Below are positions 1 to 64,000 of a stretch of DNA of 64,000 nucleotides, piece after piece; the first letter of the stretch is position 1, and each line of letters opens with the position of its first letter. Source of the DNA: Amphritea japonica ATCC BAA-1530 (lineage in GTDB: Bacteria > Pseudomonadota > Gammaproteobacteria > Pseudomonadales > Balneatricaceae); contig NZ_AP014545.1 in NCBI RefSeq assembly GCF_016592435.1, positions 744,001 to 808,000 of the forward strand. Direction: 5' to 3'. Both the position numbers and the translations under genes were made by a program. The notes under the pieces are model-generated. The model worked only from the letters and a program-made list of their open reading frames with translations, did not search any database and was not told the origin of the DNA.

Positions 1-3000
1 CCCTCACGGGCGCTCATAACCTGACGGTAACCGGTGTAGCAGATATTAATGATGCGGTGAATATCCGTGACCTGACTGTTAGCGAGGATGCAACTTTTAC
101 TTCCACAGTGACAGCCAGTGATATCAGTATCGGTGGTGATGCTGTCATTAACGATGTAGTGGTAGCCGATAGTCTGAGTGTCGCGGGTACTTCGGATCTG
201 GCCGCGGATGTTACCACCAGTAGTACGCAGAGCTATACCGGTGCGATGGCATTGAACAACGACGTGATTCTGACGGGAACGACGATTACCACCGATGCTG
301 TCACCGGTGCACATAATCTTATCCTGGCCGGTAATGCCTATATTAACGGTGTAATGAATGTTAATGATCTCTCTATTACTGGTGCAGCGGCGTTTGCTAC
401 CGCCTTGTATGCCGATGCGATCAGCATTGGCGGTACTGCTGATTTTGACGGTGCGGTAAGTGCGGATAGTCTGGCTATCACCGGTAATACCCATGCCGGA
501 GCAGATATCACTACCATAACTGTTCAAAACTATAATGGCGCCGTTGTCCTGACTGACGCTATTACTCTGAAGGCAACCACCGTCACGACTAATGCTATTA
601 ATGGAGCTCATAACCTGACGGTCACCGGCAATGCGGATATCAACGGGGCTGTTGCGGTTAATGATTTATCGGTAAGCGGTAATAGCACATTCGCTGCCAT
701 CGTGAATGCGGACACGATCGACATTGGTGGCAATGCGATCATCAATGAAGTTGTGACTGCACACAGTCTGGATATCGCTGGAACAAGCAGTATCGGAGCC
801 GATATAACCACTACAGGTACTCAGAACTATACCGGTGCGCTAGCCCTGACCGATGGAGTGACTTTAGCGGGTACTACTGTCACCGCTAATTCAGTGACCG
901 GAGCGCATAATCTCAGCGTAAGTGGTAATGCTGATCTGAATGGGCGTGTGATTGTTAGCGATCTTATCGTTAGTGGTGATGTGGTGATCGAGGGTGCTAT
1001 TCTGGCCGACAGTCTGTCCATCGGTGGTATGACTGATTTAGGTGCGAATGTCACTACGGACACTACGCAAACCTACGGCGGAGATGTAAGCCTGACCGGT
1101 GATTCGACGCTAACCGGCTCAGCAGTGAACTTTAATGGGGCCGTGGATGGTCATCATCAACTCATCCTGAATGCGGTTGTTAATCTGTCGGGCGATGTAG
1201 GAACCACGGAACAGTTGAGTGAGATTGTCTTTACTAAGGCAACTGATCTGGCTGTGGATATCTATGCTGACATGCAAACCTATATGGGTAACCTGACCCT
1301 TAGTGACAACGTTATCCTGACCGGTAATGTTGGTACTCAGTCAGTTACCGGGCTGCATAATCTGACGGTTAACGGCGTACTGAACAGTGCCGGAGCGGTT
1401 GATGTTCATGATCTGACAATCAGTACAGATGCCATCTTTGATTCGACGGTCACTGGCGATGCGATCAGTATCGGCGGCGATGCAGTTATTACCGATCTGG
1501 TGACGGCGGACAGTCTGGATATCGCCGGAGCTACAGCTCTGGCCGCTAATGTCACCACCAGTGGTACCCAGAACTATACCGGTGCAGTGGCACTGAATAA
1601 CGACGTGATCCTGACAGGAACGACGGTTACCGCCAATGCGGTCACCGGTGCGCATAACCTTACCCTGGCTGGTAATGCCGATATTAACGGTGTGATGGAT
1701 GTGAATGATCTGTCGGTTAGCGGCGCAGCGGCGTTTGCTACCGCCCTTTATGCTGACGCGATCAGTATTGGTGGCGCTGCCGAGTTTAAGGGGACCGTCA
1801 TCGCAGATAGCCTGGCCGTTACCGGCAATACAAATACTGCTGCAGATATCACCACAACCGCTACACAAAACTATGGCGGTGCGCTTGTCCTAATGGATGG
1901 TGTCACACTGACAGCGACGACTGTTACAGCCGAGGCTATCAGTGGCGCCCACAACCTAGCAGTCACCGGCAATGCTGATATCAATGGGGCTGTTGCTGTC
2001 AATGACCTGTCGGTCAGTGGTAATAGTGCATTTGCCTCCACCGTCAATGCAAAAGCTATGACACTTGATGGTACTGCGCTGATCAATGGTGTTGTCACCG
2101 CGGACAGCCTGGTCATTAATGGTACAGCTGATTTGGGAGCGGATGTAACCACCACGGGCACGCAACATTACATCGGTGCCGTCAGTCTGCTGACTGACCT
2201 GAATCTAACCGGCAGCAAGGTTATGACCAACGCCCTCACGGGTGCGCATAACCTAACAGTAACCGGTATAGCGGAGATCAATGATGCGGTTAATATCAGT
2301 GATCTTACCGTTAGTGAGGATGTAACCTTTGCTTCCACTGTGACCGCCAGTGCAATCAGTATCGGTGGTGACGCTGTCATTAACGATATCGTTATTGCCG
2401 ATAGTCTTTTTGTTGGCGGAGCGGCTGAACTGTATAACCACGTGGAGACTATAGGTGATCAAACAGTCGTAGGGTCAGTGAATCTGATGGATAGCCTTTC
2501 ATTAAAGGGCTCCGATATAAGACTGGGCCTGGTAGATGGGGGTTATACACTGGCGGTTAACAGTGATCAGTTTACATCTGGAGGTATCGGGCAGAATAGC
2601 ACTCTAACAGGATTGGAGGTGGTCGCTCAAACAGGGATCAACTTACTAAAGGTAACTGTTGATGGTGATGTAGAGTTAACCGCAGTGTCTGGGGATATTG
2701 TTGGTCATCAAAGGATGCAGGTTACGGGGCATCTGTCGGCGGATACCTCCGCTAATCTGCTATTGAAAGATGTAAGTAATGATTTTAATACGCTGAGTAT
2801 TTCTGCGCAGAACGCTTCTATAGCAGAGCTCAACCGCCTGACGCTGAACAATGTATCTGTCTTAGGTAATCTGACGGTAACGGCAGGAAACAGTATCTTC
2901 GATGCGGGTGACCTGTTTATTGGCGGTAAAGGAACCTTTAAGGCTGATAATGAAATTGATTTGGGATCCTGGGGGTTGGTTGAGGAAACTCGTTTTGGTC

Positions 3001-3662
3001 AATTGGCTGTTTCCGGTTTGACTCAGACCCGAGCCAATAAAGTGACTGTGATAGAAGAAGATAGCATGCAGATTGCAATGGCAGCAGCGGATGATTTAAC
3101 ACTTATCTCAGAAGCGGGAAGTCTGGGATCTAATCTTGGTGTTACCCTCGATGTAAACGATAATTTGAGCTTAGGAGTTCAGTCTACTGAAAGTATTGGT
3201 GCAGCAAATAATCCGATTGATTTTACCTTTGCGGGAGACTATGCCTCTTCAACTCTGAGCCTGAAAGGGGCGGATGCGTATCTGACCGCTCAGGCAAGTT
3301 TACTGTCGGGCCAATTGAACACCAGCGGCTCTTCTGTCTTGTTCCGTTCGGCTCTGACGGATACAGCTTTATCAGCGAGTATGATTGACTTTCTGAACTA
3401 TCTGTTTGGTGCTGATGATGCTTTGTTTAACGAGTTTGTCATTATCTTTGATGTAAAAAGTGATGGTGTACAGTTACCAGAGGATCAGCAAGACGATATT
3501 TTTGCTTACCTTGATAAGGGTGGGAGAACCGTTGGTTATGTGCGTCAAACCGAAAAATTTAAACAACTCTTTGATCTCTGGCAAAAATACGATAGTGTTT
3601 TCACGTTAACCGTGCCACAGCGTGATACTATCGCTGCTGGTAAACGTTTTGCCCAGGGATAG
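1..3662 (+). CDS. Large repetitive surface/adhesin-like protein, 3' part
   Basis: The reading frame is open from the first bases of the window (codons start at base 3), so the gene begins upstream and only about 1,220 C-terminal residues are visible. Roughly the first 800 visible residues are tandem 99-residue repeats rich in G, T, N, A, D and V, with a recurring GAHNL motif. This is the look of a beta-helical or filamentous-haemagglutinin-like exoprotein. The last 400 residues are non-repetitive and end in a charged segment containing DLWQKYD. There are almost no cysteines or aromatic residues in the repeat part. A SapC-family gene follows after 25 nt and the T6SS operon after that. The surface location and adhesive role are inferred from composition and repeats; the N-terminal secretion signal lies outside the window, so the export route cannot be told. 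Confidence 0.75.
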   Translation, partial: LTGAHNLTVTGVADINDAVNIRDLTVSEDATFTSTVTASDISIGGDAVINDVVVADSLSVAGTSDLAADVTTSSTQSYTGAMALNNDVILTGTTITTDAVTGAHNLILAGNAYINGVMNVNDLSITGAAAFATALYADAISIGGTADFDGAVSADSLAITGNTHAGADITTITVQNYNGAVVLTDAITLKATTVTTNAINGAHNLTVTGNADINGAVAVNDLSVSGNSTFAAIVNADTIDIGGNAIINEVVTAHSLDIAGTSSIGADITTTGTQNYTGALALTDGVTLAGTTVTANSVTGAHNLSVSGNADLNGRVIVSDLIVSGDVVIEGAILADSLSIGGMTDLGANVTTDTTQTYGGDVSLTGDSTLTGSAVNFNGAVDGHHQLILNAVVNLSGDVGTTEQLSEIVFTKATDLAVDIYADMQTYMGNLTLSDNVILTGNVGTQSVTGLHNLTVNGVLNSAGAVDVHDLTISTDAIFDSTVTGDAISIGGDAVITDLVTADSLDIAGATALAANVTTSGTQNYTGAVALNNDVILTGTTVTANAVTGAHNLTLAGNADINGVMDVNDLSVSGAAAFATALYADAISIGGAAEFKGTVIADSLAVTGNTNTAADITTTATQNYGGALVLMDGVTLTATTVTAEAISGAHNLAVTGNADINGAVAVNDLSVSGNSAFASTVNAKAMTLDGTALINGVVTADSLVINGTADLGADVTTTGTQHYIGAVSLLTDLNLTGSKVMTNALTGAHNLTVTGIAEINDAVNISDLTVSEDVTFASTVTASAISIGGDAVINDIVIADSLFVGGAAELYNHVETIGDQTVVGSVNLMDSLSLKGSDIRLGLVDGGYTLAVNSDQFTSGGIGQNSTLTGLEVVAQTGINLLKVTVDGDVELTAVSGDIVGHQRMQVTGHLSADTSANLLLKDVSNDFNTLSISAQNASIAELNRLTLNNVSVLGNLTVTAGNSIFDAGDLFIGGKGTFKADNEIDLGSWGLVEETRFGQLAVSGLTQTRANKVTVIEEDSMQIAMAAADDLTLISEAGSLGSNLGVTLDVNDNLSLGVQSTESIGAANNPIDFTFAGDYASSTLSLKGADAYLTAQASLLSGQLNTSGSSVLFRSALTDTALSASMIDFLNYLFGADDALFNEFVIIFDVKSDGVQLPEDQQDDIFAYLDKGGRTVGYVRQTEKFKQLFDLWQKYDSVFTLTVPQRDTIAAGKRFAQG
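3..2450 (+). repeat. 297-bp coding tandem repeats (99 residues each)
   Basis: The codons for the G(A/L)HNL motif start at 9, 306, 603, 900, 1350, 1647, 1944 and 2241. The spacing is exactly 297 nt inside two blocks. The blocks are separated by two shortened units (249 and 201 nt) around a diverged GHHQL at 1149. Units differ at many synonymous and replacement sites, so they are old or under diversifying exchange rather than fresh duplications. The array probably continues upstream of the window. Confidence 0.9.
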
Positions 3663-3687
3663 GCAGATAAATAAAAAGGATTTTGAA

Positions 3688-4395
3688 ATGCTTCCGATGT
3701 TCTATCAGCAACTGAGTGCTGTCAGTTCTGCTCATCATAACGACTTTAATGTCGATATCGCCGATTACAGCTTTGCTGCTGCGGCTAATACCATTCCTGT
3801 CGGTCTCTCCGAGTTCGGTCAGTTACTGTTCCACTACCCAATTGTTTTTATGTCTGCTGAAAATGGCTATGTTCCGGTCGCTGTAGTTGGTACCGAGGCC
3901 GGTGAAAACCTGTTTGTCGATGGACAGGGACAGTGGCTTGCGTCGTACCTGCCCGCCTATGTCCGTCGCTATCCGTTTACGGTTGCCAGTGTTTCTGATC
4001 AGAACAGTACGCTGACGGTGTGTATCGACGAGAGCTATTCTGGCTGTAACCGAGAAGGACGGGGAGAAGCATTATTCACGGATGCCAATGAGCAGACGGA
4101 CTATCTGCAAAAAACCAGTCAGTTTTTGCAGCAGTTTGAACTGGATTTCAGGCGCAATAAGATTTTTACAGACAAACTTACCGACCTGGGATTGCTTGAA
4201 TCTACAGAAGCGACATTCATCGCTGAAGAAACGGGTAAAGGCCGTAAACTGGATGGTTTTTTTGTTGTTAACCGTGAACGCCTTAAAAAACTGAGCGCCA
4301 CAGATTTGGATGAGTTAAATCGTTCCGGTGCACTAGAGCTGATCTATCAGCACCTGGCTTCGCTAAGCCGATTCTCTCATCTGTTTAATACCTGA
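3688..4395 (+). CDS. SapC family protein
   Basis: A 235-residue protein with the SapC-family pattern: YPIVFM near residue 50, then PVAVVG, GENLFVD, PAYVRRYPF and CIDES. The start at 3688 is chosen because an AAGGA ribosome site lies 7 nt upstream; the frame extends further 5' but only inside the previous gene. SapC-family proteins were named from an S-layer-associated Campylobacter gene, and their biochemical role is not established. The gene sits between the giant repeat protein and tssA. It may act in production or surface handling of the repeat protein, which is inference from position. It ends only 7 nt before tssA and so is probably co-transcribed with the T6SS operon. Confidence 0.8.
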   Translation: MLPMFYQQLSAVSSAHHNDFNVDIADYSFAAAANTIPVGLSEFGQLLFHYPIVFMSAENGYVPVAVVGTEAGENLFVDGQGQWLASYLPAYVRRYPFTVASVSDQNSTLTVCIDESYSGCNREGRGEALFTDANEQTDYLQKTSQFLQQFELDFRRNKIFTDKLTDLGLLESTEATFIAEETGKGRKLDGFFVVNRERLKKLSATDLDELNRSGALELIYQHLASLSRFSHLFNT

Positions 4396-4402
4396 ATTTC
4401 TT

Positions 4403-6061
4403 ATGGGAATTATGGAGCAAGACTGGGCAGAAAAGCTCGCTACAACGCTAATCAGTGCATCCTCGCCAACCGGTAGGGATGTCCAGCACGATGATATTTA
4501 TAATGAGCTGGATGATGAGATAAAGAAAGGCGAAGGGATTGATATTCAACCGATTGACTGGACTCGTGTTCAGGTTTTATCGGAAACGATCCTGCGGGAG
4601 CATTCGAAAGATCTCCGCGTAGCTAGTCGACTAAGTGTTGCTCTTTTTTATCGTCATGGCTTTGCGGGTTTGCATAGTGGTTTCGCATTATTAGCATCGA
4701 TGTTGGAAGCAGACTACTGGGATGATATCTATCCTGCCCGACTTAAAAAGCCAAATAAATTGCGGGCTGCTGCGTTTGAATGGATGCTTAAAAAGCTGGA
4801 GCGGCCATTCTCTGAAGTTGAAGTTAACGAAGATATTGCTACTGATATTGTCCGTAGTAACGAACAGTTTAAGCGTTTAGAACAGGCGGCTAACAAACGG
4901 TTAGGCGATGATGCCCCTTTTCTGTTCGAATGTAAAAATCAACTCAGCAGCTTCTGTCGGGATGCTGAATTCATTCTGGCCGAACAGAATAAAGTTCAGG
5001 AACAGAGCATCTCAGAAGAAAAAGCTGAGGCTAAGGTAGAGCAGGTCGTTGCGTCAAAACCATTGGCAGAGACAGCACAGTCTTCCAGCCAGCCTAAGCC
5101 CCGGCCTAATACAACAGCTAATCAGGTAGAGCAGGTTAAAGCTCAGCCCCAGTCTGTTACTTCGACAGCCGATATAGAAAAAGCGCTGACAACAAATAAT
5201 CGAACTGTGGATAAGATCTGCCAGTTGCTGCGTCAGCAGCGCATCACCGACCCTTACCCCTATCATCTGTTACGTACCAGTACCTGGATGATTCTGGAAA
5301 AACTCCCTCCCAGTGGCGTGCTGCCGAAAATTCCATCAGACACTCGAATTCAGGAACTGCAGGCGCTTGAACAGGCCGGTAACTGGCAGCTATTAATTCA
5401 GGAATGTGAAAAAAGCTATGCCGGTGGAGCTATTTTCTGGCTGGGTTTACATCGACTGGTGTGCCGGGCATTACAGGAGCTTGATGCCCCTGATGCAGCG
5501 GCCGTAGTTATGCACAATGTTAGTCATTTACTTATACGATTCCCTGATTTTATTAGTCGTAAGTTTGCCAATGGAGAGGGGTTTGTTGATCCGTTGACGC
5601 AGGCCTGGGTCGAGACTGGATTAAGTTCAGTCGGTGGCGCTGGCGCTACCGATTCTAATACTGCTGATACGTCGGCCTGGGATGCGGCATACGGTGAAGC
5701 TAAACAAGCAGCTTTAAAAGGGCAGTTTGATCAGGGGCTACAACTACTAACGACAGGTGCCGCTCAGGCAGAAGGCGAGCGACAGCGTGTTTGGTGGCAG
5801 TTGCAACAAGCTCAGTTTTGTTTCGATGCAGGGCATCTGGATGTTGCAATACCGCAATTAAAATCTCTTGTTCAATCGTTGCAGGAAAGAGGCCTGGAGC
5901 GGTGGGAACCGGAATTATATCTGAATGTAATAAAGCTTCTGCTGAGCGGTCACGGTCAGAAACAAGCAAAGCAGAAATATACCAAAGAGCAGCAGGACGA
6001 AGTGGATCAGTTAAAAATGGTGTTATGCCTGATGGATCCGCTGAGTGCGCTGGCACTATAA
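4403..6061 (+). CDS. tssA: T6SS protein TssA (VasJ type)
   Basis: A 552-residue protein. Residues about 10-125 match the ImpA/TssA N-terminal domain (DDIYPARLKKPNKLRAAAFE region). A polar linker rich in Q, K, S and A follows (about 200-255), then a helical C-terminal VasJ-like domain. TssA organises the baseplate and caps sheath polymerisation; long VasJ-type forms are thought to act at the distal end of the sheath. No strong ribosome site precedes 4403 (ATG); an in-frame ATG at 4412 is an alternative. It is the first gene of the tssA-B-C-E-F-G-clpV-vasH operon, with tssB 20 nt downstream. Confidence 0.9.
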   Translation: MGIMEQDWAEKLATTLISASSPTGRDVQHDDIYNELDDEIKKGEGIDIQPIDWTRVQVLSETILREHSKDLRVASRLSVALFYRHGFAGLHSGFALLASMLEADYWDDIYPARLKKPNKLRAAAFEWMLKKLERPFSEVEVNEDIATDIVRSNEQFKRLEQAANKRLGDDAPFLFECKNQLSSFCRDAEFILAEQNKVQEQSISEEKAEAKVEQVVASKPLAETAQSSSQPKPRPNTTANQVEQVKAQPQSVTSTADIEKALTTNNRTVDKICQLLRQQRITDPYPYHLLRTSTWMILEKLPPSGVLPKIPSDTRIQELQALEQAGNWQLLIQECEKSYAGGAIFWLGLHRLVCRALQELDAPDAAAVVMHNVSHLLIRFPDFISRKFANGEGFVDPLTQAWVETGLSSVGGAGATDSNTADTSAWDAAYGEAKQAALKGQFDQGLQLLTTGAAQAEGERQRVWWQLQQAQFCFDAGHLDVAIPQLKSLVQSLQERGLERWEPELYLNVIKLLLSGHGQKQAKQKYTKEQQDEVDQLKMVLCLMDPLSALAL

Positions 6062-6081
6062 ATTAGAAAGGATGAAGGCTC

Positions 6082-6567
6082 ATGGCTAAAGATGGATCAG
6101 TGGCACCCAAGGAGCGGATCAACATCGTCTATAAACCGGCGACAGGTGATGCTAAGGAAGATGTCGAGCTGCCAAACAAGGTAGTAATGGTGGGTGATTA
6201 TACTCTGCGGGAAGAGGAAGAAGACCTTCAGGATCGTGAGCTGATCGATATTAATAAGGACAACTTTTCTGATGTGATGGCCAGTCAGCGTCTGAATGTT
6301 CAGATGACGGTGCCGAATAAGTTGTCCGGTGAGGAGGATGCAGAGATGTCTGCTTCTTTAACCTTCAATAACCTCCGTGATTTCGAGCCTGAGTCTGTTG
6401 TTAAGCAAGTGCCAGAACTAGCAAAACTGCTCGAACTTCGCGAAGCGCTTTCGTTTTTGAAAGGACCATTGGGCAACGTTCCTGCCTTTAGAAAGCAGAT
6501 CGAAGAGTTGCTGGGTGATGATGATTCCCGTCAGAAACTGATGGCTGAATTAGGTATTGAAGAATAG
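6082..6567 (+). CDS. tssB: T6SS contractile sheath small subunit TssB
   Basis: A 161-residue VipA/ImpB family protein, the usual length. It starts with the typical basic lead-in (SVAPKERINIVYKPATG), followed by the acidic stretch around residues 45-60 and the conserved DFEPESVVKQVPELAKLLELR segment at about 112-132. With TssC it forms the contractile sheath that drives the Hcp tube out of the cell. An AGAAAGGA ribosome site lies about 10 nt upstream of the ATG. tssC follows after 51 nt, as in most T6SS loci. Confidence 0.97.
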   Translation: MAKDGSVAPKERINIVYKPATGDAKEDVELPNKVVMVGDYTLREEEEDLQDRELIDINKDNFSDVMASQRLNVQMTVPNKLSGEEDAEMSASLTFNNLRDFEPESVVKQVPELAKLLELREALSFLKGPLGNVPAFRKQIEELLGDDDSRQKLMAELGIEE

Positions 6568-6618
6568 TAACTGCGTCGCTGAAGTAGAACGCTGAACCAG
6601 GAAGTAAGGGATTAAATT

Positions 6619-8103
6619 ATGTCAGAACAGGAACAGATTGCCGTTCAAGGCGCAGTTGCGGTAACAGAAGAGAGCTCTCTGCTTGATCAGATCATGCAGC
6701 AGACCAATATGAAAACCGGTGATGAAGCCTATGATGTTGCCTCAAAAGGGGTGCAGGCTTTTATTGCAGAAATTCTAAAATCTGGTGAGAAGAGCGATCG
6801 CATCCGTAAACAGCTGGTCGATGAAATGATCGCATCTATTGATGAAAAGCTGAGCTTGCAGGTGGATCAAATTCTTCACGAAGACAATTTTCAGAAGATG
6901 GAATCGGCCTGGCGAGGCCTTAAGTTTGTCGTGGATCGTACCGATTTTCGTGAGAATAACCGGATTCAGCTATTAAATGTATCGAAAGAAGATCTGGCTA
7001 TGGATTTTGAAGATGCATCTGATATTACCGAATCTGGTCTGTATAAGAAAATTTATACCGCTGAATTCGGTCAGCATGGTGGTGAACCGGTTAGTGCAAT
7101 GATCGCCAACTATGAGTTTGATCACAGCTCTCCGGATATTAGCCTGATGCAAAGTGTTGCCAGTATCGCAACGATGTCCCATGCCCCTTTCATTGCCGCT
7201 GCAGCACCTGAATTCTTTGGCGTGGATGACATCCAGAAACTGCCAAATCTGAATGATATAGCCTCAATTTTTGAAGGCCCGCAGTACGCTAAATGGCGTT
7301 CGTTCCGTGATAGTGAAGATGCCCGTAGTCTGGGTCTGACAATGCCGCGTTTCTTGCTGCGTCTGCCTTATGATGAGCGGGATAATCCGGTGAAGGCATT
7401 CAAATATAATGAAAGTATCTCCGGTGATCATCAGAACTACCTGTGGGGTAATACTTCGTTTTCATTCGCTTCACGTTTAACTGAAAGCTTTGCTAAGTAT
7501 CGTTGGTGTCCGAACATTATCGGTCCGCAGAGCGGTGGTGCCGTTGAAGATCTGCCGTTGCATCAGTATGAAGCGATGGGCCAGATTGAAACAAAAATCC
7601 CGACAGAAGTGCTGGTCTCAGACCGTCGTGAGTTTGAATTGGCTGAAGCCGGTTTTATCCCGCTGACCTTCCGTAAGGGCAGTGACAATGCCGCTTTCTT
7701 CTCAGCGAATTCTACTCAGAAGCCTAAGTTCTTTGGTGTTAGCAAAGAGGGTAAGCAGGCCGAGATGAATTATAAGCTGAGTACTCAGCTGCCTTATATG
7801 TTCATTGTTAACCGTCTGGCGCATTACATCAAAGTACTGCAGCGGGAAAATATTGGTAGCTGGAAAGAGCGTAACGATCTGGAAGAGGAACTGAACGTCT
7901 GGATCCGTCAGTTTGTTGCCAATCAGGATGGTGCCAGTGCTGATGTCCGCAGCAAGCGGCCTTTGCGTGAAGCCTCTATTCAGGTAGCAGATGTCGAAGG
8001 TGAGCCTGGGTTTTACAAGGTCTCTCTGCATGTTCGTCCTCATTTCAAGTATATGGGTGCTGATTTTACTTTGTCCCTGGTGGGCAAGCTGGATAAGACC
8101 TAA
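6619..8103 (+). CDS. tssC: T6SS contractile sheath large subunit TssC
   Basis: A 494-residue VipB/ImpC protein of normal length. Conserved family blocks are visible: ESAWRGLKFVVDRTDF (about 97-112), GEPVSAMIANYEF (about 156-168), FLLRLPYDER (about 246-255) and the C-terminal HVRPHFKYMGADFTLSLVGK. It pairs with TssB to build the sheath and carries the region handled by ClpV during recycling. An AAGTAAGGGATT ribosome region precedes the ATG. A strong hairpin in the 58-nt gap to tssE may stabilise or insulate the tssBC message. Confidence 0.98.
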   Translation: MSEQEQIAVQGAVAVTEESSLLDQIMQQTNMKTGDEAYDVASKGVQAFIAEILKSGEKSDRIRKQLVDEMIASIDEKLSLQVDQILHEDNFQKMESAWRGLKFVVDRTDFRENNRIQLLNVSKEDLAMDFEDASDITESGLYKKIYTAEFGQHGGEPVSAMIANYEFDHSSPDISLMQSVASIATMSHAPFIAAAAPEFFGVDDIQKLPNLNDIASIFEGPQYAKWRSFRDSEDARSLGLTMPRFLLRLPYDERDNPVKAFKYNESISGDHQNYLWGNTSFSFASRLTESFAKYRWCPNIIGPQSGGAVEDLPLHQYEAMGQIETKIPTEVLVSDRREFELAEAGFIPLTFRKGSDNAAFFSANSTQKPKFFGVSKEGKQAEMNYKLSTQLPYMFIVNRLAHYIKVLQRENIGSWKERNDLEEELNVWIRQFVANQDGASADVRSKRPLREASIQVADVEGEPGFYKVSLHVRPHFKYMGADFTLSLVGKLDKT

Positions 8104-8125
8104 TCCGTTAGTTGTGCTTGATGAA

Positions 8126-8147
8126 ACCGCTCTCTTTAGAGAGCGGT
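8126..8147 (+). other. Perfect intercistronic hairpin between tssC and tssE
   Basis: A perfect inverted repeat: left arm ACCGCTCTCT (8126-8135), loop TT, right arm AGAGAGCGGT. No T-run follows, so it does not look like a rho-independent terminator. The tssE ribosome site (AGGA, 8149-8152) abuts the right arm. An mRNA-stabilising or translation-tuning role, setting a high TssBC to TssE ratio, is inferred. Confidence 0.7.
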
Positions 8148-8160
8148 GAGGATAATTGTT

Positions 8161-8580
8161 ATGTTGCATTACACCCTTCTTCAGCGTGTTGCGCTGGGTG
8201 ATGAGGGGGCAAAGCAGTCTCTGGATGTCAATGAAGATAAGCTGCGTAAATCAGTGCAGATGCATCTGCAGAATATGTTCAATGTCCGTCAGGGTAGTGT
8301 TGCCGCGCTCGATGACTATGGGTTGCCCGACTTTAATGATTTGGATATGAGTAGCGGTTATATGAAAGCGGTGACCGATATGCGTAAAGCGATAAAACTA
8401 TCACTGGAAAAGTATGAGCCGCGTCTTGAACGGATCAGGGTGCGGTATCTGCAAAATGATGAAAACCCGCTCGATCTTCGATTTGAGATTAACGCACATA
8501 TGGCTATTCCTGATTGTCCGGTCAGGGTCAAATTTCAAACCATGATGGCAAGTGACGGCCTTTGTAAGGTGGTTGCCTAG
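8161..8580 (+). CDS. tssE: T6SS baseplate protein TssE
   Basis: A 139-residue GpW/Gp25 (T4 gp25-like) family protein that forms part of the baseplate wedge and seeds the sheath. The family pattern is visible as LLQRVALGDE at the start, RQGSVAALDDYGLPDF near 45-60 and RLERIRVRYLQND in the C-terminal half. The ATG at 8161 is preferred over the upstream GTG at 8146 because AGGA (8149-8152) lies 8 nt before it. tssF starts one base after the stop. Confidence 0.95.
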   Translation: MLHYTLLQRVALGDEGAKQSLDVNEDKLRKSVQMHLQNMFNVRQGSVAALDDYGLPDFNDLDMSSGYMKAVTDMRKAIKLSLEKYEPRLERIRVRYLQNDENPLDLRFEINAHMAIPDCPVRVKFQTMMASDGLCKVVA

Positions 8581-8581
8581 A

Positions 8582-10369
8582 ATGGCGTTTAATAAATACT
8601 ACCAGGATGAGCTGTCCTATCTGAGAGATATGGGCTCGGAGTTTTCTCGTCAGAACCCGGGGTTAGCTAAATTCCTCTCCGAGGAGGGTAATGATCCCGA
8701 TGTTGAGCGTTTGTTTGAGGGGGTTTCCTTTCTCACAGGTCGATTACGACAAAAGCTGGATGATGAACTGCCCGAGGTTACTCATGCTCTGTTGGGACTG
8801 CTCTGGCCGCACTATCTCAGGCCATTGCCTTCGATGAGTGTGCTGGAGTTTAAGCCGATAGAGAACGCATTGATTGAAGGTAAGCGTATCGCTCGGGGAG
8901 AAGAGGTTCAGTCGGTAGAGGTGGAGAACACCAGTTGTCGGTTTCGTAGTTGTTATGACGTTGACATTTATCCTATTGAACTTCAACAGGTAACTGCGAT
9001 GAATCAGAGTGATGGCGCGTCGCTAACACTGGGCTTTCAGCTTGAACCGGGGGCCGCATCTGAAAATCTGGGCCTGGATACCCTGCGACTCTTTCTGCAT
9101 GGCGATCGGGAGATGCACATCAGTCAGGGGCTCTATCTTTGGCTGTTCCGCTACCTGGATCAGGTTGAACTGACGGTGCAGTTACGTTCCGGTGAGCAAA
9201 CAAAGGTTAGGTTGGGGCCGAAAGCTGTTTCTCCGGTTGGCTTTGCTGATGATGAGGCATTACTTCCTTACAGTAACCGTTCGTTCAATGGCTACCGTTT
9301 GCTGCAGGAATACTTCAGCCTACCGGAGAAGTTTCTCTTCGTGGATGTAAAAGGTTTGGGCGAGCATCTACAGCAACCGATGATTGAATCTTTTAGTCTG
9401 AAGTTTCAGTTTAATCGCCAGTTTGATTCACAGCTGCGGCTACAGAATAATCATATAAGACTGTTCTGTACGCCCATTATAAATCTGTTCAGTGCTGATG
9501 CCGATCCTATTCGGGTGGATCATCGTCGCCTGGAGTATATGGTCAGGCCGAGTCATGATAATCAGGAGCATATCGAGCTATTCTCGATCGATCATGTAAG
9601 CGGCAGTCAACGGGGGCAGAGCAAACGTTATGACTATCCAGCGTTTGAAAGCTTTGATCATGAGATACGTTCTGACAGCATGGATAAACAGGTTTTTTAT
9701 TCCTTAAGGCGGCGCCTTTCTACGTTGCAGAGTGGTCTGGATAACTACATCAGTTTTGTCCATGTTGACAGTCAGGATACGGTGCCACCCACAGAAACTA
9801 TCTCACTGGAGCTGACCTGTACTAACCGTAAGCTTCCTGAAGTATTACGAGCGGGTGATATTATTTACCCAACAGCAGACTCGGTAGAGTTTGCCTCTTT
9901 TCGTAATATCACACGGGTGACGAATGCTCTGCAGCCACCGCTACGTGAAGGCCTGCATTGGCAACTAATTTCCCAGATGGCGTTGCATTATCGTTCTTTA
10001 TCGCGGTTAGATTCCCTGCGTACCCTGCTGGCTTGTTATGACTTCAGAGCGTTTTTCGATCGGCAGGCAGAGCGGGCCAGTCAGCAGATGCTGGAGGGTA
10101 TTCAAAGTATCTCGACAGAGACCCGGGACCGGATTATCAAAGGGGTTCCCGTTAGGGCGCTGCAAACAAAGTTGCAGCTACGTGAGAGCAAGTTCGGAGC
10201 AAAAGGAATACAGGGTGAAAGTACCATGTTCCTGTTTGCCTCCGTGTTGAACGGCTTTTTCAGTCAGTACGCCAATATCAATGCACACCATGAGTTGGAA
10301 GTGGAAGGGCTGGATAACGGAGAGATCTATCGATGGCAGATTCAGAGCGGTCAGCATTTCTTACTCTGA
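8582..10369 (+). CDS. tssF: T6SS baseplate protein TssF
   Basis: A 595-residue TssF/VasA/ImpG protein. The N-terminus has the diagnostic YYQDELSYLRDMGSEF and LLWPHYLRPLPSM segments. TssF forms the baseplate wedge with TssG, TssE and TssK. The start at 8582 follows the tssE stop (8578-8580) by one base and gives the canonical N-terminus; the frame is open a little further upstream but only inside tssE. The 3' end overlaps tssG by 37 nt, typical translational coupling for this pair. Confidence 0.97.
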   Translation: MAFNKYYQDELSYLRDMGSEFSRQNPGLAKFLSEEGNDPDVERLFEGVSFLTGRLRQKLDDELPEVTHALLGLLWPHYLRPLPSMSVLEFKPIENALIEGKRIARGEEVQSVEVENTSCRFRSCYDVDIYPIELQQVTAMNQSDGASLTLGFQLEPGAASENLGLDTLRLFLHGDREMHISQGLYLWLFRYLDQVELTVQLRSGEQTKVRLGPKAVSPVGFADDEALLPYSNRSFNGYRLLQEYFSLPEKFLFVDVKGLGEHLQQPMIESFSLKFQFNRQFDSQLRLQNNHIRLFCTPIINLFSADADPIRVDHRRLEYMVRPSHDNQEHIELFSIDHVSGSQRGQSKRYDYPAFESFDHEIRSDSMDKQVFYSLRRRLSTLQSGLDNYISFVHVDSQDTVPPTETISLELTCTNRKLPEVLRAGDIIYPTADSVEFASFRNITRVTNALQPPLREGLHWQLISQMALHYRSLSRLDSLRTLLACYDFRAFFDRQAERASQQMLEGIQSISTETRDRIIKGVPVRALQTKLQLRESKFGAKGIQGESTMFLFASVLNGFFSQYANINAHHELEVEGLDNGEIYRWQIQSGQHFLL

Positions 10370-11604
10370 GTAATGAATTGCAGCAGACGGCTCACAGCTT
10401 TGAGTTTTTCAAAGCGGTTAACCTGCTGGAATCATTACACGCTGGAGCAAAGGTGGGTCATCAAGGGCCCGTAGTAAAAGAAGGGGTTCGCTTTAAAGGG
10501 CATCCCAGTCTGGCATTTCCAGCCAGTGATATTGAGCATGCCGGGGTGAATCGACAGGGGCAGCTTGAGCTACAGAATAATTTTATCGGACTGTATGGGC
10601 CGGCTTCACCGCTTCCTGCTCATGTAACAGAGTCGATTATTTACGAGCAGATGCAGATTGAGAATCAGGAATTTATTGAGTATTTCCTGACCTCAGAGCA
10701 GCAGATCCGGGCACTGCGAGACCACCGGCTGGATATATCCAGTCTGGTCTTAGGCGCGGCGGAGTATAAACAGCAAATTCGTGCAGGCGTTCTCAGTGTT
10801 TATCCGCTGAGTAATGAAGAGCTGGTGCAGCTGCGCAGCGGTGAAAGTCCTGAAGAGTTATTGCCGGCTGCCGAATGGTACAGATTTAAAACAGGGCAGT
10901 TAGCATTACAGGTTTTTGAATTGCCTACGTCCAGACAGCGAGATTTTCTGGATCTGTTTAACCACCGCTTGACGGCTTTTTTATATCGGGTGTGGCACAA
11001 GTATCGACCATCGCTGCAGTATGAAGCAGCAGCCGAGAATGACTTCTCGGAGTGGATGTTTGCACTCATGGGCGCACCGGATCAGGCATCGCGGGCAGAA
11101 TCTGCCATTAACTGGCCGCGTATGCTCGGATTTACCGGATTGATGGCGATGCAGGGTAACTCTGCCAGCGTGATGCGACAGGTGGTGAGTGGGTATTTCA
11201 ACAATGTATCAGTGCAGATTATCGAGCATGTTGAACGCTGGGCAACAGTACCCGATGAGCAGCAGAACCGTTTAGGTCGGGGGCCTAGCCAACTGGGTGA
11301 AGATATTACACTGGGTGGGAGGGTAAAGGACTATAACAGTAAGTTTGTGGTACAGATGGGGCCTTTGGATTATCAGCAGTTTACCGATTTTTTGCCTAAC
11401 GGTATTCATTATGCCGCACTGAAAGAGATGATACTGATGTTGATGCCAGAGCAACTCTGTTTCGATATTAAGTTGATTGTACAGGGGGATCAGGTACCTG
11501 AATGCAGCCTGGGTCTCGATGGTAGTTGTTATCTTGGCTGGACAGGTTGGCTGGGAAACCCGAATAGTAGTGATCGTGCAGTTATATTGCATGGGATTGG
11601 TTAA
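10333..11604 (+). CDS. tssG: T6SS baseplate protein TssG
   Basis: A 423-residue TssG/VasB/ImpH protein, somewhat longer than the usual 320-360. Family hallmarks include FEFFKAVNLLE at the start, VRFKGHPSLAFPASDIE near residue 55, GLYGPASPLPAHVTE near 95 and LFNHRLTAFLYRVWHKYRP near 200. It joins two TssF copies in the baseplate wedge. The start overlaps the tssF 3' end by 37 nt in another frame. clpV follows after 42 nt. Confidence 0.96.
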   Translation: MADSERSAFLTLSNELQQTAHSFEFFKAVNLLESLHAGAKVGHQGPVVKEGVRFKGHPSLAFPASDIEHAGVNRQGQLELQNNFIGLYGPASPLPAHVTESIIYEQMQIENQEFIEYFLTSEQQIRALRDHRLDISSLVLGAAEYKQQIRAGVLSVYPLSNEELVQLRSGESPEELLPAAEWYRFKTGQLALQVFELPTSRQRDFLDLFNHRLTAFLYRVWHKYRPSLQYEAAAENDFSEWMFALMGAPDQASRAESAINWPRMLGFTGLMAMQGNSASVMRQVVSGYFNNVSVQIIEHVERWATVPDEQQNRLGRGPSQLGEDITLGGRVKDYNSKFVVQMGPLDYQQFTDFLPNGIHYAALKEMILMLMPEQLCFDIKLIVQGDQVPECSLGLDGSCYLGWTGWLGNPNSSDRAVILHGIG

Positions 11605-11646
11605 CCGGTTCAGATTATAAAATACTGAACCGCAACAGGGACGTTA

Positions 11647-14457
11647 ATGATGGAAAAGATTCAGCTTAAATCACTGGTCGGACGACTGAATAGTAATTGT
11701 ACCCGGGCTTTAGAAGCTGCTGCTGGTCTTTGTGTGTCCCACAGTGGATATGAGGTTAATGTTGATCATTTCCTCATGAAGTTGCTGGAAGAGGAGAATG
11801 ATCTGGCCCGGATTTTGGTGCACTTTGAGATCAATGTCGTTCACTTCGTAAAGAGGGTCCAACAGAGTATTGAACTGGAGCAAAAGGGCAATCAGAGCAA
11901 ACCCGTATTTGCACAGTCATTAGTGGGATTGCTTGAAGATGCCTGGCTGATTGCATCCCTTGAGCTGGCTGCGCCTGAGGTCCGCAGTGGTCATCTGGTG
12001 ATGGCGATACTGGCGAATCAGCGTCGCCATGGTATGGCCAGTTATGTCGATGATCTGAACAGCATCCCTTACGATGATCTCAAGGCTAATTATTTATCCA
12101 TTACTGAAGGTTCCTGTGAGGTTGGTAGTGTTGCTAAAGGCAGTGTTGCTGCGGCGGTAGCCGAAGCCGATATGAGTGTTCTGGAAAAATTCTGTACCAA
12201 CTTCACCGCTAAAGCCCGCGCGGGAGAGATTGATCCGGTGTTCTGCCGTGATGTAGAGATCCGTCAGATGATCGATATTCTGGGGCGTCGGCGGAAGAAT
12301 AACCCGATCTGTGTGGGTGATGCGGGGGTGGGTAAAAGCGCTGTCGTTGAAGGGCTGGCGTTGAAAATAGCCCAGGGTGATGTACCGGAGATTCTGGCGG
12401 GAGTTGAGCTCTATGGCCTTGATCTGGGGTTGCTGCAAGCCGGTGCCAGTGTGAAAGGAGAGTTTGAAAACCGTTTGAACGGTGTGCTCAGCGCTATTAA
12501 GGCATCCCCCAAGCCGATTATTCTGTTTATCGATGAAGCCCATACGCTGATCGGTGCTGGCGGAACAGCAGGCAGTGGTGACGCAGCCAATCTGTTGAAA
12601 CCTGCCCTAGCCAGGGGTGAGCTGCGGACTGTGGCAGCGACCACCTGGTCTGAGTATAAGAAATACTTTGAAAAAGACCCAGCGCTGGCGCGCCGTTTCC
12701 AATTAGTAAAGTTGGATGAGCCAACAATCGAACAAGCGGTAACTATTATTCGGGGATTACGTCAGACCTATGAAGCAGCCCACGGCGTTTATGTACGCGA
12801 TGATGCGGTTGAAGCCGCAGCGAAAATGTCGTCCCGATATATCTCTGGTCGTCAGCTCCCGGATAAAGCGGTTGATGTATTAGATACCGCCGCCGCGCGG
12901 GTGAAAATCAGCATTACGGCCAAGCCGGATGCGATTGATGACCTTGAGCGTATGATTGAAACGCTGGAACGGGAGTCCCATGCACTGCAACGGGATATCG
13001 CCAGCGATGTATTAGAGGATGAAGGCCAGCTGGCGGATTTGGCCCAGCAGATAAGTGAGCGACAATCTGAACTTGATACGCTCTTAATTCAGTGGCAGAC
13101 CGAACAGGAACTGGTGAACAGTATTGTTCAGCTGCGTCAGCAACTGGCACAGCATCGGGCTCTTAACGTCGAAAATCGATCAGAAGTTGATAGTTCAGAA
13201 ACAGGTAGTTCAGAAACAGATAGTTTAGAAACAGATAGTTTAGAAACAGATAGTTTAGAAACTAATAGTGCTGAAATTGATGAGCAACAACTGCGTCGGG
13301 AAGTCAGTGATAAAATTGCCGCTCTGAACGAGTTACAACAAGATAATCCGCTGATCCATTATGAGGTATCTCCAGATGTTGTCGGTCGGGTGATTGCCGA
13401 CTGGACCGGTATCCCTCTGGGTAAAATGGTGCGGGATGAGGCTCAGAGTGTCCTCAGTTTTAATCAGCAGCTGCAGCAACGAATCAAAGGGCAGAACCAC
13501 GCGATAGACGCCATAGATCAGGGCATTCGGGCAGCTAAAGCCGGCGTGAATAATCCGGAAACGCCAACCGGCGTGTTTCTGTTTGTTGGTCCCAGTGGTG
13601 TCGGTAAAACAGAAGCGGCTATTGGTGTTGCTGATCAGCAGTTTGGTGGCGAGCGTTTTTTAACCTCAATCAATATGTCTGAATTTCAGGAAAAACACTC
13701 GGTCTCCCGCCTGATAGGCTCTCCCCCGGGGTATGTGGGTTATGGCGAGGGTGGGTTGCTTACTGAAGCGGTACGCCAGAAACCCTATTCAGTGGTGCTG
13801 CTGGATGAAGTGGAAAAAGCCGATCTGGAAGTGATGAATCTGTTTTATCAGGTGTTTGATAAAGGGATGCTTTCTGACGGAGAAGGGCAGCTGGTTAACT
13901 TCCGTAACACTATCGTATTCCTCACCTCAAATCTGGCCACCGATATTATTACCGACATGTGTGCTGATGGTCAGCGCCCCTCGAAAGAGGCGTTGATTGA
14001 GGCGATCCGTCCGGTACTCAGTGCTCATTTCAAACCGGCACTGCTGGCGCGGATGCAGATTGTGCCTTTCTATCCAATTGCTGCAGAAGTGATGGGCGAT
14101 ATTGTACGGATTAAACTGGATAAGGTGGTGCACAGACTGGCAGCAAGTCAAAAGCTGATGCTGCATTACAGTGACAGCGTGGTGGATGCTATTGCACAGC
14201 GTTGTACTGAGGTGGAAACCGGCGCTCGCAATATCGATCATATCCTTAACGGAACACTGCTACCGCAGATCGCAACGCAAGTGCTTGAGCGGATGTCGGA
14301 TGAAACCCGTTATACCACTCTACTACTGGATATGGACGATAACGGTGGCTTTAAGCTTAGTTTTGGCAATGAGTATGATCCGCCGATTTATGAGCTGGAG
14401 CCGGTTTCATCAGTCAGAGAAGAGACTGACGAGAGCACCGTGACCGAAAATGATTGA
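11647..14457 (+). CDS. clpV: T6SS sheath-recycling AAA+ ATPase ClpV (TssH)
   Basis: A 936-residue Hsp100/ClpB-type ATPase that disassembles contracted TssBC sheaths. An N-terminal Clp repeat domain (about 1-160) precedes the first AAA+ module. That module has Walker A GDAGVGKS (about 224-231) and Walker B LFIDEAH (about 292-298). The second module has Walker A GPSGVGKT (about 648-655) and the pore-loop segment [13 protein letters not shown]. The first Walker A reads GDAG rather than the common GEPG. A middle coiled-coil domain lies between the modules and carries an unusual acidic five-residue tandem repeat (residues about 515-544) not normally seen in ClpV. The stop overlaps the vasH start by 8 nt. 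Confidence 0.96.
13189..13278 (+). repeat. 15-bp coding minisatellite in clpV
   Basis: Six tandem copies of a 15-bp unit close to GATAGTTTAGAAACA encode (D/G)S(S/L)ET repeats inside the ClpV middle domain. Copies 3-5 are almost identical at the DNA level, a sign of recent expansion. Because the unit is a multiple of three, copy-number change would lengthen the linker without breaking the frame. Confidence 0.9.
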
Positions 14458-16096
14458 TTATGGGATTGAAGAATCGTTGCTGGCTCTGGAAGAACTGGTA
14501 AAGATCAATCTGAGTATTACCCGTGAGAAGAACCTGAATTTGTTGCTGGATAAGATTCTTACGGCGGCCCGTAAACTCACGGCTGCTGAAGCGGGTTGCA
14601 TCTATATTCTGGATCGAACCAAACGCTACCTACATCCGGAAGTGGCTCAGGGCGAGTATCTGCATAACAGTGTTGTACCGCTTCAGAAAATCGATCTGAA
14701 GCCGGATCGTCGCCCGAATATGGAGGAGGTGGCTGCCTACGCGGCCCTCTCCGGTCAGATCGTTAATATCAGCGATGCATACAGCTATAGCGGCTTTAAT
14801 TTTGATGATATCTATCACCGAGACCGACTGAGTGGTATTCGTACCCGGTCACTGATGGTGGTGCCTCTGACCGATTATGAAGGGGTTAGTCTGGGGGTGA
14901 TGCAATTGTTTAACCGCCGGGTTAGTGACGCGGGGGATGTTGAACCCTTTCCGGATAAACTCGAAGGCTTTGTAAAAGCCTTTGCGGTACAGGCGGTAGT
15001 GGTTGCAGAAAATAATCGTCTGCTGGCTGAAAACCGTAATCTGATTGTTCAGCTGGATGAAACGAATCAGGTGCTCCAGATTGAGAACGAAGAGTTACGT
15101 AGCCGTATGAGCGGTAAGCTAAAAGTGGATGAAATTATTGGTCAGTCAGCTGCGATGCAACAGGTATTCAATCTGATTGAAAAGATCGCAGACTCAACGG
15201 CAACCGCGTTGATACAGGGAGAAACCGGCACAGGTAAAGAACTCATAGCCGCTTGTATCCATCGCAATGGCCCTCATCGTGATGGTCCGTTTATCCCGCA
15301 GAACTGTGCCGCACTGCCGGAAGAACTACTGGAAAGTGAGTTGTTTGGTTATCGAAAAGGGGCGTTCAGTGGTGCTACTCAACATAAGAAAGGCCTGATT
15401 GAAGCGGCTGAAGGCGGCACCCTGTTTCTCGATGAGATTGGGGACATGCCTTTAAAGCTTCAGGCCAAACTGCTGCGGGTATTGCAAGAACGGGAAGTTC
15501 GGCCGCTGGGGGCGCTGGAGAGTATCCCGGTTAATATCCGCATCTTGGCGGCAACCCATCAGGATCTGCCTAAGCTGATTAGCGAGGGAGGCTTCCGTGA
15601 AGATCTGTTTTACCGGCTCAACGTATTTCCAATCGAGTTGCCAGCGCTGCGGGAAAGGCGTGAAGATATTCCTGCACTGGCACATTACTTTATTGTTCAG
15701 TTTAGCGGGCAATACAACAAAGCGATCAGCGGTATTAAGCCTCAGGTACTGGATCTGATTCAGAGTCTTCCGCTACCGGGGAATATCCGTGAGCTGCGCA
15801 ATATTATTGAGCGTGCGGTGTTGTTGGCAGAGCAGGATGGCGTGATAGAGCCACAGCACCTGCCGGGCTATGAATCCACCGATATACCGGTGACTCCCCT
15901 GGAGCAGGAATTGGAAGGTAGCGCCAGCTTGAAAGATATCATGGGGCGTCTTGAAGCCCGGGTGATTGCGCGGCATCTTCAGCGTCATAAAGGTAATCAG
16001 ACCCGTACCGCTGATGCCTTAGGGGTGTCCCGCCGTTCACTGGTTGAGAAGCTGGGACGCTATAACCTGAGAGAAAATAGCTGTGAACTTAACTAA
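14450..16096 (+). CDS. vasH: Sigma-54-dependent T6SS activator VasH
   Basis: A 548-residue enhancer-binding protein. An N-terminal GAF-like sensor (about 20-185) and short coiled coil precede a sigma-54 AAA+ domain. That domain has Walker A GETGTGKE (about 258-265), the sigma-54 contact loop as GAFSGA (about 304-309; a common variant of GAFTGA) and GGTLFLDEIGDM (about 322-333). A Fis-type helix-turn-helix ends the protein (TRTADALGVSRRSLVEKL). In Vibrio cholerae VasH switches on hcp and vgrG operons. Here -24/-12 promoters lie immediately after this gene (before vgrG) and before hcp, fitting the same role. The ATG overlaps the clpV stop by 8 nt. Confidence 0.95.
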   Translation: MIDYGIEESLLALEELVKINLSITREKNLNLLLDKILTAARKLTAAEAGCIYILDRTKRYLHPEVAQGEYLHNSVVPLQKIDLKPDRRPNMEEVAAYAALSGQIVNISDAYSYSGFNFDDIYHRDRLSGIRTRSLMVVPLTDYEGVSLGVMQLFNRRVSDAGDVEPFPDKLEGFVKAFAVQAVVVAENNRLLAENRNLIVQLDETNQVLQIENEELRSRMSGKLKVDEIIGQSAAMQQVFNLIEKIADSTATALIQGETGTGKELIAACIHRNGPHRDGPFIPQNCAALPEELLESELFGYRKGAFSGATQHKKGLIEAAEGGTLFLDEIGDMPLKLQAKLLRVLQEREVRPLGALESIPVNIRILAATHQDLPKLISEGGFREDLFYRLNVFPIELPALRERREDIPALAHYFIVQFSGQYNKAISGIKPQVLDLIQSLPLPGNIRELRNIIERAVLLAEQDGVIEPQHLPGYESTDIPVTPLEQELEGSASLKDIMGRLEARVIARHLQRHKGNQTRTADALGVSRRSLVEKLGRYNLRENSCELN

Positions 16097-16112
16097 TGGC
16101 ATATGGTTTGCT
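16097..16112 (+). promoter_or_regulatory. Sigma-54 (-24/-12) promoter of vgrG
   Basis: TGGCATATGGTTTGCT matches the -24/-12 consensus with GG and GC exactly 12 bases apart. Predicted start of transcription is near 16123, about 60 nt before the vgrG ATG. It begins one base after the vasH stop. A GCTTTAC/GTAAAGC hairpin at 16144-16160 lies in the leader. Confidence 0.88.
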
Positions 16113-16182
16113 TTAGATTAAGGCAGTAAAGGAATACCTATGAGCTTTACCCGGTAAAGCCATTTATACAAGGGAATGAGTT

Positions 16183-18309
16183 ATGGTGTTTTTAAGTGCA
16201 AATGAAGAACGTTTTTTCTTCGAATTGCAGGATACAGAAGACAGTGAACAATTTAGCCTGGTTCGGCTGAATGGGGCAGAGGAGATCTCTGCGCTGTTTG
16301 ATATTGCATTAGAAGTCGTTTCCGATGATGGTGATATTGATTTCTCAACCCTGATAGGTCAGCCAGCATTTGTAACTCTGCTGGATCAGACCGACGGCAG
16401 CGAAGAGCTTACCCGCTATATCCATGGCATGATCGCCGAGGTGAGTCTGGGGGATCAGGGCGTCAATCAGAGCTCCTACCATATCCGTCTTGTGCCTAAA
16501 ATCTGGGCGTTGAAACATCGTCAAAATAGCCGTATTTTCCAGTTCCAGAATGTTCAGACCATTATCGAAACTGTTCTTACCGGTGCGGGTTTAGATGTTG
16601 ATGAGTTCCGTTTTGATCTGGCAAAGAGTTATCCTGATTATGATTACTGCGTGCAGTATCGGGAAACAGAGCTGGACTTTATCCAGCGATTGCTGGCTGA
16701 AGAGGGTATTCATTACTACTTCGAACACAGTGATGAAAGCCACATATTAATATTCAGCGATACCTCAGGTTCAAATCCTACCATTAGCGGCGACCCTTTC
16801 TTGGACTGTTTTCACGACAGTCAGGGGGCGGTGCGAGAGCAACATATCTTTAACTTCAGTTACAGCGAAGCTATCGTCCCGGGTAAAGTCACTCTGCGTG
16901 ATTTTGATTTTAAGAAACCAAATCTCAAACTGGAGTCTACTAAATCGGCTGAGCTGGATGTGCCACTGGAAATTTATGATCATCCAGGACGTTTTATCGA
17001 TTCTGGCCGGGGTACGAATAATGCGGTTATCCGCCTTGAGTCTCTGAATAGCTACCGACAATCGGCCAAAGGGCAGAGTGACGTTAACCGCATGATGCCG
17101 GGTTGCAGTTTTGAGCTGACCGGTCACGATCGGGACTTGCTAAACACTGAGTATTTAATTGCCCGGGTTGAGCATGAATGTTCTCAACCGCAGGTGTTAG
17201 AGGTAGGTGCGTCAACAGAAGGCAGTAAATACAGCAACAAATATATCTGTGTTCCTTTCGATGTTCCGTTTCGTCCGACAACCGATGTGAAGTCGCCCCA
17301 TGTTGAAGGCACACAGACCGCCACGGTGACCGGCCCTGAAGGTGAAGAGATCTACACCGATGAACATGGCCGTATCAAAGTGCAGTTTCATTGGGACAGG
17401 GAAGGTCAGGGAAATGAAACCAGCTCCTGCTGGATCAGAGTTAGTCAGACACACGCGGGCGGTAGCTTCGGTGGTATGTTCCTGCCGCGGATAGGGGAAG
17501 AGGTAGTAGTGGATTTCCTTGAAGGTGATCCAGATAAACCACTGGTCATCGGTCGGGTGTATCACGGGCTTAACCGACCTCCTTATCGGCTGCCCGAACA
17601 TAAATCTCGCAGCACGATTAAAACTAACTCCACTAAAGGTGGTGATGGCTTTAACGAGATCCGCTTTGAAGATAAAAAGGGTGAAGAGCAGGTGTTCTAT
17701 CACGCTGAAAAAGATATCGATCAGCGAACCAAGCATGACCACCGCAGCTGGTTGGGTAATGACCGTCACAAGATTGTAGAGGGAAATGTCTACAGTGAAT
17801 ATCGAAGTGACGACCACCATCTGACCCAGGGCGACCAATTTCAGCAGGTGAATAAGAGCCAACACCTGACTATCGATAAGAGCCAGCATATATCTATAGG
17901 CCAAAAGAGCCACCTGTACGCAGGGCAGCAGATACATCATAAAGCGGGCCAGAAAATTCTGATTACCGCAGGCACCGAGATCGTCCTGAAAGCGGGCAGC
18001 GGCATGGTCAAACTAGACCCCTCCGGCGTCACCATCACCGGCGCTAGTATTAAACTTAACTCAGGCGGAGGAGGGGGCAGCGCAACCAAAGCATCCCCCA
18101 CACCGCCGACGCAACCCGTTGAAGCGCAAAGTGATAACCCTGGGCAGATTAGCGATCCGTTGCCACAGCAAGTGGCTTGGCAATCAACACCTGCGTTTAC
18201 GCATCAGGTAGCGCAAGACCGGTTGACTAATCAGCCAATGACTCAAATGTGTCAGAAGCAGCCTAATGGTAGCTGCCCCTTGAACGATTGCCCATGTGGA
18301 CGGAATTAG
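16183..18309 (+). CDS. vgrG: T6SS spike protein VgrG (TssI)
   Basis: A 708-residue VgrG. The gp27-like base covers about residues 1-380 (FIQRLLAEEGIHYYFEH near 166-182) and is followed by the gp5-like OB fold (EDKKGEEQ, HADKD-like HAEKDIDQRTK near 505-515). The beta-helix needle carries repeated KSQHLTI/KSQHISI units. After GASIKLNSGGGGG comes an extension of about 75 residues rich in P, Q and T that ends in the cysteine cluster CPLNDCPCG. No catalytic C-terminal domain is recognisable, so the tail is more likely a cargo or adaptor docking site than an evolved-VgrG toxin. A DUF4123 adaptor gene starts 8 nt after the stop. Confidence 0.96.
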   Translation: MVFLSANEERFFFELQDTEDSEQFSLVRLNGAEEISALFDIALEVVSDDGDIDFSTLIGQPAFVTLLDQTDGSEELTRYIHGMIAEVSLGDQGVNQSSYHIRLVPKIWALKHRQNSRIFQFQNVQTIIETVLTGAGLDVDEFRFDLAKSYPDYDYCVQYRETELDFIQRLLAEEGIHYYFEHSDESHILIFSDTSGSNPTISGDPFLDCFHDSQGAVREQHIFNFSYSEAIVPGKVTLRDFDFKKPNLKLESTKSAELDVPLEIYDHPGRFIDSGRGTNNAVIRLESLNSYRQSAKGQSDVNRMMPGCSFELTGHDRDLLNTEYLIARVEHECSQPQVLEVGASTEGSKYSNKYICVPFDVPFRPTTDVKSPHVEGTQTATVTGPEGEEIYTDEHGRIKVQFHWDREGQGNETSSCWIRVSQTHAGGSFGGMFLPRIGEEVVVDFLEGDPDKPLVIGRVYHGLNRPPYRLPEHKSRSTIKTNSTKGGDGFNEIRFEDKKGEEQVFYHAEKDIDQRTKHDHRSWLGNDRHKIVEGNVYSEYRSDDHHLTQGDQFQQVNKSQHLTIDKSQHISIGQKSHLYAGQQIHHKAGQKILITAGTEIVLKAGSGMVKLDPSGVTITGASIKLNSGGGGGSATKASPTPPTQPVEAQSDNPGQISDPLPQQVAWQSTPAFTHQVAQDRLTNQPMTQMCQKQPNGSCPLNDCPCGRN

Positions 18310-18317
18310 GAGCAGGT

Positions 18318-19166
18318 ATGATTAATACTCTGGAAAAAACATTGAATGAGATGCCTGATACTACGGCGTATCTATTGTCTGATTTTCACCCTCAGCAGTT
18401 ACAGCGGCTATTTGAAATAGGCGATCTGGATGAAAAGGCTGCCCTGTTTGACGGTAGCTTGTTTAACGAACAACTAAGTTACAGCCCCTGGCTTTTTGAG
18501 TTTGGAATAGAGTCACAACTATTTGAATACTATGCTGTTACGGCAGAGGAACAGAATGTACCTCAAGGTGTGATTCTTCTGGCATCGACTGATTTGGATT
18601 TCTCTCAGGTGTTAAAACAGCTGCAAGATCGGCTGGTTATCCGTTTCGACGGCCAACGACAGGGGTTGCTTCACTTCCAATCTCCAGTAATTGCTCACTA
18701 TCTGTTTAATGATGGGGCCGTAGAGGATACAGACCGTTGGTTGGGTGAGTTGAAAGGCATTATATGGCGTCACGCCGAACTTAAAGGCGAAACGGATCAC
18801 TGGCGTGCACACATTCAACAGCATTACAGTAAACCAGATCAGAATGAATGGGTGCTAACAGAGAGTCAGGAGCTGGCATTGGCAAGACTCAAAAAAGATC
18901 AGCTGATCAAGCGACACTGTAAAACACTTTTTCCGGATAATGAAACAGCACTGTCTGAGGAATGGTGGCAGCTGCAGCAACGCTTCATTGATGATATTCA
19001 GGCCTGTGGTGTCAGTGACGAGTCATTAATGCTTCAGTATTTACAGCAATGCTACCGGCCGGACATGGAGGTGGTGTATATCCCCATACCACAATCAGCC
19101 GAGCGAATATTGGCACTGCCAACAGAGCAGCAACGTTTTGCTGTGGCCACCGGCCATTTAATTTAA
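18318..19166 (+). CDS. DUF4123 T6SS effector adaptor/chaperone
   Basis: A 282-residue protein with the DUF4123 pattern (YLLSDFHPQQLQRLFE at the start, then an LLASTDLDFSQVLKQLQDRL segment). DUF4123 proteins (Tap/Tec) bind a specific effector and load it onto the C-terminus of its VgrG. The start at 18318 is preceded by AGGAG (18308-18312), which overlaps the vgrG stop; the frame is open slightly further upstream inside vgrG. The position between vgrG and a large effector is the standard cargo arrangement, so its client is probably the next gene. Confidence 0.85.
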   Translation: MINTLEKTLNEMPDTTAYLLSDFHPQQLQRLFEIGDLDEKAALFDGSLFNEQLSYSPWLFEFGIESQLFEYYAVTAEEQNVPQGVILLASTDLDFSQVLKQLQDRLVIRFDGQRQGLLHFQSPVIAHYLFNDGAVEDTDRWLGELKGIIWRHAELKGETDHWRAHIQQHYSKPDQNEWVLTESQELALARLKKDQLIKRHCKTLFPDNETALSEEWWQLQQRFIDDIQACGVSDESLMLQYLQQCYRPDMEVVYIPIPQSAERILALPTEQQRFAVATGHLI

Positions 19167-19192
19167 ACGATACAGGATTCAAAGGTACAGGG

Positions 19193-22100
19193 ATGAGTAC
19201 GGATTCTACCGGACAAACAAAAGTTGCCTGCGACAGTAAAAAACTGTTTATACAGGTGTATGGCAAGCAGCACCCAACAGGCCACAGTTTTGCATTTTAC
19301 GACCTGAATAATCAGCAAGAGCAAGAGTGGCTGAGTAACCAGAAAACGGTAGAGTCAGTAGATCTGCAACCTAAACATCCACCGTTTGAACTCTGGCAAT
19401 GGCCCTGGGATGGCCAGCCCCAACGTAATGTTTGGTTGGATATTGAGGCCGAGCAGGGCCCTCCAATACGTGTCAGCTTGTTTGACAATGTTGATGAGTG
19501 TAAACGTCAGGAGAAGGCTCAGGATTATGCTCTGCAACCGGTTGTTCCGATGCTTGAATGGACCGGTTTAATTGATAAAAAAGCACATGCTCTACCGCCA
19601 AGGTTTGGTTATCTCTACCTGTTTCGTAAGGGCCAGCTCTGGCGAGAGCTATTGGTTAGCCACAATGATGCAGGTCAGCTTGAGATGCGGGATATTCGTC
19701 TTACCGATCATCGTCAGGGAGAGCTGATTAAAACTACGGATAACCTGCGTCAGCCGGTGGGTAAACCACTATCTGAGTTGTGGATACCCATACGTCAGCA
19801 GAAGGCTAAAACATCATCAAAATTGAGGCCATCGGAAAGTCAGAAGGTTGAGAAAATTAATGATTTTGAAATGGCCTTTAGCGAAGTGCAATGGTCAGCA
19901 GCCCGGATTAATTATCTGCAAAGCGATGCCGCTGCTCGCCGTCAACGCTGTAGTCGTGTTTGGGCTGAACCATCGTTAAAGTTGCGAGTAGGGCGATTGG
20001 TGAATATTGCCGAGCAACCAGCACAACGCCCAAGGAATGACGGTGATGAGCTACTCACCCCAACCCCTGAGCGTTATAGCACTAATCTGACTTCAACTCA
20101 TCTGAGTGAACTATTCGATCGTGTCAATGACGATCTGCAAAAGTATGAAAAGGGAGGGCCGGCTGCGGTTAATACTTCCAGTTGGGGGCATCCGGACACT
20201 AAAACCTCATTTCTTTATGCGGGTCAGGCGCGCAGTGCGGTAATGGAAAAAATACTACTGGATGAGCAGAATCAGCAATGCTCTCAAGTTGAGAAAATAT
20301 GGCAAGCGACCTCAAGCGTAAAGGATATCTGGGCAGATGCTAAGCAACGGCAGATACCTGGTTTGTTGTTGCCAGATAACCTATTTCAGATGCGTCATGC
20401 CGCGCAAGCTGTAGCAGGGGTTCAATTATATCAACAGCTACTTCTGCAGCGTCAACAGATGCTTCCTAACTACCGTAGTGCAGAATTGCTCGCCCTGCGG
20501 GGGCTTCCACCAACGATCGGCGGTAAAGAAAACCCGATATCTAAATTTTTTCAGAATGAAGATATAGGTTTTCTGGGGGGGGCTTTTCATAGCACAATTC
20601 GAACAATACAGCGGCAAAACCTGGACAATAGCTGGCGCTATAGCCAGGAATATCTGACTGCACAGATGAAAAACCGTAATAACCAGCAACTGCTGGCGGA
20701 TTATTTCAGCCTTGAAGGGGCCGACTATATCGCCGGCTTTAAGCTGGTGACTGATCTGCTGGCACCACTGACCTGTCAGCCGGGTGTTCTGGATAAACTT
20801 AATGGCGTTGATCCGTTACGTCCGCCGGTTCAGGGTCCGGCACAACAGCTGGTGGTGGGTATTTTCAATCCCTATAGTGTCCAGCCGTTAAGTGCGATGC
20901 TGCTGCCCGGGAAAGAGTCGCCGGCCACCGATCAGCCTCTGCCGCAATTGGCGGTAGAGGATAATCAGGGGGATGGCCGTTTCCGGCTGGGCTATATGCA
21001 GCAGCAGGCGGGGCTTGAAATTCAATTAGCCTCGGTAGCTACCTTTGAAGTGACTGCTTTGTTGGCTCTGCAAAAAGCTAGGCCTGATCTCTTTACCGAA
21101 AGCCGTCGGGCGGCGCAGGTGTTTGGTTTTGTGACCGGTAAGCTAGCAGAGGTTGCTAATACCGCCCTGAGTCGGGTATTGGGCAGTGCCGCTGGCCAGA
21201 GCCTGGAACGGGCCATGAAGGTGCATGGCAATCTGTTTAACCTGCTACGCAGCAGTGATCCTCTGTTCCATGAACTAACCTTTAAAGCCCATAAAGGCAG
21301 TGCTGTTGATGAAGTTGTTCTGGGTATTGAGGATTTAAAAACTGGGCAACGTTTCGGCCTGAGCGAAGCCCAACGACAGTACCAGCACCCGGGAAGTCAT
21401 CAAAAACGTTTTTTTGGCGATATCAGTAGTGCCGATGGGCAGATTCAGGCCAGTACCAGCCGCGCCCGGGCAGCCCGCAATCTGTCAGAGCTACAGCTGA
21501 ATGAAGTACGTTTTATCACCGCCCCCGCTAATAGCGAAGCGGTGGCAATACTACGTCGGCATCAACAGGCGGCTGATGCACTGCTGCAACATAGTCAGAC
21601 GCAGAGTGTTGCAGTTGTCCGTAATGTTGATCTGGCCAGCGAAGGTCTCAAGGTAGATCTCTATTCCAAGGCGGGACAATTGGGCAAAACAGTACAGTTT
21701 CCTTTTGTCATGCTTGTGTTTGAGATGTGGAATTTGAAAGTTGCAACAACTGCTTTTATTAGAAAAAGGGAAGCGAAAACAGGTTTCAATGTCCTTTCTG
21801 CTTTTGTTGATATAACTGTCGCATCTTTAAATGCGGGTAAGTTTTATCACGAATACTGGGCTAGTGGCGGTAAAAATCCTAATATTCTGGCAAGAACGGG
21901 CGCCAAAGTCGTCATTAATAATAGCCCAGGGTCTGCTTTTAATAAATCGGCCCAAGCGTTTAGTACAAGACTGGCAGAAAGGCTACCACAACAGATAACC
22001 CGGGTCTGGATAGCGACTGCGATAGCGGGAGTTTTATCTACTGCAGCTTTCATCTGGGATGCGGTTAATGCCTTTGATAAAGGAGATAATGATAAGGGGG

Positions 22101-22837
22101 CGGCACTGGTCGTAGCGGCCGTGGGCGCCGGAATGATGACCGCTGCCGGTATGCTGACCGGGCTGGGGCCGGTAGGCTGGGTTGGTCTGGCGCTGATGCT
22201 AACCGGAGTAGGGCTGAGTATCTGGCTGTCGGATACGCCGCTTGAGGAGTGGATTAAACATGGCCCCTTTGGTAGCGAAAAAGATGATGCCCCCTGGTTG
22301 CAGAATGAAGATGAAGCCTATACCCGGCTACTGAACCTATTTGCCGGTATCCGTATTTCAATCCTCGATAACGGCAGTTGTGATAACAAAGGTAATCGCC
22401 TGCAAACCATCAGCATCCTGAGTAATCTGCCGGAGGATGCAGGGCTGGAACTCTACCTGCGCCGGCGCCAGAACAACATTACCCTGGTAAGCACCGGCCG
22501 TGGTGCAGTGCAGCGCTATAACCGTAAGGTCTATCAACAGGTATCGTCGGTTGGCTATAACAAGATCGATGGGGGGCTGGAGATAATTGTAGCAACCCCG
22601 CCGTCAGAAAAACTGCAGCGGGCCGGTTATAGTTTAGGCTCTGTTGAGTATGATTGGGCGGTTAAAGCCCGCTGGCGTATGCTGATGGCCAATGATGGGG
22701 ATCAAACGACCTTTCCCAGCCTGAAACCGCTGGATGATGCAGCAGAAAAGAAAAATAGTCTGGCTGAAAAACCAGACTTTGAAAAAGTCAGTCAGCCGGG
22801 CTGGGCCAGCGAGCTCAGTCACGGCAGCCAAGTATAA
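19193..22837 (+). CDS. VasX-like membrane-targeting T6SS effector
   Basis: A 1214-residue protein. Residues about 130-155 (GYLYLFRKGQLWREL) resemble the VasX-type N-terminal region of T6SS toxins. The long middle part is soluble. The C-terminal 380 residues hold hydrophobic helices at about 836-855, 938-957, 969-990 and 993-1013, as in colicin-like pore-forming effectors of the VasX/BTH_I2691 class. The start at 19193 follows an AAAGG site by 7 nt. It lies directly downstream of its probable adaptor and upstream of a two-helix membrane protein that would be the immunity factor. DNA at about 21700-21960 is near 36% GC against about 65% at 22081-22140, suggesting segmental exchange. A G8 run at 20575-20582 is a possible slippage site. 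Pore formation is inferred, not shown. Confidence 0.8.
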   Translation: MSTDSTGQTKVACDSKKLFIQVYGKQHPTGHSFAFYDLNNQQEQEWLSNQKTVESVDLQPKHPPFELWQWPWDGQPQRNVWLDIEAEQGPPIRVSLFDNVDECKRQEKAQDYALQPVVPMLEWTGLIDKKAHALPPRFGYLYLFRKGQLWRELLVSHNDAGQLEMRDIRLTDHRQGELIKTTDNLRQPVGKPLSELWIPIRQQKAKTSSKLRPSESQKVEKINDFEMAFSEVQWSAARINYLQSDAAARRQRCSRVWAEPSLKLRVGRLVNIAEQPAQRPRNDGDELLTPTPERYSTNLTSTHLSELFDRVNDDLQKYEKGGPAAVNTSSWGHPDTKTSFLYAGQARSAVMEKILLDEQNQQCSQVEKIWQATSSVKDIWADAKQRQIPGLLLPDNLFQMRHAAQAVAGVQLYQQLLLQRQQMLPNYRSAELLALRGLPPTIGGKENPISKFFQNEDIGFLGGAFHSTIRTIQRQNLDNSWRYSQEYLTAQMKNRNNQQLLADYFSLEGADYIAGFKLVTDLLAPLTCQPGVLDKLNGVDPLRPPVQGPAQQLVVGIFNPYSVQPLSAMLLPGKESPATDQPLPQLAVEDNQGDGRFRLGYMQQQAGLEIQLASVATFEVTALLALQKARPDLFTESRRAAQVFGFVTGKLAEVANTALSRVLGSAAGQSLERAMKVHGNLFNLLRSSDPLFHELTFKAHKGSAVDEVVLGIEDLKTGQRFGLSEAQRQYQHPGSHQKRFFGDISSADGQIQASTSRARAARNLSELQLNEVRFITAPANSEAVAILRRHQQAADALLQHSQTQSVAVVRNVDLASEGLKVDLYSKAGQLGKTVQFPFVMLVFEMWNLKVATTAFIRKREAKTGFNVLSAFVDITVASLNAGKFYHEYWASGGKNPNILARTGAKVVINNSPGSAFNKSAQAFSTRLAERLPQQITRVWIATAIAGVLSTAAFIWDAVNAFDKGDNDKGAALVVAAVGAGMMTAAGMLTGLGPVGWVGLALMLTGVGLSIWLSDTPLEEWIKHGPFGSEKDDAPWLQNEDEAYTRLLNLFAGIRISILDNGSCDNKGNRLQTISILSNLPEDAGLELYLRRRQNNITLVSTGRGAVQRYNRKVYQQVSSVGYNKIDGGLEIIVATPPSEKLQRAGYSLGSVEYDWAVKARWRMLMANDGDQTTFPSLKPLDDAAEKKNSLAEKPDFEKVSQPGWASELSHGSQV

Positions 22838-22852
22838 GGACACTGCATTATC

Positions 22853-23869
22853 ATGATGGATCTGGATACTTTTATTAACCCGCCAGTGGCAGAGTATAAA
22901 TCGACGGCTTATCGGCCCGATAAAGGCCTGTTACAGCGGGAACAAGGCCCTAAAAACAGCTATCGAAAAGGGCAGTATCTGGCAAGAATAGTACCGACGG
23001 TAGAGGTGCTGCCTAGAGATACGTTTAATGTTACACCTGAGACGCTTAGAGAGTACGAACGGGATGATGAACCGGGTATAAAAGAAAAGGCTGCTGCAGG
23101 CACATTAACGAAAGAAGAATTCAAGATATTACAACAGTTACTGAGTGTGGCTCAGTTTGCTCATATAGGTATCAGTCCACTACGCTATAACAAACTGTCC
23201 TATACGCTAAATTTAATGTATGGGGGGGGGCGGTTCGTTACTTTTCTTTTTGGTGGAGGGCTATTATTTCTTTTTATTCTCACCCTGTTTAGTGATGAAC
23301 CTTACAATAGTGATGATGCTCTTTTTGCTTTAATAATGATAAGTCCGTCTTTTTTATGTTGGATGATTGGTTTTTTAGCAAAAAAACTAAACCCCGAGCT
23401 CCTTTACAGCACCAAGGACTACCGTGCCTGGTACCTCTGCCGTGAAAGTGGTCTGGTCACTCAATACCACCAAAAAAAGAAAAACCTGGTACTTCATGAA
23501 GCGCCTTTTAGCGAGATGGAGTGTTATCTGCACAGTACCCCATTGCCGAGCGGCCTGCTGCGTTACAACCTGGTACTGGCTCACTACAAAGATGACTGGG
23601 GTATTGATATGTCAGATTTTTACAAGCCTTCAGAGCTCTGGCAAGAGTGCGCGGCCAGCTGGGACTCTATGCAATACTTTATGGATGTCACTCAGCCTCT
23701 CTCGGATGACCCCAGCCACGAAGAGTTTCGCCATCTTGACCCGACGACAGCAGAATACGACAAAAAAACCAACCGTCCCAAGCATTACTGGCGGGATATG
23801 GATATGGAAACCTTTGAGAAACTAAAGCGGGAAAACGATACAAAACTGCGTAAGCGGTATAATCGTTGA
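22853..23869 (+). CDS. Putative effector immunity membrane protein
   Basis: A 338-residue protein with two adjacent transmembrane helices (about 126-146 and 156-176) and cytoplasmic-looking N- and C-terminal parts. I do not recognise a named family. The position 15 nt after a VasX-like pore-forming effector, and the membrane topology, suggest it protects the producer (V. cholerae VasX also has a membrane immunity partner). The segment coding for the helices is AT-rich (33-35% GC at 23281-23400) in an otherwise GC-richer gene, mirroring the AT-rich patch in the effector. A nine-G run at 23222-23230 codes for GGG just before the first helix. Confidence 0.55.
   Translation: MMDLDTFINPPVAEYKSTAYRPDKGLLQREQGPKNSYRKGQYLARIVPTVEVLPRDTFNVTPETLREYERDDEPGIKEKAAAGTLTKEEFKILQQLLSVAQFAHIGISPLRYNKLSYTLNLMYGGGRFVTFLFGGGLLFLFILTLFSDEPYNSDDALFALIMISPSFLCWMIGFLAKKLNPELLYSTKDYRAWYLCRESGLVTQYHQKKKNLVLHEAPFSEMECYLHSTPLPSGLLRYNLVLAHYKDDWGIDMSDFYKPSELWQECAASWDSMQYFMDVTQPLSDDPSHEEFRHLDPTTAEYDKKTNRPKHYWRDMDMETFEKLKRENDTKLRKRYNR
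23222..23230 (+). repeat. G9 homopolymer in the immunity gene
   Basis: Nine consecutive G bases after ATGTAT code for three glycines at residues about 124-126. Runs this long are prone to replication slippage, and a one-base change would frameshift the protein before its transmembrane helices. Whether slippage occurs in the population cannot be told from one sequence. Confidence 0.85.
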
Positions 23870-23949
23870 GAACGAAATACAATTCGTGAATTAGAATTTC
23901 CATAATTCTTAATTGGTAAAATTATTAAGTTATAGCAATGGAATGTGCA

Positions 23950-24528
23950 ATGAAAAATATGGTTAGGCTTTTTGTGTATAAATATTCGGTATTTATTATT
24001 TTGTTATGCCAGATTTCTCTACCAAACAGCATCTATGCATCTGAATTTATTAACCTTGGAGATAGCGTTAGCTGGGAAGCACTTAATGATCAGTTTGGTG
24101 AGCCAGCCCCTCTTAAAGAAGAGACGCAGATAGTGTTCTTTGCTAATAGTTTAGAAGGTATTGAACTTCTGGATCAGTTTATGGAAGAGGTAAATGAAGA
24201 TGAATTAGAGAGTATGAAATGGCAGGTGGTATTAAACGTATATACCTATAGGGGTAAGATCCATAGCTTAAGTGATTATATTGAAGAAAAGGAGAAAGAA
24301 TTGGGTTTGTTTTTTTTAAAGAGCAAACCTTATCCAGTGGCTATTGATTATATAGGTAAAGAAACTTCTTTCTTTAGTAGTCTAATAACAGAAAAAGGTT
24401 TGAGTGTTATCTTGATTTATAATGGTGCATTTGGCGGCGTTGGAGGGGGGCAGACGGTCGATGAGTTGAAGGAAGGTATTGAGAGAATTAAGAGTAGTAG
24501 GAAGTGGCTAGAAAAGAATGGATTTTAA
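23950..24528 (+). CDS. Hypothetical exported protein
   Basis: A 192-residue protein starting with a basic, hydrophobic signal peptide that probably ends near SIYASE (about residue 30). The mature part is acidic and contains no cysteine, so no redox or disulfide function is indicated. I do not recognise the family. The ATG at 23950 has GGAA 6 nt upstream; an in-frame ATG at 23938 is possible. It is markedly AT-rich compared with the T6SS core, as expected for an accessory or recently acquired gene between effector/immunity and PAAR. A second periplasmic immunity or accessory role is speculation. Confidence 0.6.
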   Translation: MKNMVRLFVYKYSVFIILLCQISLPNSIYASEFINLGDSVSWEALNDQFGEPAPLKEETQIVFFANSLEGIELLDQFMEEVNEDELESMKWQVVLNVYTYRGKIHSLSDYIEEKEKELGLFFLKSKPYPVAIDYIGKETSFFSSLITEKGLSVILIYNGAFGGVGGGQTVDELKEGIERIKSSRKWLEKNGF

Positions 24529-24754
24529 AACCTTAGAAAGGCTAAACCGGTAAAGTAAAGAGAATCTGTGAATCGATATAACCAGTGAGCCAATAGCTCG
24601 TAATGTTCGTGAAAGAGTAAGTGATAGCTGGAGATTAGATGGAATTGATAGAGATGAAAACCAGGAAGTTGCTGCGCATACGTGTTTCCCCTACGATGAA
24701 TAATGAGCGGTTTTCCGATAGTGGCCATACATCAATTAACAAGGAGTGTTTAAC

Positions 24755-25042
24755 ATGCCAAAAGCTGCGCGTTTAGGTGATATTGGGTCGGGTCATGGCT
24801 GTTTTCCGCCAACCCCGATAGTGGCTGGAAGTGGGGATGTCCTCATCGATGGTATCCCTGCTGCCCGGGTGGGGGATCCGCTCGCAGCGCACGGTTGTAG
24901 TAAATGTCCACCGCATGGACGGGCTATCGCGGCGGGTTCTTCAACAGTAATGATCAATGGTAAACCAGCTGCCAGGGTGGGGGATTCGATTAGTTGTGGC
25001 GGCTCTGTCGCCGCCGGTTCGGGCACTATTTCTATCGGCTGA
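24755..25042 (+). CDS. PAAR-domain spike-tip protein
   Basis: A 95-residue stand-alone PAAR protein. The family pattern is clear: AARLGDIGSGHGCFPPTP at the start, GIPAARVGDPLAAHG, CPPHGRAIAAGSSTVMI and the closing GKPAARVGDSISCGG plus GSGTISIG. The His and Cys residues expected for the tip zinc site are present (H12, C14, H45, C-rich SKCPPH). It sharpens the VgrG trimer. No toxin extension is attached. AAGGAG (24741-24746) lies 8 nt before the ATG. The 226 nt upstream contain no gene or promoter that I can identify. Confidence 0.95.
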   Translation: MPKAARLGDIGSGHGCFPPTPIVAGSGDVLIDGIPAARVGDPLAAHGCSKCPPHGRAIAAGSSTVMINGKPAARVGDSISCGGSVAAGSGTISIG

Positions 25043-25162
25043 TCAGCTCTGTTGGTGCGTACTGAACAGATTTTTTTGGAGCTGTCGAATATCAGGGAAT
25101 TTGAGCATTCAGTTACCTGATATTTCGGGGTCAGAGATCTTTGACCACTACATATCCGTCGA

Positions 25163-26017
25163 TTATAAAAGCTCGTTTTTCTCGCGTATCCAGGGTGTTT
25201 CACCGGTCTGATCTTTGATGTCGGTAGACAGTGCGATGGCATCGATGTATTCAATCGGCTGTGCTGTGATGACGTTAAACCACTGGGTGAACTTCCCCTG
25301 GGTTCTGACTACACGGGTTTTTATATCAGGATACTTTTGCTGCCAGCGAGTGGCTGATTTTTTATTTTGAAAAGCGGCCAGCTGCAGTAGATAGTGGGTT
25401 TCAGGTTCCAGTGCTGGATTACTAAAATCTGCATTCTCAGACGTTAATTGCACCTCGGGAATCTGGTTGATTTTAAAATCAGCGTTCTCTGCCTTATCGT
25501 CTTTTGGCTCAAGATAAGCCAACTGCGCTGCAGGCTCTCTGAGCTGTACTTGTATCGGTATCTGTACCGGGGTTGCCGGTTTTACTTCGGCTGATTGGGC
25601 TTCTGTTGGGATAACGTTCTGTTGAGAGGTTACCTTGTGCTGCGCCTCAGCAAGGCTTGGTCGTTCAGTCGCAGACTGTTTTGCGAGCGCGCGCGGCGGT
25701 ACTTTTTTAACACCGTTATTCTGTTGAGACTCCGGAGCCGTAAAGGCTAAAGCAGGATCTTTGAGTGTGGTTCTGAATCGTTTAATTGTTTCGCTGTCCG
25801 ATGCGTTACAGTGCCAGTAGCGTTCGGAGGGTTGTTTGCGCTGGAAGCACTGGATAAACCAGTCTGCTACCTGTTGCTCATGGTAATAGTAATTATCGGG
25901 TCGAATTTCAACATTATAGGTGGATGAGGGCAGACGGGGAGGGCGCTCCGATGCGCTGCCTGCAACCGCAGTAATCATTGTGGCGAGCAATATCGTTGCT
26001 GGGTAAACCTTATCCAT
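25163..26017 (-). CDS. SPOR-domain envelope protein in the T6SS locus
   Basis: A 284-residue protein with an N-terminal signal peptide (cleavage probably near VAGSAS). Next is a conserved segment with YYYHEQQVADWFIQCFQRK, then a long low-complexity linker rich in P, A, E and Q. A C-terminal SPOR domain (HYLLQLAAFQNKKSATRW onwards, about residues 210-270) closes the protein. SPOR domains bind denuded glycan strands of peptidoglycan. The ATG at 26017 has AAGGA 8 nt upstream; the frame extends to 26071 but without a better site. It is the only minus-strand gene inside the locus. Local cell-wall remodelling or anchoring of the membrane complex is an inference from domain and context. Confidence 0.75.
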   Translation of the reverse strand: MDKVYPATILLATMITAVAGSASERPPRLPSSTYNVEIRPDNYYYHEQQVADWFIQCFQRKQPSERYWHCNASDSETIKRFRTTLKDPALAFTAPESQQNNGVKKVPPRALAKQSATERPSLAEAQHKVTSQQNVIPTEAQSAEVKPATPVQIPIQVQLREPAAQLAYLEPKDDKAENADFKINQIPEVQLTSENADFSNPALEPETHYLLQLAAFQNKKSATRWQQKYPDIKTRVVRTQGKFTQWFNVITAQPIEYIDAIALSTDIKDQTGETPWIREKNELL

Positions 26018-26254
26018 GGCTGACATCCTTATCTTTTCTGTTACGACCCTGGTGCATACAGTAATTAGCAATAATCAAGCCACCCTTAATTGAGCCTTTT
26101 TGATAAAATAACTGAGCAAAATCAGGTTAGTAGCGATAAGTTGCGCGCTTTATTTCTCACTTATAGTCAGTCGTTTCATAGCCCTTTGTTTTAATCGCTG
26201 GCTGCAGTAAACTCCGTGAAACAAAAGGACTGTCACGTTAAGGGAGTAAGAGAG

Positions 26255-27022
26255 ATGCAGGGAGCAATGACGCCTATTAAAGAGATTCAGCTTGAGCAGA
26301 TGACTCAGCTACGGGAGCGGTCTAAGACTGTTTCTGCTGTTCTGAATAAAGAACTTCAGACCTACCTGAAAACGATTACCCCCTTGTTTGCCCCCCGGAA
26401 AGTGTTGGGCGAATATATGCAGAGTGCATCCCGCGATAAAGTGGTCGGGGCTGAAAAGAATTTCTCTATTATCCTGGAAAATTATAAAGCGGTACTTCGG
26501 GATACCTTTGGACATAACGCTAAGTTATCTTCTCCTGTTCCTGCTATCCAGAATGAACTGGTGGCCGAACCCTGGGTTTATAGTGGCAACCTGGATGGTT
26601 CTATTCTGAGCTTCAGCTCGCCAGTGCGCTGGGTACTCAGTTACGACTGTAGTTATGATCTGCCCCGTCTTGTTTCGGAAAGGACGAAAGGGGAGCAGCC
26701 ACACTTTGATTCAATCACTCCCTTTGTCCTTAATGCGCTGGTTATCTGGTTGCTACTTGAGAGCAGTCCGGGTCTTGTGCGCTTACTTGAGGGGCTGGGC
26801 TATAGCGTCTCCTTCGAAACACAACCAAAAATTGCCGGAGCGCTCCCCTTTGTTGTATTGACGTCCCCCGTACCCGCTTTTCGCCCGCCGGATGATCTGG
26901 TACGGATGGTGGCACAACTGTCAGGAGGCTCAAGTTTTGAAGAGATTATCGATGTCGATCAGATTGGCGTTATGACCAATCCTTTGCAGCTAAAGCTACA
27001 GGCGTTGTTAAGCGCCGAATGA
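26255..27022 (+). CDS. Unrecognised protein upstream of hcp
   Basis: A 255-residue cytoplasmic-looking protein with no signal peptide or clear membrane helix (one hydrophobic stretch at VLNALVIWLLLE). The N-terminal 100 residues are helical and rich in K, E and Q. The C-terminal part has PFVVLTSPVPAFRPPDDLVRM. I do not recognise a family. The ATG at 26255 is preceded by AAGGGAG at 8 nt. It is read towards hcp, 171 nt away, but hcp has its own sigma-54 promoter. The 180-nt gap to the SPOR gene must carry divergent promoters. A T6SS accessory role is suggested only by position. Confidence 0.65.
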   Translation: MQGAMTPIKEIQLEQMTQLRERSKTVSAVLNKELQTYLKTITPLFAPRKVLGEYMQSASRDKVVGAEKNFSIILENYKAVLRDTFGHNAKLSSPVPAIQNELVAEPWVYSGNLDGSILSFSSPVRWVLSYDCSYDLPRLVSERTKGEQPHFDSITPFVLNALVIWLLLESSPGLVRLLEGLGYSVSFETQPKIAGALPFVVLTSPVPAFRPPDDLVRMVAQLSGGSSFEEIIDVDQIGVMTNPLQLKLQALLSAE

Positions 27023-27137
27023 GTTTGCGCAGTTGCTTTTGATTGCGCGGATAAATGCTCAGCTTATGGTGTTTGAGGTTATAGTGAATTTACTGAAAAT
27101 CGTATAACTTGTTGTTTTATAATGCGTAATTATTTTA

Positions 27138-27153
27138 TGGCTTAATCCGTGCT
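27138..27153 (+). promoter_or_regulatory. Sigma-54 (-24/-12) promoter of hcp
   Basis: TGGCTTAATCCGTGCT has GG and GC 12 bases apart, as required for sigma-54. Predicted start is near 27164, 30 nt before the hcp ATG, leaving room for the AAGGAGAG ribosome site at 27182. The -12 element is GTGCT rather than TTGCT, slightly weaker than the vgrG promoter. Confidence 0.82.
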
Positions 27154-27193
27154 CTAACCTGGCAGGCTAACTACACTATCTAAGGAGAGAACA

Positions 27194-27709
27194 ATGCCAA
27201 CACCAGGTTATATGTCCATTGAGGGCGAAACTCAGGGTAATATCACTGAAGGCGCGAACAGCATGGAGTCCATGGGTAATCGCTATCAGGAAGGTCATGA
27301 AAATGAGATCACTGTTCAGGGGTTTTCCCACCAGATTATGATTCCTCGTGACCCACAAAGTGGTCAGCCAAGTGGGCAACGTGTCCATGATGCATTGGTT
27401 GTTTCTAAAATCTATGACAAATCTTCGCCAAAATTGTTTGAAGCACTGACCAGCGGTGAGCGTCTGCCTAGAATTGAGCTGAAATGGTTCCGTACCTCTA
27501 TGACGGGCCAGCAGGAGCATTACTTCACTCATGTGCTGGAAGATGCCATGATCGTTGATATTAAGGCACATATGCCGAACTGTCAGGATCCGGCGATGGA
27601 ACATTTCACTCACATGGAAGATGTTTCATTTACCTACCGTAAAATCAGCTGGACTCATGAAGTTGCCGGAACCTCGGGTTCTGATGACTGGCGTGTGCCG
27701 AAAGCCTGA
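27194..27709 (+). CDS. hcp: T6SS tube protein Hcp (TssD)
   Basis: A 171-residue Hcp of normal length starting MPTPGYMSIEG, with the family segments EITVQGFSHQI, GQRVHDALVVSKIYDKSSP and MEDVSFTYRKISWTHEVAGT. Hexamers stack into the tube that the sheath expels and also bind small effectors in the lumen. It sits alone between a sigma-54 promoter and a strong terminator, which suits a protein needed in great excess and controlled by VasH. Confidence 0.98.
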   Translation: MPTPGYMSIEGETQGNITEGANSMESMGNRYQEGHENEITVQGFSHQIMIPRDPQSGQPSGQRVHDALVVSKIYDKSSPKLFEALTSGERLPRIELKWFRTSMTGQQEHYFTHVLEDAMIVDIKAHMPNCQDPAMEHFTHMEDVSFTYRKISWTHEVAGTSGSDDWRVPKA

Positions 27710-27734
27710 TCGTTTCTGCGTTCTGGATAAGAAT

Positions 27735-27757
27735 AACCGACCTTCGGGTCGGTTTTT
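27735..27757 (+). terminator. Rho-independent terminator after hcp
   Basis: An eight-base stem AACCGACC/GGTCGGTT with a TTCG tetraloop, followed by TTTGTTT. It lies 26 nt after the hcp stop and separates hcp from tssJ. Confidence 0.92.
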
Positions 27758-27836
27758 GTTTATCTATTGATCTGCAACCATTGCATTAAACAGGGCTTCT
27801 GGGGTTTAATTCAGCCTCGTTGAAAGGGAGTTCGTT

Positions 27837-28346
27837 ATGTTCCAGGGATTAATGGAGCGATTTTGGCGGCAACTATTTGTGCTGCTTATCGCCACCTCAT
27901 TTTTAAGTGGCTGCTCAACTGTTTCAGATATGCTATCTGATGATGAGCCGCCACCGCCTCCGCCAGAGCTTATTATATCTGTGATTGCTGATTCCGGTGT
28001 GAATCAGGATCTTGATGGCCGGCCTTCTCCGACAGTGCTGCGTATTTATCAGTTAGAAGACGATGCTTTGTTTAAAGAAAGTGATTTCTTTGCGCTGTAT
28101 GATGCGGACAATTCCCTGTTAGCCGGTGATCTGTTACTACGTGACGAGATGGTGGTTAACCCGGGTGGATCGGCGCTTAAAAAAACACTGCTCGATGATG
28201 ATACTGAGTTTGTGGGTGTACTCGCGGCATTTCAAAATACCGATAATGGTGTGATGAAAAAGGTCGTAGCAGTCAACGCTGAGAAAGATCAGTCAGTCCA
28301 GGTCCGGCTCAAAGATAACCAGCTGACACTGGTTCTGCTCGACTAA
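27837..28346 (+). CDS. tssJ: T6SS outer-membrane lipoprotein TssJ
   Basis: A 169-residue lipoprotein with lipobox LSGC (Cys at about residue 26) after a hydrophobic signal, then a DEPPPPPP linker. The transthyretin-like TssJ core includes VNQDLDGRPSPTVLRIYQLED and FVGVLAAFQNTD. TssJ anchors TssM at the outer membrane. It is the first gene of the membrane-complex operon tssJ-K-L-M-tagF-pppA-ppkA. GAAAGGGAG precedes the ATG. Confidence 0.95.
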   Translation: MFQGLMERFWRQLFVLLIATSFLSGCSTVSDMLSDDEPPPPPPELIISVIADSGVNQDLDGRPSPTVLRIYQLEDDALFKESDFFALYDADNSLLAGDLLLRDEMVVNPGGSALKKTLLDDDTEFVGVLAAFQNTDNGVMKKVVAVNAEKDQSVQVRLKDNQLTLVLLD

Positions 28347-28387
28347 CGATGTTTCTGAGTGTTTTTTAATATCTGATTTGGATTTTG

Positions 28388-29755
28388 ATGTGGAGTCATG
28401 GAGTGACCAATAAAGTTATCTGGCATGAAGGGATGTTTCTTCGGCCGCAGCACTTTCAACAGTACGATCAGTACTTGCTGAAAGAGATCAACAATCGCAC
28501 CCGTACGATCGCTCAGTTTAACTGGGGTTTTTCCCGCCTGAAGATAAATGAATCTAACTTAAAGATTGGTGAGCTATCTCTGGACGATTGTGCCGGGAGT
28601 TTTACCGATGGCACCTGTTTTGATATGCATACGGGGGATGCGCCACCACTACCTATCCTGGTTGATGATTCTATCTCTGATGCAGTGGTGTATCTGGCCA
28701 TTCCACTTCAGCAGCAGGGTGTTGTTGAAGTCGGTAGCAACGATAATCGAAATAGCCTGGTCCGTTACTTGCCAAAGAGCGTTGAAGTTGCCGATATAGT
28801 GTCGTCCGAAAGTGAACGCACCAACATTCAGGTGGGTGAGCTACGTTTGCGGATGTTTGTTGAAGATGCCCGGCAAAACTCGGATAACCGGGTGCCGGAT
28901 GGTTATACCCGGCTGGCGATTGCTCATATTGAAGAGGTCAAGGGAGGGCAGATCCGTTTGCGTCAGCAGTTTATCTCTCCTCTACAGAGTATCGGGGCGT
29001 CCGATCTACTGCTCAACTTTCTGACCGAATTACAGTCGATGTTGACCACCCGAGCCAGAGAGCTTGCTGCCCGGGTAAGCAGCTCTGGTGGTAAAGGAGG
29101 CGTTGCAGAAGTGACCGACTTTATGCTGCTGCAACTACTGAACCGTTTCGACCCCCTGCTGACCTTGTATCGACAGGTAATTGAGATGGCGCCGCTTGAA
29201 CTCTATGAGCGACTGCTGCAGTTAACGGGTGAGCTGGCGACCTTTATGAAACCTGACAAACGTCCGATCGAATTTAACGAGTATCAGCAGGATAATCTGA
29301 TTGAGACGTTCAGGCCGGTGATGGAGGAACTGAAAAGCTGCTTTGGCACTGTGCTGGAGCAGATTGCTGAAAGCATACCGTTATCCCCGTCGCAATACGG
29401 TATTCGTGCGGCAAGAATTCGGGATCGGGTATTATTAAAAAGTGCTGATTTTATCTTTGCTGTCAGTGCTCAGGTGGGACAGGAGAAGCTCAGAACTCAG
29501 TTCCCCCAGCAGATAAAGATTGGTCCTGTCGAACGTATCAGAGAGCTTATTACCAGCGCCCTGCCAGGGGTTCCTATCTCGCCGTTACCGGTTGCGCCAC
29601 GTGAAATTCCTTATCATGCTGGCTTTACGTATTTTCAGCTCGATACCAGCCATGAAATCTGGAAAGAGCTGGATAAATCCGGCGGCATTGCTTTCCATAT
29701 TGGAGGCGAGTTCCCAGGGCTTGAGTGCCAGTTCTGGGCCATTAAACGCAGATAA
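28388..29755 (+). CDS. tssK: T6SS baseplate-membrane linker TssK
   Basis: A TssK/VasE/ImpJ protein of about 455 residues. The diagnostic N-terminus KVIWHEGMFLRPQHFQQ is complete. Further family blocks are RPIEFNEYQQDNLIETF near the middle and PLPVAPREIPYHAGFTYFQ before the end. TssK connects the baseplate to TssL and TssM. Two starts are possible: ATG at 28388 (weak GGA 5 nt upstream) or GTG at 28403 (GGAG at 28392-28395, 7 nt upstream), which would begin MTNKVIW. The second has the better ribosome site. Confidence 0.95.
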   Translation: MWSHGVTNKVIWHEGMFLRPQHFQQYDQYLLKEINNRTRTIAQFNWGFSRLKINESNLKIGELSLDDCAGSFTDGTCFDMHTGDAPPLPILVDDSISDAVVYLAIPLQQQGVVEVGSNDNRNSLVRYLPKSVEVADIVSSESERTNIQVGELRLRMFVEDARQNSDNRVPDGYTRLAIAHIEEVKGGQIRLRQQFISPLQSIGASDLLLNFLTELQSMLTTRARELAARVSSSGGKGGVAEVTDFMLLQLLNRFDPLLTLYRQVIEMAPLELYERLLQLTGELATFMKPDKRPIEFNEYQQDNLIETFRPVMEELKSCFGTVLEQIAESIPLSPSQYGIRAARIRDRVLLKSADFIFAVSAQVGQEKLRTQFPQQIKIGPVERIRELITSALPGVPISPLPVAPREIPYHAGFTYFQLDTSHEIWKELDKSGGIAFHIGGEFPGLECQFWAIKRR

Positions 29756-29767
29756 ATAGTTGTTATC

Positions 29768-31228
29768 ATGGATGATCAAACAGTAATACGCCCAATGCCG
29801 GGGGGGCGCAAACCCCGTACCAATGGAAACCGGGATCAGCAGCCTCCTCAACCTGCCCCTCGGCAGGCCCCGCCTCGAACTGAACATGTCGTCCCAGATC
29901 GGGGTTATCAGCATTCAGATCATCAAAGCGCTGCACCCCAATCAGCGCCGCTGCCGCCTTTAAGAAAGCGTGCTGCCGGTATGGATTATGAACCGGGTTA
30001 TGACAGCCATTCAGGGGGGATTGGGCTACAGGGTGAAAACCCACTCTTGCAGCTGGTAACTCCGCTGTTGTCATTCTTAGGCAAAATACAGAATACGGTT
30101 GAATGTCCTGACTTGGATGAGTTTCACCGTTACGCACTGGATCAGATTCAATTATATGAGTCTCAGGCCTGGGGGTTACCCGGGGGGCGTGAGCATAATG
30201 ACTATATCAGCTATCCGTTGTGTGCTTTGGTTGACGAAATTGTTCTGAATACTCCCTGGGGCAGCACCAGTCAATGGAGCAGTGAAAGTCTCTTGATTAG
30301 CCGCCATCAGGAGGCGTGGGGAGGTGAACGTTTTTTCTCCTATCTGGATGAGTTAATGAAGCGTCCTTCCAGCAATCTCGAATTGCTGGAATTTTACTTT
30401 GCCTGTTTATCACTGGGCTTCGAAGGTAAATATCGGCGCATGGCTAATGGCCGGCGTGAGTTAGATCGTCTGCGTAGTGAGCTTTATATTCTGATTAGTC
30501 GGCACCGCGACTATGAACCTGAAGGCTTATCGCCTAACTGGGAAGGGGTGTCCGATCGCCGTAGCGGTGTTGCTCGCTATGTCCCGTATTGGGTTATCTG
30601 GGTGTTCTTCCTGTTCATGCTAATGGGCGTATTCCTTGGCTTTATCTGGACGATTACCCAGCAATCCGATCAGGTGATGGAACAGTTTATAGGTATTGGT
30701 AATACAGCCGAGGTTGAAGTTACGCCGGTCAATATTGATCGATTGTCTGCCCCTATGTTGACGGTTGCAGAACCGGACTTATCCCCCGAGCAGCTGGATT
30801 ACTTTGAACTGCTGGAACCGGTGCTGATTGAAGAGCTGGAATCAGGCACTGTTGAGCTGTTTGATGAGGGAAATCAGGTCCGGCTGCGGTTGAGACATAC
30901 GGGGCTATTTCCTTCCGGCCAGGCTCACCTTTCAGCAGCATTCACCCCATTGATTGAGCGAATTGGTGTGCAGCTGAAAGGGGTGGGTAAGCCTATTGTT
31001 GTCGAGGGACATTCTGATAACGTGCCGATTTTTTCAGCACGATATCCTTCTAACTGGGCGTTATCTCAGGCTCGGGCTCAATCCGTTGGTGAAGTATTGC
31101 TGAGCCAGCTTGAAGGGGGCGTGATTCTGCGGGTAGAAGGTAAAGCGTCGAGTGAACCGCTGGTTGAGAATAACTCAAACCGGAACAAGGCACTGAACCG
31201 GCGCGTAGAGATTCTGCTGCGTAAATAG
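29768..31228 (+). CDS. tssL: T6SS inner-membrane protein TssL with OmpA domain
   Basis: A 486-residue 'extended' TssL. A proline/arginine-rich N-terminal tail (1-80) precedes the DotU-type cytoplasmic domain (about 85-250; LVDEIVLNTPWG, FFSYLDELM). One transmembrane helix follows (about 275-298). A periplasmic OmpA-like peptidoglycan-binding domain closes the protein (VEGHSDNVPI, SNWALSQARAQSV, NRRVEILL). The fused OmpA domain replaces a separate TagL-type anchor. A G7 run at 29800-29806 lies in the N-terminal tail. The start is 12 nt after tssK. Confidence 0.95.
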   Translation: MDDQTVIRPMPGGRKPRTNGNRDQQPPQPAPRQAPPRTEHVVPDRGYQHSDHQSAAPQSAPLPPLRKRAAGMDYEPGYDSHSGGIGLQGENPLLQLVTPLLSFLGKIQNTVECPDLDEFHRYALDQIQLYESQAWGLPGGREHNDYISYPLCALVDEIVLNTPWGSTSQWSSESLLISRHQEAWGGERFFSYLDELMKRPSSNLELLEFYFACLSLGFEGKYRRMANGRRELDRLRSELYILISRHRDYEPEGLSPNWEGVSDRRSGVARYVPYWVIWVFFLFMLMGVFLGFIWTITQQSDQVMEQFIGIGNTAEVEVTPVNIDRLSAPMLTVAEPDLSPEQLDYFELLEPVLIEELESGTVELFDEGNQVRLRLRHTGLFPSGQAHLSAAFTPLIERIGVQLKGVGKPIVVEGHSDNVPIFSARYPSNWALSQARAQSVGEVLLSQLEGGVILRVEGKASSEPLVENNSNRNKALNRRVEILLRK

Positions 31229-31278
31229 TTATTCAGTATTGAACCATTGTTTTAGTTCAGGGATTGACAGGAAAACAC

Positions 31279-34200
31279 GTGAATAAATTAATCAGAATAA
31301 TCACAAACCGGTGGTTTATTCAGGGAATCGGAATTCTCTGTCTGGCACTTCTAATCTGGTTTATCGGGCCACTGATTGCTATTGCTGAAAACTATTTTCT
31401 TGCCGGTGAATTTGCGCGATTACTGGCTATTGTTATAACGGTTCTGTGTTGGGTGGCGATCTCAGTGGCGTTGTTTTGGCGCCGTAAACGGAAAAATGAA
31501 CAGCTTTTGGATGATCTGGGTAGTGAGCTTCAGACGGAGGCTTCAATAGCTGAAACCGCCCGGGAGGATGAGCAGGCAATTATCCGTGAACGGTTTGATG
31601 AAGCCCTTAGTGTATTGCGTTCAACGAAAGGGCGCTCGGGTAGAAAGGCCAATCTGTATGAGTTGCCCTGGTACATTATTATCGGGCCACCGGGATCGGG
31701 TAAAACCACCGCTTTAGTAAACTCGGGACTGAATTTCCCACTGGCCGATAAACTCGGCAGTGAGGCGATTCAGGGTATCGGAGGTACTCGTCACTGTGAT
31801 TGGTGGTTTACCGATGATGCCGTTCTGATCGATACAGCGGGCCGTTTTACCACGCAGGACAGCCATGAATCTGTGGATAAAGCCGCCTGGCAGCAGTTTA
31901 TGGATCTGTTGAAAAATAATCGTCCCCAACAGCCGGTTAATGGTGTTTTGGTGACGATGAGTATTGCTGACATCATGCAGCAATCAGAAGATGAGCGTGC
32001 GCTCTATGCGCAGACCATCCGCCGTCGTATTGATGAGCTGAATGAGCATTTAGGTATATCGGCGCCTGTCTATTTCACCTTTACTAAGTGCGATCTGATC
32101 TCTGGGTTTAGTGAGTTCTTTGGTAGTTATGACCGTGATGCCCGGGGGCAGGTTTGGGGAGAAACATTTCCACTGCCGGATAAGGGGCCGTCTGCGTTTG
32201 ATATTGATGGCTATGCGACCCGGTTTGATAGCCTGACAGTGCGCATTGAACAGCAACTGATTGAGCGCATGTATCAGGAGCAGGACCCGGACAAACGCAG
32301 TCTTATTATGGGATTTCCAAGTCAGTTCGCAGGATTGAGGGATATTGTTTCAATCTTTCTCGGCGATATATTCAGTTCCAACCGCTACAACGAAGGGGCG
32401 CTGTTGCGCGGTGTTTACTTTACCAGTGGCACGCAGGCAGGTACTCCAATTGACCGCTTGTTGGGGGCCTTGACGCAAAGTTTTGGTTTTAGCAAAACAA
32501 CGCTGGTGGGTGCCAGTGGGCGAGGTAAAAGCTACTTTCTCAAAGACCTGTTGCAACAGGTGATCTTTAGGGAAGCGGGTATTGCCGGAGTGGATCAGGG
32601 GCTGATACGCCGACGTCGTTGGCTGCAGCGATTTGCGATGGGTGGTGCTCTGGGGTTATTCCTGGCTGGTACGAGCCTGTTTAGCTGGTCCTATGTTAAC
32701 AATGAGGGAAAAATCAACGCGCTGGTTGAGCTTAATACCCAGTTTGAATCACAGTCGGTACAGGTTCCACTGTCTGAAGCTGATTTTCTGGCGGTACTGC
32801 CTGAACTGAATACCCTGAGAGCTGCGACAAAGCTTTATGATGAAGTGGGCTTAGATCACCGTTTTGGTCTGAACCAGGGCCCGACGTTGACGGAAGGGGC
32901 GCGTTCGGCCTACTTGAAACAGCTACAAAATGCCTTTCTTCCCGTACTGGTCGCACGGATAGAAGAGTTGATTATTGCCAGCGATCCGAATCAGACTGAC
33001 AGTCTCTATGAACTACTTAAAACCTACCTTATGTATGGCGGGGTGAAACCTTACGATGCTGAGCTTCTAACCACCTGGGCGATACTTGATTGGCAGGAAA
33101 CTTACGCATTAGATGAGCAGACCGTTGCCGATCTTCAGGGGCATATGGATGTTTTAATGGAGCATGGCTTTCTGCCAGTAACGTTAAATCAGGATATTGT
33201 TTCCCAAGCGCGCCGCTACTTATCAAAAGACTCATTAGAGAAACAGGTGTATCAGGCAGTTAAACGGGAGTTGAGCCAGGAGCGCAAGTATGACCTTGCG
33301 TTGGACGAGGTGTTTGGACCCTATGCGTTTGATCTTTTCAAAAGTAGAAATGGTGCTGATCTGACTCGTTTCGTTATGCCCGGCGTCTTTACTAAACAGG
33401 GATTCTACACTTTGTTTCTGCCAAACAGTGCGAGTCTGTCTAAAGAATACATTGATAATAACTGGGTGATGGGAGAGCGCTATCAATCCCGTCACTATAT
33501 GGACAGCGACGCCCTGCAGCGCAAAGTGTTGGGTCTCTATTACGATGATTTTATTCAGCACTGGGATGACATGATCAATGATATGACGATGCAGCGCCCG
33601 ACGAATGCAGAAGAGAGTATTCGTCAGATCTCGGTCGCTGCCGGGTTGGATAGTCCGCTGCGCCATCTGGTGGAAACCCTGAATAAAGAGACAACGCTGA
33701 GTAAGCCGTTTTCAGCAAAGCAGGAGGAAAGTTCTGACCAGCTCGCCCGGGATGTTTCCAGTGTGAGTCAGGGGTTGGCGGTTAAGCAACAAAAGGTCAG
33801 TCGGTTGATGCGGAACGCAAAGAAAGCGGGCTTGTTGGACAATCTGGGGGGGGACCTGGGACAGCAGGTGGAACGTTATTATACCCCTTATTATAAATTG
33901 CTGGAGAAGCGCGGTAGTTCGTCATTGTTAGATCGTCTTAGCCGGGATCTGGCTGAGTTGAGCAACTATATGGATGATGCGGCTAACTCTTCTTTTTCCA
34001 GTACCGGCGCTATCGATGCGGTCCAGGGGCGTATCGCCCGGAATCAGGCCGATCCTCTGGCCAAGGTGAACAGCTATCAGGCCGATATGCCACAAATGAT
34101 GCAGGGGTGGTTGGGAGCATTAGGTGCGCAAAACTGGTCGGTGGTTCTGGATAATACTAAAACAGAGTTGAATCAGTTGTGGCAATCCCAGGTTGTTTAC

Positions 34201-34854
34201 GAGTGTAAGAACTTTTTGGAGGGTCGCTATCCGGTTAAATCTAATGCTCGTTCTGAAGTGACGCTGGAGGATTTTAGCCGTTTCTTCGGCCCGGATGGCA
34301 CCTTAGATAGTTTTGTGAATACCTATCTGAAAGACTTTATCGATACTAAAGGTCGGATCTGGGTCGAACGGGAAGTGGATGGTCAGAAACTGGGGTTGGG
34401 TAAAGCGACACTTTCGCAACTGCAGAAAGCCAACGATATCAAGGAGACATTCTTCCGTAACAGTGAATTGTCAGTCCCCTTTGTTATGCGCCCCGTACGC
34501 TTGGATACAGATGCATCTAAGTTCTTCCTCAGTATTGGTTCTCAGGAGGTTATCTATCGTCACGGCCCACGTCGCTCCAGTGCGGTGACATGGCCCTCTC
34601 TGGATAGTGATACCGTTCGGCTGCGTTTCGAAAGCCTCAATGGCGATAGTAAATCCAGCACCGAAGAGGGGCCCTGGGCCTGGTTTCGATTGCTGAATCA
34701 ATCGCAACTAAAGAGCACTGAGAATCGGGCCGTGTATGAAGTTAACTTCAGTGAGGGAGGGCTTAGTGCAACATATGAACTACGGGCTCGCAGTGTGATT
34801 AATCCATTTGCTGGTGATCTGTTGTCAGGTTTCCGCTGTCAGGATTCGCTGTGA
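31279..34854 (+). CDS. tssM: T6SS membrane-complex protein TssM (IcmF)
   Basis: An IcmF-family protein of about 1191 residues. Two N-terminal transmembrane helices (about 10-30 and 40-60) and a third near 455-475 surround a cytoplasmic NTPase-like domain with Walker A GPPGSGKTT (about 136-144) and DTAGRF. The rest is the periplasmic part that contacts TssJ. GTG at 31279 is chosen because AGGA lies 6 nt upstream; the frame runs back to a TTG at 31264. The Walker A motif is intact, so this TssM may bind nucleotide. A G8 run lies at 33846-33853. tagF starts 1 nt after the stop. Confidence 0.95.
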   Translation: MNKLIRIITNRWFIQGIGILCLALLIWFIGPLIAIAENYFLAGEFARLLAIVITVLCWVAISVALFWRRKRKNEQLLDDLGSELQTEASIAETAREDEQAIIRERFDEALSVLRSTKGRSGRKANLYELPWYIIIGPPGSGKTTALVNSGLNFPLADKLGSEAIQGIGGTRHCDWWFTDDAVLIDTAGRFTTQDSHESVDKAAWQQFMDLLKNNRPQQPVNGVLVTMSIADIMQQSEDERALYAQTIRRRIDELNEHLGISAPVYFTFTKCDLISGFSEFFGSYDRDARGQVWGETFPLPDKGPSAFDIDGYATRFDSLTVRIEQQLIERMYQEQDPDKRSLIMGFPSQFAGLRDIVSIFLGDIFSSNRYNEGALLRGVYFTSGTQAGTPIDRLLGALTQSFGFSKTTLVGASGRGKSYFLKDLLQQVIFREAGIAGVDQGLIRRRRWLQRFAMGGALGLFLAGTSLFSWSYVNNEGKINALVELNTQFESQSVQVPLSEADFLAVLPELNTLRAATKLYDEVGLDHRFGLNQGPTLTEGARSAYLKQLQNAFLPVLVARIEELIIASDPNQTDSLYELLKTYLMYGGVKPYDAELLTTWAILDWQETYALDEQTVADLQGHMDVLMEHGFLPVTLNQDIVSQARRYLSKDSLEKQVYQAVKRELSQERKYDLALDEVFGPYAFDLFKSRNGADLTRFVMPGVFTKQGFYTLFLPNSASLSKEYIDNNWVMGERYQSRHYMDSDALQRKVLGLYYDDFIQHWDDMINDMTMQRPTNAEESIRQISVAAGLDSPLRHLVETLNKETTLSKPFSAKQEESSDQLARDVSSVSQGLAVKQQKVSRLMRNAKKAGLLDNLGGDLGQQVERYYTPYYKLLEKRGSSSLLDRLSRDLAELSNYMDDAANSSFSSTGAIDAVQGRIARNQADPLAKVNSYQADMPQMMQGWLGALGAQNWSVVLDNTKTELNQLWQSQVVYECKNFLEGRYPVKSNARSEVTLEDFSRFFGPDGTLDSFVNTYLKDFIDTKGRIWVEREVDGQKLGLGKATLSQLQKANDIKETFFRNSELSVPFVMRPVRLDTDASKFFLSIGSQEVIYRHGPRRSSAVTWPSLDSDTVRLRFESLNGDSKSSTEEGPWAWFRLLNQSQLKSTENRAVYEVNFSEGGLSATYELRARSVINPFAGDLLSGFRCQDSL

Positions 34855-34855
34855 T

Positions 34856-35512
34856 ATGAGCGTTGTTCAGAGTGGCTTCTATGGCAAGGTGCCCTGTAAA
34901 GGGGATTTTGTTAGCCGTGGGCTTAGCCGGGGGTGTATTACTAATCTGGATCGTTGGCTGCAGCAGGGGATGAGCAGTAGTAAAAACTATCTGGCTGAAC
35001 GTTGGTCCGAGCTGTATATGGTGGCCCCGGTATGGCAGTTTTATCTATCGCCGGGGATTGTCGATAGCAACGGCTGGCTGGGGGTTTTTATTCCCAGTAT
35101 TGATAGCGTGGGTCGAAAATTTCCATGTCTGCTTGCCGTGCCAGTGTTATCGCCGTTTATCTGCTTGAAGCAACTGGAAGATCAGGAAGAGTTGCTGATG
35201 CAGATTGAAGATTTGCTATTAGAATCACTGGGTGATGGTTTTGACTTCTCTCTGTTTTGTCGCCAGGTCAGTAATCTTCGGTTATTGCCAGCTTACCCTT
35301 CTGTTGATCTCTATAAAGCAGCAAAGCCGGTATCTAAAATGGTTAACCTTGAACAGCAGCGGGCTGACTATCGTCATCTGGATCTATTGTCTGAGTTTAG
35401 CCGGCCGTCGGTTTGGTGGAGTGAGGGATCAGACTCGATCGCTTCTCAGCTTTGGTTTGATGATGGTTTGCCGGATGCCGCGCAGTTTCGTTTTTATCTC
35501 GAAGGAATGTAA
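34856..35512 (+). CDS. tagF: T6SS post-translational repressor TagF
   Basis: A 218-residue TagF/ImpM (DUF2094) protein with the family opening GFYGKVPCKGDFVSRGL, then YLAERWSELYMVAPVWQF and SVGRKFPCLLAVPV. In Pseudomonas aeruginosa TagF holds the T6SS off independently of the PpkA/PppA pathway, in part through Fha. The start at 34856 follows the tssM stop by one base. It lies beside pppA and ppkA, so the whole regulatory block is together. Confidence 0.92.
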   Translation: MSVVQSGFYGKVPCKGDFVSRGLSRGCITNLDRWLQQGMSSSKNYLAERWSELYMVAPVWQFYLSPGIVDSNGWLGVFIPSIDSVGRKFPCLLAVPVLSPFICLKQLEDQEELLMQIEDLLLESLGDGFDFSLFCRQVSNLRLLPAYPSVDLYKAAKPVSKMVNLEQQRADYRHLDLLSEFSRPSVWWSEGSDSIASQLWFDDGLPDAAQFRFYLEGM

Positions 35513-35537
35513 ATGAATCTGAACCATGGAGTGGTTT

Positions 35538-36287
35538 ATGTCGGATGATACGCAGCTACCTTCAAATAGAGTAAACAGTTATGCCATGACCGCTGTCGGT
35601 CATGTAAGAAAGCATAATGAGGACGCCTATTTAAGTCAGTCAGCACAGTGCCATTGGGCCGTTGCCGATGGTATGGGAGGGCATTCTGCCGGAGATGTAG
35701 CCAGCCAGTCGATTGTTGAAACGCTTGAAAATTTTGAACTCAGGCCAGAGTTTCCAGACGCTGTTGATCTGCTTGAAGATCTATTGCTGGAGACCAACAG
35801 AAAGCTGCGAAATCTGGCCGGTGAATCGCATAAAATCATCGGCTCAACCGTGGCTGGAGTTGTACTTCTTCCAGCTCATTATCTGATTTACTGGTGTGGC
35901 GATAGTCGGGTTTATCTATATCGAAATGGTGTGCTGGTTCAGGAAACGGTGGATCATACTTATACTCAGGAGCTGGTGGCTCAAGGGATGCTCACGCCTG
36001 AACAGGCATTAGTGCATCCAGAACGGAACGTTATTACCCGGGCAGTGGGTGCGTCAGACGAGCTATTCGTGGATATGGACATTCGTAACCTACAAGCCGG
36101 CGACCGCTTCCTGATCTGTAGTGATGGTTTAGATAAAGAACTCTCTGATACCGATATTGCCACTTTTATGGAACAACGTGATTTGCCACTGGATCAGCTG
36201 ACACAACAGATGATGGATTGTTGTCTGGAACGGGGCGGTCGGGACAATATCACCCTTATTCTTATCGACAATTTAACCGCTGCCTGA
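35538..36287 (+). CDS. pppA: PP2C-type protein phosphatase PppA
   Basis: A 249-residue PP2C phosphatase. Metal-site motifs are present: HNEDAYL, ADGMGGHSAGDVAS, WCGDSRVYLYR, ICSDGLDKELSD and GGRDNITLI. PppA reverses PpkA phosphorylation and thereby tunes T6SS assembly. ATG at 35538 has GGAG (35528-35531) 6 nt upstream and is preferred to the in-frame ATG at 35526. ppkA follows after 22 nt. Confidence 0.93.
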   Translation: MSDDTQLPSNRVNSYAMTAVGHVRKHNEDAYLSQSAQCHWAVADGMGGHSAGDVASQSIVETLENFELRPEFPDAVDLLEDLLLETNRKLRNLAGESHKIIGSTVAGVVLLPAHYLIYWCGDSRVYLYRNGVLVQETVDHTYTQELVAQGMLTPEQALVHPERNVITRAVGASDELFVDMDIRNLQAGDRFLICSDGLDKELSDTDIATFMEQRDLPLDQLTQQMMDCCLERGGRDNITLILIDNLTAA

Positions 36288-36309
36288 ATAAAGGAATGAT
36301 CGCGCTTTT

Positions 36310-39300
36310 ATGAAGGACTTTAAACAGCAGCTTAAACTGTATCTACAGGGACAGATCCAACGGGAGCAGTTATCGCAAACGATGGCTGTTCTGGTATCAG
36401 AGCAGCCGGAGCTGGCCGACAAAATTATTCAGGGCCTGCAGCAGATGGCAAGCCAACAGCTGATTAGCTCTGATGATCATAGTGAGTTGGTTGAGGTCAT
36501 CAACCAGCACCGTACAGGAATAACGTCAGCTGCACTGGATGACGCGACGGTTGTCCGTTCAGAGCCCGATGATAAAACCGCTGTGCTGTTGCCGTCTGGC
36601 CAGGGTGTTTTGCCGCAAGGCGAAGATAAAACCCGGCTAACAGAATCGATACATGCGCCGTTGAGTCCTGCCACCGAAAACGGGGCGTTATCATCGGTAT
36701 TGCATAATCAGGAGGACAGCAGCCGGATTAATTCGGCGGGCGCGGCCTCGCCTGCCCCAACGGTAACCAGTACTGGCACCAGTACGTCGCGTTGGAAGAA
36801 GCCCTTTGCCGAACATGCCACAGACGAGACAGCCATGGGCGTTGGCTCCGTCATTAAAGAGCGCTTCCGGTTAGTAGAGTTTATCGGTTGCGGGGGGATG
36901 GGTGATGTTTATAAAGCTGAAGATCAGCGTCGTCTCGATGCCCATGATCACGATTCTCTGGTTGCCATTAAAGTCCTGAATAAAACGTTTCGGGAGCACC
37001 CGGAGTCACTTCGCTCACTGCAGCGTGAAGCGCGGAAGACTCAAAATCTTGCCCACCCGAATATTGTTAATGTATTTGATTTTGATCGGGATCGGGATAA
37101 TGTCTTTATGACGATGGAGCTGATGCAGGGAGCTCCGTTGAGTACGGTTATTAAAGCAAATCCTGCCGGGCTATCGCTCGATAGAGTACTGGAATACGTT
37201 GCTGGTATGGCAGGTGCGCTGGGATATGCTCATCAACAGGGTATTGTTCATTCAGACTTTAAACCCAGTAATGTTTTTCTGAATAATGGCCAGATTAAAG
37301 TGTTCGATTTTGGCATTGCACGCGCGGCTAAATCTGCAGCGGCACCGGAAGACAGTTTCGATGCCGGAGATCTGGGGGCTCTGACACCCAGTTATGCATC
37401 ACCTGCCATGTTAGATGGGGCTGCAACGGTTGATGCCAGAGATGATCTGTATGCCCTGGGTTGTATCATTTATGAATTGGTTTGTGGCAAACATCCATTT
37501 ATCCGCAATGGAAAAAAAGTTCCCGCCGATGAGGCCCGGTTAGCAGGCATGAAAATGGTGGAGCTTAAACAGCTCAACCGAAATCAGAATAAAGCTCTCC
37601 GGCAGTTACTGGCCTTTGATGAACAGCAACGGACCGCCAGTGTTGAGACCTTTCTTCAGCAGTTTTTGCCGCAGCATCAGCGTCACGGCTTAGTAAGCCG
37701 GTGGTATGTCTGGGTGATGATGCTGTTGTTTGTCTGCGGTATTGCATACTTTCCGTTGCTAAATTTATTGCATCAACGTCAGATTGACGATTTTGTTGAT
37801 GATCTGAAAAATCGGAATAATGAGGCGGTGAAGGCGTGGCTGGATAAGATCCAGTCGATGGAGACTGAGCAGCAAAACACGTTTTACAATGATACTCAGG
37901 TTAAACGTGAGTTAACCCGGTATTTTCTTAATCAGGTGGCTGAAAATGCTGATGCCGATGCTTATAACCAAGCGCAGCAGTTGGCCGATAGAGCGCTACA
38001 GATTTATGAAGATTCCCGCCGTCTGTCCGATAAACAGGAACAACTGACCAAGCAGAAAGCTGAGCGGCTGAATGTTCTGAATAATGAGCTGAACAGAGCT
38101 CTGGAATTGCCAACAACGGCGTTTGTTACCGCTTTGATAGAGCTGAAAGCTTTACTGGCCAGTATTCGGCGTGTTGATGCCGGCAGTGCAATGCTGGGTG
38201 ATGCCCGTATTCCGGTTAAATTGGCTGAAACGATGGTTGAACTGATCGATCTGCATCAGTTTAGTTCAGCGCAACAGGTGGGGCAGGTGGCCATGGAACT
38301 GTTTCCCGATAATCAGGAATTAAATAACACGACTCGGAAGCTCGAGTTGGAAAGACTACGCTTCAACCGGGCAACCCGGATTAGTGAACTACAACGGCAG
38401 CTGAACAGTGAGTCACTGAATAATCTGGATAATTATACTGATGTGCTACCGGTTATAAAGGAACTACAACAGCTTGAACCAGGTAATGACAGGTTAAATC
38501 AGTTGCAACAACAGCTCTCCAGGTTATTGGTTGACGAGCAACAACGCTTTATCGATGCCCACGCCTGGCAAGAGGCCGAAGACCTTCTGGTACCCTTTGT
38601 CGGGGTTCTCATTCCTGCGGATCTTGTCGGCATGGAGCTGACGCTGAAGCAATCACAGGAGCAATATCAGCGTTTTATTGATGAGCAGGTCGCGGGTATT
38701 GATGCAGATATTCTCGAGCAACGGCTTGAGAGTGCTGAGCAAAAAATTGTCCGACTTAAGCCCACTATTGCTGATCAGCGAACCATTATCGCAGTGTCTG
38801 ATCGGCTGGCATCGGCCTGGATTAAACAATCCCGAAGCGAGCGAGATCAACATAACTGGGAGGCGTCTTCTGCAGCGCTGGCGCGGATCGTTACCCTTGA
38901 CGTCAGTCCGGAACTGCAACAGACCATAGCTTACGAGCAGCAGCATCTGGAACAGGTAAAGCAGATGACGGAACAGGAGCTGGCAGCTTCGGTGTTAGCC
39001 GGAGAGAATTCGGCAAGGCAGGCAGAGCTGCAGACGCTTCAGTCTGAACTTGCAAGTTTGCTGGAGTCCGTCGAATTATCGGATAGTACAACCCGTAAAG
39101 CACTGAGCTTACTTGATCGAATTGATGTTCTCAAAGGGGATCAAGTTATCGTCACGCAAGGCCGGAAGCGTATGGTTCAGCGTTACACGGAACAAGCCGT
39201 TGCTGCTGCCGATTCGGATGTTATCGGGGCTATCGGTATTCTGCAGGACGGTAAACGCCTGCTTCCCGAAAGTTCTGAAATTACCGATCTGCTAGCTAAG

Positions 39301-40992
39301 TTACAGGCTCGTCAGGAGAGTGTGTCTGAACAGGAAAAAGTTGCACAGCTTGAATCTCTGAAACAGCAGCTTGATCAGTTATTAACTGACCCTGAGGTTA
39401 CCCCCGAATGGGAGAAACGTGTGGTGACGTTGTTATCCAGGCTAAAAATTGAGCAGAATGACCCTGCGTATATTCAGGGCATTAACACCCGCCTTGCTAT
39501 TGCCTATGACGGAGAAGCTAAGCGCCTGACCAGGCTGAATGACTTTGACGCGGCCAGAGACTTTCTGCAGCGTGCTGCACAGTATGATTCAAGTCTCGGT
39601 ACTTTGAATGCAACGGATGAGGGGATCTCTGAGGCAGAAATCTTGTTTCAACAGGAGCAGGCTGAACGTAAGAGTGAGGCACTTATCAGTGGTTTGAAGC
39701 AAACGTTTGATACTCAAATTCAGGCTAATGATCTGAGTGCTGCCCGGCAAACTTTCACGCGTCTGAAAAGTGAACTGGGAGAGGGGGACTCTTTTGTCAC
39801 TCAGCAGGCACCAAAGACGTTCCAGGCGGTATACCTTCGCCTGGCAGATCAACTCGCCGCCCGTAAACGTTTTTCTCAGGCCGAGAAACTGATGCTAAGC
39901 GCCCGGGATCTGCTTGCGGATCCAGAGATTGTCGATCAGCGAATAGCTGAGTATCAGAACGGTGCGCGTTTATATCATGTTACACAAGCAATCAAGAAGC
40001 CTGATATTGACAGAGTCGTCAAAGCGGCGGGCTTATTGTCAGAGTTGCAGCCGCAGTTGAACGCAGAAAAATACCAACAGCTGAGTCGAGATTTGCAAGA
40101 TGCTGTGATCGGTCAGGTTAATAGTTTAATGGCCCGATCTCCTGTTCAGGCAAACCAGCTACTCCAGACGGCGCAACAGTTATTCCCTGAGAATCGTTCG
40201 TTGCAGCAATTAAAACTAAGCACTGTAAAACCAAGTACGTCAAGGCAAACTGCCCCGAAGCCTGCAAGTTCTACTTTATCTAATCAGAACGCAGGTAACG
40301 CAAACAGGAGCTCAGATCAGGAGTCTTCTGACGTATCAGTGCCCAAACCAGACTCAGTTGCTCGGATAGCGTCAGATCGTATTTGTACTGCTGGTCTGGC
40401 CGGCAAAGGGATACGTTCTGCGGCGGTATGCTGGGATATGCTAACTGAAAAGAGCAAGGCTCCTTTTATGATTGTTGTCCCTGGAAGTAGCCGTTCATAT
40501 GCGATCAGTAAATTCGAAATATCCCGCAACGACTATAACCAGTACTGTAAATTATCAGGGAGTTGCAGTGCCGTTGGTGGGGCTCAAAAGCTTCCCATAA
40601 CCGGCTTGAATCAGGCACAGATAGATAAATATATAGCATGGTTAAGTAGCACGACCGGTTATCAGTATCACTTACCGAGTAAAGATCAATGGGTGCACGC
40701 AGCGAAAGCGACGGGTGGTAACCAACCACAAAACTATAACTGCCGGTTATCACGCGGTGCTCAGATTCTAAAAGGGCGTGATCTTGTGAGCGTGCAGCAG
40801 GGCAGGCCTAATGCCTGGGGGTTGGTGAACTACCTTGGGAATGCCCAGGAATTGGTGAAAAGCGGGTCGGGCCTTGAGGCAGTGGGTGGCAGTTACAGGG
40901 TGAAAATGTCGGACTGTTCTGTTTCGTTATCGGTTTCTGTAAGCGGGATTACGGATAAGGCGACCGGATTTCGCCTAGTCAGAGAGCTTTAA
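36310..40992 (+). CDS. ppkA: Giant Ser/Thr kinase PpkA with FGE-like C-terminus
   Basis: A 1560-residue protein, unusually long for PpkA. After a variable N-terminal region the kinase domain spans about 178-455: Gly-loop GCGGMGDVYKAED, VAIKVL, catalytic loop HSDFKPSN (about 313-320) and DFGIARA. The Arg before the catalytic Asp is Ser, so this is a non-RD kinase. One transmembrane helix follows (about 465-487). A very long periplasmic helical/coiled-coil region of some 850 residues comes next. A domain like formylglycine-generating enzymes closes the protein (about 1390-1560; ISKFEISRNDYNQYC, YHLPSKDQWVHAAKA, ATGFRLVREL). Its GNVWEW motif has become GNAQELV, so it is probably a binding module. 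The layout suggests a membrane receptor kinase sensing an envelope cue. Confidence 0.9.
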   Translation: MKDFKQQLKLYLQGQIQREQLSQTMAVLVSEQPELADKIIQGLQQMASQQLISSDDHSELVEVINQHRTGITSAALDDATVVRSEPDDKTAVLLPSGQGVLPQGEDKTRLTESIHAPLSPATENGALSSVLHNQEDSSRINSAGAASPAPTVTSTGTSTSRWKKPFAEHATDETAMGVGSVIKERFRLVEFIGCGGMGDVYKAEDQRRLDAHDHDSLVAIKVLNKTFREHPESLRSLQREARKTQNLAHPNIVNVFDFDRDRDNVFMTMELMQGAPLSTVIKANPAGLSLDRVLEYVAGMAGALGYAHQQGIVHSDFKPSNVFLNNGQIKVFDFGIARAAKSAAAPEDSFDAGDLGALTPSYASPAMLDGAATVDARDDLYALGCIIYELVCGKHPFIRNGKKVPADEARLAGMKMVELKQLNRNQNKALRQLLAFDEQQRTASVETFLQQFLPQHQRHGLVSRWYVWVMMLLFVCGIAYFPLLNLLHQRQIDDFVDDLKNRNNEAVKAWLDKIQSMETEQQNTFYNDTQVKRELTRYFLNQVAENADADAYNQAQQLADRALQIYEDSRRLSDKQEQLTKQKAERLNVLNNELNRALELPTTAFVTALIELKALLASIRRVDAGSAMLGDARIPVKLAETMVELIDLHQFSSAQQVGQVAMELFPDNQELNNTTRKLELERLRFNRATRISELQRQLNSESLNNLDNYTDVLPVIKELQQLEPGNDRLNQLQQQLSRLLVDEQQRFIDAHAWQEAEDLLVPFVGVLIPADLVGMELTLKQSQEQYQRFIDEQVAGIDADILEQRLESAEQKIVRLKPTIADQRTIIAVSDRLASAWIKQSRSERDQHNWEASSAALARIVTLDVSPELQQTIAYEQQHLEQVKQMTEQELAASVLAGENSARQAELQTLQSELASLLESVELSDSTTRKALSLLDRIDVLKGDQVIVTQGRKRMVQRYTEQAVAAADSDVIGAIGILQDGKRLLPESSEITDLLAKLQARQESVSEQEKVAQLESLKQQLDQLLTDPEVTPEWEKRVVTLLSRLKIEQNDPAYIQGINTRLAIAYDGEAKRLTRLNDFDAARDFLQRAAQYDSSLGTLNATDEGISEAEILFQQEQAERKSEALISGLKQTFDTQIQANDLSAARQTFTRLKSELGEGDSFVTQQAPKTFQAVYLRLADQLAARKRFSQAEKLMLSARDLLADPEIVDQRIAEYQNGARLYHVTQAIKKPDIDRVVKAAGLLSELQPQLNAEKYQQLSRDLQDAVIGQVNSLMARSPVQANQLLQTAQQLFPENRSLQQLKLSTVKPSTSRQTAPKPASSTLSNQNAGNANRSSDQESSDVSVPKPDSVARIASDRICTAGLAGKGIRSAAVCWDMLTEKSKAPFMIVVPGSSRSYAISKFEISRNDYNQYCKLSGSCSAVGGAQKLPITGLNQAQIDKYIAWLSSTTGYQYHLPSKDQWVHAAKATGGNQPQNYNCRLSRGAQILKGRDLVSVQQGRPNAWGLVNYLGNAQELVKSGSGLEAVGGSYRVKMSDCSVSLSVSVSGITDKATGFRLVREL

Positions 40993-41004
40993 TGGAGATC
41001 TCGA

Positions 41005-41658
41005 ATGGAGAGGGTTATGAGTCGGAGTTTATATGAACTGTGTCGCCGTTATTCTGATGGGGAACTGGAAATAAGCGAGTATCGACGTCAACGACGACAG
41101 TTTATTAATTCAATAATTAAAAGCGGTGATCAGACTCAGCCGCTAAGTGATTTGTTTGTTACGGATGTGACGCAGCCAAAGCGAACTATGCCGGTAGCGC
41201 CAGCGGTCAACAATACGTCAACATTGAATCCCTCTATTGGAATGGGTACTCAAAGTGCTAAGCCAGAACAGGAAAACAACGGGCGAAAAGGTTGGATTGC
41301 TGGTTTATGCCTGCTGCTATTGATTGCTAGTATATCCGTTTGGCGCTTCGGGGGCGTAACAGAGCGAGAGCTGCCAGTAGATAACCGGGGTATTGTTACT
41401 GAGGATACAACGCCGCGACCGCTATTAGTGAATATGTACCTGTTACTCGAACAAGAGCGGTGGACGGTTGCCGATATAGATAGCTATCTAGCGTTGCTGA
41501 AAGAAAGGTCCGTTGCAGATGATGATTTATTGCATTCAGACAGCCGTTATCATCAATTTCTGGACTCCATCCATATCTATCAGGCCCTGGCCGAAGCCGA
41601 TCAGGATAAACCGATGGTTGATAAACTCCGGCAGATGGAGCAGGCGTTACGAGATTAA
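41005..41658 (+). CDS. Single-pass membrane protein at the end of the T6SS operon
   Basis: A 217-residue protein I do not recognise. A basic N-terminal part (YRRQRRQFINSIIKSGD) and a polar linker precede one transmembrane helix (about 95-113). A periplasmic acidic helical tail ends the protein (MYLLLEQERWTVADIDSYL, then QMEQALRD). GGAG (40994-40997) lies 7 nt before the ATG. It starts 12 nt after ppkA and is surely co-transcribed with it. The single-pass topology resembles that of PpkA, so it may work with the kinase; this is position-based inference. Confidence 0.7.
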   Translation: MERVMSRSLYELCRRYSDGELEISEYRRQRRQFINSIIKSGDQTQPLSDLFVTDVTQPKRTMPVAPAVNNTSTLNPSIGMGTQSAKPEQENNGRKGWIAGLCLLLLIASISVWRFGGVTERELPVDNRGIVTEDTTPRPLLVNMYLLLEQERWTVADIDSYLALLKERSVADDDLLHSDSRYHQFLDSIHIYQALAEADQDKPMVDKLRQMEQALRD

Positions 41659-41762
41659 AGGGCCCGGGAGCTTAGAAACAGGATAATGATACGGCTGATC
41701 AGAATCGGATGATTTGTGAGTCTGAACTCTGGAAATTATAGGGCTACGATCCTGATTAGATA

Positions 41763-41789
41763 GCAATATACCCACTTTGGGTTTATTGC
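41763..41789. other. Imperfect hairpin in the gap after the T6SS operon
   Basis: Outer arms GCAATA/TATTGC and inner arms ACCCA/TGGGT are joined across one T-T mismatch, with loop CTT. A related 13-bp palindrome ACCCAACTTGGGT lies 111 nt on, at 41893-41905. No T-run follows. Otherwise the 400-nt stretch 41659-42059 shows no gene that I can support. Confidence 0.5.
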
Positions 41790-42059
41790 GCTTGCTATAG
41801 CCTCAGACTAATATTATTAACCGCTTGTTTTATAAGGATTAGTTTTTTCAAAACACTTTAATTACTTGCTAATGGCTTGATTTATAACAAAAACCCAACT
41901 TGGGTAGTGGTTTTCTGTTCATCCTCAATCTCTATTCGTAAACTTTAGTTGTGTCATGGCTTGGGGCATAGATTGAAAGTATCAGGGAACGATAGCTAGA
42001 TAGTTTCAGGGAACGCCATAACAGTGGGGGGTGCTCATCTTCGTTTAGAGGTTAAGAAG

Positions 42060-42323
42060 ATGAAAACTTTAAGCATACTCTTTGTAGCTGTATTACTGGC
42101 TGGGTGTGCGTCACACAGATCCCAATATAATGCCTGGCAAGAAGGTGTTGATTTGGGGAATGCACAGTCAGGTAGATGCGCTGTCGCTGCTTCTGTCATG
42201 ATGGAAAAGCGTAGTGCTTCTGATTTCAGTTTACTTCGGTCATATATTAGATTCACTGACGAAGAGATAAAAATTGGCTTTTTCCGGCGGGCTCGCTGTA
42301 TTCCTAAACGAGAGATGTGGTAA
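42060..42323 (+). CDS. Small lipoprotein
   Basis: An 87-residue protein with a short signal ending in lipobox LLAGC (Cys at residue 17). A polar mature part with two or three further cysteines and a basic end (FFRRARCIPKREMW) follows. ATG at 42060 gives the clean lipoprotein signal and has GAGG about 9 nt upstream; the frame starts at 42024. No family recognised. It stands alone between the T6SS operon and the COG0523 gene. Confidence 0.65.
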   Translation: MKTLSILFVAVLLAGCASHRSQYNAWQEGVDLGNAQSGRCAVAASVMMEKRSASDFSLLRSYIRFTDEEIKIGFFRRARCIPKREMW

Positions 42324-42592
42324 CTGCCGCTGAGAGAATTTTTAGCCATCTGTATCAGCTTTATATAGTGCTTCATTTATTTGAAGTAGGTGGTTCTTAT
42401 AACTTCAGTAAGTCTACAGGTTGGCTATTGTTTTCTAAGGCGTCGTAAGTTCTGTTATCTAGCTCACTCGCTTAATGAGTCGTACATGGATCAAGTCATA
42501 TAGGCTTTAGCAATCGGTTATCTTACGGACTGTTGGGCGTTTTTTCATTTTACATAATGTTGAAATGAACCCTCATGGCAGTGACGGCTAAA

Positions 42593-42623
42593 GGTTAATT
42601 TGTTACCTTATAACAAATTAACC
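42593..42623 (+). promoter_or_regulatory. Zur-like operator
   Basis: A perfect palindrome with 13-base arms: GGTTAATTTGTTA, spacer CCTTA, TAACAAATTAACC. The core TGTTA-N5-TAACA has the spacing of the proteobacterial Zur box (TGTTATAWTATAACA class). It ends 17 nt before the start of a COG0523 GTPase, a family often repressed by Zur. The 269 nt before it (42324-42592) hold no gene that I can support. Confidence 0.75.
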
Positions 42624-42640
42624 AGCTGCAGACTTTATTG

Positions 42641-43630
42641 ATGTTCAGTCAGATCCCCACCAATATCATCACCGGATTTCTCGGTGTCGGTAAAACAACC
42701 GCAATTCAGTATCTCCTTGCGAATAAACCTGAAAATGAACGCTGGGCTGTGTTGGTCAATGAGTTTGGCGAAGTGGGTATTGATGCCGGACTGATGAACA
42801 ATGAAAGTGAAGTTCCCGGTGTTTTTATAAAAGAGCTGCCCGGTGGTTGCATGTGTTGTACTGCCGGGGTACCAATGCAGATCGCACTAAATCAACTGAT
42901 TCGCCAGTCACGACCTGATCGTTTGCTGATCGAACCGACTGGATTAGGTCACCCTAAAGAGGTCGTTGAAACGCTTCGGCAGCCAGAATATTCCGGCGTC
43001 TTGGATCTGCGTTGCACTATTACACTGGTTGATATTCGTAAGCTCAGGGACAATCGATATACCAGTCATGAAACTTTCAACCAGCAGCTACAGGTCGCTG
43101 ATCTGATCGTAGCGAATAAAACTGATCTCTACACTGCGAGTGCTATACCTGAGTTGGAAGAGTATCTCTCTGGGCATTCCATTAACACACCGGTAGAAAG
43201 TTGTAGTAATGGTCAGTTAAAACTCGATTGGCTGGATCAGCCCTCAGGCTTTACATTGACCGTTAAGACTAAAGAAAAGGCTGCACATTTTCATGATCAT
43301 TCACTTGAAGAAGATGTTTTCCCAGAGAGTGGCTTTCTGCGTAAAGATAACAAAGGAGAGGGCTATAGCAGTAGTGGCTGGATTTTTAGCCCGGAATTTG
43401 AATTCGATTTTGCCAGACTAGAGTTGTTATTGACAGGTATCACGGCCGAGAGACTTAAAGCGGTCTTTATCACGGACGAGGGCATATATGCCTTTAATCT
43501 GGCGGACTCCATACTGAAAGTTCAAGCATTGGATGAAGTGATGGACAGTCGAATTGAAGTCATCGGTGAGACGCCTGCCAATTGGACCGGACTTGAGGCG
43601 CAGTTGCTTGCCATGGCGACCCGATGTTAG
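42641..43630 (+). CDS. COG0523 (CobW/ZNG) GTPase, probable zinc metallochaperone
   Basis: A 329-residue G3E GTPase. Walker A GFLGVGKTT is near the N-terminus, followed by the metal-binding GCMCC motif (about residues 70-74), EPTGLGHP (switch region) and NKTDL (guanine specificity). A short histidine patch HFHDH lies near 210 and the CobW C-terminal domain follows (GWIFSPEFEFD). COG0523 proteins with CxCC deliver zinc to client enzymes during zinc shortage. The Zur-like palindrome just upstream supports that role over cobalamin biosynthesis. ATG at 42641 is used; no strong ribosome site is visible. The 3' end overlaps the convergent marR gene by 4 nt. Confidence 0.88.
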   Translation: MFSQIPTNIITGFLGVGKTTAIQYLLANKPENERWAVLVNEFGEVGIDAGLMNNESEVPGVFIKELPGGCMCCTAGVPMQIALNQLIRQSRPDRLLIEPTGLGHPKEVVETLRQPEYSGVLDLRCTITLVDIRKLRDNRYTSHETFNQQLQVADLIVANKTDLYTASAIPELEEYLSGHSINTPVESCSNGQLKLDWLDQPSGFTLTVKTKEKAAHFHDHSLEEDVFPESGFLRKDNKGEGYSSSGWIFSPEFEFDFARLELLLTGITAERLKAVFITDEGIYAFNLADSILKVQALDEVMDSRIEVIGETPANWTGLEAQLLAMATRC

Positions 43631-44124
43631 ACCTCCTGAGTGTCTCGGGTTGGCGCGGCAATATCTAACAGAGGCGCCGCATCGAGTGATTCTGCGTCCA
43701 TCATTCCTGCTACGTCTTGCAGAGCCGCGAGTATCTGTTGCTGTTGTGTTGAGCCGAGATTATCAAAACGATTGATAAATGATTCATGTAACAATGAAGG
43801 CACAGTATCCAGTACCTCATTACCTTGTGTGGTCAGTCGGGCATTGACGATACGACGGTCGGTATTACTACGAATCCGCTCGACCAGCTGGCGTTCCTCC
43901 AGTCGATTCATAATAGTTGAAACGGTTGCCTGACTAAGGGATACATTGTCCGAGATGCGTTTGACGGTGACATCCCCCAATTCCTGGATTGCACGTAACA
44001 CCATCACTTGCGGAATTGTTAAGCCGCAGGCCTTCACAACCCGCTTTGATTGCAGGTCGGTTGCGCGGATGATCTTCCTTAATTCAATGAGAACATCCTG
44101 CCAGCAGGGAGCGTTGTCTGTCAT
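43627..44124 (-). CDS. MarR-family regulator beside the betaine transporter
   Basis: A 165-residue MarR protein with winged helix: LTIPQVMVLRAIQELGDVT, then the recognition helix LSQATVSTIMNRLEERQLVERI and the wing SNTDRRIVNARLT. It is divergent from proX across a 204-nt AT-rich gap that carries a 7-bp inverted repeat (44253-44270), the probable operator. MarR proteins of the EctR type control osmolyte genes in halophilic gammaproteobacteria; whether this is one is inferred. A hairpin CTGGGC/GCCCAG at 44191-44209 followed by CTTTTTG on the marR strand lies in its leader and could attenuate it. Confidence 0.85.
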   Translation of the reverse strand: MTDNAPCWQDVLIELRKIIRATDLQSKRVVKACGLTIPQVMVLRAIQELGDVTVKRISDNVSLSQATVSTIMNRLEERQLVERIRSNTDRRIVNARLTTQGNEVLDTVPSLLHESFINRFDNLGSTQQQQILAALQDVAGMMDAESLDAAPLLDIAAPTRDTQEV

Positions 44125-44252
44125 GGGATTTCTATACTCTGGTTAATATCTGAACCATTGAAACTTCGGCTATTCAATCATCTCAAAAAGCTGGGCGAGT
44201 ATAGCCCAGACTAGTAGTAGCTGAAATAGATCGAAATTAGTTTGAGTTCTAA

Positions 44253-44270
44253 ATATTAGAAGACTAATAT
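44253..44270. promoter_or_regulatory. Inverted repeat in the marR-proX gap (probable MarR operator)
   Basis: ATATTAG, spacer AAGA, CTAATAT: perfect 7-base arms with the 18-bp span usual for MarR dimers. It sits 59 nt before the proX ATG, in the AT-rich stretch where the promoters must lie. Confidence 0.55.
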
Positions 44271-44328
44271 ATTCAGATCAAATTATATTAGATTAATTTT
44301 TAGTAGATTAAATTAACTTGGAGATGTC

Positions 44329-45321
44329 ATGAGGAAACTGATAGCTGCTTCTGCAATGCTACTGGCTGTAGGTCAGGTACAAGCTGCGGACGAGTGCGGA
44401 AAAGTAACCATTGCGGACATGAACTGGAGTTCAGCCACACTGATTGCCAATGTTGATAAATTTATTCTGGAACATGGCTACGGTTGTGAAGCTGAATTGG
44501 TGCCTGGCGATACAATGCCGACGGGTACCTCTATGATTGAAAAGAATGAGCCGGATATCGCGCCTGAGATGTGGAGTAACTCCATGAAGGATGCGCTGGA
44601 TAAAGGTGTTGCTGAGAAGCGTCTTCGCTACGCCGGTAATTCCCTGTCCGATGGTGGTGAAGAAGGTTTTTGGGTACCGGAGTATCTGGTTAAGAAATAC
44701 CCTGAGCTGGCCACCATTGAAGGTGTAAAGAAACACGCTAAGCTGTTTACTCATCCGGAAGATGATACGAAGTCTGCTTTTTACGGTTGTCCTGCAGGCT
44801 GGAACTGTCAGATTTCTGCCGGAAACCTGTTTAATGCAATGAACCTGGCAGATTCAGGTTTTGAGATGATTGATCCAGGTTCAGGCGCTGGCCTTGCCGG
44901 TTCTATTGCTAAGGCATTCACTCGTGAAGAAGCTTGGTTTGGTTACTACTGGGCGCCAACCGCTGTACTGGGTAAGTACAAAATGGTGAAAGTAGACTTT
45001 GGCACCGGTGTTGATAAGGACGAGTTCGTTAACTGTACCTCTGCCGAAGACTGTGAAGATCCAAAGCCAACAATGTACCCACCGTCGGTTGTACAAACAG
45101 TGACCATTGAAGATTTTGCTGCTAAGTCGCCAATGGCGTATGACTATGTAGCGAATCGCTCCTTTACCAATAGTCAGATGAATGGCTTGCTTGCCTGGAT
45201 GGAAGATAACCAGGCTGATGGTGAAGTTGCTGCGGAACATTTCCTGACTGAGTATGAAGCGAGCTGGACTGCCTGGGTAAGCCCTGAAGTAGCCGCTAAA
45301 GTTAAAGCTGCTCTTCAGTGA
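44329..45321 (+). CDS. proX: Glycine betaine-type ABC transporter binding protein
   Basis: A 330-residue OpuAC-family periplasmic binding protein with a signal peptide cleaved near VQAADE (about residue 20). Four cysteines near ADECGK, YGCEA, YGCPAGWNC and NCTSAEDC may form disulfides. The aromatic-rich segments PEMWSNSM, GFWVPEYL and FGYYWAPT are those expected to form the quaternary-ammonium cage. It starts the proX-proW-proV unit, with a strong terminator before proW that would make the binding protein the most abundant product. Likely ligands are glycine betaine or a related methylated amine; the exact one is unknown. Confidence 0.9.
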   Translation: MRKLIAASAMLLAVGQVQAADECGKVTIADMNWSSATLIANVDKFILEHGYGCEAELVPGDTMPTGTSMIEKNEPDIAPEMWSNSMKDALDKGVAEKRLRYAGNSLSDGGEEGFWVPEYLVKKYPELATIEGVKKHAKLFTHPEDDTKSAFYGCPAGWNCQISAGNLFNAMNLADSGFEMIDPGSGAGLAGSIAKAFTREEAWFGYYWAPTAVLGKYKMVKVDFGTGVDKDEFVNCTSAEDCEDPKPTMYPPSVVQTVTIEDFAAKSPMAYDYVANRSFTNSQMNGLLAWMEDNQADGEVAAEHFLTEYEASWTAWVSPEVAAKVKAALQ

Positions 45322-45346
45322 GTTATCGCTAAATCGTGTTAAGAAT

Positions 45347-45376
45347 AGCCCGGTTATCCACAGGTAACCGGGCTTT
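45347..45376 (+). terminator. Terminator between proX and proW
   Basis: A ten-base stem AGCCCGGTTA/TAACCGGGCT with an 8-nt loop, followed by TTGTTGTG. The T-run is interrupted, so read-through into proWV is likely partial. Confidence 0.8.
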
Positions 45377-45458
45377 GTTGTGTTTAACGAATTGTATTTA
45401 AAGAAACGTAGTTTGCAGAGGTGTTGTTTGCAGAGGCGTTGTTTGAAAGGGGTGTTGT

Positions 45459-46358
45459 ATGGCTGAAACAAGCTGGTTGAGTGAAATTCCTCAGCTGAGC
45501 CGGGGTGAACTGCGGGATATCCGTAAAGGCCTTGATGGTATTTACCGGGACTTTTCCCGGGAGTACGGTGAAACAATAGAAGCGTTGTTTGATCCGCTGC
45601 TTGCGTTTCTGGTGTGGTTTGAGAAGTTGTTACTGGCGAGTCCATGGTTTGTAATTATCGCCGTTATTGCTGCTCTGGCATGGGTAGCCAGCCGTTCCTG
45701 GAAACTCGTTCTGGGGGTTGTAGTCTCATTCTTTATGATCGGCTACTTCGGTATGTGGGACGATACCATGCGCACCATGAGTATCATTCTTGTGTGTACC
45801 TTGATGGCCATAGCGCTCGGGGTTCCCATTGGTATTGCGATGGCCCGCTCTGACCGAATTCAATCAACAGTCACGCCGATGCTCGACATTATGCAGACCA
45901 TGCCTGCATTTGTTTATCTGATACCCGTAGTGATGTTGCTGGGTATTGGTAAGATTCCGGGTGTTATCGCGGTAATCATTTATGCGATACCCCCGGTGAT
46001 TCGCTTAACCAACCTGGGTATCAGGCTGGTGGATAAAGATGTACTGGAGGCCGCAACCGCTTATGGTGCCAGTCCGATACAGCGGTTGATGGGCGTGCAG
46101 CTGCCTCTGGCGATGCCGACCATTATGGCCGGTATTAACCAGACCATTATGATGGCGTTGTCGATGGTGGTAATCGCTTCGATGATCGGCGTGAAAGGTT
46201 TGGGGCAGCCTGTATTGAAATCAATTACTAATCAGTACTTTACCCTGGGTCTTTTGAATGGCTTGGCGATTGTTGCGCTGGCGATTATCTTTGACCGGGT
46301 ATCACAGGCGTATGCGAAACGGAGTCAACAGCATATGGAGGGTCTGGAAAATGGCTGA
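45459..46358 (+). CDS. proW: Glycine betaine ABC transporter permease
   Basis: A 299-residue ProW-type permease. An amphipathic N-terminal region precedes about six transmembrane helices. The inner-membrane ABC signature is GAASPIQRLMGVQLPLAMPTI-like (AYGASPIQRLMGVQLP, about residues 205-220). A run of direct repeats (GAGGTGTTGTTTGC/GAGGCGTTGTTTG, 45418-45443) lies in the leader just before the gene. The stop overlaps the proV start by 8 nt. Confidence 0.93.
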   Translation: MAETSWLSEIPQLSRGELRDIRKGLDGIYRDFSREYGETIEALFDPLLAFLVWFEKLLLASPWFVIIAVIAALAWVASRSWKLVLGVVVSFFMIGYFGMWDDTMRTMSIILVCTLMAIALGVPIGIAMARSDRIQSTVTPMLDIMQTMPAFVYLIPVVMLLGIGKIPGVIAVIIYAIPPVIRLTNLGIRLVDKDVLEAATAYGASPIQRLMGVQLPLAMPTIMAGINQTIMMALSMVVIASMIGVKGLGQPVLKSITNQYFTLGLLNGLAIVALAIIFDRVSQAYAKRSQQHMEGLENG

Positions 46359-47595
46359 GCCAGTTCAAGATCAACAGGCACTGATTCGGATTGAAGGCTT
46401 GTATAAGCTGTTTGGTAGTAATCCGCAGAAGCACATGCCGCTGGTACATCAGGGCAAGAGTAAGGATGAAATCCTTGCCGCTACCGGGCACACCCTGGGT
46501 CTGAAAGACATCAACATGACCATTAATAAGGGTGAGATTTTTGTCATCATGGGGTTATCCGGCTCGGGTAAATCCACCCTGATTCGTCACTTCAATCGCT
46601 TGATTGACCCTACGGAAGGGGTGATCGAAATCGAAGGCACTGATGTGATGAAGTTGGGCGACAAGGAGTTGCAGAACTTCCGTCGTCATAAGATGTCCAT
46701 GGTCTTCCAGCGTTTCGGTTTGTTACCGCATAACACGGTTGTGGATAATGTTGCTTACGGCTTGTCGATACAGGGTGTCAGCAAAAGTGAAAGCAAAGCA
46801 AAAGCTAAAGAGTGGCTGGAAACGGTAGGCCTGGCAGGCTATGAAGAACAGTATCCTGCGCAACTCTCCGGTGGTCAGCAACAGCGTGTTGGCCTGGCAC
46901 GAGCATTGTGTACCGACGCAGAAATCCTGTTGATGGATGAAGCCTTTTCCGCACTGGATCCTTTGATTCGTTCTGAGATGCAGGATCAGCTTATTGAGCT
47001 GCAGGAAAAACTGCACAAGACTATCATTTTTATTACTCATGACTTGGATGAAGCACTGCGTATCGGTGACCGGATTGCGATCCTGAAAGATGGTGAGATG
47101 GTACAGCAGGGTGAGCCAGAAGATATCTTGCTCAATCCTGCGACAGATTATGTAGAAGCGTTTGTTCGTGATGTAAACCGGGCCCGGGCGCTGACGGTTG
47201 AGACCGTCATGAAAGATCCTGCTTATCGGATTACTGCTGATACGATAGAAGAAGCGTTGAAACAGATGCGCGGCTTCAAAGAGGATTACGGTTATTACGT
47301 TAATGATGACGGATATCAGGGGGTTGTTACAGAAGAGGCGTTGCAGGAAGCTTATGCGGAAGACAATGCTGCTGAAATGACTGTTGAATGCTGTGAAGAG
47401 CTGGATGCAATCTCGCCCGATGCGGTACTGGAAACGGTCATTCCTGACACGCTGAACTCTGAGTATTCATTACCTGTAGTGGATGATGACGGGCAATATA
47501 CCGGCAGACTCTCGCGGAGTACCCTGGCAGAAGTACTGGGGAATGAATCACCTGATGCTGAGTTGGTAGATGAGGCTGAGAGGAAGGCGGGATAG
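46351..47595 (+). CDS. proV: Glycine betaine ABC transporter ATPase
   Basis: A 414-residue ProV-type ATPase: Walker A GLSGSGKST (about 65-73), Q-loop FQRFGLLPH, signature LSGGQQQR, Walker B ILLMDEAFSALD and H-loop ITHDLDEAL. A C-terminal tail of about 130 residues resembles the CBS module used for osmotic gating in this family, but is weakly conserved. The start at 46351 has GGAGGG 8 nt upstream and overlaps proW; the frame runs further upstream inside proW. Confidence 0.94.
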   Translation: MAEPVQDQQALIRIEGLYKLFGSNPQKHMPLVHQGKSKDEILAATGHTLGLKDINMTINKGEIFVIMGLSGSGKSTLIRHFNRLIDPTEGVIEIEGTDVMKLGDKELQNFRRHKMSMVFQRFGLLPHNTVVDNVAYGLSIQGVSKSESKAKAKEWLETVGLAGYEEQYPAQLSGGQQQRVGLARALCTDAEILLMDEAFSALDPLIRSEMQDQLIELQEKLHKTIIFITHDLDEALRIGDRIAILKDGEMVQQGEPEDILLNPATDYVEAFVRDVNRARALTVETVMKDPAYRITADTIEEALKQMRGFKEDYGYYVNDDGYQGVVTEEALQEAYAEDNAAEMTVECCEELDAISPDAVLETVIPDTLNSEYSLPVVDDDGQYTGRLSRSTLAEVLGNESPDAELVDEAERKAG

Positions 47596-47602
47596 CTCGT
47601 AA

Positions 47603-47669
47603 GTGGCTAGAACGTCGCTTCGCGACTTGCTCGCGGCTAGACGAAAAACTTCGTTTTTCTTGCTAGAAC
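47603..47669 (+). repeat. Double-hairpin intergenic repeat, copy A
   Basis: Layout: GGCTAGAAC, hairpin GTCGC-TTC-GCGAC (47614-47626), TTGCTCGCGGCTAGAC, hairpin GAAAAAC-TTC-GTTTTTC (47643-47659), TTGCTAGAAC. The same plan recurs at 48556, 49493 and 58417 with different but self-complementary stems. This copy lies just after proV, in the same direction. Confidence 0.85.
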
Positions 47670-47679
47670 AAGTACTTTT

Positions 47680-47703
47680 AAAACCGCCGTAAGGCGGTTT
47701 TTT
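47680..47703 (+). terminator. Terminator after proV
   Basis: A nine-base stem AAAACCGCC/GGCGGTTTT with a GTAA loop and a following TT before G. The A/T flanks make it potentially usable from both sides by the convergent DUF817 gene. Confidence 0.88.
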
Positions 47704-47704
47704 G

Positions 47705-48535
47705 TTAATGATCAGTATCATTTAGTGATACAGCTATTACCGCTTTTTTAGCTACGGCTTTACGTATTTGAATATTGTTAATGATTGAGACTAAGACAAA
47801 ACTCAGCAGCATCAGTAAGAACCAGGAGCTGAGTTTTGCTATTGATACCATCTGCCATTCATCGGCCTGATTTGGGTAGATCCAGACGTTGGTGTAAGTG
47901 GCAATGTTTTCAGCAAACCAGATGAATAGGGCCACCAGAAACCATCCGAGCAGGATTGGCATTTTGCGGTGTGTATTGATAACCCTGAAGTAGATGTCTG
48001 TCTTATAAAAAAGAAGTATTGTGGCAGCCAAGAGTACCCATCTCAGGTCCCATATATAGTGATGGGTAAAGAAGTTCGCATAAATTAAGCTAACCAGCAA
48101 AATAGTTGCCAGCCTGGGCGGGTAATAAGAGTACTCAAACTCAAAGATGCGCCAGACTCTGGCGATGTAACTTCCTACGGCGCTATACATAAATCCGGTG
48201 AACAGGGGCACGTTGCCGATGCCAAAAAAATAGGCTTCAGGGTAGGTCCATGAACCAATGGCATCTGATGTTTTAAATAGCTCCATAATTGTGGCAACGA
48301 GATGAAAAACAATAATAACAACAGACTCTCGAGCTGTTTCAAATTTGAAAGCCAATAGAAAAACTTGAAAAGCGATGGCTGACAAGAAGATGAAATCATA
48401 GCGATGGATACTATCTAGCGGATACCAGAAGCTGGTTGCAATCATCACCGCCAGGAGAAAACCACCAAATATACAGGCGTTCGCTTGTTTTAGGCCAAAA
48501 AGCCATAGTTCATGAGTAAAGGTTTTTATCTTCAA
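47705..48535 (-). CDS. DUF817 family membrane protein
   Basis: A protein of about 276 residues with seven or eight hydrophobic helices and the DUF817 pattern ([40 protein letters not shown]). The function of DUF817 is unknown. The frame extends to an ATG at 48592, but those 19 extra codons fall in a mobile-type double-hairpin repeat. TTG at 48535 gives the expected [16 protein letters not shown] start, with an AAAGAGA ribosome site about 9 nt upstream. The start is therefore a judgement. It runs convergently into the proV terminator. Confidence 0.75.
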
Positions 48536-48555
48536 TTGATGAATCTCTTTTTTTA

Positions 48556-48614
48556 TCGAGCAAGCGGCGAAGCCTTGTCGAGCCACGAGCAAGTTGAGAA
48601 GCGACGTCTAGCAA
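48556..48614 (-). repeat. Double-hairpin intergenic repeat, copy D (degenerate)
   Basis: On the minus strand: GCTAGACGTCGCTTC, then TTGCTCGTGGCTCGAC, then GGC-TTC-GCC, then TTGCTCG. It shares the framework of copy A, but its first hairpin has lost complementarity. It lies 1 nt beyond the stop of the TSUP gene, in that gene's direction, and supplies the apparent N-terminal extension of the DUF817 frame. Confidence 0.65.
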
Positions 48615-48615
48615 C

Positions 48616-49362
48616 TTATCCAAGCCAACCCGTGAAACCTTTATAAATAACAAAAATCGCCGATACGGCCGATACGGTAAGCAATACCGGTTTAGCGCTA
48701 TCGGCGCGAATTTTCCCATCGACTTTATGGGCCAGCCAAAAACCGATCAATACGCCGGGTAGCATTTTCAGGCTAAGCATCGCTATATCCGCATCGATAT
48801 TTCCTTGCTGAACTAAGGCGAGGATAGAGAAGGGTGTGCCGATCATAAAGAACGCGGCGAGTTCGTTACGGATGGTGATGCGGTTTTGTTCCTGATACAC
48901 CAGCGCCATGGGTGGGCCACCCACTGAGGTTGCCGTGCCGATCAATCCTGAGAAGAATCCTGCAATGATCAGGCTGAGCTTTGTTGTCTGTACTCGAAAA
49001 ACTTTCCAGGTCAGTAACACAGCTAATAGGAGTGTGATACCAAATAGCAGGCTCAGGCTCCAGGCGGGAATAGAGACTAGTAGCAGCGCCCCAAACCATG
49101 CGCCGGGCAGACGAGCGATGATTGCCGGGGTTATTCTGCGCCAACTTAACTCGCCTTGATTTTTCATCAGGGTCAGCCTTGATACGACCAGAACCGATAA
49201 GCTAGTCCCCAGAATCAGAACTGGGCCGGGCACATAGGAAGGGTTGATCAGAAAAAGCAGTGGGGCCGCAACTAAACCAAAGCCGATGCCAAACCAGGTT
49301 TGCATGACGATACCGCAGGTCACAATCAGCAATGCCAGGAGTTCGGGTTGGGTGTAGAGCAT
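48616..49362 (-). CDS. TSUP (TauE/SafE) family exporter
   Basis: A 248-residue membrane protein with about eight helices and the TSUP repeats (GFGLVAAPLLFLINPSYVPGP in the first half, GFFSGLIGTATSVGGPPMALVY in the second). The family exports sulfite, sulfoacetate and related organic anions. Neighbours give no clear substrate, though a link to osmolyte or methylated-amine metabolism on either side is possible. Codon use and GC fit the neighbourhood. Confidence 0.85.
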   Translation of the reverse strand: MLYTQPELLALLIVTCGIVMQTWFGIGFGLVAAPLLFLINPSYVPGPVLILGTSLSVLVVSRLTLMKNQGELSWRRITPAIIARLPGAWFGALLLVSIPAWSLSLLFGITLLLAVLLTWKVFRVQTTKLSLIIAGFFSGLIGTATSVGGPPMALVYQEQNRITIRNELAAFFMIGTPFSILALVQQGNIDADIAMLSLKMLPGVLIGFWLAHKVDGKIRADSAKPVLLTVSAVSAIFVIYKGFTGWLG

Positions 49363-49492
49363 GTAGGAATAGAGTCCGTAATAGTGGCTAGGCGAGCCTG
49401 GAGCATACCCCGCAGCTCAAAATGGCACTAGCAGAAATTCAGCCTACAACGTTTATTGTTATGAATACTACTGTGCGAATAAAGAAAAGCAT

Positions 49493-49552
49493 CTAGCGAC
49501 TAGCAAGGGAACGAAGTTCCCGTCCAGTAAGTCACGTAGCGACGTCTGGCTG
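49493..49552 (-). repeat. Double-hairpin intergenic repeat, copy C
   Basis: On the minus strand: CCAGACGTCGC-TAC-GTGAC, TTACTGGAC, then hairpin GGGAAC-TTC-GTTCCC and TTGCTAGTCGCTAG. It lies downstream of the DUF3726 terminator, in the same direction as that gene. The rest of the 350-nt gap 49363-49712 holds the terminator below and no gene; a possible diverged fragment (GTGGCTAGGCGAG) starts at 49385. Confidence 0.8.
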
Positions 49553-49593
49553 TATTAATCTGAGAAGGTTTTATTTACTGCCGTCGTGTATGT

Positions 49594-49637
49594 AAAAAAA
49601 GACCCCGTTTCCGGTGGTGCTAACCAGAAGCAGGGTC
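49594..49637 (-). terminator. Terminator after the DUF3726 gene
   Basis: On the minus strand the stem pairs GACCCTG and TTCTGG with CCGGAA and CGGGGTC around a loop of about 9 nt, and is followed by seven T. Confidence 0.9.
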
Positions 49638-49712
49638 GTTTGTATCAAGTGATATCGCTACACCTCTATAGTACCGATAGCACCTAATTTTTGTGGTGAT
49701 TAATTGCTAACC

Positions 49713-50462
49713 TCAGCGGCCACCTGCGCCCTGGCGGGACCGCTCGTTGTTCTCGACCAGTACGCCTTCACCGATTTTGTTGATTTGAGCCCAGAGCGCT
49801 TCATCGATATCGATACCGTTATCAACGCTGTATTCTTTGTTCAATTCAACCTGCTTAGCACTGATATAGCGCGCATTCTGGTTGCCTTTTGAGCGCTGCA
49901 GAGACGAAGTGAGGTCGACGCGGGAGCTACAGATAATAGTCAGTGCCTGCTTATCTTCTTCATTAGAAGACAGCGTGGTCGTGGCTTCGCTATAACTCGG
50001 GTAACGTTCACCGGCTTTGATGGCAGCGGTATGCTCGGTAACCGTTTGGCTACCGTTCTGCCAGTAGGCTGCAACACTGATGCCCCGACGACCGCAATCG
50101 GTCAGTGCTTTGAGAATAAACATCCGGTTATGACAGTTATGTACCGTCACGGTTGCAATCCCATTCTCCAGCGCCTTAGCATGTGCCAGATCGACAGAGG
50201 CTGCAATACAGTTTAATGCGCTGCGGCCGTTGCTATCGATAATTGCTGATGTGCTGTCTTCATAGATAACAGAGCTTGCCTCTTTTGTGCTGTCTTCGCC
50301 GATAAAAGGTAATGCCCGTTCTAATTCGCTCAGACCGTTAAGTCCGTGCTTTTCCAGCCATAGAATCATATTAGCAGCATCTTCATAGTTACCTACAAAG
50401 TAACCAGTGGCTTCAAAGCAGCGTCGCAGAGCGGCTTTTAGTTCGATCATAGAGACATGCAT
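49713..50462 (-). CDS. DUF3726-like protein
   Basis: A 249-residue cytoplasmic protein beginning MHVSMIELKAALRRCFEATG, with EDAANMILWLEKHGLNGL. This pattern fits the DUF3726 family as I remember it and faintly resembles the N-terminal helical part of Ldh2-type dehydrogenases. No catalytic motif can be assigned. It is translationally coupled (TGATG overlap) to the 573-residue protein upstream, and both lie in the LysR-associated locus. The family call is moderate; the function is unknown. Confidence 0.55.
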   Translation of the reverse strand: MHVSMIELKAALRRCFEATGYFVGNYEDAANMILWLEKHGLNGLSELERALPFIGEDSTKEASSVIYEDSTSAIIDSNGRSALNCIAASVDLAHAKALENGIATVTVHNCHNRMFILKALTDCGRRGISVAAYWQNGSQTVTEHTAAIKAGERYPSYSEATTTLSSNEEDKQALTIICSSRVDLTSSLQRSKGNQNARYISAKQVELNKEYSVDNGIDIDEALWAQINKIGEGVLVENNERSRQGAGGR

Positions 50463-52183
50463 CAGAATTCTCCTTGCTGCTGTGGTGCCAGAGGCATAAA
50501 CCAGTCGTCGTTGAATGTTTTGCCTATATCTTCCAGAAGCGGAGCGCCCTGGAACATCGTGTTACGAACCCAGAGTTTGGATCGTGGATCAAACTTACCG
50601 ACACCAAAGAATGCCAGTTTGGCACGCAAAAGGTGCATCGGTAGGATTTCACGATCCAACAGGTTTGCCTGAATATCACCGTAGATACAGCGATTCATGC
50701 TTTGAATACGACGTACGATTCCACGAAGCTTGGGTTGTGCAACCATAAAGCGGGCAGTGCTGTGTTCTGGGTTCTCTGCCATATATTCAGAGAGCTGGTC
50801 GTAGCATCTGCGTACGGCATAAGCGACACCCAGAGCCATCTCTTTATCTTTACCATCTTCGTCACGGGCATTACCCAGACGCGGCTCCATCTTCTCCTCA
50901 GAACGGTACCAGAACGTATCTTTGGCGCCTTCAGCTGCGAAGTCGAAACTGAGTGCCCATTGATAGCGGTCTTCGATCACTTGCTTTAATTCTTGTAGTG
51001 GCATTATCGGATCAAGATCCTGAAACTCTTCTGCCGTATGATAATCTTCCAGGTCGTCGACCAACTCTGGATAGAGTTCCAGCATCACAGACACCAGCAT
51101 TTCCTGTCCCTGTAGCGAGCAGTTCTTCTCACTCCACTGCAATAAGGTTTCCCAGCTGTCGAAGCCGTTTCGGGTATGTTCGCGAATCGCGTCCAGATCT
51201 TTCAGTACCTGTTGGTTGTTGGCTGTTTGCCAATCATCTTCGGTTACGGTTTCTGCGGTATGGACTGCGCAGCGTTCCAGTAATTCAGGGAACTGCTGTT
51301 GGATGCGATGATTGATATTGCCTAATACGCGGACCCTTGCCAGTGCCAGCTCTCGCATCTCCACCCATTGGTTGATCAATAACGGATGGTTGATCAGATA
51401 AGGGGCCATGCCCAGACCGGTTGAGTTGCCAATACCGAAGAAACGTTTGATCTCAGGCAGCATCGGGTTATAGCTTTCCGGCGCTTTGTGTTGGGCGATA
51501 TGTTCTGCCTGTAGCAGGCTGAAGTTACGCAGCATTAAGCAGACAAACATCTCCGCTGCAAAGGGGCGGGCAAAGTCGGCATGACGGCTGGCTACTTTTT
51601 CCCAGTCGGCCATACCCAGTTTTCCGCTGCCGTATACGGCGGTGGTCCGGTACAGATAACCGACTTTAGCAATCTGTGCCACATCTGGCTGTTTGCTGTT
51701 GGCCAGCTGATCAACAACATAGTCAAAGTTACGGGCACTACGGTTGGCACGTGACAGAACAAATACCCGGGCATCAACTCTTCCGGCTTCTTGTTTAGGC
51801 ACGTTCTGACGTAGTTTTTCCAGATAAAGATCATCAACTTCACCATCAACCAGGGCCATAGTCAGGTCCCACTTGGTAGCAATGACCCGATCGTTTCGTT
51901 CGTCTGGAGACAGATAATCGGAAAATAATACAAAACTGTATAGTTTGTTTGGAGTGTTGATTTCGTAGACTACGGTGCCATAGCCTTGTTCGTCCAGCTC
52001 AAAGCGAGCGGGTTCTATCTGCCACCGCTCACGCATAATCCGGCGTACCAAAGTACGCATAAAACTCAGCCGGCTCTGGTGAATGGCGCCTAATCGTTCC
52101 AGGTCCATTACCTGATTGATTGGCCGTAGCGGTAGTGCGTTGTCGCCTCTCAGGGCAGCTTTTATAGCAGCTGGCGTGGTCAT
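50462..52183 (-). CDS. Conserved-looking 573-residue protein of unknown function
   Basis: A 573-residue soluble protein, rich in helix, aromatic and acidic residues, with no signal peptide or membrane segment. I cannot assign a family. Notable features are YGTVVYEINTPNKLYSFVLF near residue 75, many paired Arg/Asp motifs and a C-terminal SKLWVRNTMFQGAPL. The start at 52183 has AGGA 8 nt upstream; the frame extends to 52261. It ends in a TGATG overlap with the DUF3726 gene, so the two proteins are made together and may act as a complex. A LysR-type box (52521-52535) lies in the 437-nt gap upstream. The frame is long, with coding-like composition, so it is certainly a gene. Confidence 0.75.
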   Translation of the reverse strand: MTTPAAIKAALRGDNALPLRPINQVMDLERLGAIHQSRLSFMRTLVRRIMRERWQIEPARFELDEQGYGTVVYEINTPNKLYSFVLFSDYLSPDERNDRVIATKWDLTMALVDGEVDDLYLEKLRQNVPKQEAGRVDARVFVLSRANRSARNFDYVVDQLANSKQPDVAQIAKVGYLYRTTAVYGSGKLGMADWEKVASRHADFARPFAAEMFVCLMLRNFSLLQAEHIAQHKAPESYNPMLPEIKRFFGIGNSTGLGMAPYLINHPLLINQWVEMRELALARVRVLGNINHRIQQQFPELLERCAVHTAETVTEDDWQTANNQQVLKDLDAIREHTRNGFDSWETLLQWSEKNCSLQGQEMLVSVMLELYPELVDDLEDYHTAEEFQDLDPIMPLQELKQVIEDRYQWALSFDFAAEGAKDTFWYRSEEKMEPRLGNARDEDGKDKEMALGVAYAVRRCYDQLSEYMAENPEHSTARFMVAQPKLRGIVRRIQSMNRCIYGDIQANLLDREILPMHLLRAKLAFFGVGKFDPRSKLWVRNTMFQGAPLLEDIGKTFNDDWFMPLAPQQQGEF

Positions 52184-52520
52184 TATTATTATCCTCGTTA
52201 AATAGCTACTTGAGACAGCATGAAAGCTATTGTGTAACACTTTCAAACGTTCTCTATACATCGTTTATAAGTTCGGCGCTTAATGACCGACAACAGCATA
52301 GATATGTTCGAAACCTCTTTTTTATTTGCTCTGCTGGTTTCGGTTGTAATGGTTATATGCAGAGCTATACGAGGAAGGGTGAAGCTGTCCCATACGCAAT
52401 TGAGTTAAGTATGGCTCAGATCTGAGGGTGCATAAAAATCTGATTGGCTGCCCTTCCGGTATACCACTTATCATGGGGTAAAAAGCGGAGAGCACACAAA
52501 TCAGAAGGTTATATCGGCTA

Positions 52521-52535
52521 ATAAGAGAAACTTAT
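52521..52535. promoter_or_regulatory. LysR-type operator before the 573-residue gene
   Basis: ATAAG-AGAAA-CTTAT: perfect 5-base arms of the T-N11-A class. The same ATAAG-N5-CTTAT pattern occurs between lysR and the aldehyde dehydrogenase gene. The rest of the gap 52184-52620 must hold the minus-strand promoter; I see no other gene there. Confidence 0.65.
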
Positions 52536-52620
52536 CAAAACACCGCAAACTATTATTTTTTCTATAGGTGTAGGCCTGTAGAACAGGTTGTTAGGGGTGA
52601 ATGTTTTTTATTTTTTGCTG

Positions 52621-53520
52621 TTATTTTCCTGAATTACTGCGTGCCAGAATGAAATCGACTAAAGCCTGTGCCGGTGGAGTCAGTGATTTATTAGTCAGCT
52701 TTACGATGCCGATACGGCGGGTTACGACGGGTGTGCTTAGTGGAATAAAGCACAGGGTATCGCTCTCTTTTGGCACTGCATAGCGGGGCAGTGTTGTCAC
52801 ACCAAAGCCAGCTTCCAACATAGCAATCAGTGAAATCATGTTAGAGATATAGAATTGAGAGTGGCCCAGCAGTGGTCGTGCTTCACTGTCCTCTAATAGA
52901 CGGGAGGTGCCGTTTCCGATCAGGCGGTGCTTGCGCAGTTCCTTCCAGTGAAGCTCTTCATGTGCAGCTAGTGGGTGATCTTTGGGGCAGACGACGCCGA
53001 TCTGATCTTCCCATATAGGGATAAAGGTTTTATCGCTGTGCTCCTGTTCATGAAACAGATGGGCGATACCGAAATCTACCTGTTGATTCTCAACCATTCG
53101 ATAGACCGCATCGGAGTTATCGTCAAAGAAGCTGATATGCAGCTCAGGTGTGTCGTTGACGAACTCCAGTAATAGCTCGGGCAATACCTGGCTGGCAATG
53201 GAAGGCACGGAAGCCAGGCGCAGGTGGCCGGTCTTGTGCTCTGCCAGCAGCGTCATGTCCTGCGAAATCCGATCGTGATGTTCGATAAGCTCTTTGGCTT
53301 TTGGCAGGAAATACTGACCGAAAGGTGTCAGTTCTGTTTTGGCGGTCTTGGCGTTGCGCTTTTCAAAGAGTGATTCCCCGAGTTTATTTTCCAGATCACG
53401 AATTGAGAGAGAGATGGCGGGCTGGGTGCGATGAGCTTTCTCTGCGGCAGCGTGAAAGCCTTTTAGCTCGGCAACCCAGACAAAGTGACGCAGTTGAGCA
53501 ATCTTAAACTCTGGCAGCAT
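52621..53520 (-). CDS. LysR-family regulator of the catabolic locus
   Basis: A 299-residue LysR protein. The N-terminal helix-turn-helix (QLRHFVWVAELKGFHAAAEKAHRTQPAISLSIRDLE) is complete and is followed by the two-lobed effector-binding domain. It is divergent from the aldehyde dehydrogenase gene, with a palindromic T-N11-A box (53542-53558) between them, the classical autoregulatory arrangement. A second copy of the box upstream of the minus-strand 573-residue gene suggests one regulator for both units. The inducer is unknown. Confidence 0.92.
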   Translation of the reverse strand: MLPEFKIAQLRHFVWVAELKGFHAAAEKAHRTQPAISLSIRDLENKLGESLFEKRNAKTAKTELTPFGQYFLPKAKELIEHHDRISQDMTLLAEHKTGHLRLASVPSIASQVLPELLLEFVNDTPELHISFFDDNSDAVYRMVENQQVDFGIAHLFHEQEHSDKTFIPIWEDQIGVVCPKDHPLAAHEELHWKELRKHRLIGNGTSRLLEDSEARPLLGHSQFYISNMISLIAMLEAGFGVTTLPRYAVPKESDTLCFIPLSTPVVTRRIGIVKLTNKSLTPPAQALVDFILARSNSGK

Positions 53521-53541
53521 GATGCACCTCTGAAATATCTA

Positions 53542-53558
53542 GATAAGAAAATCTTATC
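53542..53558. promoter_or_regulatory. LysR-type operator in the lysR-aldehyde dehydrogenase gap
   Basis: GATAAGA-AAA-TCTTATC: perfect 7-base arms containing ATAAG-N5-CTTAT (T-N11-A). It lies 21 nt upstream of the lysR start and about 78 nt upstream of the dehydrogenase ATG. Confidence 0.75.
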
Positions 53559-53635
53559 GCGGAATATTATTTATTAATTTTTATTATTAAAGCACGAAGT
53601 CTATGATTGATCCATATACATGCAGGAGGTCAAAA

Positions 53636-55081
53636 ATGTCTGATTCAGTTTTTCAAAATTACATTGCAGGTGAGTGGGTCGAAGGTAACAAAGGCAGCGT
53701 GGCAAACATCAGCCCTGCTGATATCAGCGATGTGATCGGCCAATATGCTCAGGCTGATAAAGCTCAGACGGAAGCGGCTATCGCTGCAGCAGCAGTCGGC
53801 CAGATTGAGTGGCAGAAGAGTGGTCTGGAACAGCGTTATTCTGTATTGATGGCGATCGGTGATGAGCTAATCGCCCGTAAAGATGAGTTGGGTGAATTAC
53901 TGGCACGTGAAGAGGGCAAGACACTGGCTGAAGGGGTAGGTGAAACTTATCGCTCCGGTCAGTTCTTCCATTACTACGCTGCTGAAGTACTGCGTCAGAT
54001 GGGTGAAACCGCTGAATCAGTTCGTCCGGGCATCGAAATTGAAACCCGTCGTGAGCCAGTAGGCGTTGTAGGCATCATCACTCCGTGGAACTTCCCGACG
54101 GCTACCGGCGCATGGAAAATTGCACCGGCACTGGCATTCGGTAACGCGGTAGTTTGGAAGCCTGCTAACCAGGTGCCAGCATCTGCTTGGGCTTTGACTG
54201 AAATTATCTCTCGTCAGGGATTACCTGCAGGCACTATGAACCTGGTGATGGGTCCGGGTGCTGAAGTCGGTGATGTACTGATTAATTCCCGCGGTATTAA
54301 TGCGCTGACCTTTACCGGTTCGCTGGATACAGGCCGCAAAGTAGCGGCTGCAACAGCGGTAAATCTGGTTAAGTGCCAGTTAGAAATGGGTAGCAAGAAC
54401 GCGCTGGTTGTACTGGATGATGCTGATCTGGCTAACGCTGTTGAGTGTGCCGTAGGTGGTGCTTTCGGCGGTACGGGTCAGAAGTGTACTGCGTCTTCCC
54501 GTTTGATTGTGACCGAAGGAATTCACGATCGTTTCGTTGAGGCGATGGTTGAGCGTATGAAGAAGCTGGTTGTCGGTCATCCGATGAAGGCTGGTGTAAA
54601 TATCGGTGCAGTTGCTGATGCCCGCCAGATGGAGCAGAACCTGCAATACCTGGAAACGGCTAAGAGCGAAGGTGGCAGGCTGGTCTGTGGTGGCGAGGTG
54701 CTAACCGAAGAGACCGAAGGTTACTACATGCAGCCAGCGTTGTTCACTGAAACAACTAACGCGATGACTATCAACCGTGAAGAAGCGTTTGCACCGATCG
54801 CCTGCATTATCAAGGTTAAAGATTACGATGAAGCACTGGCGACGCTGAATGATACAAACTTCGGTCTGACCGGCGGTATCTGCACACAGTCTCTGAAATA
54901 TGCAACTGACTTCAAACGTAATGCCAAAACAGGTTGTGTGATGGTTAACCTGCCAACGGCCGGTACCGATTACCACGTTCCATTCGGTGGGCGTAAAGAT
55001 TCCAGCTTTGGACCACGTGAACAGGGAACTTATGCCAAAGAGTTCTACACCGTTGTGAAGACAACCTACATCAGCGCTTAA
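53636..55081 (+). CDS. NAD(P)-dependent aldehyde dehydrogenase
   Basis: A 481-residue ALDH-superfamily enzyme. PWNFPTATGAWKIAPALAFGN forms the cofactor-binding region, LEMGSKNA carries the general-base Glu (about 250) and FGGTGQKCTASS carries the catalytic Cys at 284. The AGGAGG site 6 nt before 53636 fixes the start. Sequence flavour is that of the semialdehyde dehydrogenases (ketoglutaric or succinic semialdehyde types); the exact substrate cannot be told. It heads the unit followed by the dipeptidase-like, BCCT and RidA genes, so it probably oxidises an aldehyde released from an imported nitrogen compound. Confidence 0.92.
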   Translation: MSDSVFQNYIAGEWVEGNKGSVANISPADISDVIGQYAQADKAQTEAAIAAAAVGQIEWQKSGLEQRYSVLMAIGDELIARKDELGELLAREEGKTLAEGVGETYRSGQFFHYYAAEVLRQMGETAESVRPGIEIETRREPVGVVGIITPWNFPTATGAWKIAPALAFGNAVVWKPANQVPASAWALTEIISRQGLPAGTMNLVMGPGAEVGDVLINSRGINALTFTGSLDTGRKVAAATAVNLVKCQLEMGSKNALVVLDDADLANAVECAVGGAFGGTGQKCTASSRLIVTEGIHDRFVEAMVERMKKLVVGHPMKAGVNIGAVADARQMEQNLQYLETAKSEGGRLVCGGEVLTEETEGYYMQPALFTETTNAMTINREEAFAPIACIIKVKDYDEALATLNDTNFGLTGGICTQSLKYATDFKRNAKTGCVMVNLPTAGTDYHVPFGGRKDSSFGPREQGTYAKEFYTVVKTTYISA

Positions 55082-55121
55082 CGCTTTATTTATTTACGAG
55101 CTTAGGTCTGGAGGTATTGCT

Positions 55122-56108
55122 ATGCATAACGAAATGATCGTAATTGACGGGCTCCAGTACTCCAACTGGAACCGCAAGATCTTCGAACAGCTGCGCGAAG
55201 GTGGTGTAACGATGGTGCATGCCACCATCGTTTACCACGAGCAGATTCGTGAAACTTTGATGCGTATCTCTGAGTGGAATCGTCACTTTGAGATGAACAG
55301 CGATCTGATCATGCCGGTCAGAAGCGCGGATGATATTCGTCTGGCGAAGCAGCTGGGTAAAGTGGGCATCATGTTCGGCGCTCAGAACTGCTCGCCGATT
55401 GAGGATGATATCGGCATGGTCGAGGTGATGCGTGAGCTGAACCTGATGATCATGCAGCTGACCTATAACAATCAGAGTCTGTTGGCTTGCGGTTGCTATG
55501 AAGCTGAAGATAGCGGTGTAACCCGCTTTGGTCGCCAGGCGATCAAAGAGATGAACCGGGTCGGCATGATTGTGGATATGAGCCACAGCGGTGAGCGCAG
55601 TACGCTCGACGCGATCGAGATTTCTGAACGTCCGATTGTTATCTCCCATGCGAACCCATTGAGCTTCCATGAAGCCAAGCGTAATAAGTCTGACAAAGTA
55701 CTGAAAGCACTGGGTGAATCTGGCGGTCTGCTGGGCTTCAGTCTGTATCCGTTCCATCTTAAGAACGGCCCGGATTGTACCCTGGAAGATTTCTGCGACA
55801 TGGTGGCCAGCACTGCTGACCTGATGGGGATCGATCAGATCGGGATTGGTACCGATCTGTGCCAGGAACAACCCTTGTCGATTCTGGAATGGATGCGCAA
55901 TGGTCGCTGGTCGAAAGCTATGGACTATGGCGAAGGCTCTAAGGCAAATGCTGACTGGCCACGTCCACTGTCATGGTTCCGTGATAGTCGTGATTTTCCG
56001 AATCTGACAGATGGTCTGCAGGCGCGGGGCTTCAGCGATGAAGAGGTGGCAAAGATCATGGGTCTGAACTGGCTCAACTTTTTAGATGAAGGGCTGAAGG
56101 CTCGCTGA
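55122..56108 (+). CDS. Membrane-dipeptidase-like (M19) amidohydrolase, altered metal site
   Basis: A 328-residue M19-type TIM-barrel protein. His155 (DMSHS) and His176 (ISHAN) of the metal site are present. The N-terminal HxD pair of true renal dipeptidases is replaced by DGLQ (about residues 9-12), and the bridging Glu is replaced in FGAQN (about 85-89). It therefore probably does not hydrolyse dipeptides with a normal di-zinc centre. A similar M19 protein lies beside the dimethylglycine catabolism genes of Pseudomonas aeruginosa (from memory). No signal peptide, so it is cytoplasmic. A GGAGG site precedes the ATG. Confidence 0.82.
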   Translation: MHNEMIVIDGLQYSNWNRKIFEQLREGGVTMVHATIVYHEQIRETLMRISEWNRHFEMNSDLIMPVRSADDIRLAKQLGKVGIMFGAQNCSPIEDDIGMVEVMRELNLMIMQLTYNNQSLLACGCYEAEDSGVTRFGRQAIKEMNRVGMIVDMSHSGERSTLDAIEISERPIVISHANPLSFHEAKRNKSDKVLKALGESGGLLGFSLYPFHLKNGPDCTLEDFCDMVASTADLMGIDQIGIGTDLCQEQPLSILEWMRNGRWSKAMDYGEGSKANADWPRPLSWFRDSRDFPNLTDGLQARGFSDEEVAKIMGLNWLNFLDEGLKAR

Positions 56109-56148
56109 ATTCAGCGCTGTAATCCCGATGAATAGTTTTATAACCCTT

Positions 56149-56185
56149 TATGGTGCAGGCCAATGAGAGTCCGGCATGCACCATA
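56149..56185 (+). other. Strong hairpin before the BCCT gene
   Basis: TATGGTGCA pairs with TGCACCATA, extended by GGC/GCC across a one-base bulge, with a loop of about 12 nt. No T-run follows. It lies between the dipeptidase-like and transporter genes and could be a processing or stability element. Confidence 0.6.
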
Positions 56186-56232
56186 GATTTACCTGATAAC
56201 TAATAAATATAAAGATCCGTCAGGAGACTAAA

Positions 56233-57813
56233 ATGAGTAACACAACCCAAGCTGCTGTTGCCGGGCAACAGTCAGCCAATCAAGAGGCTTCTATGGCCGA
56301 CAACAAGCTATTGGCAGGCGTAGATCTGCCAGTATTCCTAATCAGTGGTGGTGTACTGGTGCTGTTCGCAGCCTTTGCCCTATATGACATTGAAATGATG
56401 TCTGGCTGGGTTAACAGTGCATTTGCTACCTCGACAAAATACTTTGGCGCTTACTGGCAAATTCTGCTGCTGTTAACTTTTGTTATCGGCCTTTTCCTGA
56501 CTATCGGTCGTACCGGTTCCGTTGTATTAGGTGGTGTTAAAGCGCCTGAAATGCCAACGTTCCAGTGGATCTCGGTGATCATGTGTACCCTGCTTGCGGG
56601 TGGCGGTGTGTTCTGGGCGGCAGCTGAGCCAATGGCGCACTTTACTTCAGCACCACCGCTATTTTCAGGTACTGAAGCCGGTACTATTGATGCGGCTTAC
56701 AACGCATTAGCGCAGAGCTTCATGCACTGGGGCTTCCTGGCCTGGGCGATTCTGGGTAGTCTGACCGGCATCGTATTCATGTATCTGCATTATGAGAAAG
56801 GTCTGCCGCTTAAGCCGCGTACATTGTTGTATCCGGTATTTGGTGACAAGGTTATGACCGGCCCGTTGGGTGCAATTGTTGATTCAAGCTGTGTTCTGGC
56901 GGTGGTTGCCGGTACGGTAGGCCCGATCGGTTTTCTGGGACTGCAAGTGAGCTTTGGTCTGGAGAAACTGTTCGGTATCCCTAATACCTACGCGACTCAG
57001 GTAATGATTCTGGTCGGTTTGATCGGTATCTACACGATCTCTGCGGTAAGCGGTGTGACCAAAGGTATCCAGATCCTCAGCCGGGCTAACGTGATTCTGG
57101 CTGTTATCCTGATGGCGTTTATCCTGATCTTCGGACCAACCGCATTCATTATTGATGGCTACCTACACTCTTTCGGTATCTATCTGGATCAGTTTATTCC
57201 GATGGCGACTTTCCGTTCTAGTCCTGGCTGGTTGGACTGGTGGACTGTGTTCTTCTGGGGCTGGTTCCTGGGTTACGGTCCTTTGATGGCGATGTTTGTT
57301 GCCCGCATATCTAAAGGCCGCACTATCCGTGAAATGGTACTGCTGATCTCAGTGGTCGCACCGATTATTACCTGCTTCTGGTTTACTATCGTGGGTGGTA
57401 GCGGTCTGGCATACGAGCTGGCAACACCGGGTGTAATATCCGAGCCATTCACTGGCTTTAACCTACCGGCTGCGCTACTGGCAATTACAGAACAGCTGCC
57501 GATGGGCTTTATGATTTCGGTTCTGTTCCTGATTCTGACCACTATCTTTGTGGCAACTACCGGTGACTCCATGACTTACGCTGTATCCATGGTAATGACC
57601 GGTACTGACCATCCTCAGGCGTTTGTCCGTGTTTTCTGGGGCATCATGATGGGTGTTGTTGCTGCGCTGTTGATCTCAATCGGATCAGGCGGTATCTCTG
57701 CGCTGCAATCCTTTATCGTCGTGACGGCGGTACCGGTATCGCTAGTCTTGTTGCCCTCGCTTTGGACGGCACCACAGATCGCCCGCAAGATGGCCGACGA
57801 GCAGGGACTGTAA
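56233..57813 (+). CDS. BCCT-family transporter, divergent
   Basis: A 526-residue secondary transporter with twelve hydrophobic helices and the BCCT hallmark MFVARISKGRTIREM (about 353-367). The preceding tryptophan-rich segment that lines the betaine site reads WTVFFWGWFLGYGPLMAMF (about 337-355), where typical betaine carriers have WxxWWxxWxP. Two of the usual Trp positions are lost, so the substrate may not be a classical trimethylammonium compound. AGGAG lies 7 nt before the ATG. It is presumably the importer for the compound degraded by this locus. A terminator follows. Confidence 0.92.
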   Translation: MSNTTQAAVAGQQSANQEASMADNKLLAGVDLPVFLISGGVLVLFAAFALYDIEMMSGWVNSAFATSTKYFGAYWQILLLLTFVIGLFLTIGRTGSVVLGGVKAPEMPTFQWISVIMCTLLAGGGVFWAAAEPMAHFTSAPPLFSGTEAGTIDAAYNALAQSFMHWGFLAWAILGSLTGIVFMYLHYEKGLPLKPRTLLYPVFGDKVMTGPLGAIVDSSCVLAVVAGTVGPIGFLGLQVSFGLEKLFGIPNTYATQVMILVGLIGIYTISAVSGVTKGIQILSRANVILAVILMAFILIFGPTAFIIDGYLHSFGIYLDQFIPMATFRSSPGWLDWWTVFFWGWFLGYGPLMAMFVARISKGRTIREMVLLISVVAPIITCFWFTIVGGSGLAYELATPGVISEPFTGFNLPAALLAITEQLPMGFMISVLFLILTTIFVATTGDSMTYAVSMVMTGTDHPQAFVRVFWGIMMGVVAALLISIGSGGISALQSFIVVTAVPVSLVLLPSLWTAPQIARKMADEQGL

Positions 57814-57823
57814 ATCAAGGTTG

Positions 57824-57860
57824 AAAAGAGCAGCGGCGATTGTCGCTGCTCTTTTGTTTT
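57824..57860 (+). terminator. Terminator after the BCCT gene
   Basis: A twelve-base stem AAAAGAGCAGCG/CGCTGCTCTTTT with an 8-nt loop and GTTTT downstream, 10 nt after the stop. Confidence 0.93.
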
Positions 57861-57871
57861 GAGAAATGATT

Positions 57872-57981
57872 ACCACAGAGAACACAGAGGGCATTGAGAA
57901 AAACGCTACTAATCAGGCTACTGTATAAGGCGCCTTTAAGTAGTTTTTAATTTTCCTCTGTGTGCTCCGAGTTCTCTGTGG
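57872..57981. repeat. Inverted-repeat element with ACCACAGAGAAC ends
   Basis: ACCACAGAGAAC plus ACAGAGG at 57872 is mirrored at 57954-57981 (CCTCTGTG then GTTCTCTGTGGT), enclosing about 60 nt. The right arm carries a 9-nt insertion relative to the left. Repeats of the CCACAGAG type are common intergenic elements in gammaproteobacteria. It may supply or disturb the ridA leader. Confidence 0.7.
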
Positions 57982-58019
57982 TGACAATGTTTTAAATATT
58001 TTTCTATTTTTATAAGTGA

Positions 58020-58406
58020 ATGACTATGAAACAAGCTGTAAAGACTGAACTGTTTGCCTCTAAGGCTCCACTGGAATGGGCGGTTATCGCTAATGGCCAG
58101 TTGTCGACTGCACAGATTCCAATCAATGCTGAAGGTCAGGTTGTTGAGGGTGGTATCGAGGCCCAGGCGCGTCAGACCATGGAGAACTTTAAGCACACGA
58201 TTGAAGCCGCTGAGCTGACGATGGCTGATGTGACTCAGGTACTGATCTACGTAACAGACCGTTCCCAGTTACCAGTATTCAATAAAGTTTACGCTGACTA
58301 CTTTGAAGCACCGTACCCGAACCGTGCAGCGATGATCGTTGCCGGTCTGGCGCGTGAAGAGATGCTTTGTGAGATCGTCGCATACGCCACCGTTCCGGCT
58401 GCTTAA
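58020..58406 (+). CDS. RidA/YjgF-family protein
   Basis: A 128-residue RidA-family protein. The conserved substrate-binding Arg is in YPNRAAMIV (about residue 101), and the C-terminal LCEIVAYA segment has the conserved Glu. RidA proteins deaminate reactive enamines/imines. Here one may clear an imine formed when the imported amine is oxidised. It is separated from the BCCT gene by a terminator and an inverted-repeat element, so it may have its own promoter. An in-frame ATG at 58026 is an alternative start. Confidence 0.9.
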   Translation: MTMKQAVKTELFASKAPLEWAVIANGQLSTAQIPINAEGQVVEGGIEAQARQTMENFKHTIEAAELTMADVTQVLIYVTDRSQLPVFNKVYADYFEAPYPNRAAMIVAGLAREEMLCEIVAYATVPAA

Positions 58407-58416
58407 TTACGCGACA

Positions 58417-58485
58417 GTAGCTAGAACGGAGCCTTCGGCTCCTGCTAGTGGCTAGATGGAAAACTGCGTTTTCCTTGCTAGAAAA
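58417..58485 (+). repeat. Double-hairpin intergenic repeat, copy B
   Basis: GTAGCTAGAAC, hairpin GGAGCC-TTC-GGCTCC (58428-58442), TGCTAGTGGCTAGAT, hairpin GGAAAAC-TGC-GTTTTCC (58458-58474), TTGCTAG. Same plan as copy A with different, fully paired stems. It lies directly after ridA, in its direction. A possible decayed fifth copy (minus strand) lies at about 58603-58640. Confidence 0.85.
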
Positions 58486-58537
58486 AGCCTTTTGGTTTTA
58501 GTGCTTTATTCCAGGTTGTCCCTTGCCTTTGGCTCTC

Positions 58538-58570
58538 AGGCGTATCGAGTAATCGATACGCCTTTTTTTG
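58538..58570 (+). terminator. Terminator after ridA
   Basis: An eleven-base perfect stem AGGCGTATCGA/TCGATACGCCT with a GTAA tetraloop and a long T-run. Confidence 0.95.
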
Positions 58571-58664
58571 TAAGGAAAGATTGCGAGTAGAGTTGGGTGT
58601 TTCTAGCCGCTAGTGATTCAACATCTTGCGATTAGCTAAACTGCGATCCAATATAAGATACGAA

Positions 58665-59078
58665 CTATCTATTACAAACGATTCTGATCCGTTCGGCAGG
58701 TACCCGTAGCTGGGTGATCAGGTATTCTTTAAACAATGCATCATAAGGTTGCAGTTCAACTGCTTTTTGCATGCAGAGGATCCAGGCGTCGCTTTCGCTG
58801 TGGCCGATATCCAGGTGGCTGTGGGAGGCGGGGATGCTGATGGGGCCGAAGGTTTCGGCGTAGCGTCTGGGGCCGCCAAGCCAGCCAGACAGGAAATAGA
58901 TTAGCTTCTTTCTGGATTCGCTCAGGTCGTTAGGGTGCATATCCCGGATTCGTTTAGATTCCGGAATGTCATCCATAATGTCGTAGAAGTCGTTGACCAG
59001 TAGAGTCAGACCGGCCAGTTCGCCAGCTGCTTTATAGGAGTTGTCGCCTTCGCCGTATCGGTTGTTTGTGGAATTCAT
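58665..59078 (-). CDS. Group II truncated haemoglobin
   Basis: A 137-residue globin-like protein. Group II features are visible: GGPRRYAETFGPISIPASH, then HLDIGHSESDAWILCMQKAV, with the proximal-His region in SHSHL. Such globins bind O2 or NO and can help detoxify reactive nitrogen species. ATG at 59078 gives the normal length; the frame extends upstream through the end of the next gene, and no strong ribosome site is visible. It follows the VF530 gene by 16 nt and is probably co-transcribed. Confidence 0.85.
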   Translation of the reverse strand: MNSTNNRYGEGDNSYKAAGELAGLTLLVNDFYDIMDDIPESKRIRDMHPNDLSESRKKLIYFLSGWLGGPRRYAETFGPISIPASHSHLDIGHSESDAWILCMQKAVELQPYDALFKEYLITQLRVPAERIRIVCNR

Positions 59079-59094
59079 AAATAGGTCAGTGGCC

Positions 59095-59646
59095 TTATTT
59101 TCTCCACTTTGCCCATGGATCATCATCGTTATCAGATGAGGAGCTTTGAGAAGCGGAAGTTTTGCGTTCAGATTTCCAGCGATCTTGTTTATCGCGCGCG
59201 TCTTCCTGCCTGCTGGAATAGCCGCCACGTTTCGCACCATAGCTTTTGCCAGAGTTATTGCGGTTACTTTTGCTGAACTCAGCGGCCTTTTTAGCTTTCT
59301 GCTCGCGTTCTACCTCGGCATCTTCAAGGCTTAGCTCGACAGGATCTCGCGGCGTTTGTCCCTCAGGCATAATACGATCTCGGGGTGACAGGGCAAACTG
59401 CTCGGATGAAACTCTTGGCAGGTTTTTAAATTTATACAGATAGAACTGTTCTACTTTTTCCCGTGCCCACTCTGTTTTCTTGAGAAACTTCACGCTGGAC
59501 TCAATGCTGGGGTTGGTCTTAAAGCAGTTGATGTTCAGATAGGCGTACAAGATATCAAAGCCGTAATGCTCGACTATTTGCGTCAACAGCTCTTTTAAAC
59601 CCAGACCGTGTAGTGGGTTGTTCTTGTAATTGATTTCATCAGTCAT
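59095..59646 (-). CDS. VF530 family protein with basic tail
   Basis: A 183-residue protein. Residues about 8-75 match the VF530 (DUF2132) fold ([42 protein letters not shown]), a small helical domain proposed to bind DNA. The C-terminal 100 residues are a disordered tail rich in K, R, S, D and N ending DDPWAKWRK. The tail is an addition to the usual short form and may bind nucleic acid. ATG at 59646 gives the family N-terminus. Confidence 0.8.
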
Positions 59647-59766
59647 AATCGTGTCCGGCAAAGGGTCTAAAATATCGAATAAAGTGTACGAAGCGCCATC
59701 ATACCTGTCACAGCACATACAAAATATAGCAGAGTGTCGATTGGAACCGATCTCATCATTAAAAGT

Positions 59767-60489
59767 TTAGCTGCGGTTATAAATTACCGGCATCTGTCCT
59801 TGCCAGCGAGTCCAACTATCGGCGTCGTTAATTAACGTCGCCATAAAGTGAGCAACATTAATGCGGCTGGTCTGCCCCGAATTAAATATGGGGTCCCGGA
59901 TTGGTGATGGATGCAGGTCGTATTCGCTTACGTCGGGGTTATCAATCAAGCCATCGGGGCGGACAGCAACCCACTCAATGGCCGGGTGATTCTGACCGAT
60001 CTCAGTGCGAAGAAAATTAGCAGCTTTTTCGTTGTCCACATGGGGCGGTAGTAATAGGCGTAATAACCCAATGACAGCGTTATGGCGAAAAGAGGTAGGC
60101 TCTTTAAGATCCCGGTTTTTATTACCTGTGGTATTCATCAGTACATACTTTACAGGTTGTTCAGAGGTGTTTTCCTGTATGACAGAGCATATGCGACGAG
60201 CTGTATCAGTCACCAGTCGGCGGGGTTGTCCATAGATCCCCTTGAGGCTCAAGGTATGCCCCAGGCAGGAGGCCACCGCTTCGCAGCCTGTTACCAGCTG
60301 GGTTAAATCAGTGTCGTTCATCTCGGTGATGCTGGCCTGAGTAATGCTCAGATTAGGGTGGTTTCTGACAGCCTCTGGCAGATTAGAGCCTGAACGGACG
60401 ATAATTCTTACCAGCTCGCCCCGATTAAGTAGTTGTTCAACCAATAATCGACCTGTTTCTCCACTTGCACCTACAACGAGGGTTGTCAT
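59767..60489 (-). CDS. NAD(P)-binding oxidoreductase (NmrA-like SDR)
   Basis: A 240-residue atypical short-chain dehydrogenase. The N-terminal Rossmann motif is VVGASGETGRLLVEQLL, and RIIVRSG after beta-2 favours NADP(H). The rest matches the NAD(P)H-binding/NmrA-like group (AVASCLGH, YVLMNTTGNKNRD, VRPDGLID). The catalytic Tyr-x-x-x-Lys is not evident, as is usual in this group. It is divergent from folX. Confidence 0.85.
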   Translation of the reverse strand: MTTLVVGASGETGRLLVEQLLNRGELVRIIVRSGSNLPEAVRNHPNLSITQASITEMNDTDLTQLVTGCEAVASCLGHTLSLKGIYGQPRRLVTDTARRICSVIQENTSEQPVKYVLMNTTGNKNRDLKEPTSFRHNAVIGLLRLLLPPHVDNEKAANFLRTEIGQNHPAIEWVAVRPDGLIDNPDVSEYDLHPSPIRDPIFNSGQTSRINVAHFMATLINDADSWTRWQGQMPVIYNRS

Positions 60490-60648
60490 ACGATTATCCC
60501 GATAAAGCTAGTTTGAATGACTCTCATTTAAAGTATTATGCACGAGTTTGATGGCAGTCGGATATGCTTTTATTGTCAACGATGTGCTAACGTTTTCTTC
60601 TGATAGACTACAAAAACAACTGAGCCACACAACATAAAAGGACTGCCA

Positions 60649-61026
60649 ATGCCGAGTGTCAGTAATGCCATCATCCGTATCACTAATCTGCGTCTGCGCA
60701 CCTATATCGGTTTCAACCCGGAAGAGCGGGAGAAACTGCAGGATGTGGTGATTAATATCGAGATCCATTATCCGGCGGAGAAAGCGGCTATCACCGATGA
60801 TGTGGAGAAGGCGCTGAACTATAAGGTGGTGTGTAAAGAGATCATCCAGCATGTAGAGGAAGGGCATTTTCTACTACTGGAAAAGCTGGTGGGGGATGTG
60901 CTGGATATCGCTACTGCGCACCCCTGGGTTAGCTTTGCGAGTGTGACTATTGATAAACCTCATGCATTGCGCTTCGCCGACTCAGTCTCACTGACATTAG
61001 AAAAGCATTGTTGTCAGGATCACTAA
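60649..61026 (+). CDS. folX: Dihydroneopterin triphosphate 2'-epimerase FolX
   Basis: A 125-residue FolB/FolX-fold enzyme very similar to Escherichia coli FolX ([75 protein letters not shown]). It interconverts 7,8-dihydroneopterin and dihydromonapterin triphosphates, leading to tetrahydromonapterin. No folM or folE lies in view. Confidence 0.93.
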
Positions 61027-61069
61027 GAGCTGAGCCGCGTATATATTAATTCAAACGGTAATCAGAGCT

Positions 61070-61909
61070 TCAGGCCAGGGCTTCTTGTGGGTTAGGGACG
61101 ACTGGATTAAACCCCTTTGATACCCGATACAGGCTGCTTTGCTCTGCGGTCTTTCTGAGCGCTTCGATACTTGTTAACTGGTGTGCACAAGGTGAGCCAT
61201 CCAGGTAATTAAAGGTCGCTTTTTCAAGAGTCACTTCGATGTAACTTAAACTGACTGTCCTGGCATCGTCCCGGTGCATGCAAACGGACAGTTCTCCCTG
61301 TATTGCCTGGCCATTTTCTTCACTCTGATATTTATCTGACAGACTATGTTTACCTGTCGGATTCGCCGATTGGTGGCTTTGATGGAAAGCCAGCAACTGA
61401 TTGGCATCGGGTACGTGGCCTAAGCGGGCGAAGTTGTGCTGACGGGCTGAATATACAGCATCAAACGCAACTGATGAGGATGTCATCGGGCTTTTAATGC
61501 TTAGGATTAACAAGGTTTTACCGTCCCATTGAAAGCCCTGGGGTTGCTGATCTAATGCAAAGGTTAGCAGGGTGAACGGAGCGTACTGGTGTAGGTTGGC
61601 CATACTGAGCTCAGTCGCGATGTCAGGCTGTGTTGGTAAGGCCGATAAAGACTTGAGTAACTGGCCGCGGCTTTTTAATACGCCTTCTGGCATCTTACCC
61701 TGATAAAAATTCAGTAAGCACAAGCTAAGACCCTGGTCATTTACCGAGATCCAGCTGCCTCCGCCATCCGGGTCGATCGGCATCAAGACTTTGCAGTCTG
61801 TCTGTTGCAATGGCTGGGGAGCCAGTGCCCGGCTACGACTGCGTTGTTCGTCACGGTTAAAGAATAACTGATAACCATCAGAATCAACTAACCAGCTTAC
61901 TGTGCACAT
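61070..61909 (-). CDS. NRDE (TANGO2) family protein
   Basis: A 279-residue protein starting MCTVSWL, with the family-defining NRDE motif (FNRDEQRSRS, about residues 17-26) and GGGSWISVNDQGLSLCLLN. The Cys2 right after Met1 suggests an N-terminal nucleophile type fold. TANGO2 proteins have been linked to haem or lipid handling in other organisms; the bacterial role is unsettled. It lies 18 nt after the DinB-like gene on the same strand. Confidence 0.88.
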   Translation of the reverse strand: MCTVSWLVDSDGYQLFFNRDEQRSRSRALAPQPLQQTDCKVLMPIDPDGGGSWISVNDQGLSLCLLNFYQGKMPEGVLKSRGQLLKSLSALPTQPDIATELSMANLHQYAPFTLLTFALDQQPQGFQWDGKTLLILSIKSPMTSSSVAFDAVYSARQHNFARLGHVPDANQLLAFHQSHQSANPTGKHSLSDKYQSEENGQAIQGELSVCMHRDDARTVSLSYIEVTLEKATFNYLDGSPCAHQLTSIEALRKTAEQSSLYRVSKGFNPVVPNPQEALA

Positions 61910-61927
61910 GCGGCGATTCCTTTGAGC

Positions 61928-62488
61928 TTATGCCGGCTGTGCGGACGCTTCAGGTTGTGTCGTAAGTTCCGCTTCTGCCGCTAAAGAACGCAGATAAGTA
62001 GCGGTAGCAGGCGCTGTACCGTATTGAGCATCAACCTGGCAGCCCAGCACTTTTGCAATAGTGGCCATGAGCGCCAGGTGATGGATCGCATGGGTTGATG
62101 CAAATGCCAGTTCACGGCCAAAAGAGGATGAGAGCTGAACGCTGAACTGCTCGTCAATATCCACCTCAGTTAGTATTGTAACGTTACGTTGAAGGTCAGC
62201 AGTCGTTAAGCCCGTTAGCCATTGCCGCACACTGTCTAACGCGACAATACCTTCCTGCTGGATGGTTTCCAGTGGGATACCGCGCTGACGAATGTCGTAG
62301 TTTATGACCGATGCATCGCTATTCTGAATCAGGGCCTGAAACATATCGAGGATATGGCGCAGATGTTGGCCGATGCTGCTGTCAAACATCGGTTTGTGAC
62401 TTGCCTGATAGGTTGCGGCGTCTATGCTGCTGATGAAATCCTGTAGTTGATCCAGGATATTCACAGTACTACTGATCATTTTTTCCAT
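61928..62488 (-). CDS. DinB-like four-helix protein
   Basis: A 186-residue protein with the DinB/YfiT-like pattern of three spaced histidines: SSIGQHLRHILDMF near residue 40 and STHAIHHLALMA near 132-142, which would form a metal site. Such proteins act in thiol-dependent transferase reactions, but this one cannot be assigned further. It follows the MFS gene by 1 nt and precedes the NRDE gene, so a four-gene unit from the ATP-grasp gene onwards is likely. Confidence 0.75.
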   Translation of the reverse strand: MEKMISSTVNILDQLQDFISSIDAATYQASHKPMFDSSIGQHLRHILDMFQALIQNSDASVINYDIRQRGIPLETIQQEGIVALDSVRQWLTGLTTADLQRNVTILTEVDIDEQFSVQLSSSFGRELAFASTHAIHHLALMATIAKVLGCQVDAQYGTAPATATYLRSLAAEAELTTQPEASAQPA

Positions 62489-62489
62489 G

Positions 62490-63848
62490 TTAATTTTCCG
62501 TCTTACTAAACTGTAAATTCTGGGGTGGTGCTGTGACTGAAGCCCTGCTTTCTTCTTCAGTGGGAGATCTGTTTACCGCTTCTTTAGGTACGCTATAGAC
62601 CAGATATATTAATGCGATAGGAGTGAGTATCAGATAGGTTGATGCCAACGCAGACTGAACATCCTCAAAATAAGAAGCAAGCAGGGCGATTAGAGTGAAG
62701 AAAATGACGATGCCTGTTTGTGACAGATAGCTTTTCGCTAGCAGATAATTAAGCGGACGTAGCTGGCGGGCGTTATCGAAGAAACGCTTATTAAAGCTTA
62801 ATCGGAAGAAGGTCGTCAGGAAGGCGATAACCAAAATCGCCGGGTAGATCCAGTAATCCGGCATGCTGTTATCCAGCATGCTGCGTAATAACCAGGAAGC
62901 CGCATAGAACACGACTGCAATGACATAGATTTTGTTGCGGTCGATCGCGTCGATTCTGTTTTTCAGCAGGAAGAATATAACCGACAAGAATACCGTCAGT
63001 AACACGACAATCAGGCCTAACTGCTTAATATTTTCCTGGGTAATGTAATACAGAGAGATTATCCAGAAATAACTTTCCAGGAACAGGAATACGCCATCAA
63101 GATAAAAAACGACCGCTGAGTTATGGTTATCTTTGAATTTAAAAATAGACTGGTAGTGGCTTTGGGCCTGTACAGAGCCGCTGGTTGTGGCTGATTCGGT
63201 TAAGCTATCATGCCTGCTGGATGAGCGGCTTAAAGTCTCGTTGATGGTGGCTAGGGTTGTAGTATTACTGGTGCGTAAAAACCACAACATAGCGCCGCCA
63301 GAAATTACGGTGCTCAGTACGAATAGCTGAAATTCATAGCCACCTTCGAGCAGGAATACACTTATCAGAATCCCCAGTTTTAACAGTACCACGACCATAA
63401 TCTGAAAGTTGCCATAGTGGCGGCCGGTCTGGTGATTGGCTGATGGCTGCCCATCGGATGCTGAGTCAGAGGATTGAGCTGGTTCGGTGGTCATGGTGCT
63501 GAATAGCACCCGCTGAGTGGTCCAGTAGAAACAGTTGTAGGCGCCATTCAGCAGGGCCGCTAACACCAGTAACTGAATACCATCGATATACAGTAGTGCG
63601 GCGACCAGACAAATTTCTGTCATAAAAGAGGCTGCGGTAATCAGCCGCCAGTTGGCTTTTTGATAGACTTTTTCCCAGAGTTTCAGCGAAAAGATAAAAC
63701 TCAGGCCGGTTAATGCGATAAACAGGGCGATGGCCTCTATCGTATTACCCCGCTGCAACAGCAGCACGGGGATAAAAAAAGGCAGCAGGCCTATCAATAG
63801 GGAATGGACCCCGGCAAACTGGAAGAAATTACGCGCGATAGTATTCAT
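62490..63848 (-). CDS. MFS-type transporter
   Basis: A 452-residue membrane protein with twelve predicted helices. A cytoplasmic loop of about 35 residues rich in S, Q and T lies after helix 4 (near 120-140), and a polar loop follows helix 6. The overall look is a major-facilitator carrier of the exporter kind; the substrate is unknown. The ATG overlaps the stop of the upstream ATP-grasp gene by one base (TGATG). This suggests a ligase product and its transporter. Confidence 0.8.
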   Translation of the reverse strand: MNTIARNFFQFAGVHSLLIGLLPFFIPVLLLQRGNTIEAIALFIALTGLSFIFSLKLWEKVYQKANWRLITAASFMTEICLVAALLYIDGIQLLVLAALLNGAYNCFYWTTQRVLFSTMTTEPAQSSDSASDGQPSANHQTGRHYGNFQIMVVVLLKLGILISVFLLEGGYEFQLFVLSTVISGGAMLWFLRTSNTTTLATINETLSRSSSRHDSLTESATTSGSVQAQSHYQSIFKFKDNHNSAVVFYLDGVFLFLESYFWIISLYYITQENIKQLGLIVVLLTVFLSVIFFLLKNRIDAIDRNKIYVIAVVFYAASWLLRSMLDNSMPDYWIYPAILVIAFLTTFFRLSFNKRFFDNARQLRPLNYLLAKSYLSQTGIVIFFTLIALLASYFEDVQSALASTYLILTPIALIYLVYSVPKEAVNRSPTEEESRASVTAPPQNLQFSKTEN

Positions 63849-64000
63849 CAGTAGGTGTCTGCGTTACTGATGTCGAGTTGATCCAGCTTTTGGTAATAAG
63901 GTGTCAGATCCTCTTTTTCACCAAAGCGGGGGTAGTCATGCATCTTCAGATAGGGGCGGGAATTCACCTCGAGGAAGATACACTTCTGATCTTTATAGGA
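63848..64000 (-). CDS. ATP-grasp ligase, C-terminal end only
   Basis: Only the last 50 residues are in the window. They include FLEVNSRPYLKMHDYPRFGE, whose EVNxRP is the metal-binding end of an ATP-grasp fold (carboxylate-amine ligases, cyanophycin-synthetase-like). The frame is open to the window edge. The stop overlaps the MFS start by one base. Which ligase it is cannot be told from this fragment. Confidence 0.6.
   Translation of the reverse strand, partial: SYKDQKCIFLEVNSRPYLKMHDYPRFGEKEDLTPYYQKLDQLDISNADTY

What the first reader, a model, noticed from the sequence alone, without database searches (positions are those of the whole stretch)
49713..58406. Candidate undescribed LysR-controlled catabolic locus
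Two transcription units flank a LysR gene. Rightward are an aldehyde dehydrogenase, a dipeptidase-like protein with a changed metal site, a BCCT carrier with a changed tryptophan box and, behind a terminator, RidA. Leftward are a 573-residue unknown protein translationally coupled to a DUF3726-like protein. The parts make sense as uptake and breakdown of a nitrogen-containing solute, but none of the textbook betaine, choline, carnitine or sarcosine enzymes is present. The two unknown proteins would then be the key new enzymes.
Basis: partly seen in the sequence, partly recalled or inferred. Interest (0 to 1): 0.85.

Follow-up and report, generated by a model that had tools for sequence, protein, structure and literature searches.

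The report
LysR-controlled N-methyl solute breakdown locus
A widespread set of bacterial genes under one shared switch most likely imports and breaks down homarine, an abundant nitrogen-containing solute of marine algae, using a key protein whose predicted shape matched no solved structure.

Summary
In detail: all seven genes are there, the left pair overlaps by TGATG, the M19 "dipeptidase" lacks the usual HxD motif and the BCCT carrier has an altered tryptophan box; both changes are invariant in the orthologues aligned. The two units are one system. In 95 loci chosen only for holding U573, ALDH lies within 8 kb in 79 and M19 in 86. Some genera have a single operon ALDH-M19-BCCT-U573-DUF3726-RidA with divergent LysR, and one Mesorhizobium has U573 and DUF3726 fused. 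A palindrome, ATAAG-N5-CTTAT, precedes both units; the whole genome holds three exact copies. It precedes both units in 23 of 23 split loci and never precedes U573 in 51 single-operon loci. Neighbours in other genomes (sarcosine-oxidase/Mgd-type operon, formate dehydrogenase, betaine transporters) point to an N-methylated, betaine-like solute broken down to an N-methylamino acid and formate. Best candidate: homarine, whose pathway was published in 2026 (seen only as a citation), so "undescribed" is probably outdated; the link is inferred. U573 has a confident model (pTM 0.91) without a significant PDB match and is the most interesting part.

The parts
49713..50462 (-). DUF3726 protein, 249 aa; residues 5-138 weakly resemble the N-terminal part of Ldh_2 dehydrogenases
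   Evidence: PF12525 80.9 bits; Ldh_2 32.8 bits, below its 38.8 cut-off; the L113 relative passes the Ldh_2 cut-off (44.1 bits); profile comparison weak (probability 38%, E 3.3e-4)
50462..52183 (-). U573, 573-aa protein without known family; candidate ring-attacking enzyme
52521..52535 (.). Palindrome ATAAG-N5-CTTAT before the left unit, predicted LysR site
52621..53520 (-). LysR-type regulator
53543..53557 (.). Palindrome ATAAG-N5-CTTAT between LysR and ALDH, predicted LysR site
53636..55081 (+). Aldehyde dehydrogenase, best NCBIfam match alpha-ketoglutaric semialdehyde dehydrogenase (482 bits, below its 770 cut-off)
55122..56108 (+). M19 amidohydrolase-like protein with altered metal site
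56233..57813 (+). BCCT carrier with altered tryptophan box
57824..57855 (+). Intrinsic terminator behind BCCT
57858..57996 (.). Imperfect inverted-repeat element, repeated in the genome
58020..58406 (+). RidA family protein
   Evidence: last gene of the operon in single-operon relatives

Best explanation
One regulon for uptake and breakdown of an N-methylated betaine-type solute, most likely homarine (N-methylpicolinate). The BCCT carrier imports it. U573 with DUF3726 attacks and opens the N-methylpyridinium ring between C5 and C6. ALDH oxidises the freed C5 aldehyde to a carboxylate. The M19 protein removes C6 as formate from the N-formyl intermediate. RidA (in other genomes a full Ldh_2 enzyme) resolves the enamine/imine, giving N-methylglutamate, which a sarcosine-oxidase/Mgd-type enzyme turns into glutamate and a C1 unit. 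The LysR protein binds ATAAG-N5-CTTAT before both units and switches them together. Shown by computation: gene set, conservation, shared palindrome, fusion, neighbours. Inferred: substrate, order of steps, all chemistry, LysR binding.
For: In 95 U573 loci: ALDH within 8 kb in 79, M19 in 86, a DUF3726 relative within 500 bp in 87; LysR in 76, BCCT in 67, RidA in 49. Single operon in Halomonas, Marinobacter and several Pseudomonas. An 814-aa gene covering U573 and named DUF3726 in Mesorhizobium. Palindrome. Glycine-betaine ABC transporters take the carrier's place in Aminobacter and Shinella. SoxA/Mgd-type operon near U573 in 8 of 95 loci, also in P. inhibens 2.10 and L030. In TM1040, Aliiroseovarius, Phaeobacter 2.10 and Shinella a helix-turn-helix or GlxA-type regulator stands between it and LysR (AraC/GbdR-like by profile in two scanned), as TmaR lies upstream of mgdABCD in R. 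pomeroyi (PMC13390433, passages). Formate dehydrogenase behind RidA in 5 Halomonas loci and near LysR in L079 (alpha subunit passes its cut-off); purU in Shinella. [quoted passage not shown] Recalled, from no call: the published operon is homABCDER, five enzymes plus regulator, which fits ALDH, M19, U573, DUF3726 and RidA-or-Ldh plus LysR.
Against: No gene here could be tied directly to homarine; the homarine paper is not held. In the window's genome the only listed long SoxA-type match lies elsewhere (2703151-2706159, 1468 bits); no copy of the lower-scoring class seen beside some U573 loci (800-910 bits) is listed for it. Mgd was not told apart from sarcosine oxidase. R. pomeroyi grew less well on homarine than on trigonelline (PMC8269262, passage), though it drew homarine down quickly in PMC12817926 (passage); whether R. 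pomeroyi has the locus was not tested. The left gene occurs without ALDH and M19 nearby in L030, L032/L052 (same contig), L074, L123 and, with a truncated right flank, L072. A rhizobial subfamily (about 30% identity) has no ALDH. RidA was found in only 49 of 95 loci.
Confidence: 0.62

Rival explanations
1. Same single-regulon reading, but the substrate is another N-methylated or quaternary solute (for example trigonelline, proline betaine, hydroxyproline betaine or an N-methylated amino acid).
For: BCCT and betaine-type carriers do not single out homarine; the ALDH is nearest to alpha-ketoglutaric semialdehyde dehydrogenase, an enzyme of hydroxyproline breakdown (pathway recalled); U573 relatives occur in soil and plant-associated bacteria too.
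Against: No Rieske or other oxygenase family was recognised among the genes of the locus, as the known trigonelline and proline-betaine routes would need (TgnA/TgnB; the rest recalled).
Confidence: 0.25
2. The left and right units are two separate systems that happen to flank one LysR gene.
For: U573-DUF3726 occurs without ALDH and M19 nearby in a few loci (L030, L032/L052, L074, L123).
Against: Co-directional single operons in other genera, 79 of 95 and 86 of 95 co-occurrence, the palindrome before both units in 23 of 23 split loci.
Confidence: 0.04
3. The locus mainly serves osmotic protection or general amine detoxification rather than nutrition.
For: BCCT carriers and RidA often have such roles (recalled).
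Against: Enzymes ALDH, M19, U573 and DUF3726 are more conserved than the carrier or RidA; C1-handling genes (formate dehydrogenase, sarcosine-oxidase type) lie beside it in relatives.
Confidence: 0.05

Closest known systems
Homarine catabolic pathway (Ferrer-Gonzalez et al. 2026, Nat Microbiol 11:1531; reference seen, paper not read; operon name homABCDER recalled)
   Same: Conserved pathway in environmental bacteria in which N-methylglutamate dehydrogenase takes part
   Different: Gene-by-gene identity could not be tested; here the operon is split into two units around LysR
Trigonelline degradation (TgnA/TgnB mentioned in PMC8269262, passage; further details recalled)
   Same: Breakdown of an N-methylpyridinium carboxylate; an ALDH and a hydrolase follow ring opening (recalled)
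   Different: [quoted passage not shown] no oxygenase family recognised in this locus
Amidohydrolase 2i5g (from recall: Pseudomonas aeruginosa)
   Same: Aligned over window M19 residues 1-321, E 7.5e-74, with the same DGL and Gln changes
   Different: Genomic setting and substrate of 2i5g not examined here
BetP-type BCCT transporters
   Same: Same family
   Different: Two Trp of the second aromatic stretch are Phe and Tyr in 55 of 55 orthologues
IclR-linked subfamily in Sinorhizobium, Neorhizobium and Aminobacter (about 30% identity)
   Same: U573 relative, small ORF, M19 and transporter; RidA near in Neorhizobium and Aminobacter
   Different: IclR regulator, ABC transporter, no ALDH; probably another substrate

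Membership tests
Homarine (hom) operon | Five enzyme genes plus regulator (recalled) | tested here: inconclusive
   Conserved ALDH, M19, U573, DUF3726, RidA or Ldh, plus LysR; the published gene list could not be read
Homarine (hom) operon | Link to N-methylglutamate dehydrogenase | tested here: inconclusive
   Sarcosine-oxidase/Mgd-type operon near U573 in 8 of 95 loci and in L143, L030; Mgd not told apart from sarcosine oxidase; none in the window's locus
Homarine (hom) operon | Growth on and induction by homarine | not testable with these tools
   Needs culture work
BCCT transporter | Family profile above curated cut-off | tested here: met
   PF02028 500.7 bits, cut-off 27
BetP-like betaine carrier | Intact tryptophan box | tested here: not met
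   Phe and Tyr replace two Trp in 55 of 55 orthologues
M19 family | Family profile above curated cut-off | tested here: met
   PF01244 278.5 bits, cut-off 26
Active binuclear M19 dipeptidase | HxD and bridging Glu metal ligands (recalled) | tested here: not met
   DGLQY and Q88 in 62 of 62 orthologues
DUF3726 | Profile above cut-off | tested here: met
   80.9 bits, cut-off 22.1
Ldh_2 dehydrogenase | Full-length match above cut-off | tested here: not met
   Residues 5-138 only, 32.8 bits against 38.8
LysR regulators | HTH_1 and LysR_substrate domains | tested here: met
   DNA binding itself not testable
RidA | Ribonuc_L-PSP profile above cut-off | tested here: met
   76.3 bits, cut-off 27.3
Trigonelline (tgn) pathway | TgnA/TgnB oxygenase | not tested
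   The genome was not searched for tgn genes

The most novel reading that the evidence does not exclude
U573 and DUF3726 form a new kind of enzyme pair, with a fold not found among solved structures, that opens an N-methylated nitrogen ring without a recognisable oxygenase domain. The family has branched: the LysR/ALDH branch serves one solute, while the rhizobial IclR branch without ALDH, and a relative in the haloarchaeon Natrinema beside a BCCT carrier, serve others not yet described. If the LysR branch is not homarine either, it is an undescribed pathway found in 29 of 398 sampled genomes of the phylum.
Probability: 0.3. Interest if true: 0.82.

Novelty: new member of a known kind. Interest (0 to 1): 0.5.

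Why it matters
Homarine was reported at up to 3% of particulate carbon in North Pacific samples (PMC8269262, abstract passage; a later correction says concentrations were overstated, PMC10134881, search listing). A locus that marks its breakdown would let this carbon and nitrogen flow be read from genomes. The shared palindrome gives a direct test of co-regulation, and the U573/DUF3726 pair, without a significant match among solved structures, is a concrete target for enzymology.

Tried and rejected
Two unrelated neighbours: rejected by single-operon relatives, co-occurrence and the shared palindrome.

Function of U573 from sequence or fold: Pfam, NCBIfam, phmmer, PDB profile search and Foldseek against PDB and viral models gave no significant match. 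A first model from 13 sequences (pLDDT 74.8; its search) was replaced by one from 51 (pLDDT 90). The 51 rows are the window plus 50 of the 57 non-redundant ORFs; L050, L051, L052, L055, L056, L065 and L090 were left out. U573 against DUF3726 profiles: no relation.

Genes I first noted as an opine-oxidase-like heterotrimer (notebook) proved to belong to the sarcosine-oxidase/Mgd-type operon. Formate dehydrogenase: one search counted 8 loci; I dropped L093 and L118 (30% identity, 225 and 229 bits). The looser cluster label also appears in L054, L072 and L121, which one search did not confirm.

First palindrome count used 350 bp upstream and so missed the window's own left site; one search widened this to 450 bp.

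Third exact palindrome in the genome (1456863-1456877): between genes that by eye resemble a tripartite tricarboxylate transporter and a D-amino-acid dehydrogenase (no profile run); not followed, may be chance.

Literature: no paper in the library holds 'DUF3726'. Searches on homarine, dipeptidase, BCCT, trigonelline and LysR showed no title or abstract describing this gene set; of the papers listed I saw only passages of five. Rfam: no match at gathering thresholds in 49300-58700.
Full report
What is there. The window lies in a 3.83-Mb single-contig genome whose U573 protein is 89% identical to that of Amphritea atlantica, so it is probably an Amphritea. The seven genes named in the finding are present with the expected family matches. 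U573, the 573-residue protein, has no match in Pfam or NCBIfam and none of significance among PDB sequences. Its stop overlaps the DUF3726 start (TGATG) behind an AAGGAG site.

The M19 protein lacks the HxD motif (canonical motif recalled) and carries Gln where the fungal relative GliJ has Glu; 2i5g, its nearest solved relative, has the same changes. In 62 orthologues of at least 40% identity D9, L11, Q12, Y13, Q88, H155, H176 and D245 never vary. The BCCT carrier reads FFWGWFLGY where solved carriers read FYWAWWIAW or similar; the Phe and Tyr that replace two Trp are in 55 of 55 orthologues of at least 40% identity. So the M19 protein and the carrier look specialised, not decayed.

The units belong together. 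U573 was found in 25 of 57 relatives. DUF3726 was found in 22 of the same 57, all 22 among those 25; in the other three (G017, G025, G032) a divergent ORF, 21-22% identical, lies at the same place. In 95 loci (these 80 plus 15 plasmid loci that I picked; some cut by contig ends) ALDH lies within 8 kb of U573 in 79, M19 in 86, and a DUF3726 relative within 500 bp in 87. LysR was found in 76, BCCT in 67 and RidA in 49. Of the 76 loci of at least 14 kb, 65 hold ALDH, M19, LysR and DUF3726 together. Marinobacter, Halomonas and several Pseudomonas have a single operon ALDH-M19-BCCT-U573-DUF3726-RidA with divergent LysR. In Mesorhizobium sp. 131-2-1 one 814-residue gene, annotated as DUF3726, also covers U573. 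Exceptions: L030, L032/L052 (same contig), L074, L123 and, with a short right flank, L072 show the left gene without ALDH and M19 nearby.

A shared operator is predicted. ATAAG-N5-CTTAT occurs exactly twice in the 64-kb window, 0.06 expected (1 of 100 shuffles reached two), once in each intergenic region beside LysR, and three times in the whole genome, against nine for the reversed control pattern. Of 97 loci (96 relatives plus the window) 74 could be classed; 16 lacked ALDH and 7 lacked LysR. In 23 of 23 split loci, the window included, the site (up to 1 mismatch) stands before both ALDH and U573 (exact in 17 and 18). In 51 single-operon loci it stands before ALDH in 19 and before U573 in none. 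Control intervals of the same loci hold it in 37 of 2281. The loci are related to each other, so these counts are not independent. In nine roseobacter and rhizobial plasmid loci the best site before ALDH has 3 or more mismatches.

What it degrades. The carrier is BCCT or, in Aminobacter and Shinella, a glycine-betaine ABC system, which suggests a small zwitterionic betaine; Mesorhizobium has another ABC type. A sarcosine-oxidase/Mgd-type operon lies near U573 in 8 of 95 loci (L068, L075, L112, L113, L120, L133, L136, L137; three of the eight are plasmid loci), also in P. inhibens 2.10 and L030. With an assumed chance frequency of 0.01-0.02 per locus, 8 or more of 95 has a binomial tail of 6e-6 to 7e-4; this ignores relatedness. 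In TM1040, Aliiroseovarius, Phaeobacter 2.10 and Shinella a helix-turn-helix or GlxA-type regulator stands between this operon and LysR; the two that were scanned resemble the AraC-type GbdR. In R. pomeroyi the AraC-type TmaR lies upstream of mgdABCD (PMC13390433, passages), and the same paper cites a 2026 report that Mgd takes part in homarine catabolism. Formate dehydrogenase follows RidA in five Halomonas loci (the alpha subunit of one passes its equivalog cut-off) and lies near LysR in L079. purU lies nearby in Shinella. An N-methylamino acid and formate are therefore likely products.

A route that fits. Homarine has six carbons besides its N-methyl group, N-methylglutamate five. Opening the C5-C6 bond leaves an aldehyde at C5, for an ALDH nearest to (but below the cut-off of) alpha-ketoglutaric semialdehyde dehydrogenase, and an N-formyl group, for an amidohydrolase-like M19 protein, which releases formate. 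An imine/enamine step follows, for RidA or for the Ldh_2 enzyme found downstream of DUF3726 in Mesorhizobium, Aminobacter, Shinella and several roseobacters. The ring attack is left to U573 with DUF3726. Every chemical step is inference.

Is U573 new? The model from 51 sequences is confident (pLDDT 90, pTM 0.91). Foldseek found nothing with E<=0.001 in the PDB (best 0.43) or among viral models (best 0.22). AlphaFold DB was not available, so relatives among predicted cellular proteins are untested. Relatives at about 30% identity lie on Sinorhizobium, Neorhizobium and Aminobacter plasmids with an IclR regulator, an M19 gene and an ABC transporter but no ALDH, and in the archaeon Natrinema near a BCCT carrier.

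Distribution. In a sample of 398 genomes of the phylum 29 hold U573, 16 of them in one family (f73, unnamed; probably Rhodobacteraceae). In one genus of that family 33 of 56 genomes hold it. I recall that the published homarine operon occurs in Rhodobacterales, SAR11 and SAR116; SAR11, SAR116 and R. pomeroyi were not tested.

Verdict. A real, coherent and widespread catabolic regulon, probably the homarine system described in 2026, here in a split arrangement with a predicted LysR operator. The substrate is an inference (0.62).

Noticed in passing
window 57858-57996: Imperfect inverted-repeat element between BCCT and RidA; its core CCACAGAGNACACAGAG has 31 matches (up to 1 mismatch) in the genome. 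It may have separated RidA from the operon.
   Followed up: partly
window 48616-49362: TauE/SafE permease downstream of the left unit; its cluster occurs in 20 of 103 loci, mostly right after DUF3726, so it may be an optional part.
   Followed up: no
window 46258-47595: ABC ATPase that by eye resembles the ProV subunit of a glycine-betaine transporter (no profile run); also near the locus in several same-genus genomes.
   Followed up: no
L166 7864-7878 (genome 1456863-1456877): The only other exact ATAAG-N5-CTTAT in the genome, between genes that by eye resemble a tripartite tricarboxylate transporter and a D-amino-acid dehydrogenase.
   Followed up: partly
L131 8223-16438; L134 8198-16640; L135 8196-16687: Rhizobial loci with IclR, a U573 relative of about 30% identity, a small ORF, M19 and an ABC transporter but no ALDH; RidA adjoins in L134 and L135. 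Possibly a second pathway.
   Followed up: partly
L132 6035-14285: U573 relative in the haloarchaeon Natrinema versiforme, near an annotated ALDH and a BCCT carrier.
   Followed up: no
L030 9018-18407: Second U573-DUF3726 copy in genome G003, without ALDH/M19 nearby but with a sarcosine-oxidase-type gene within 8 kb.
   Followed up: no
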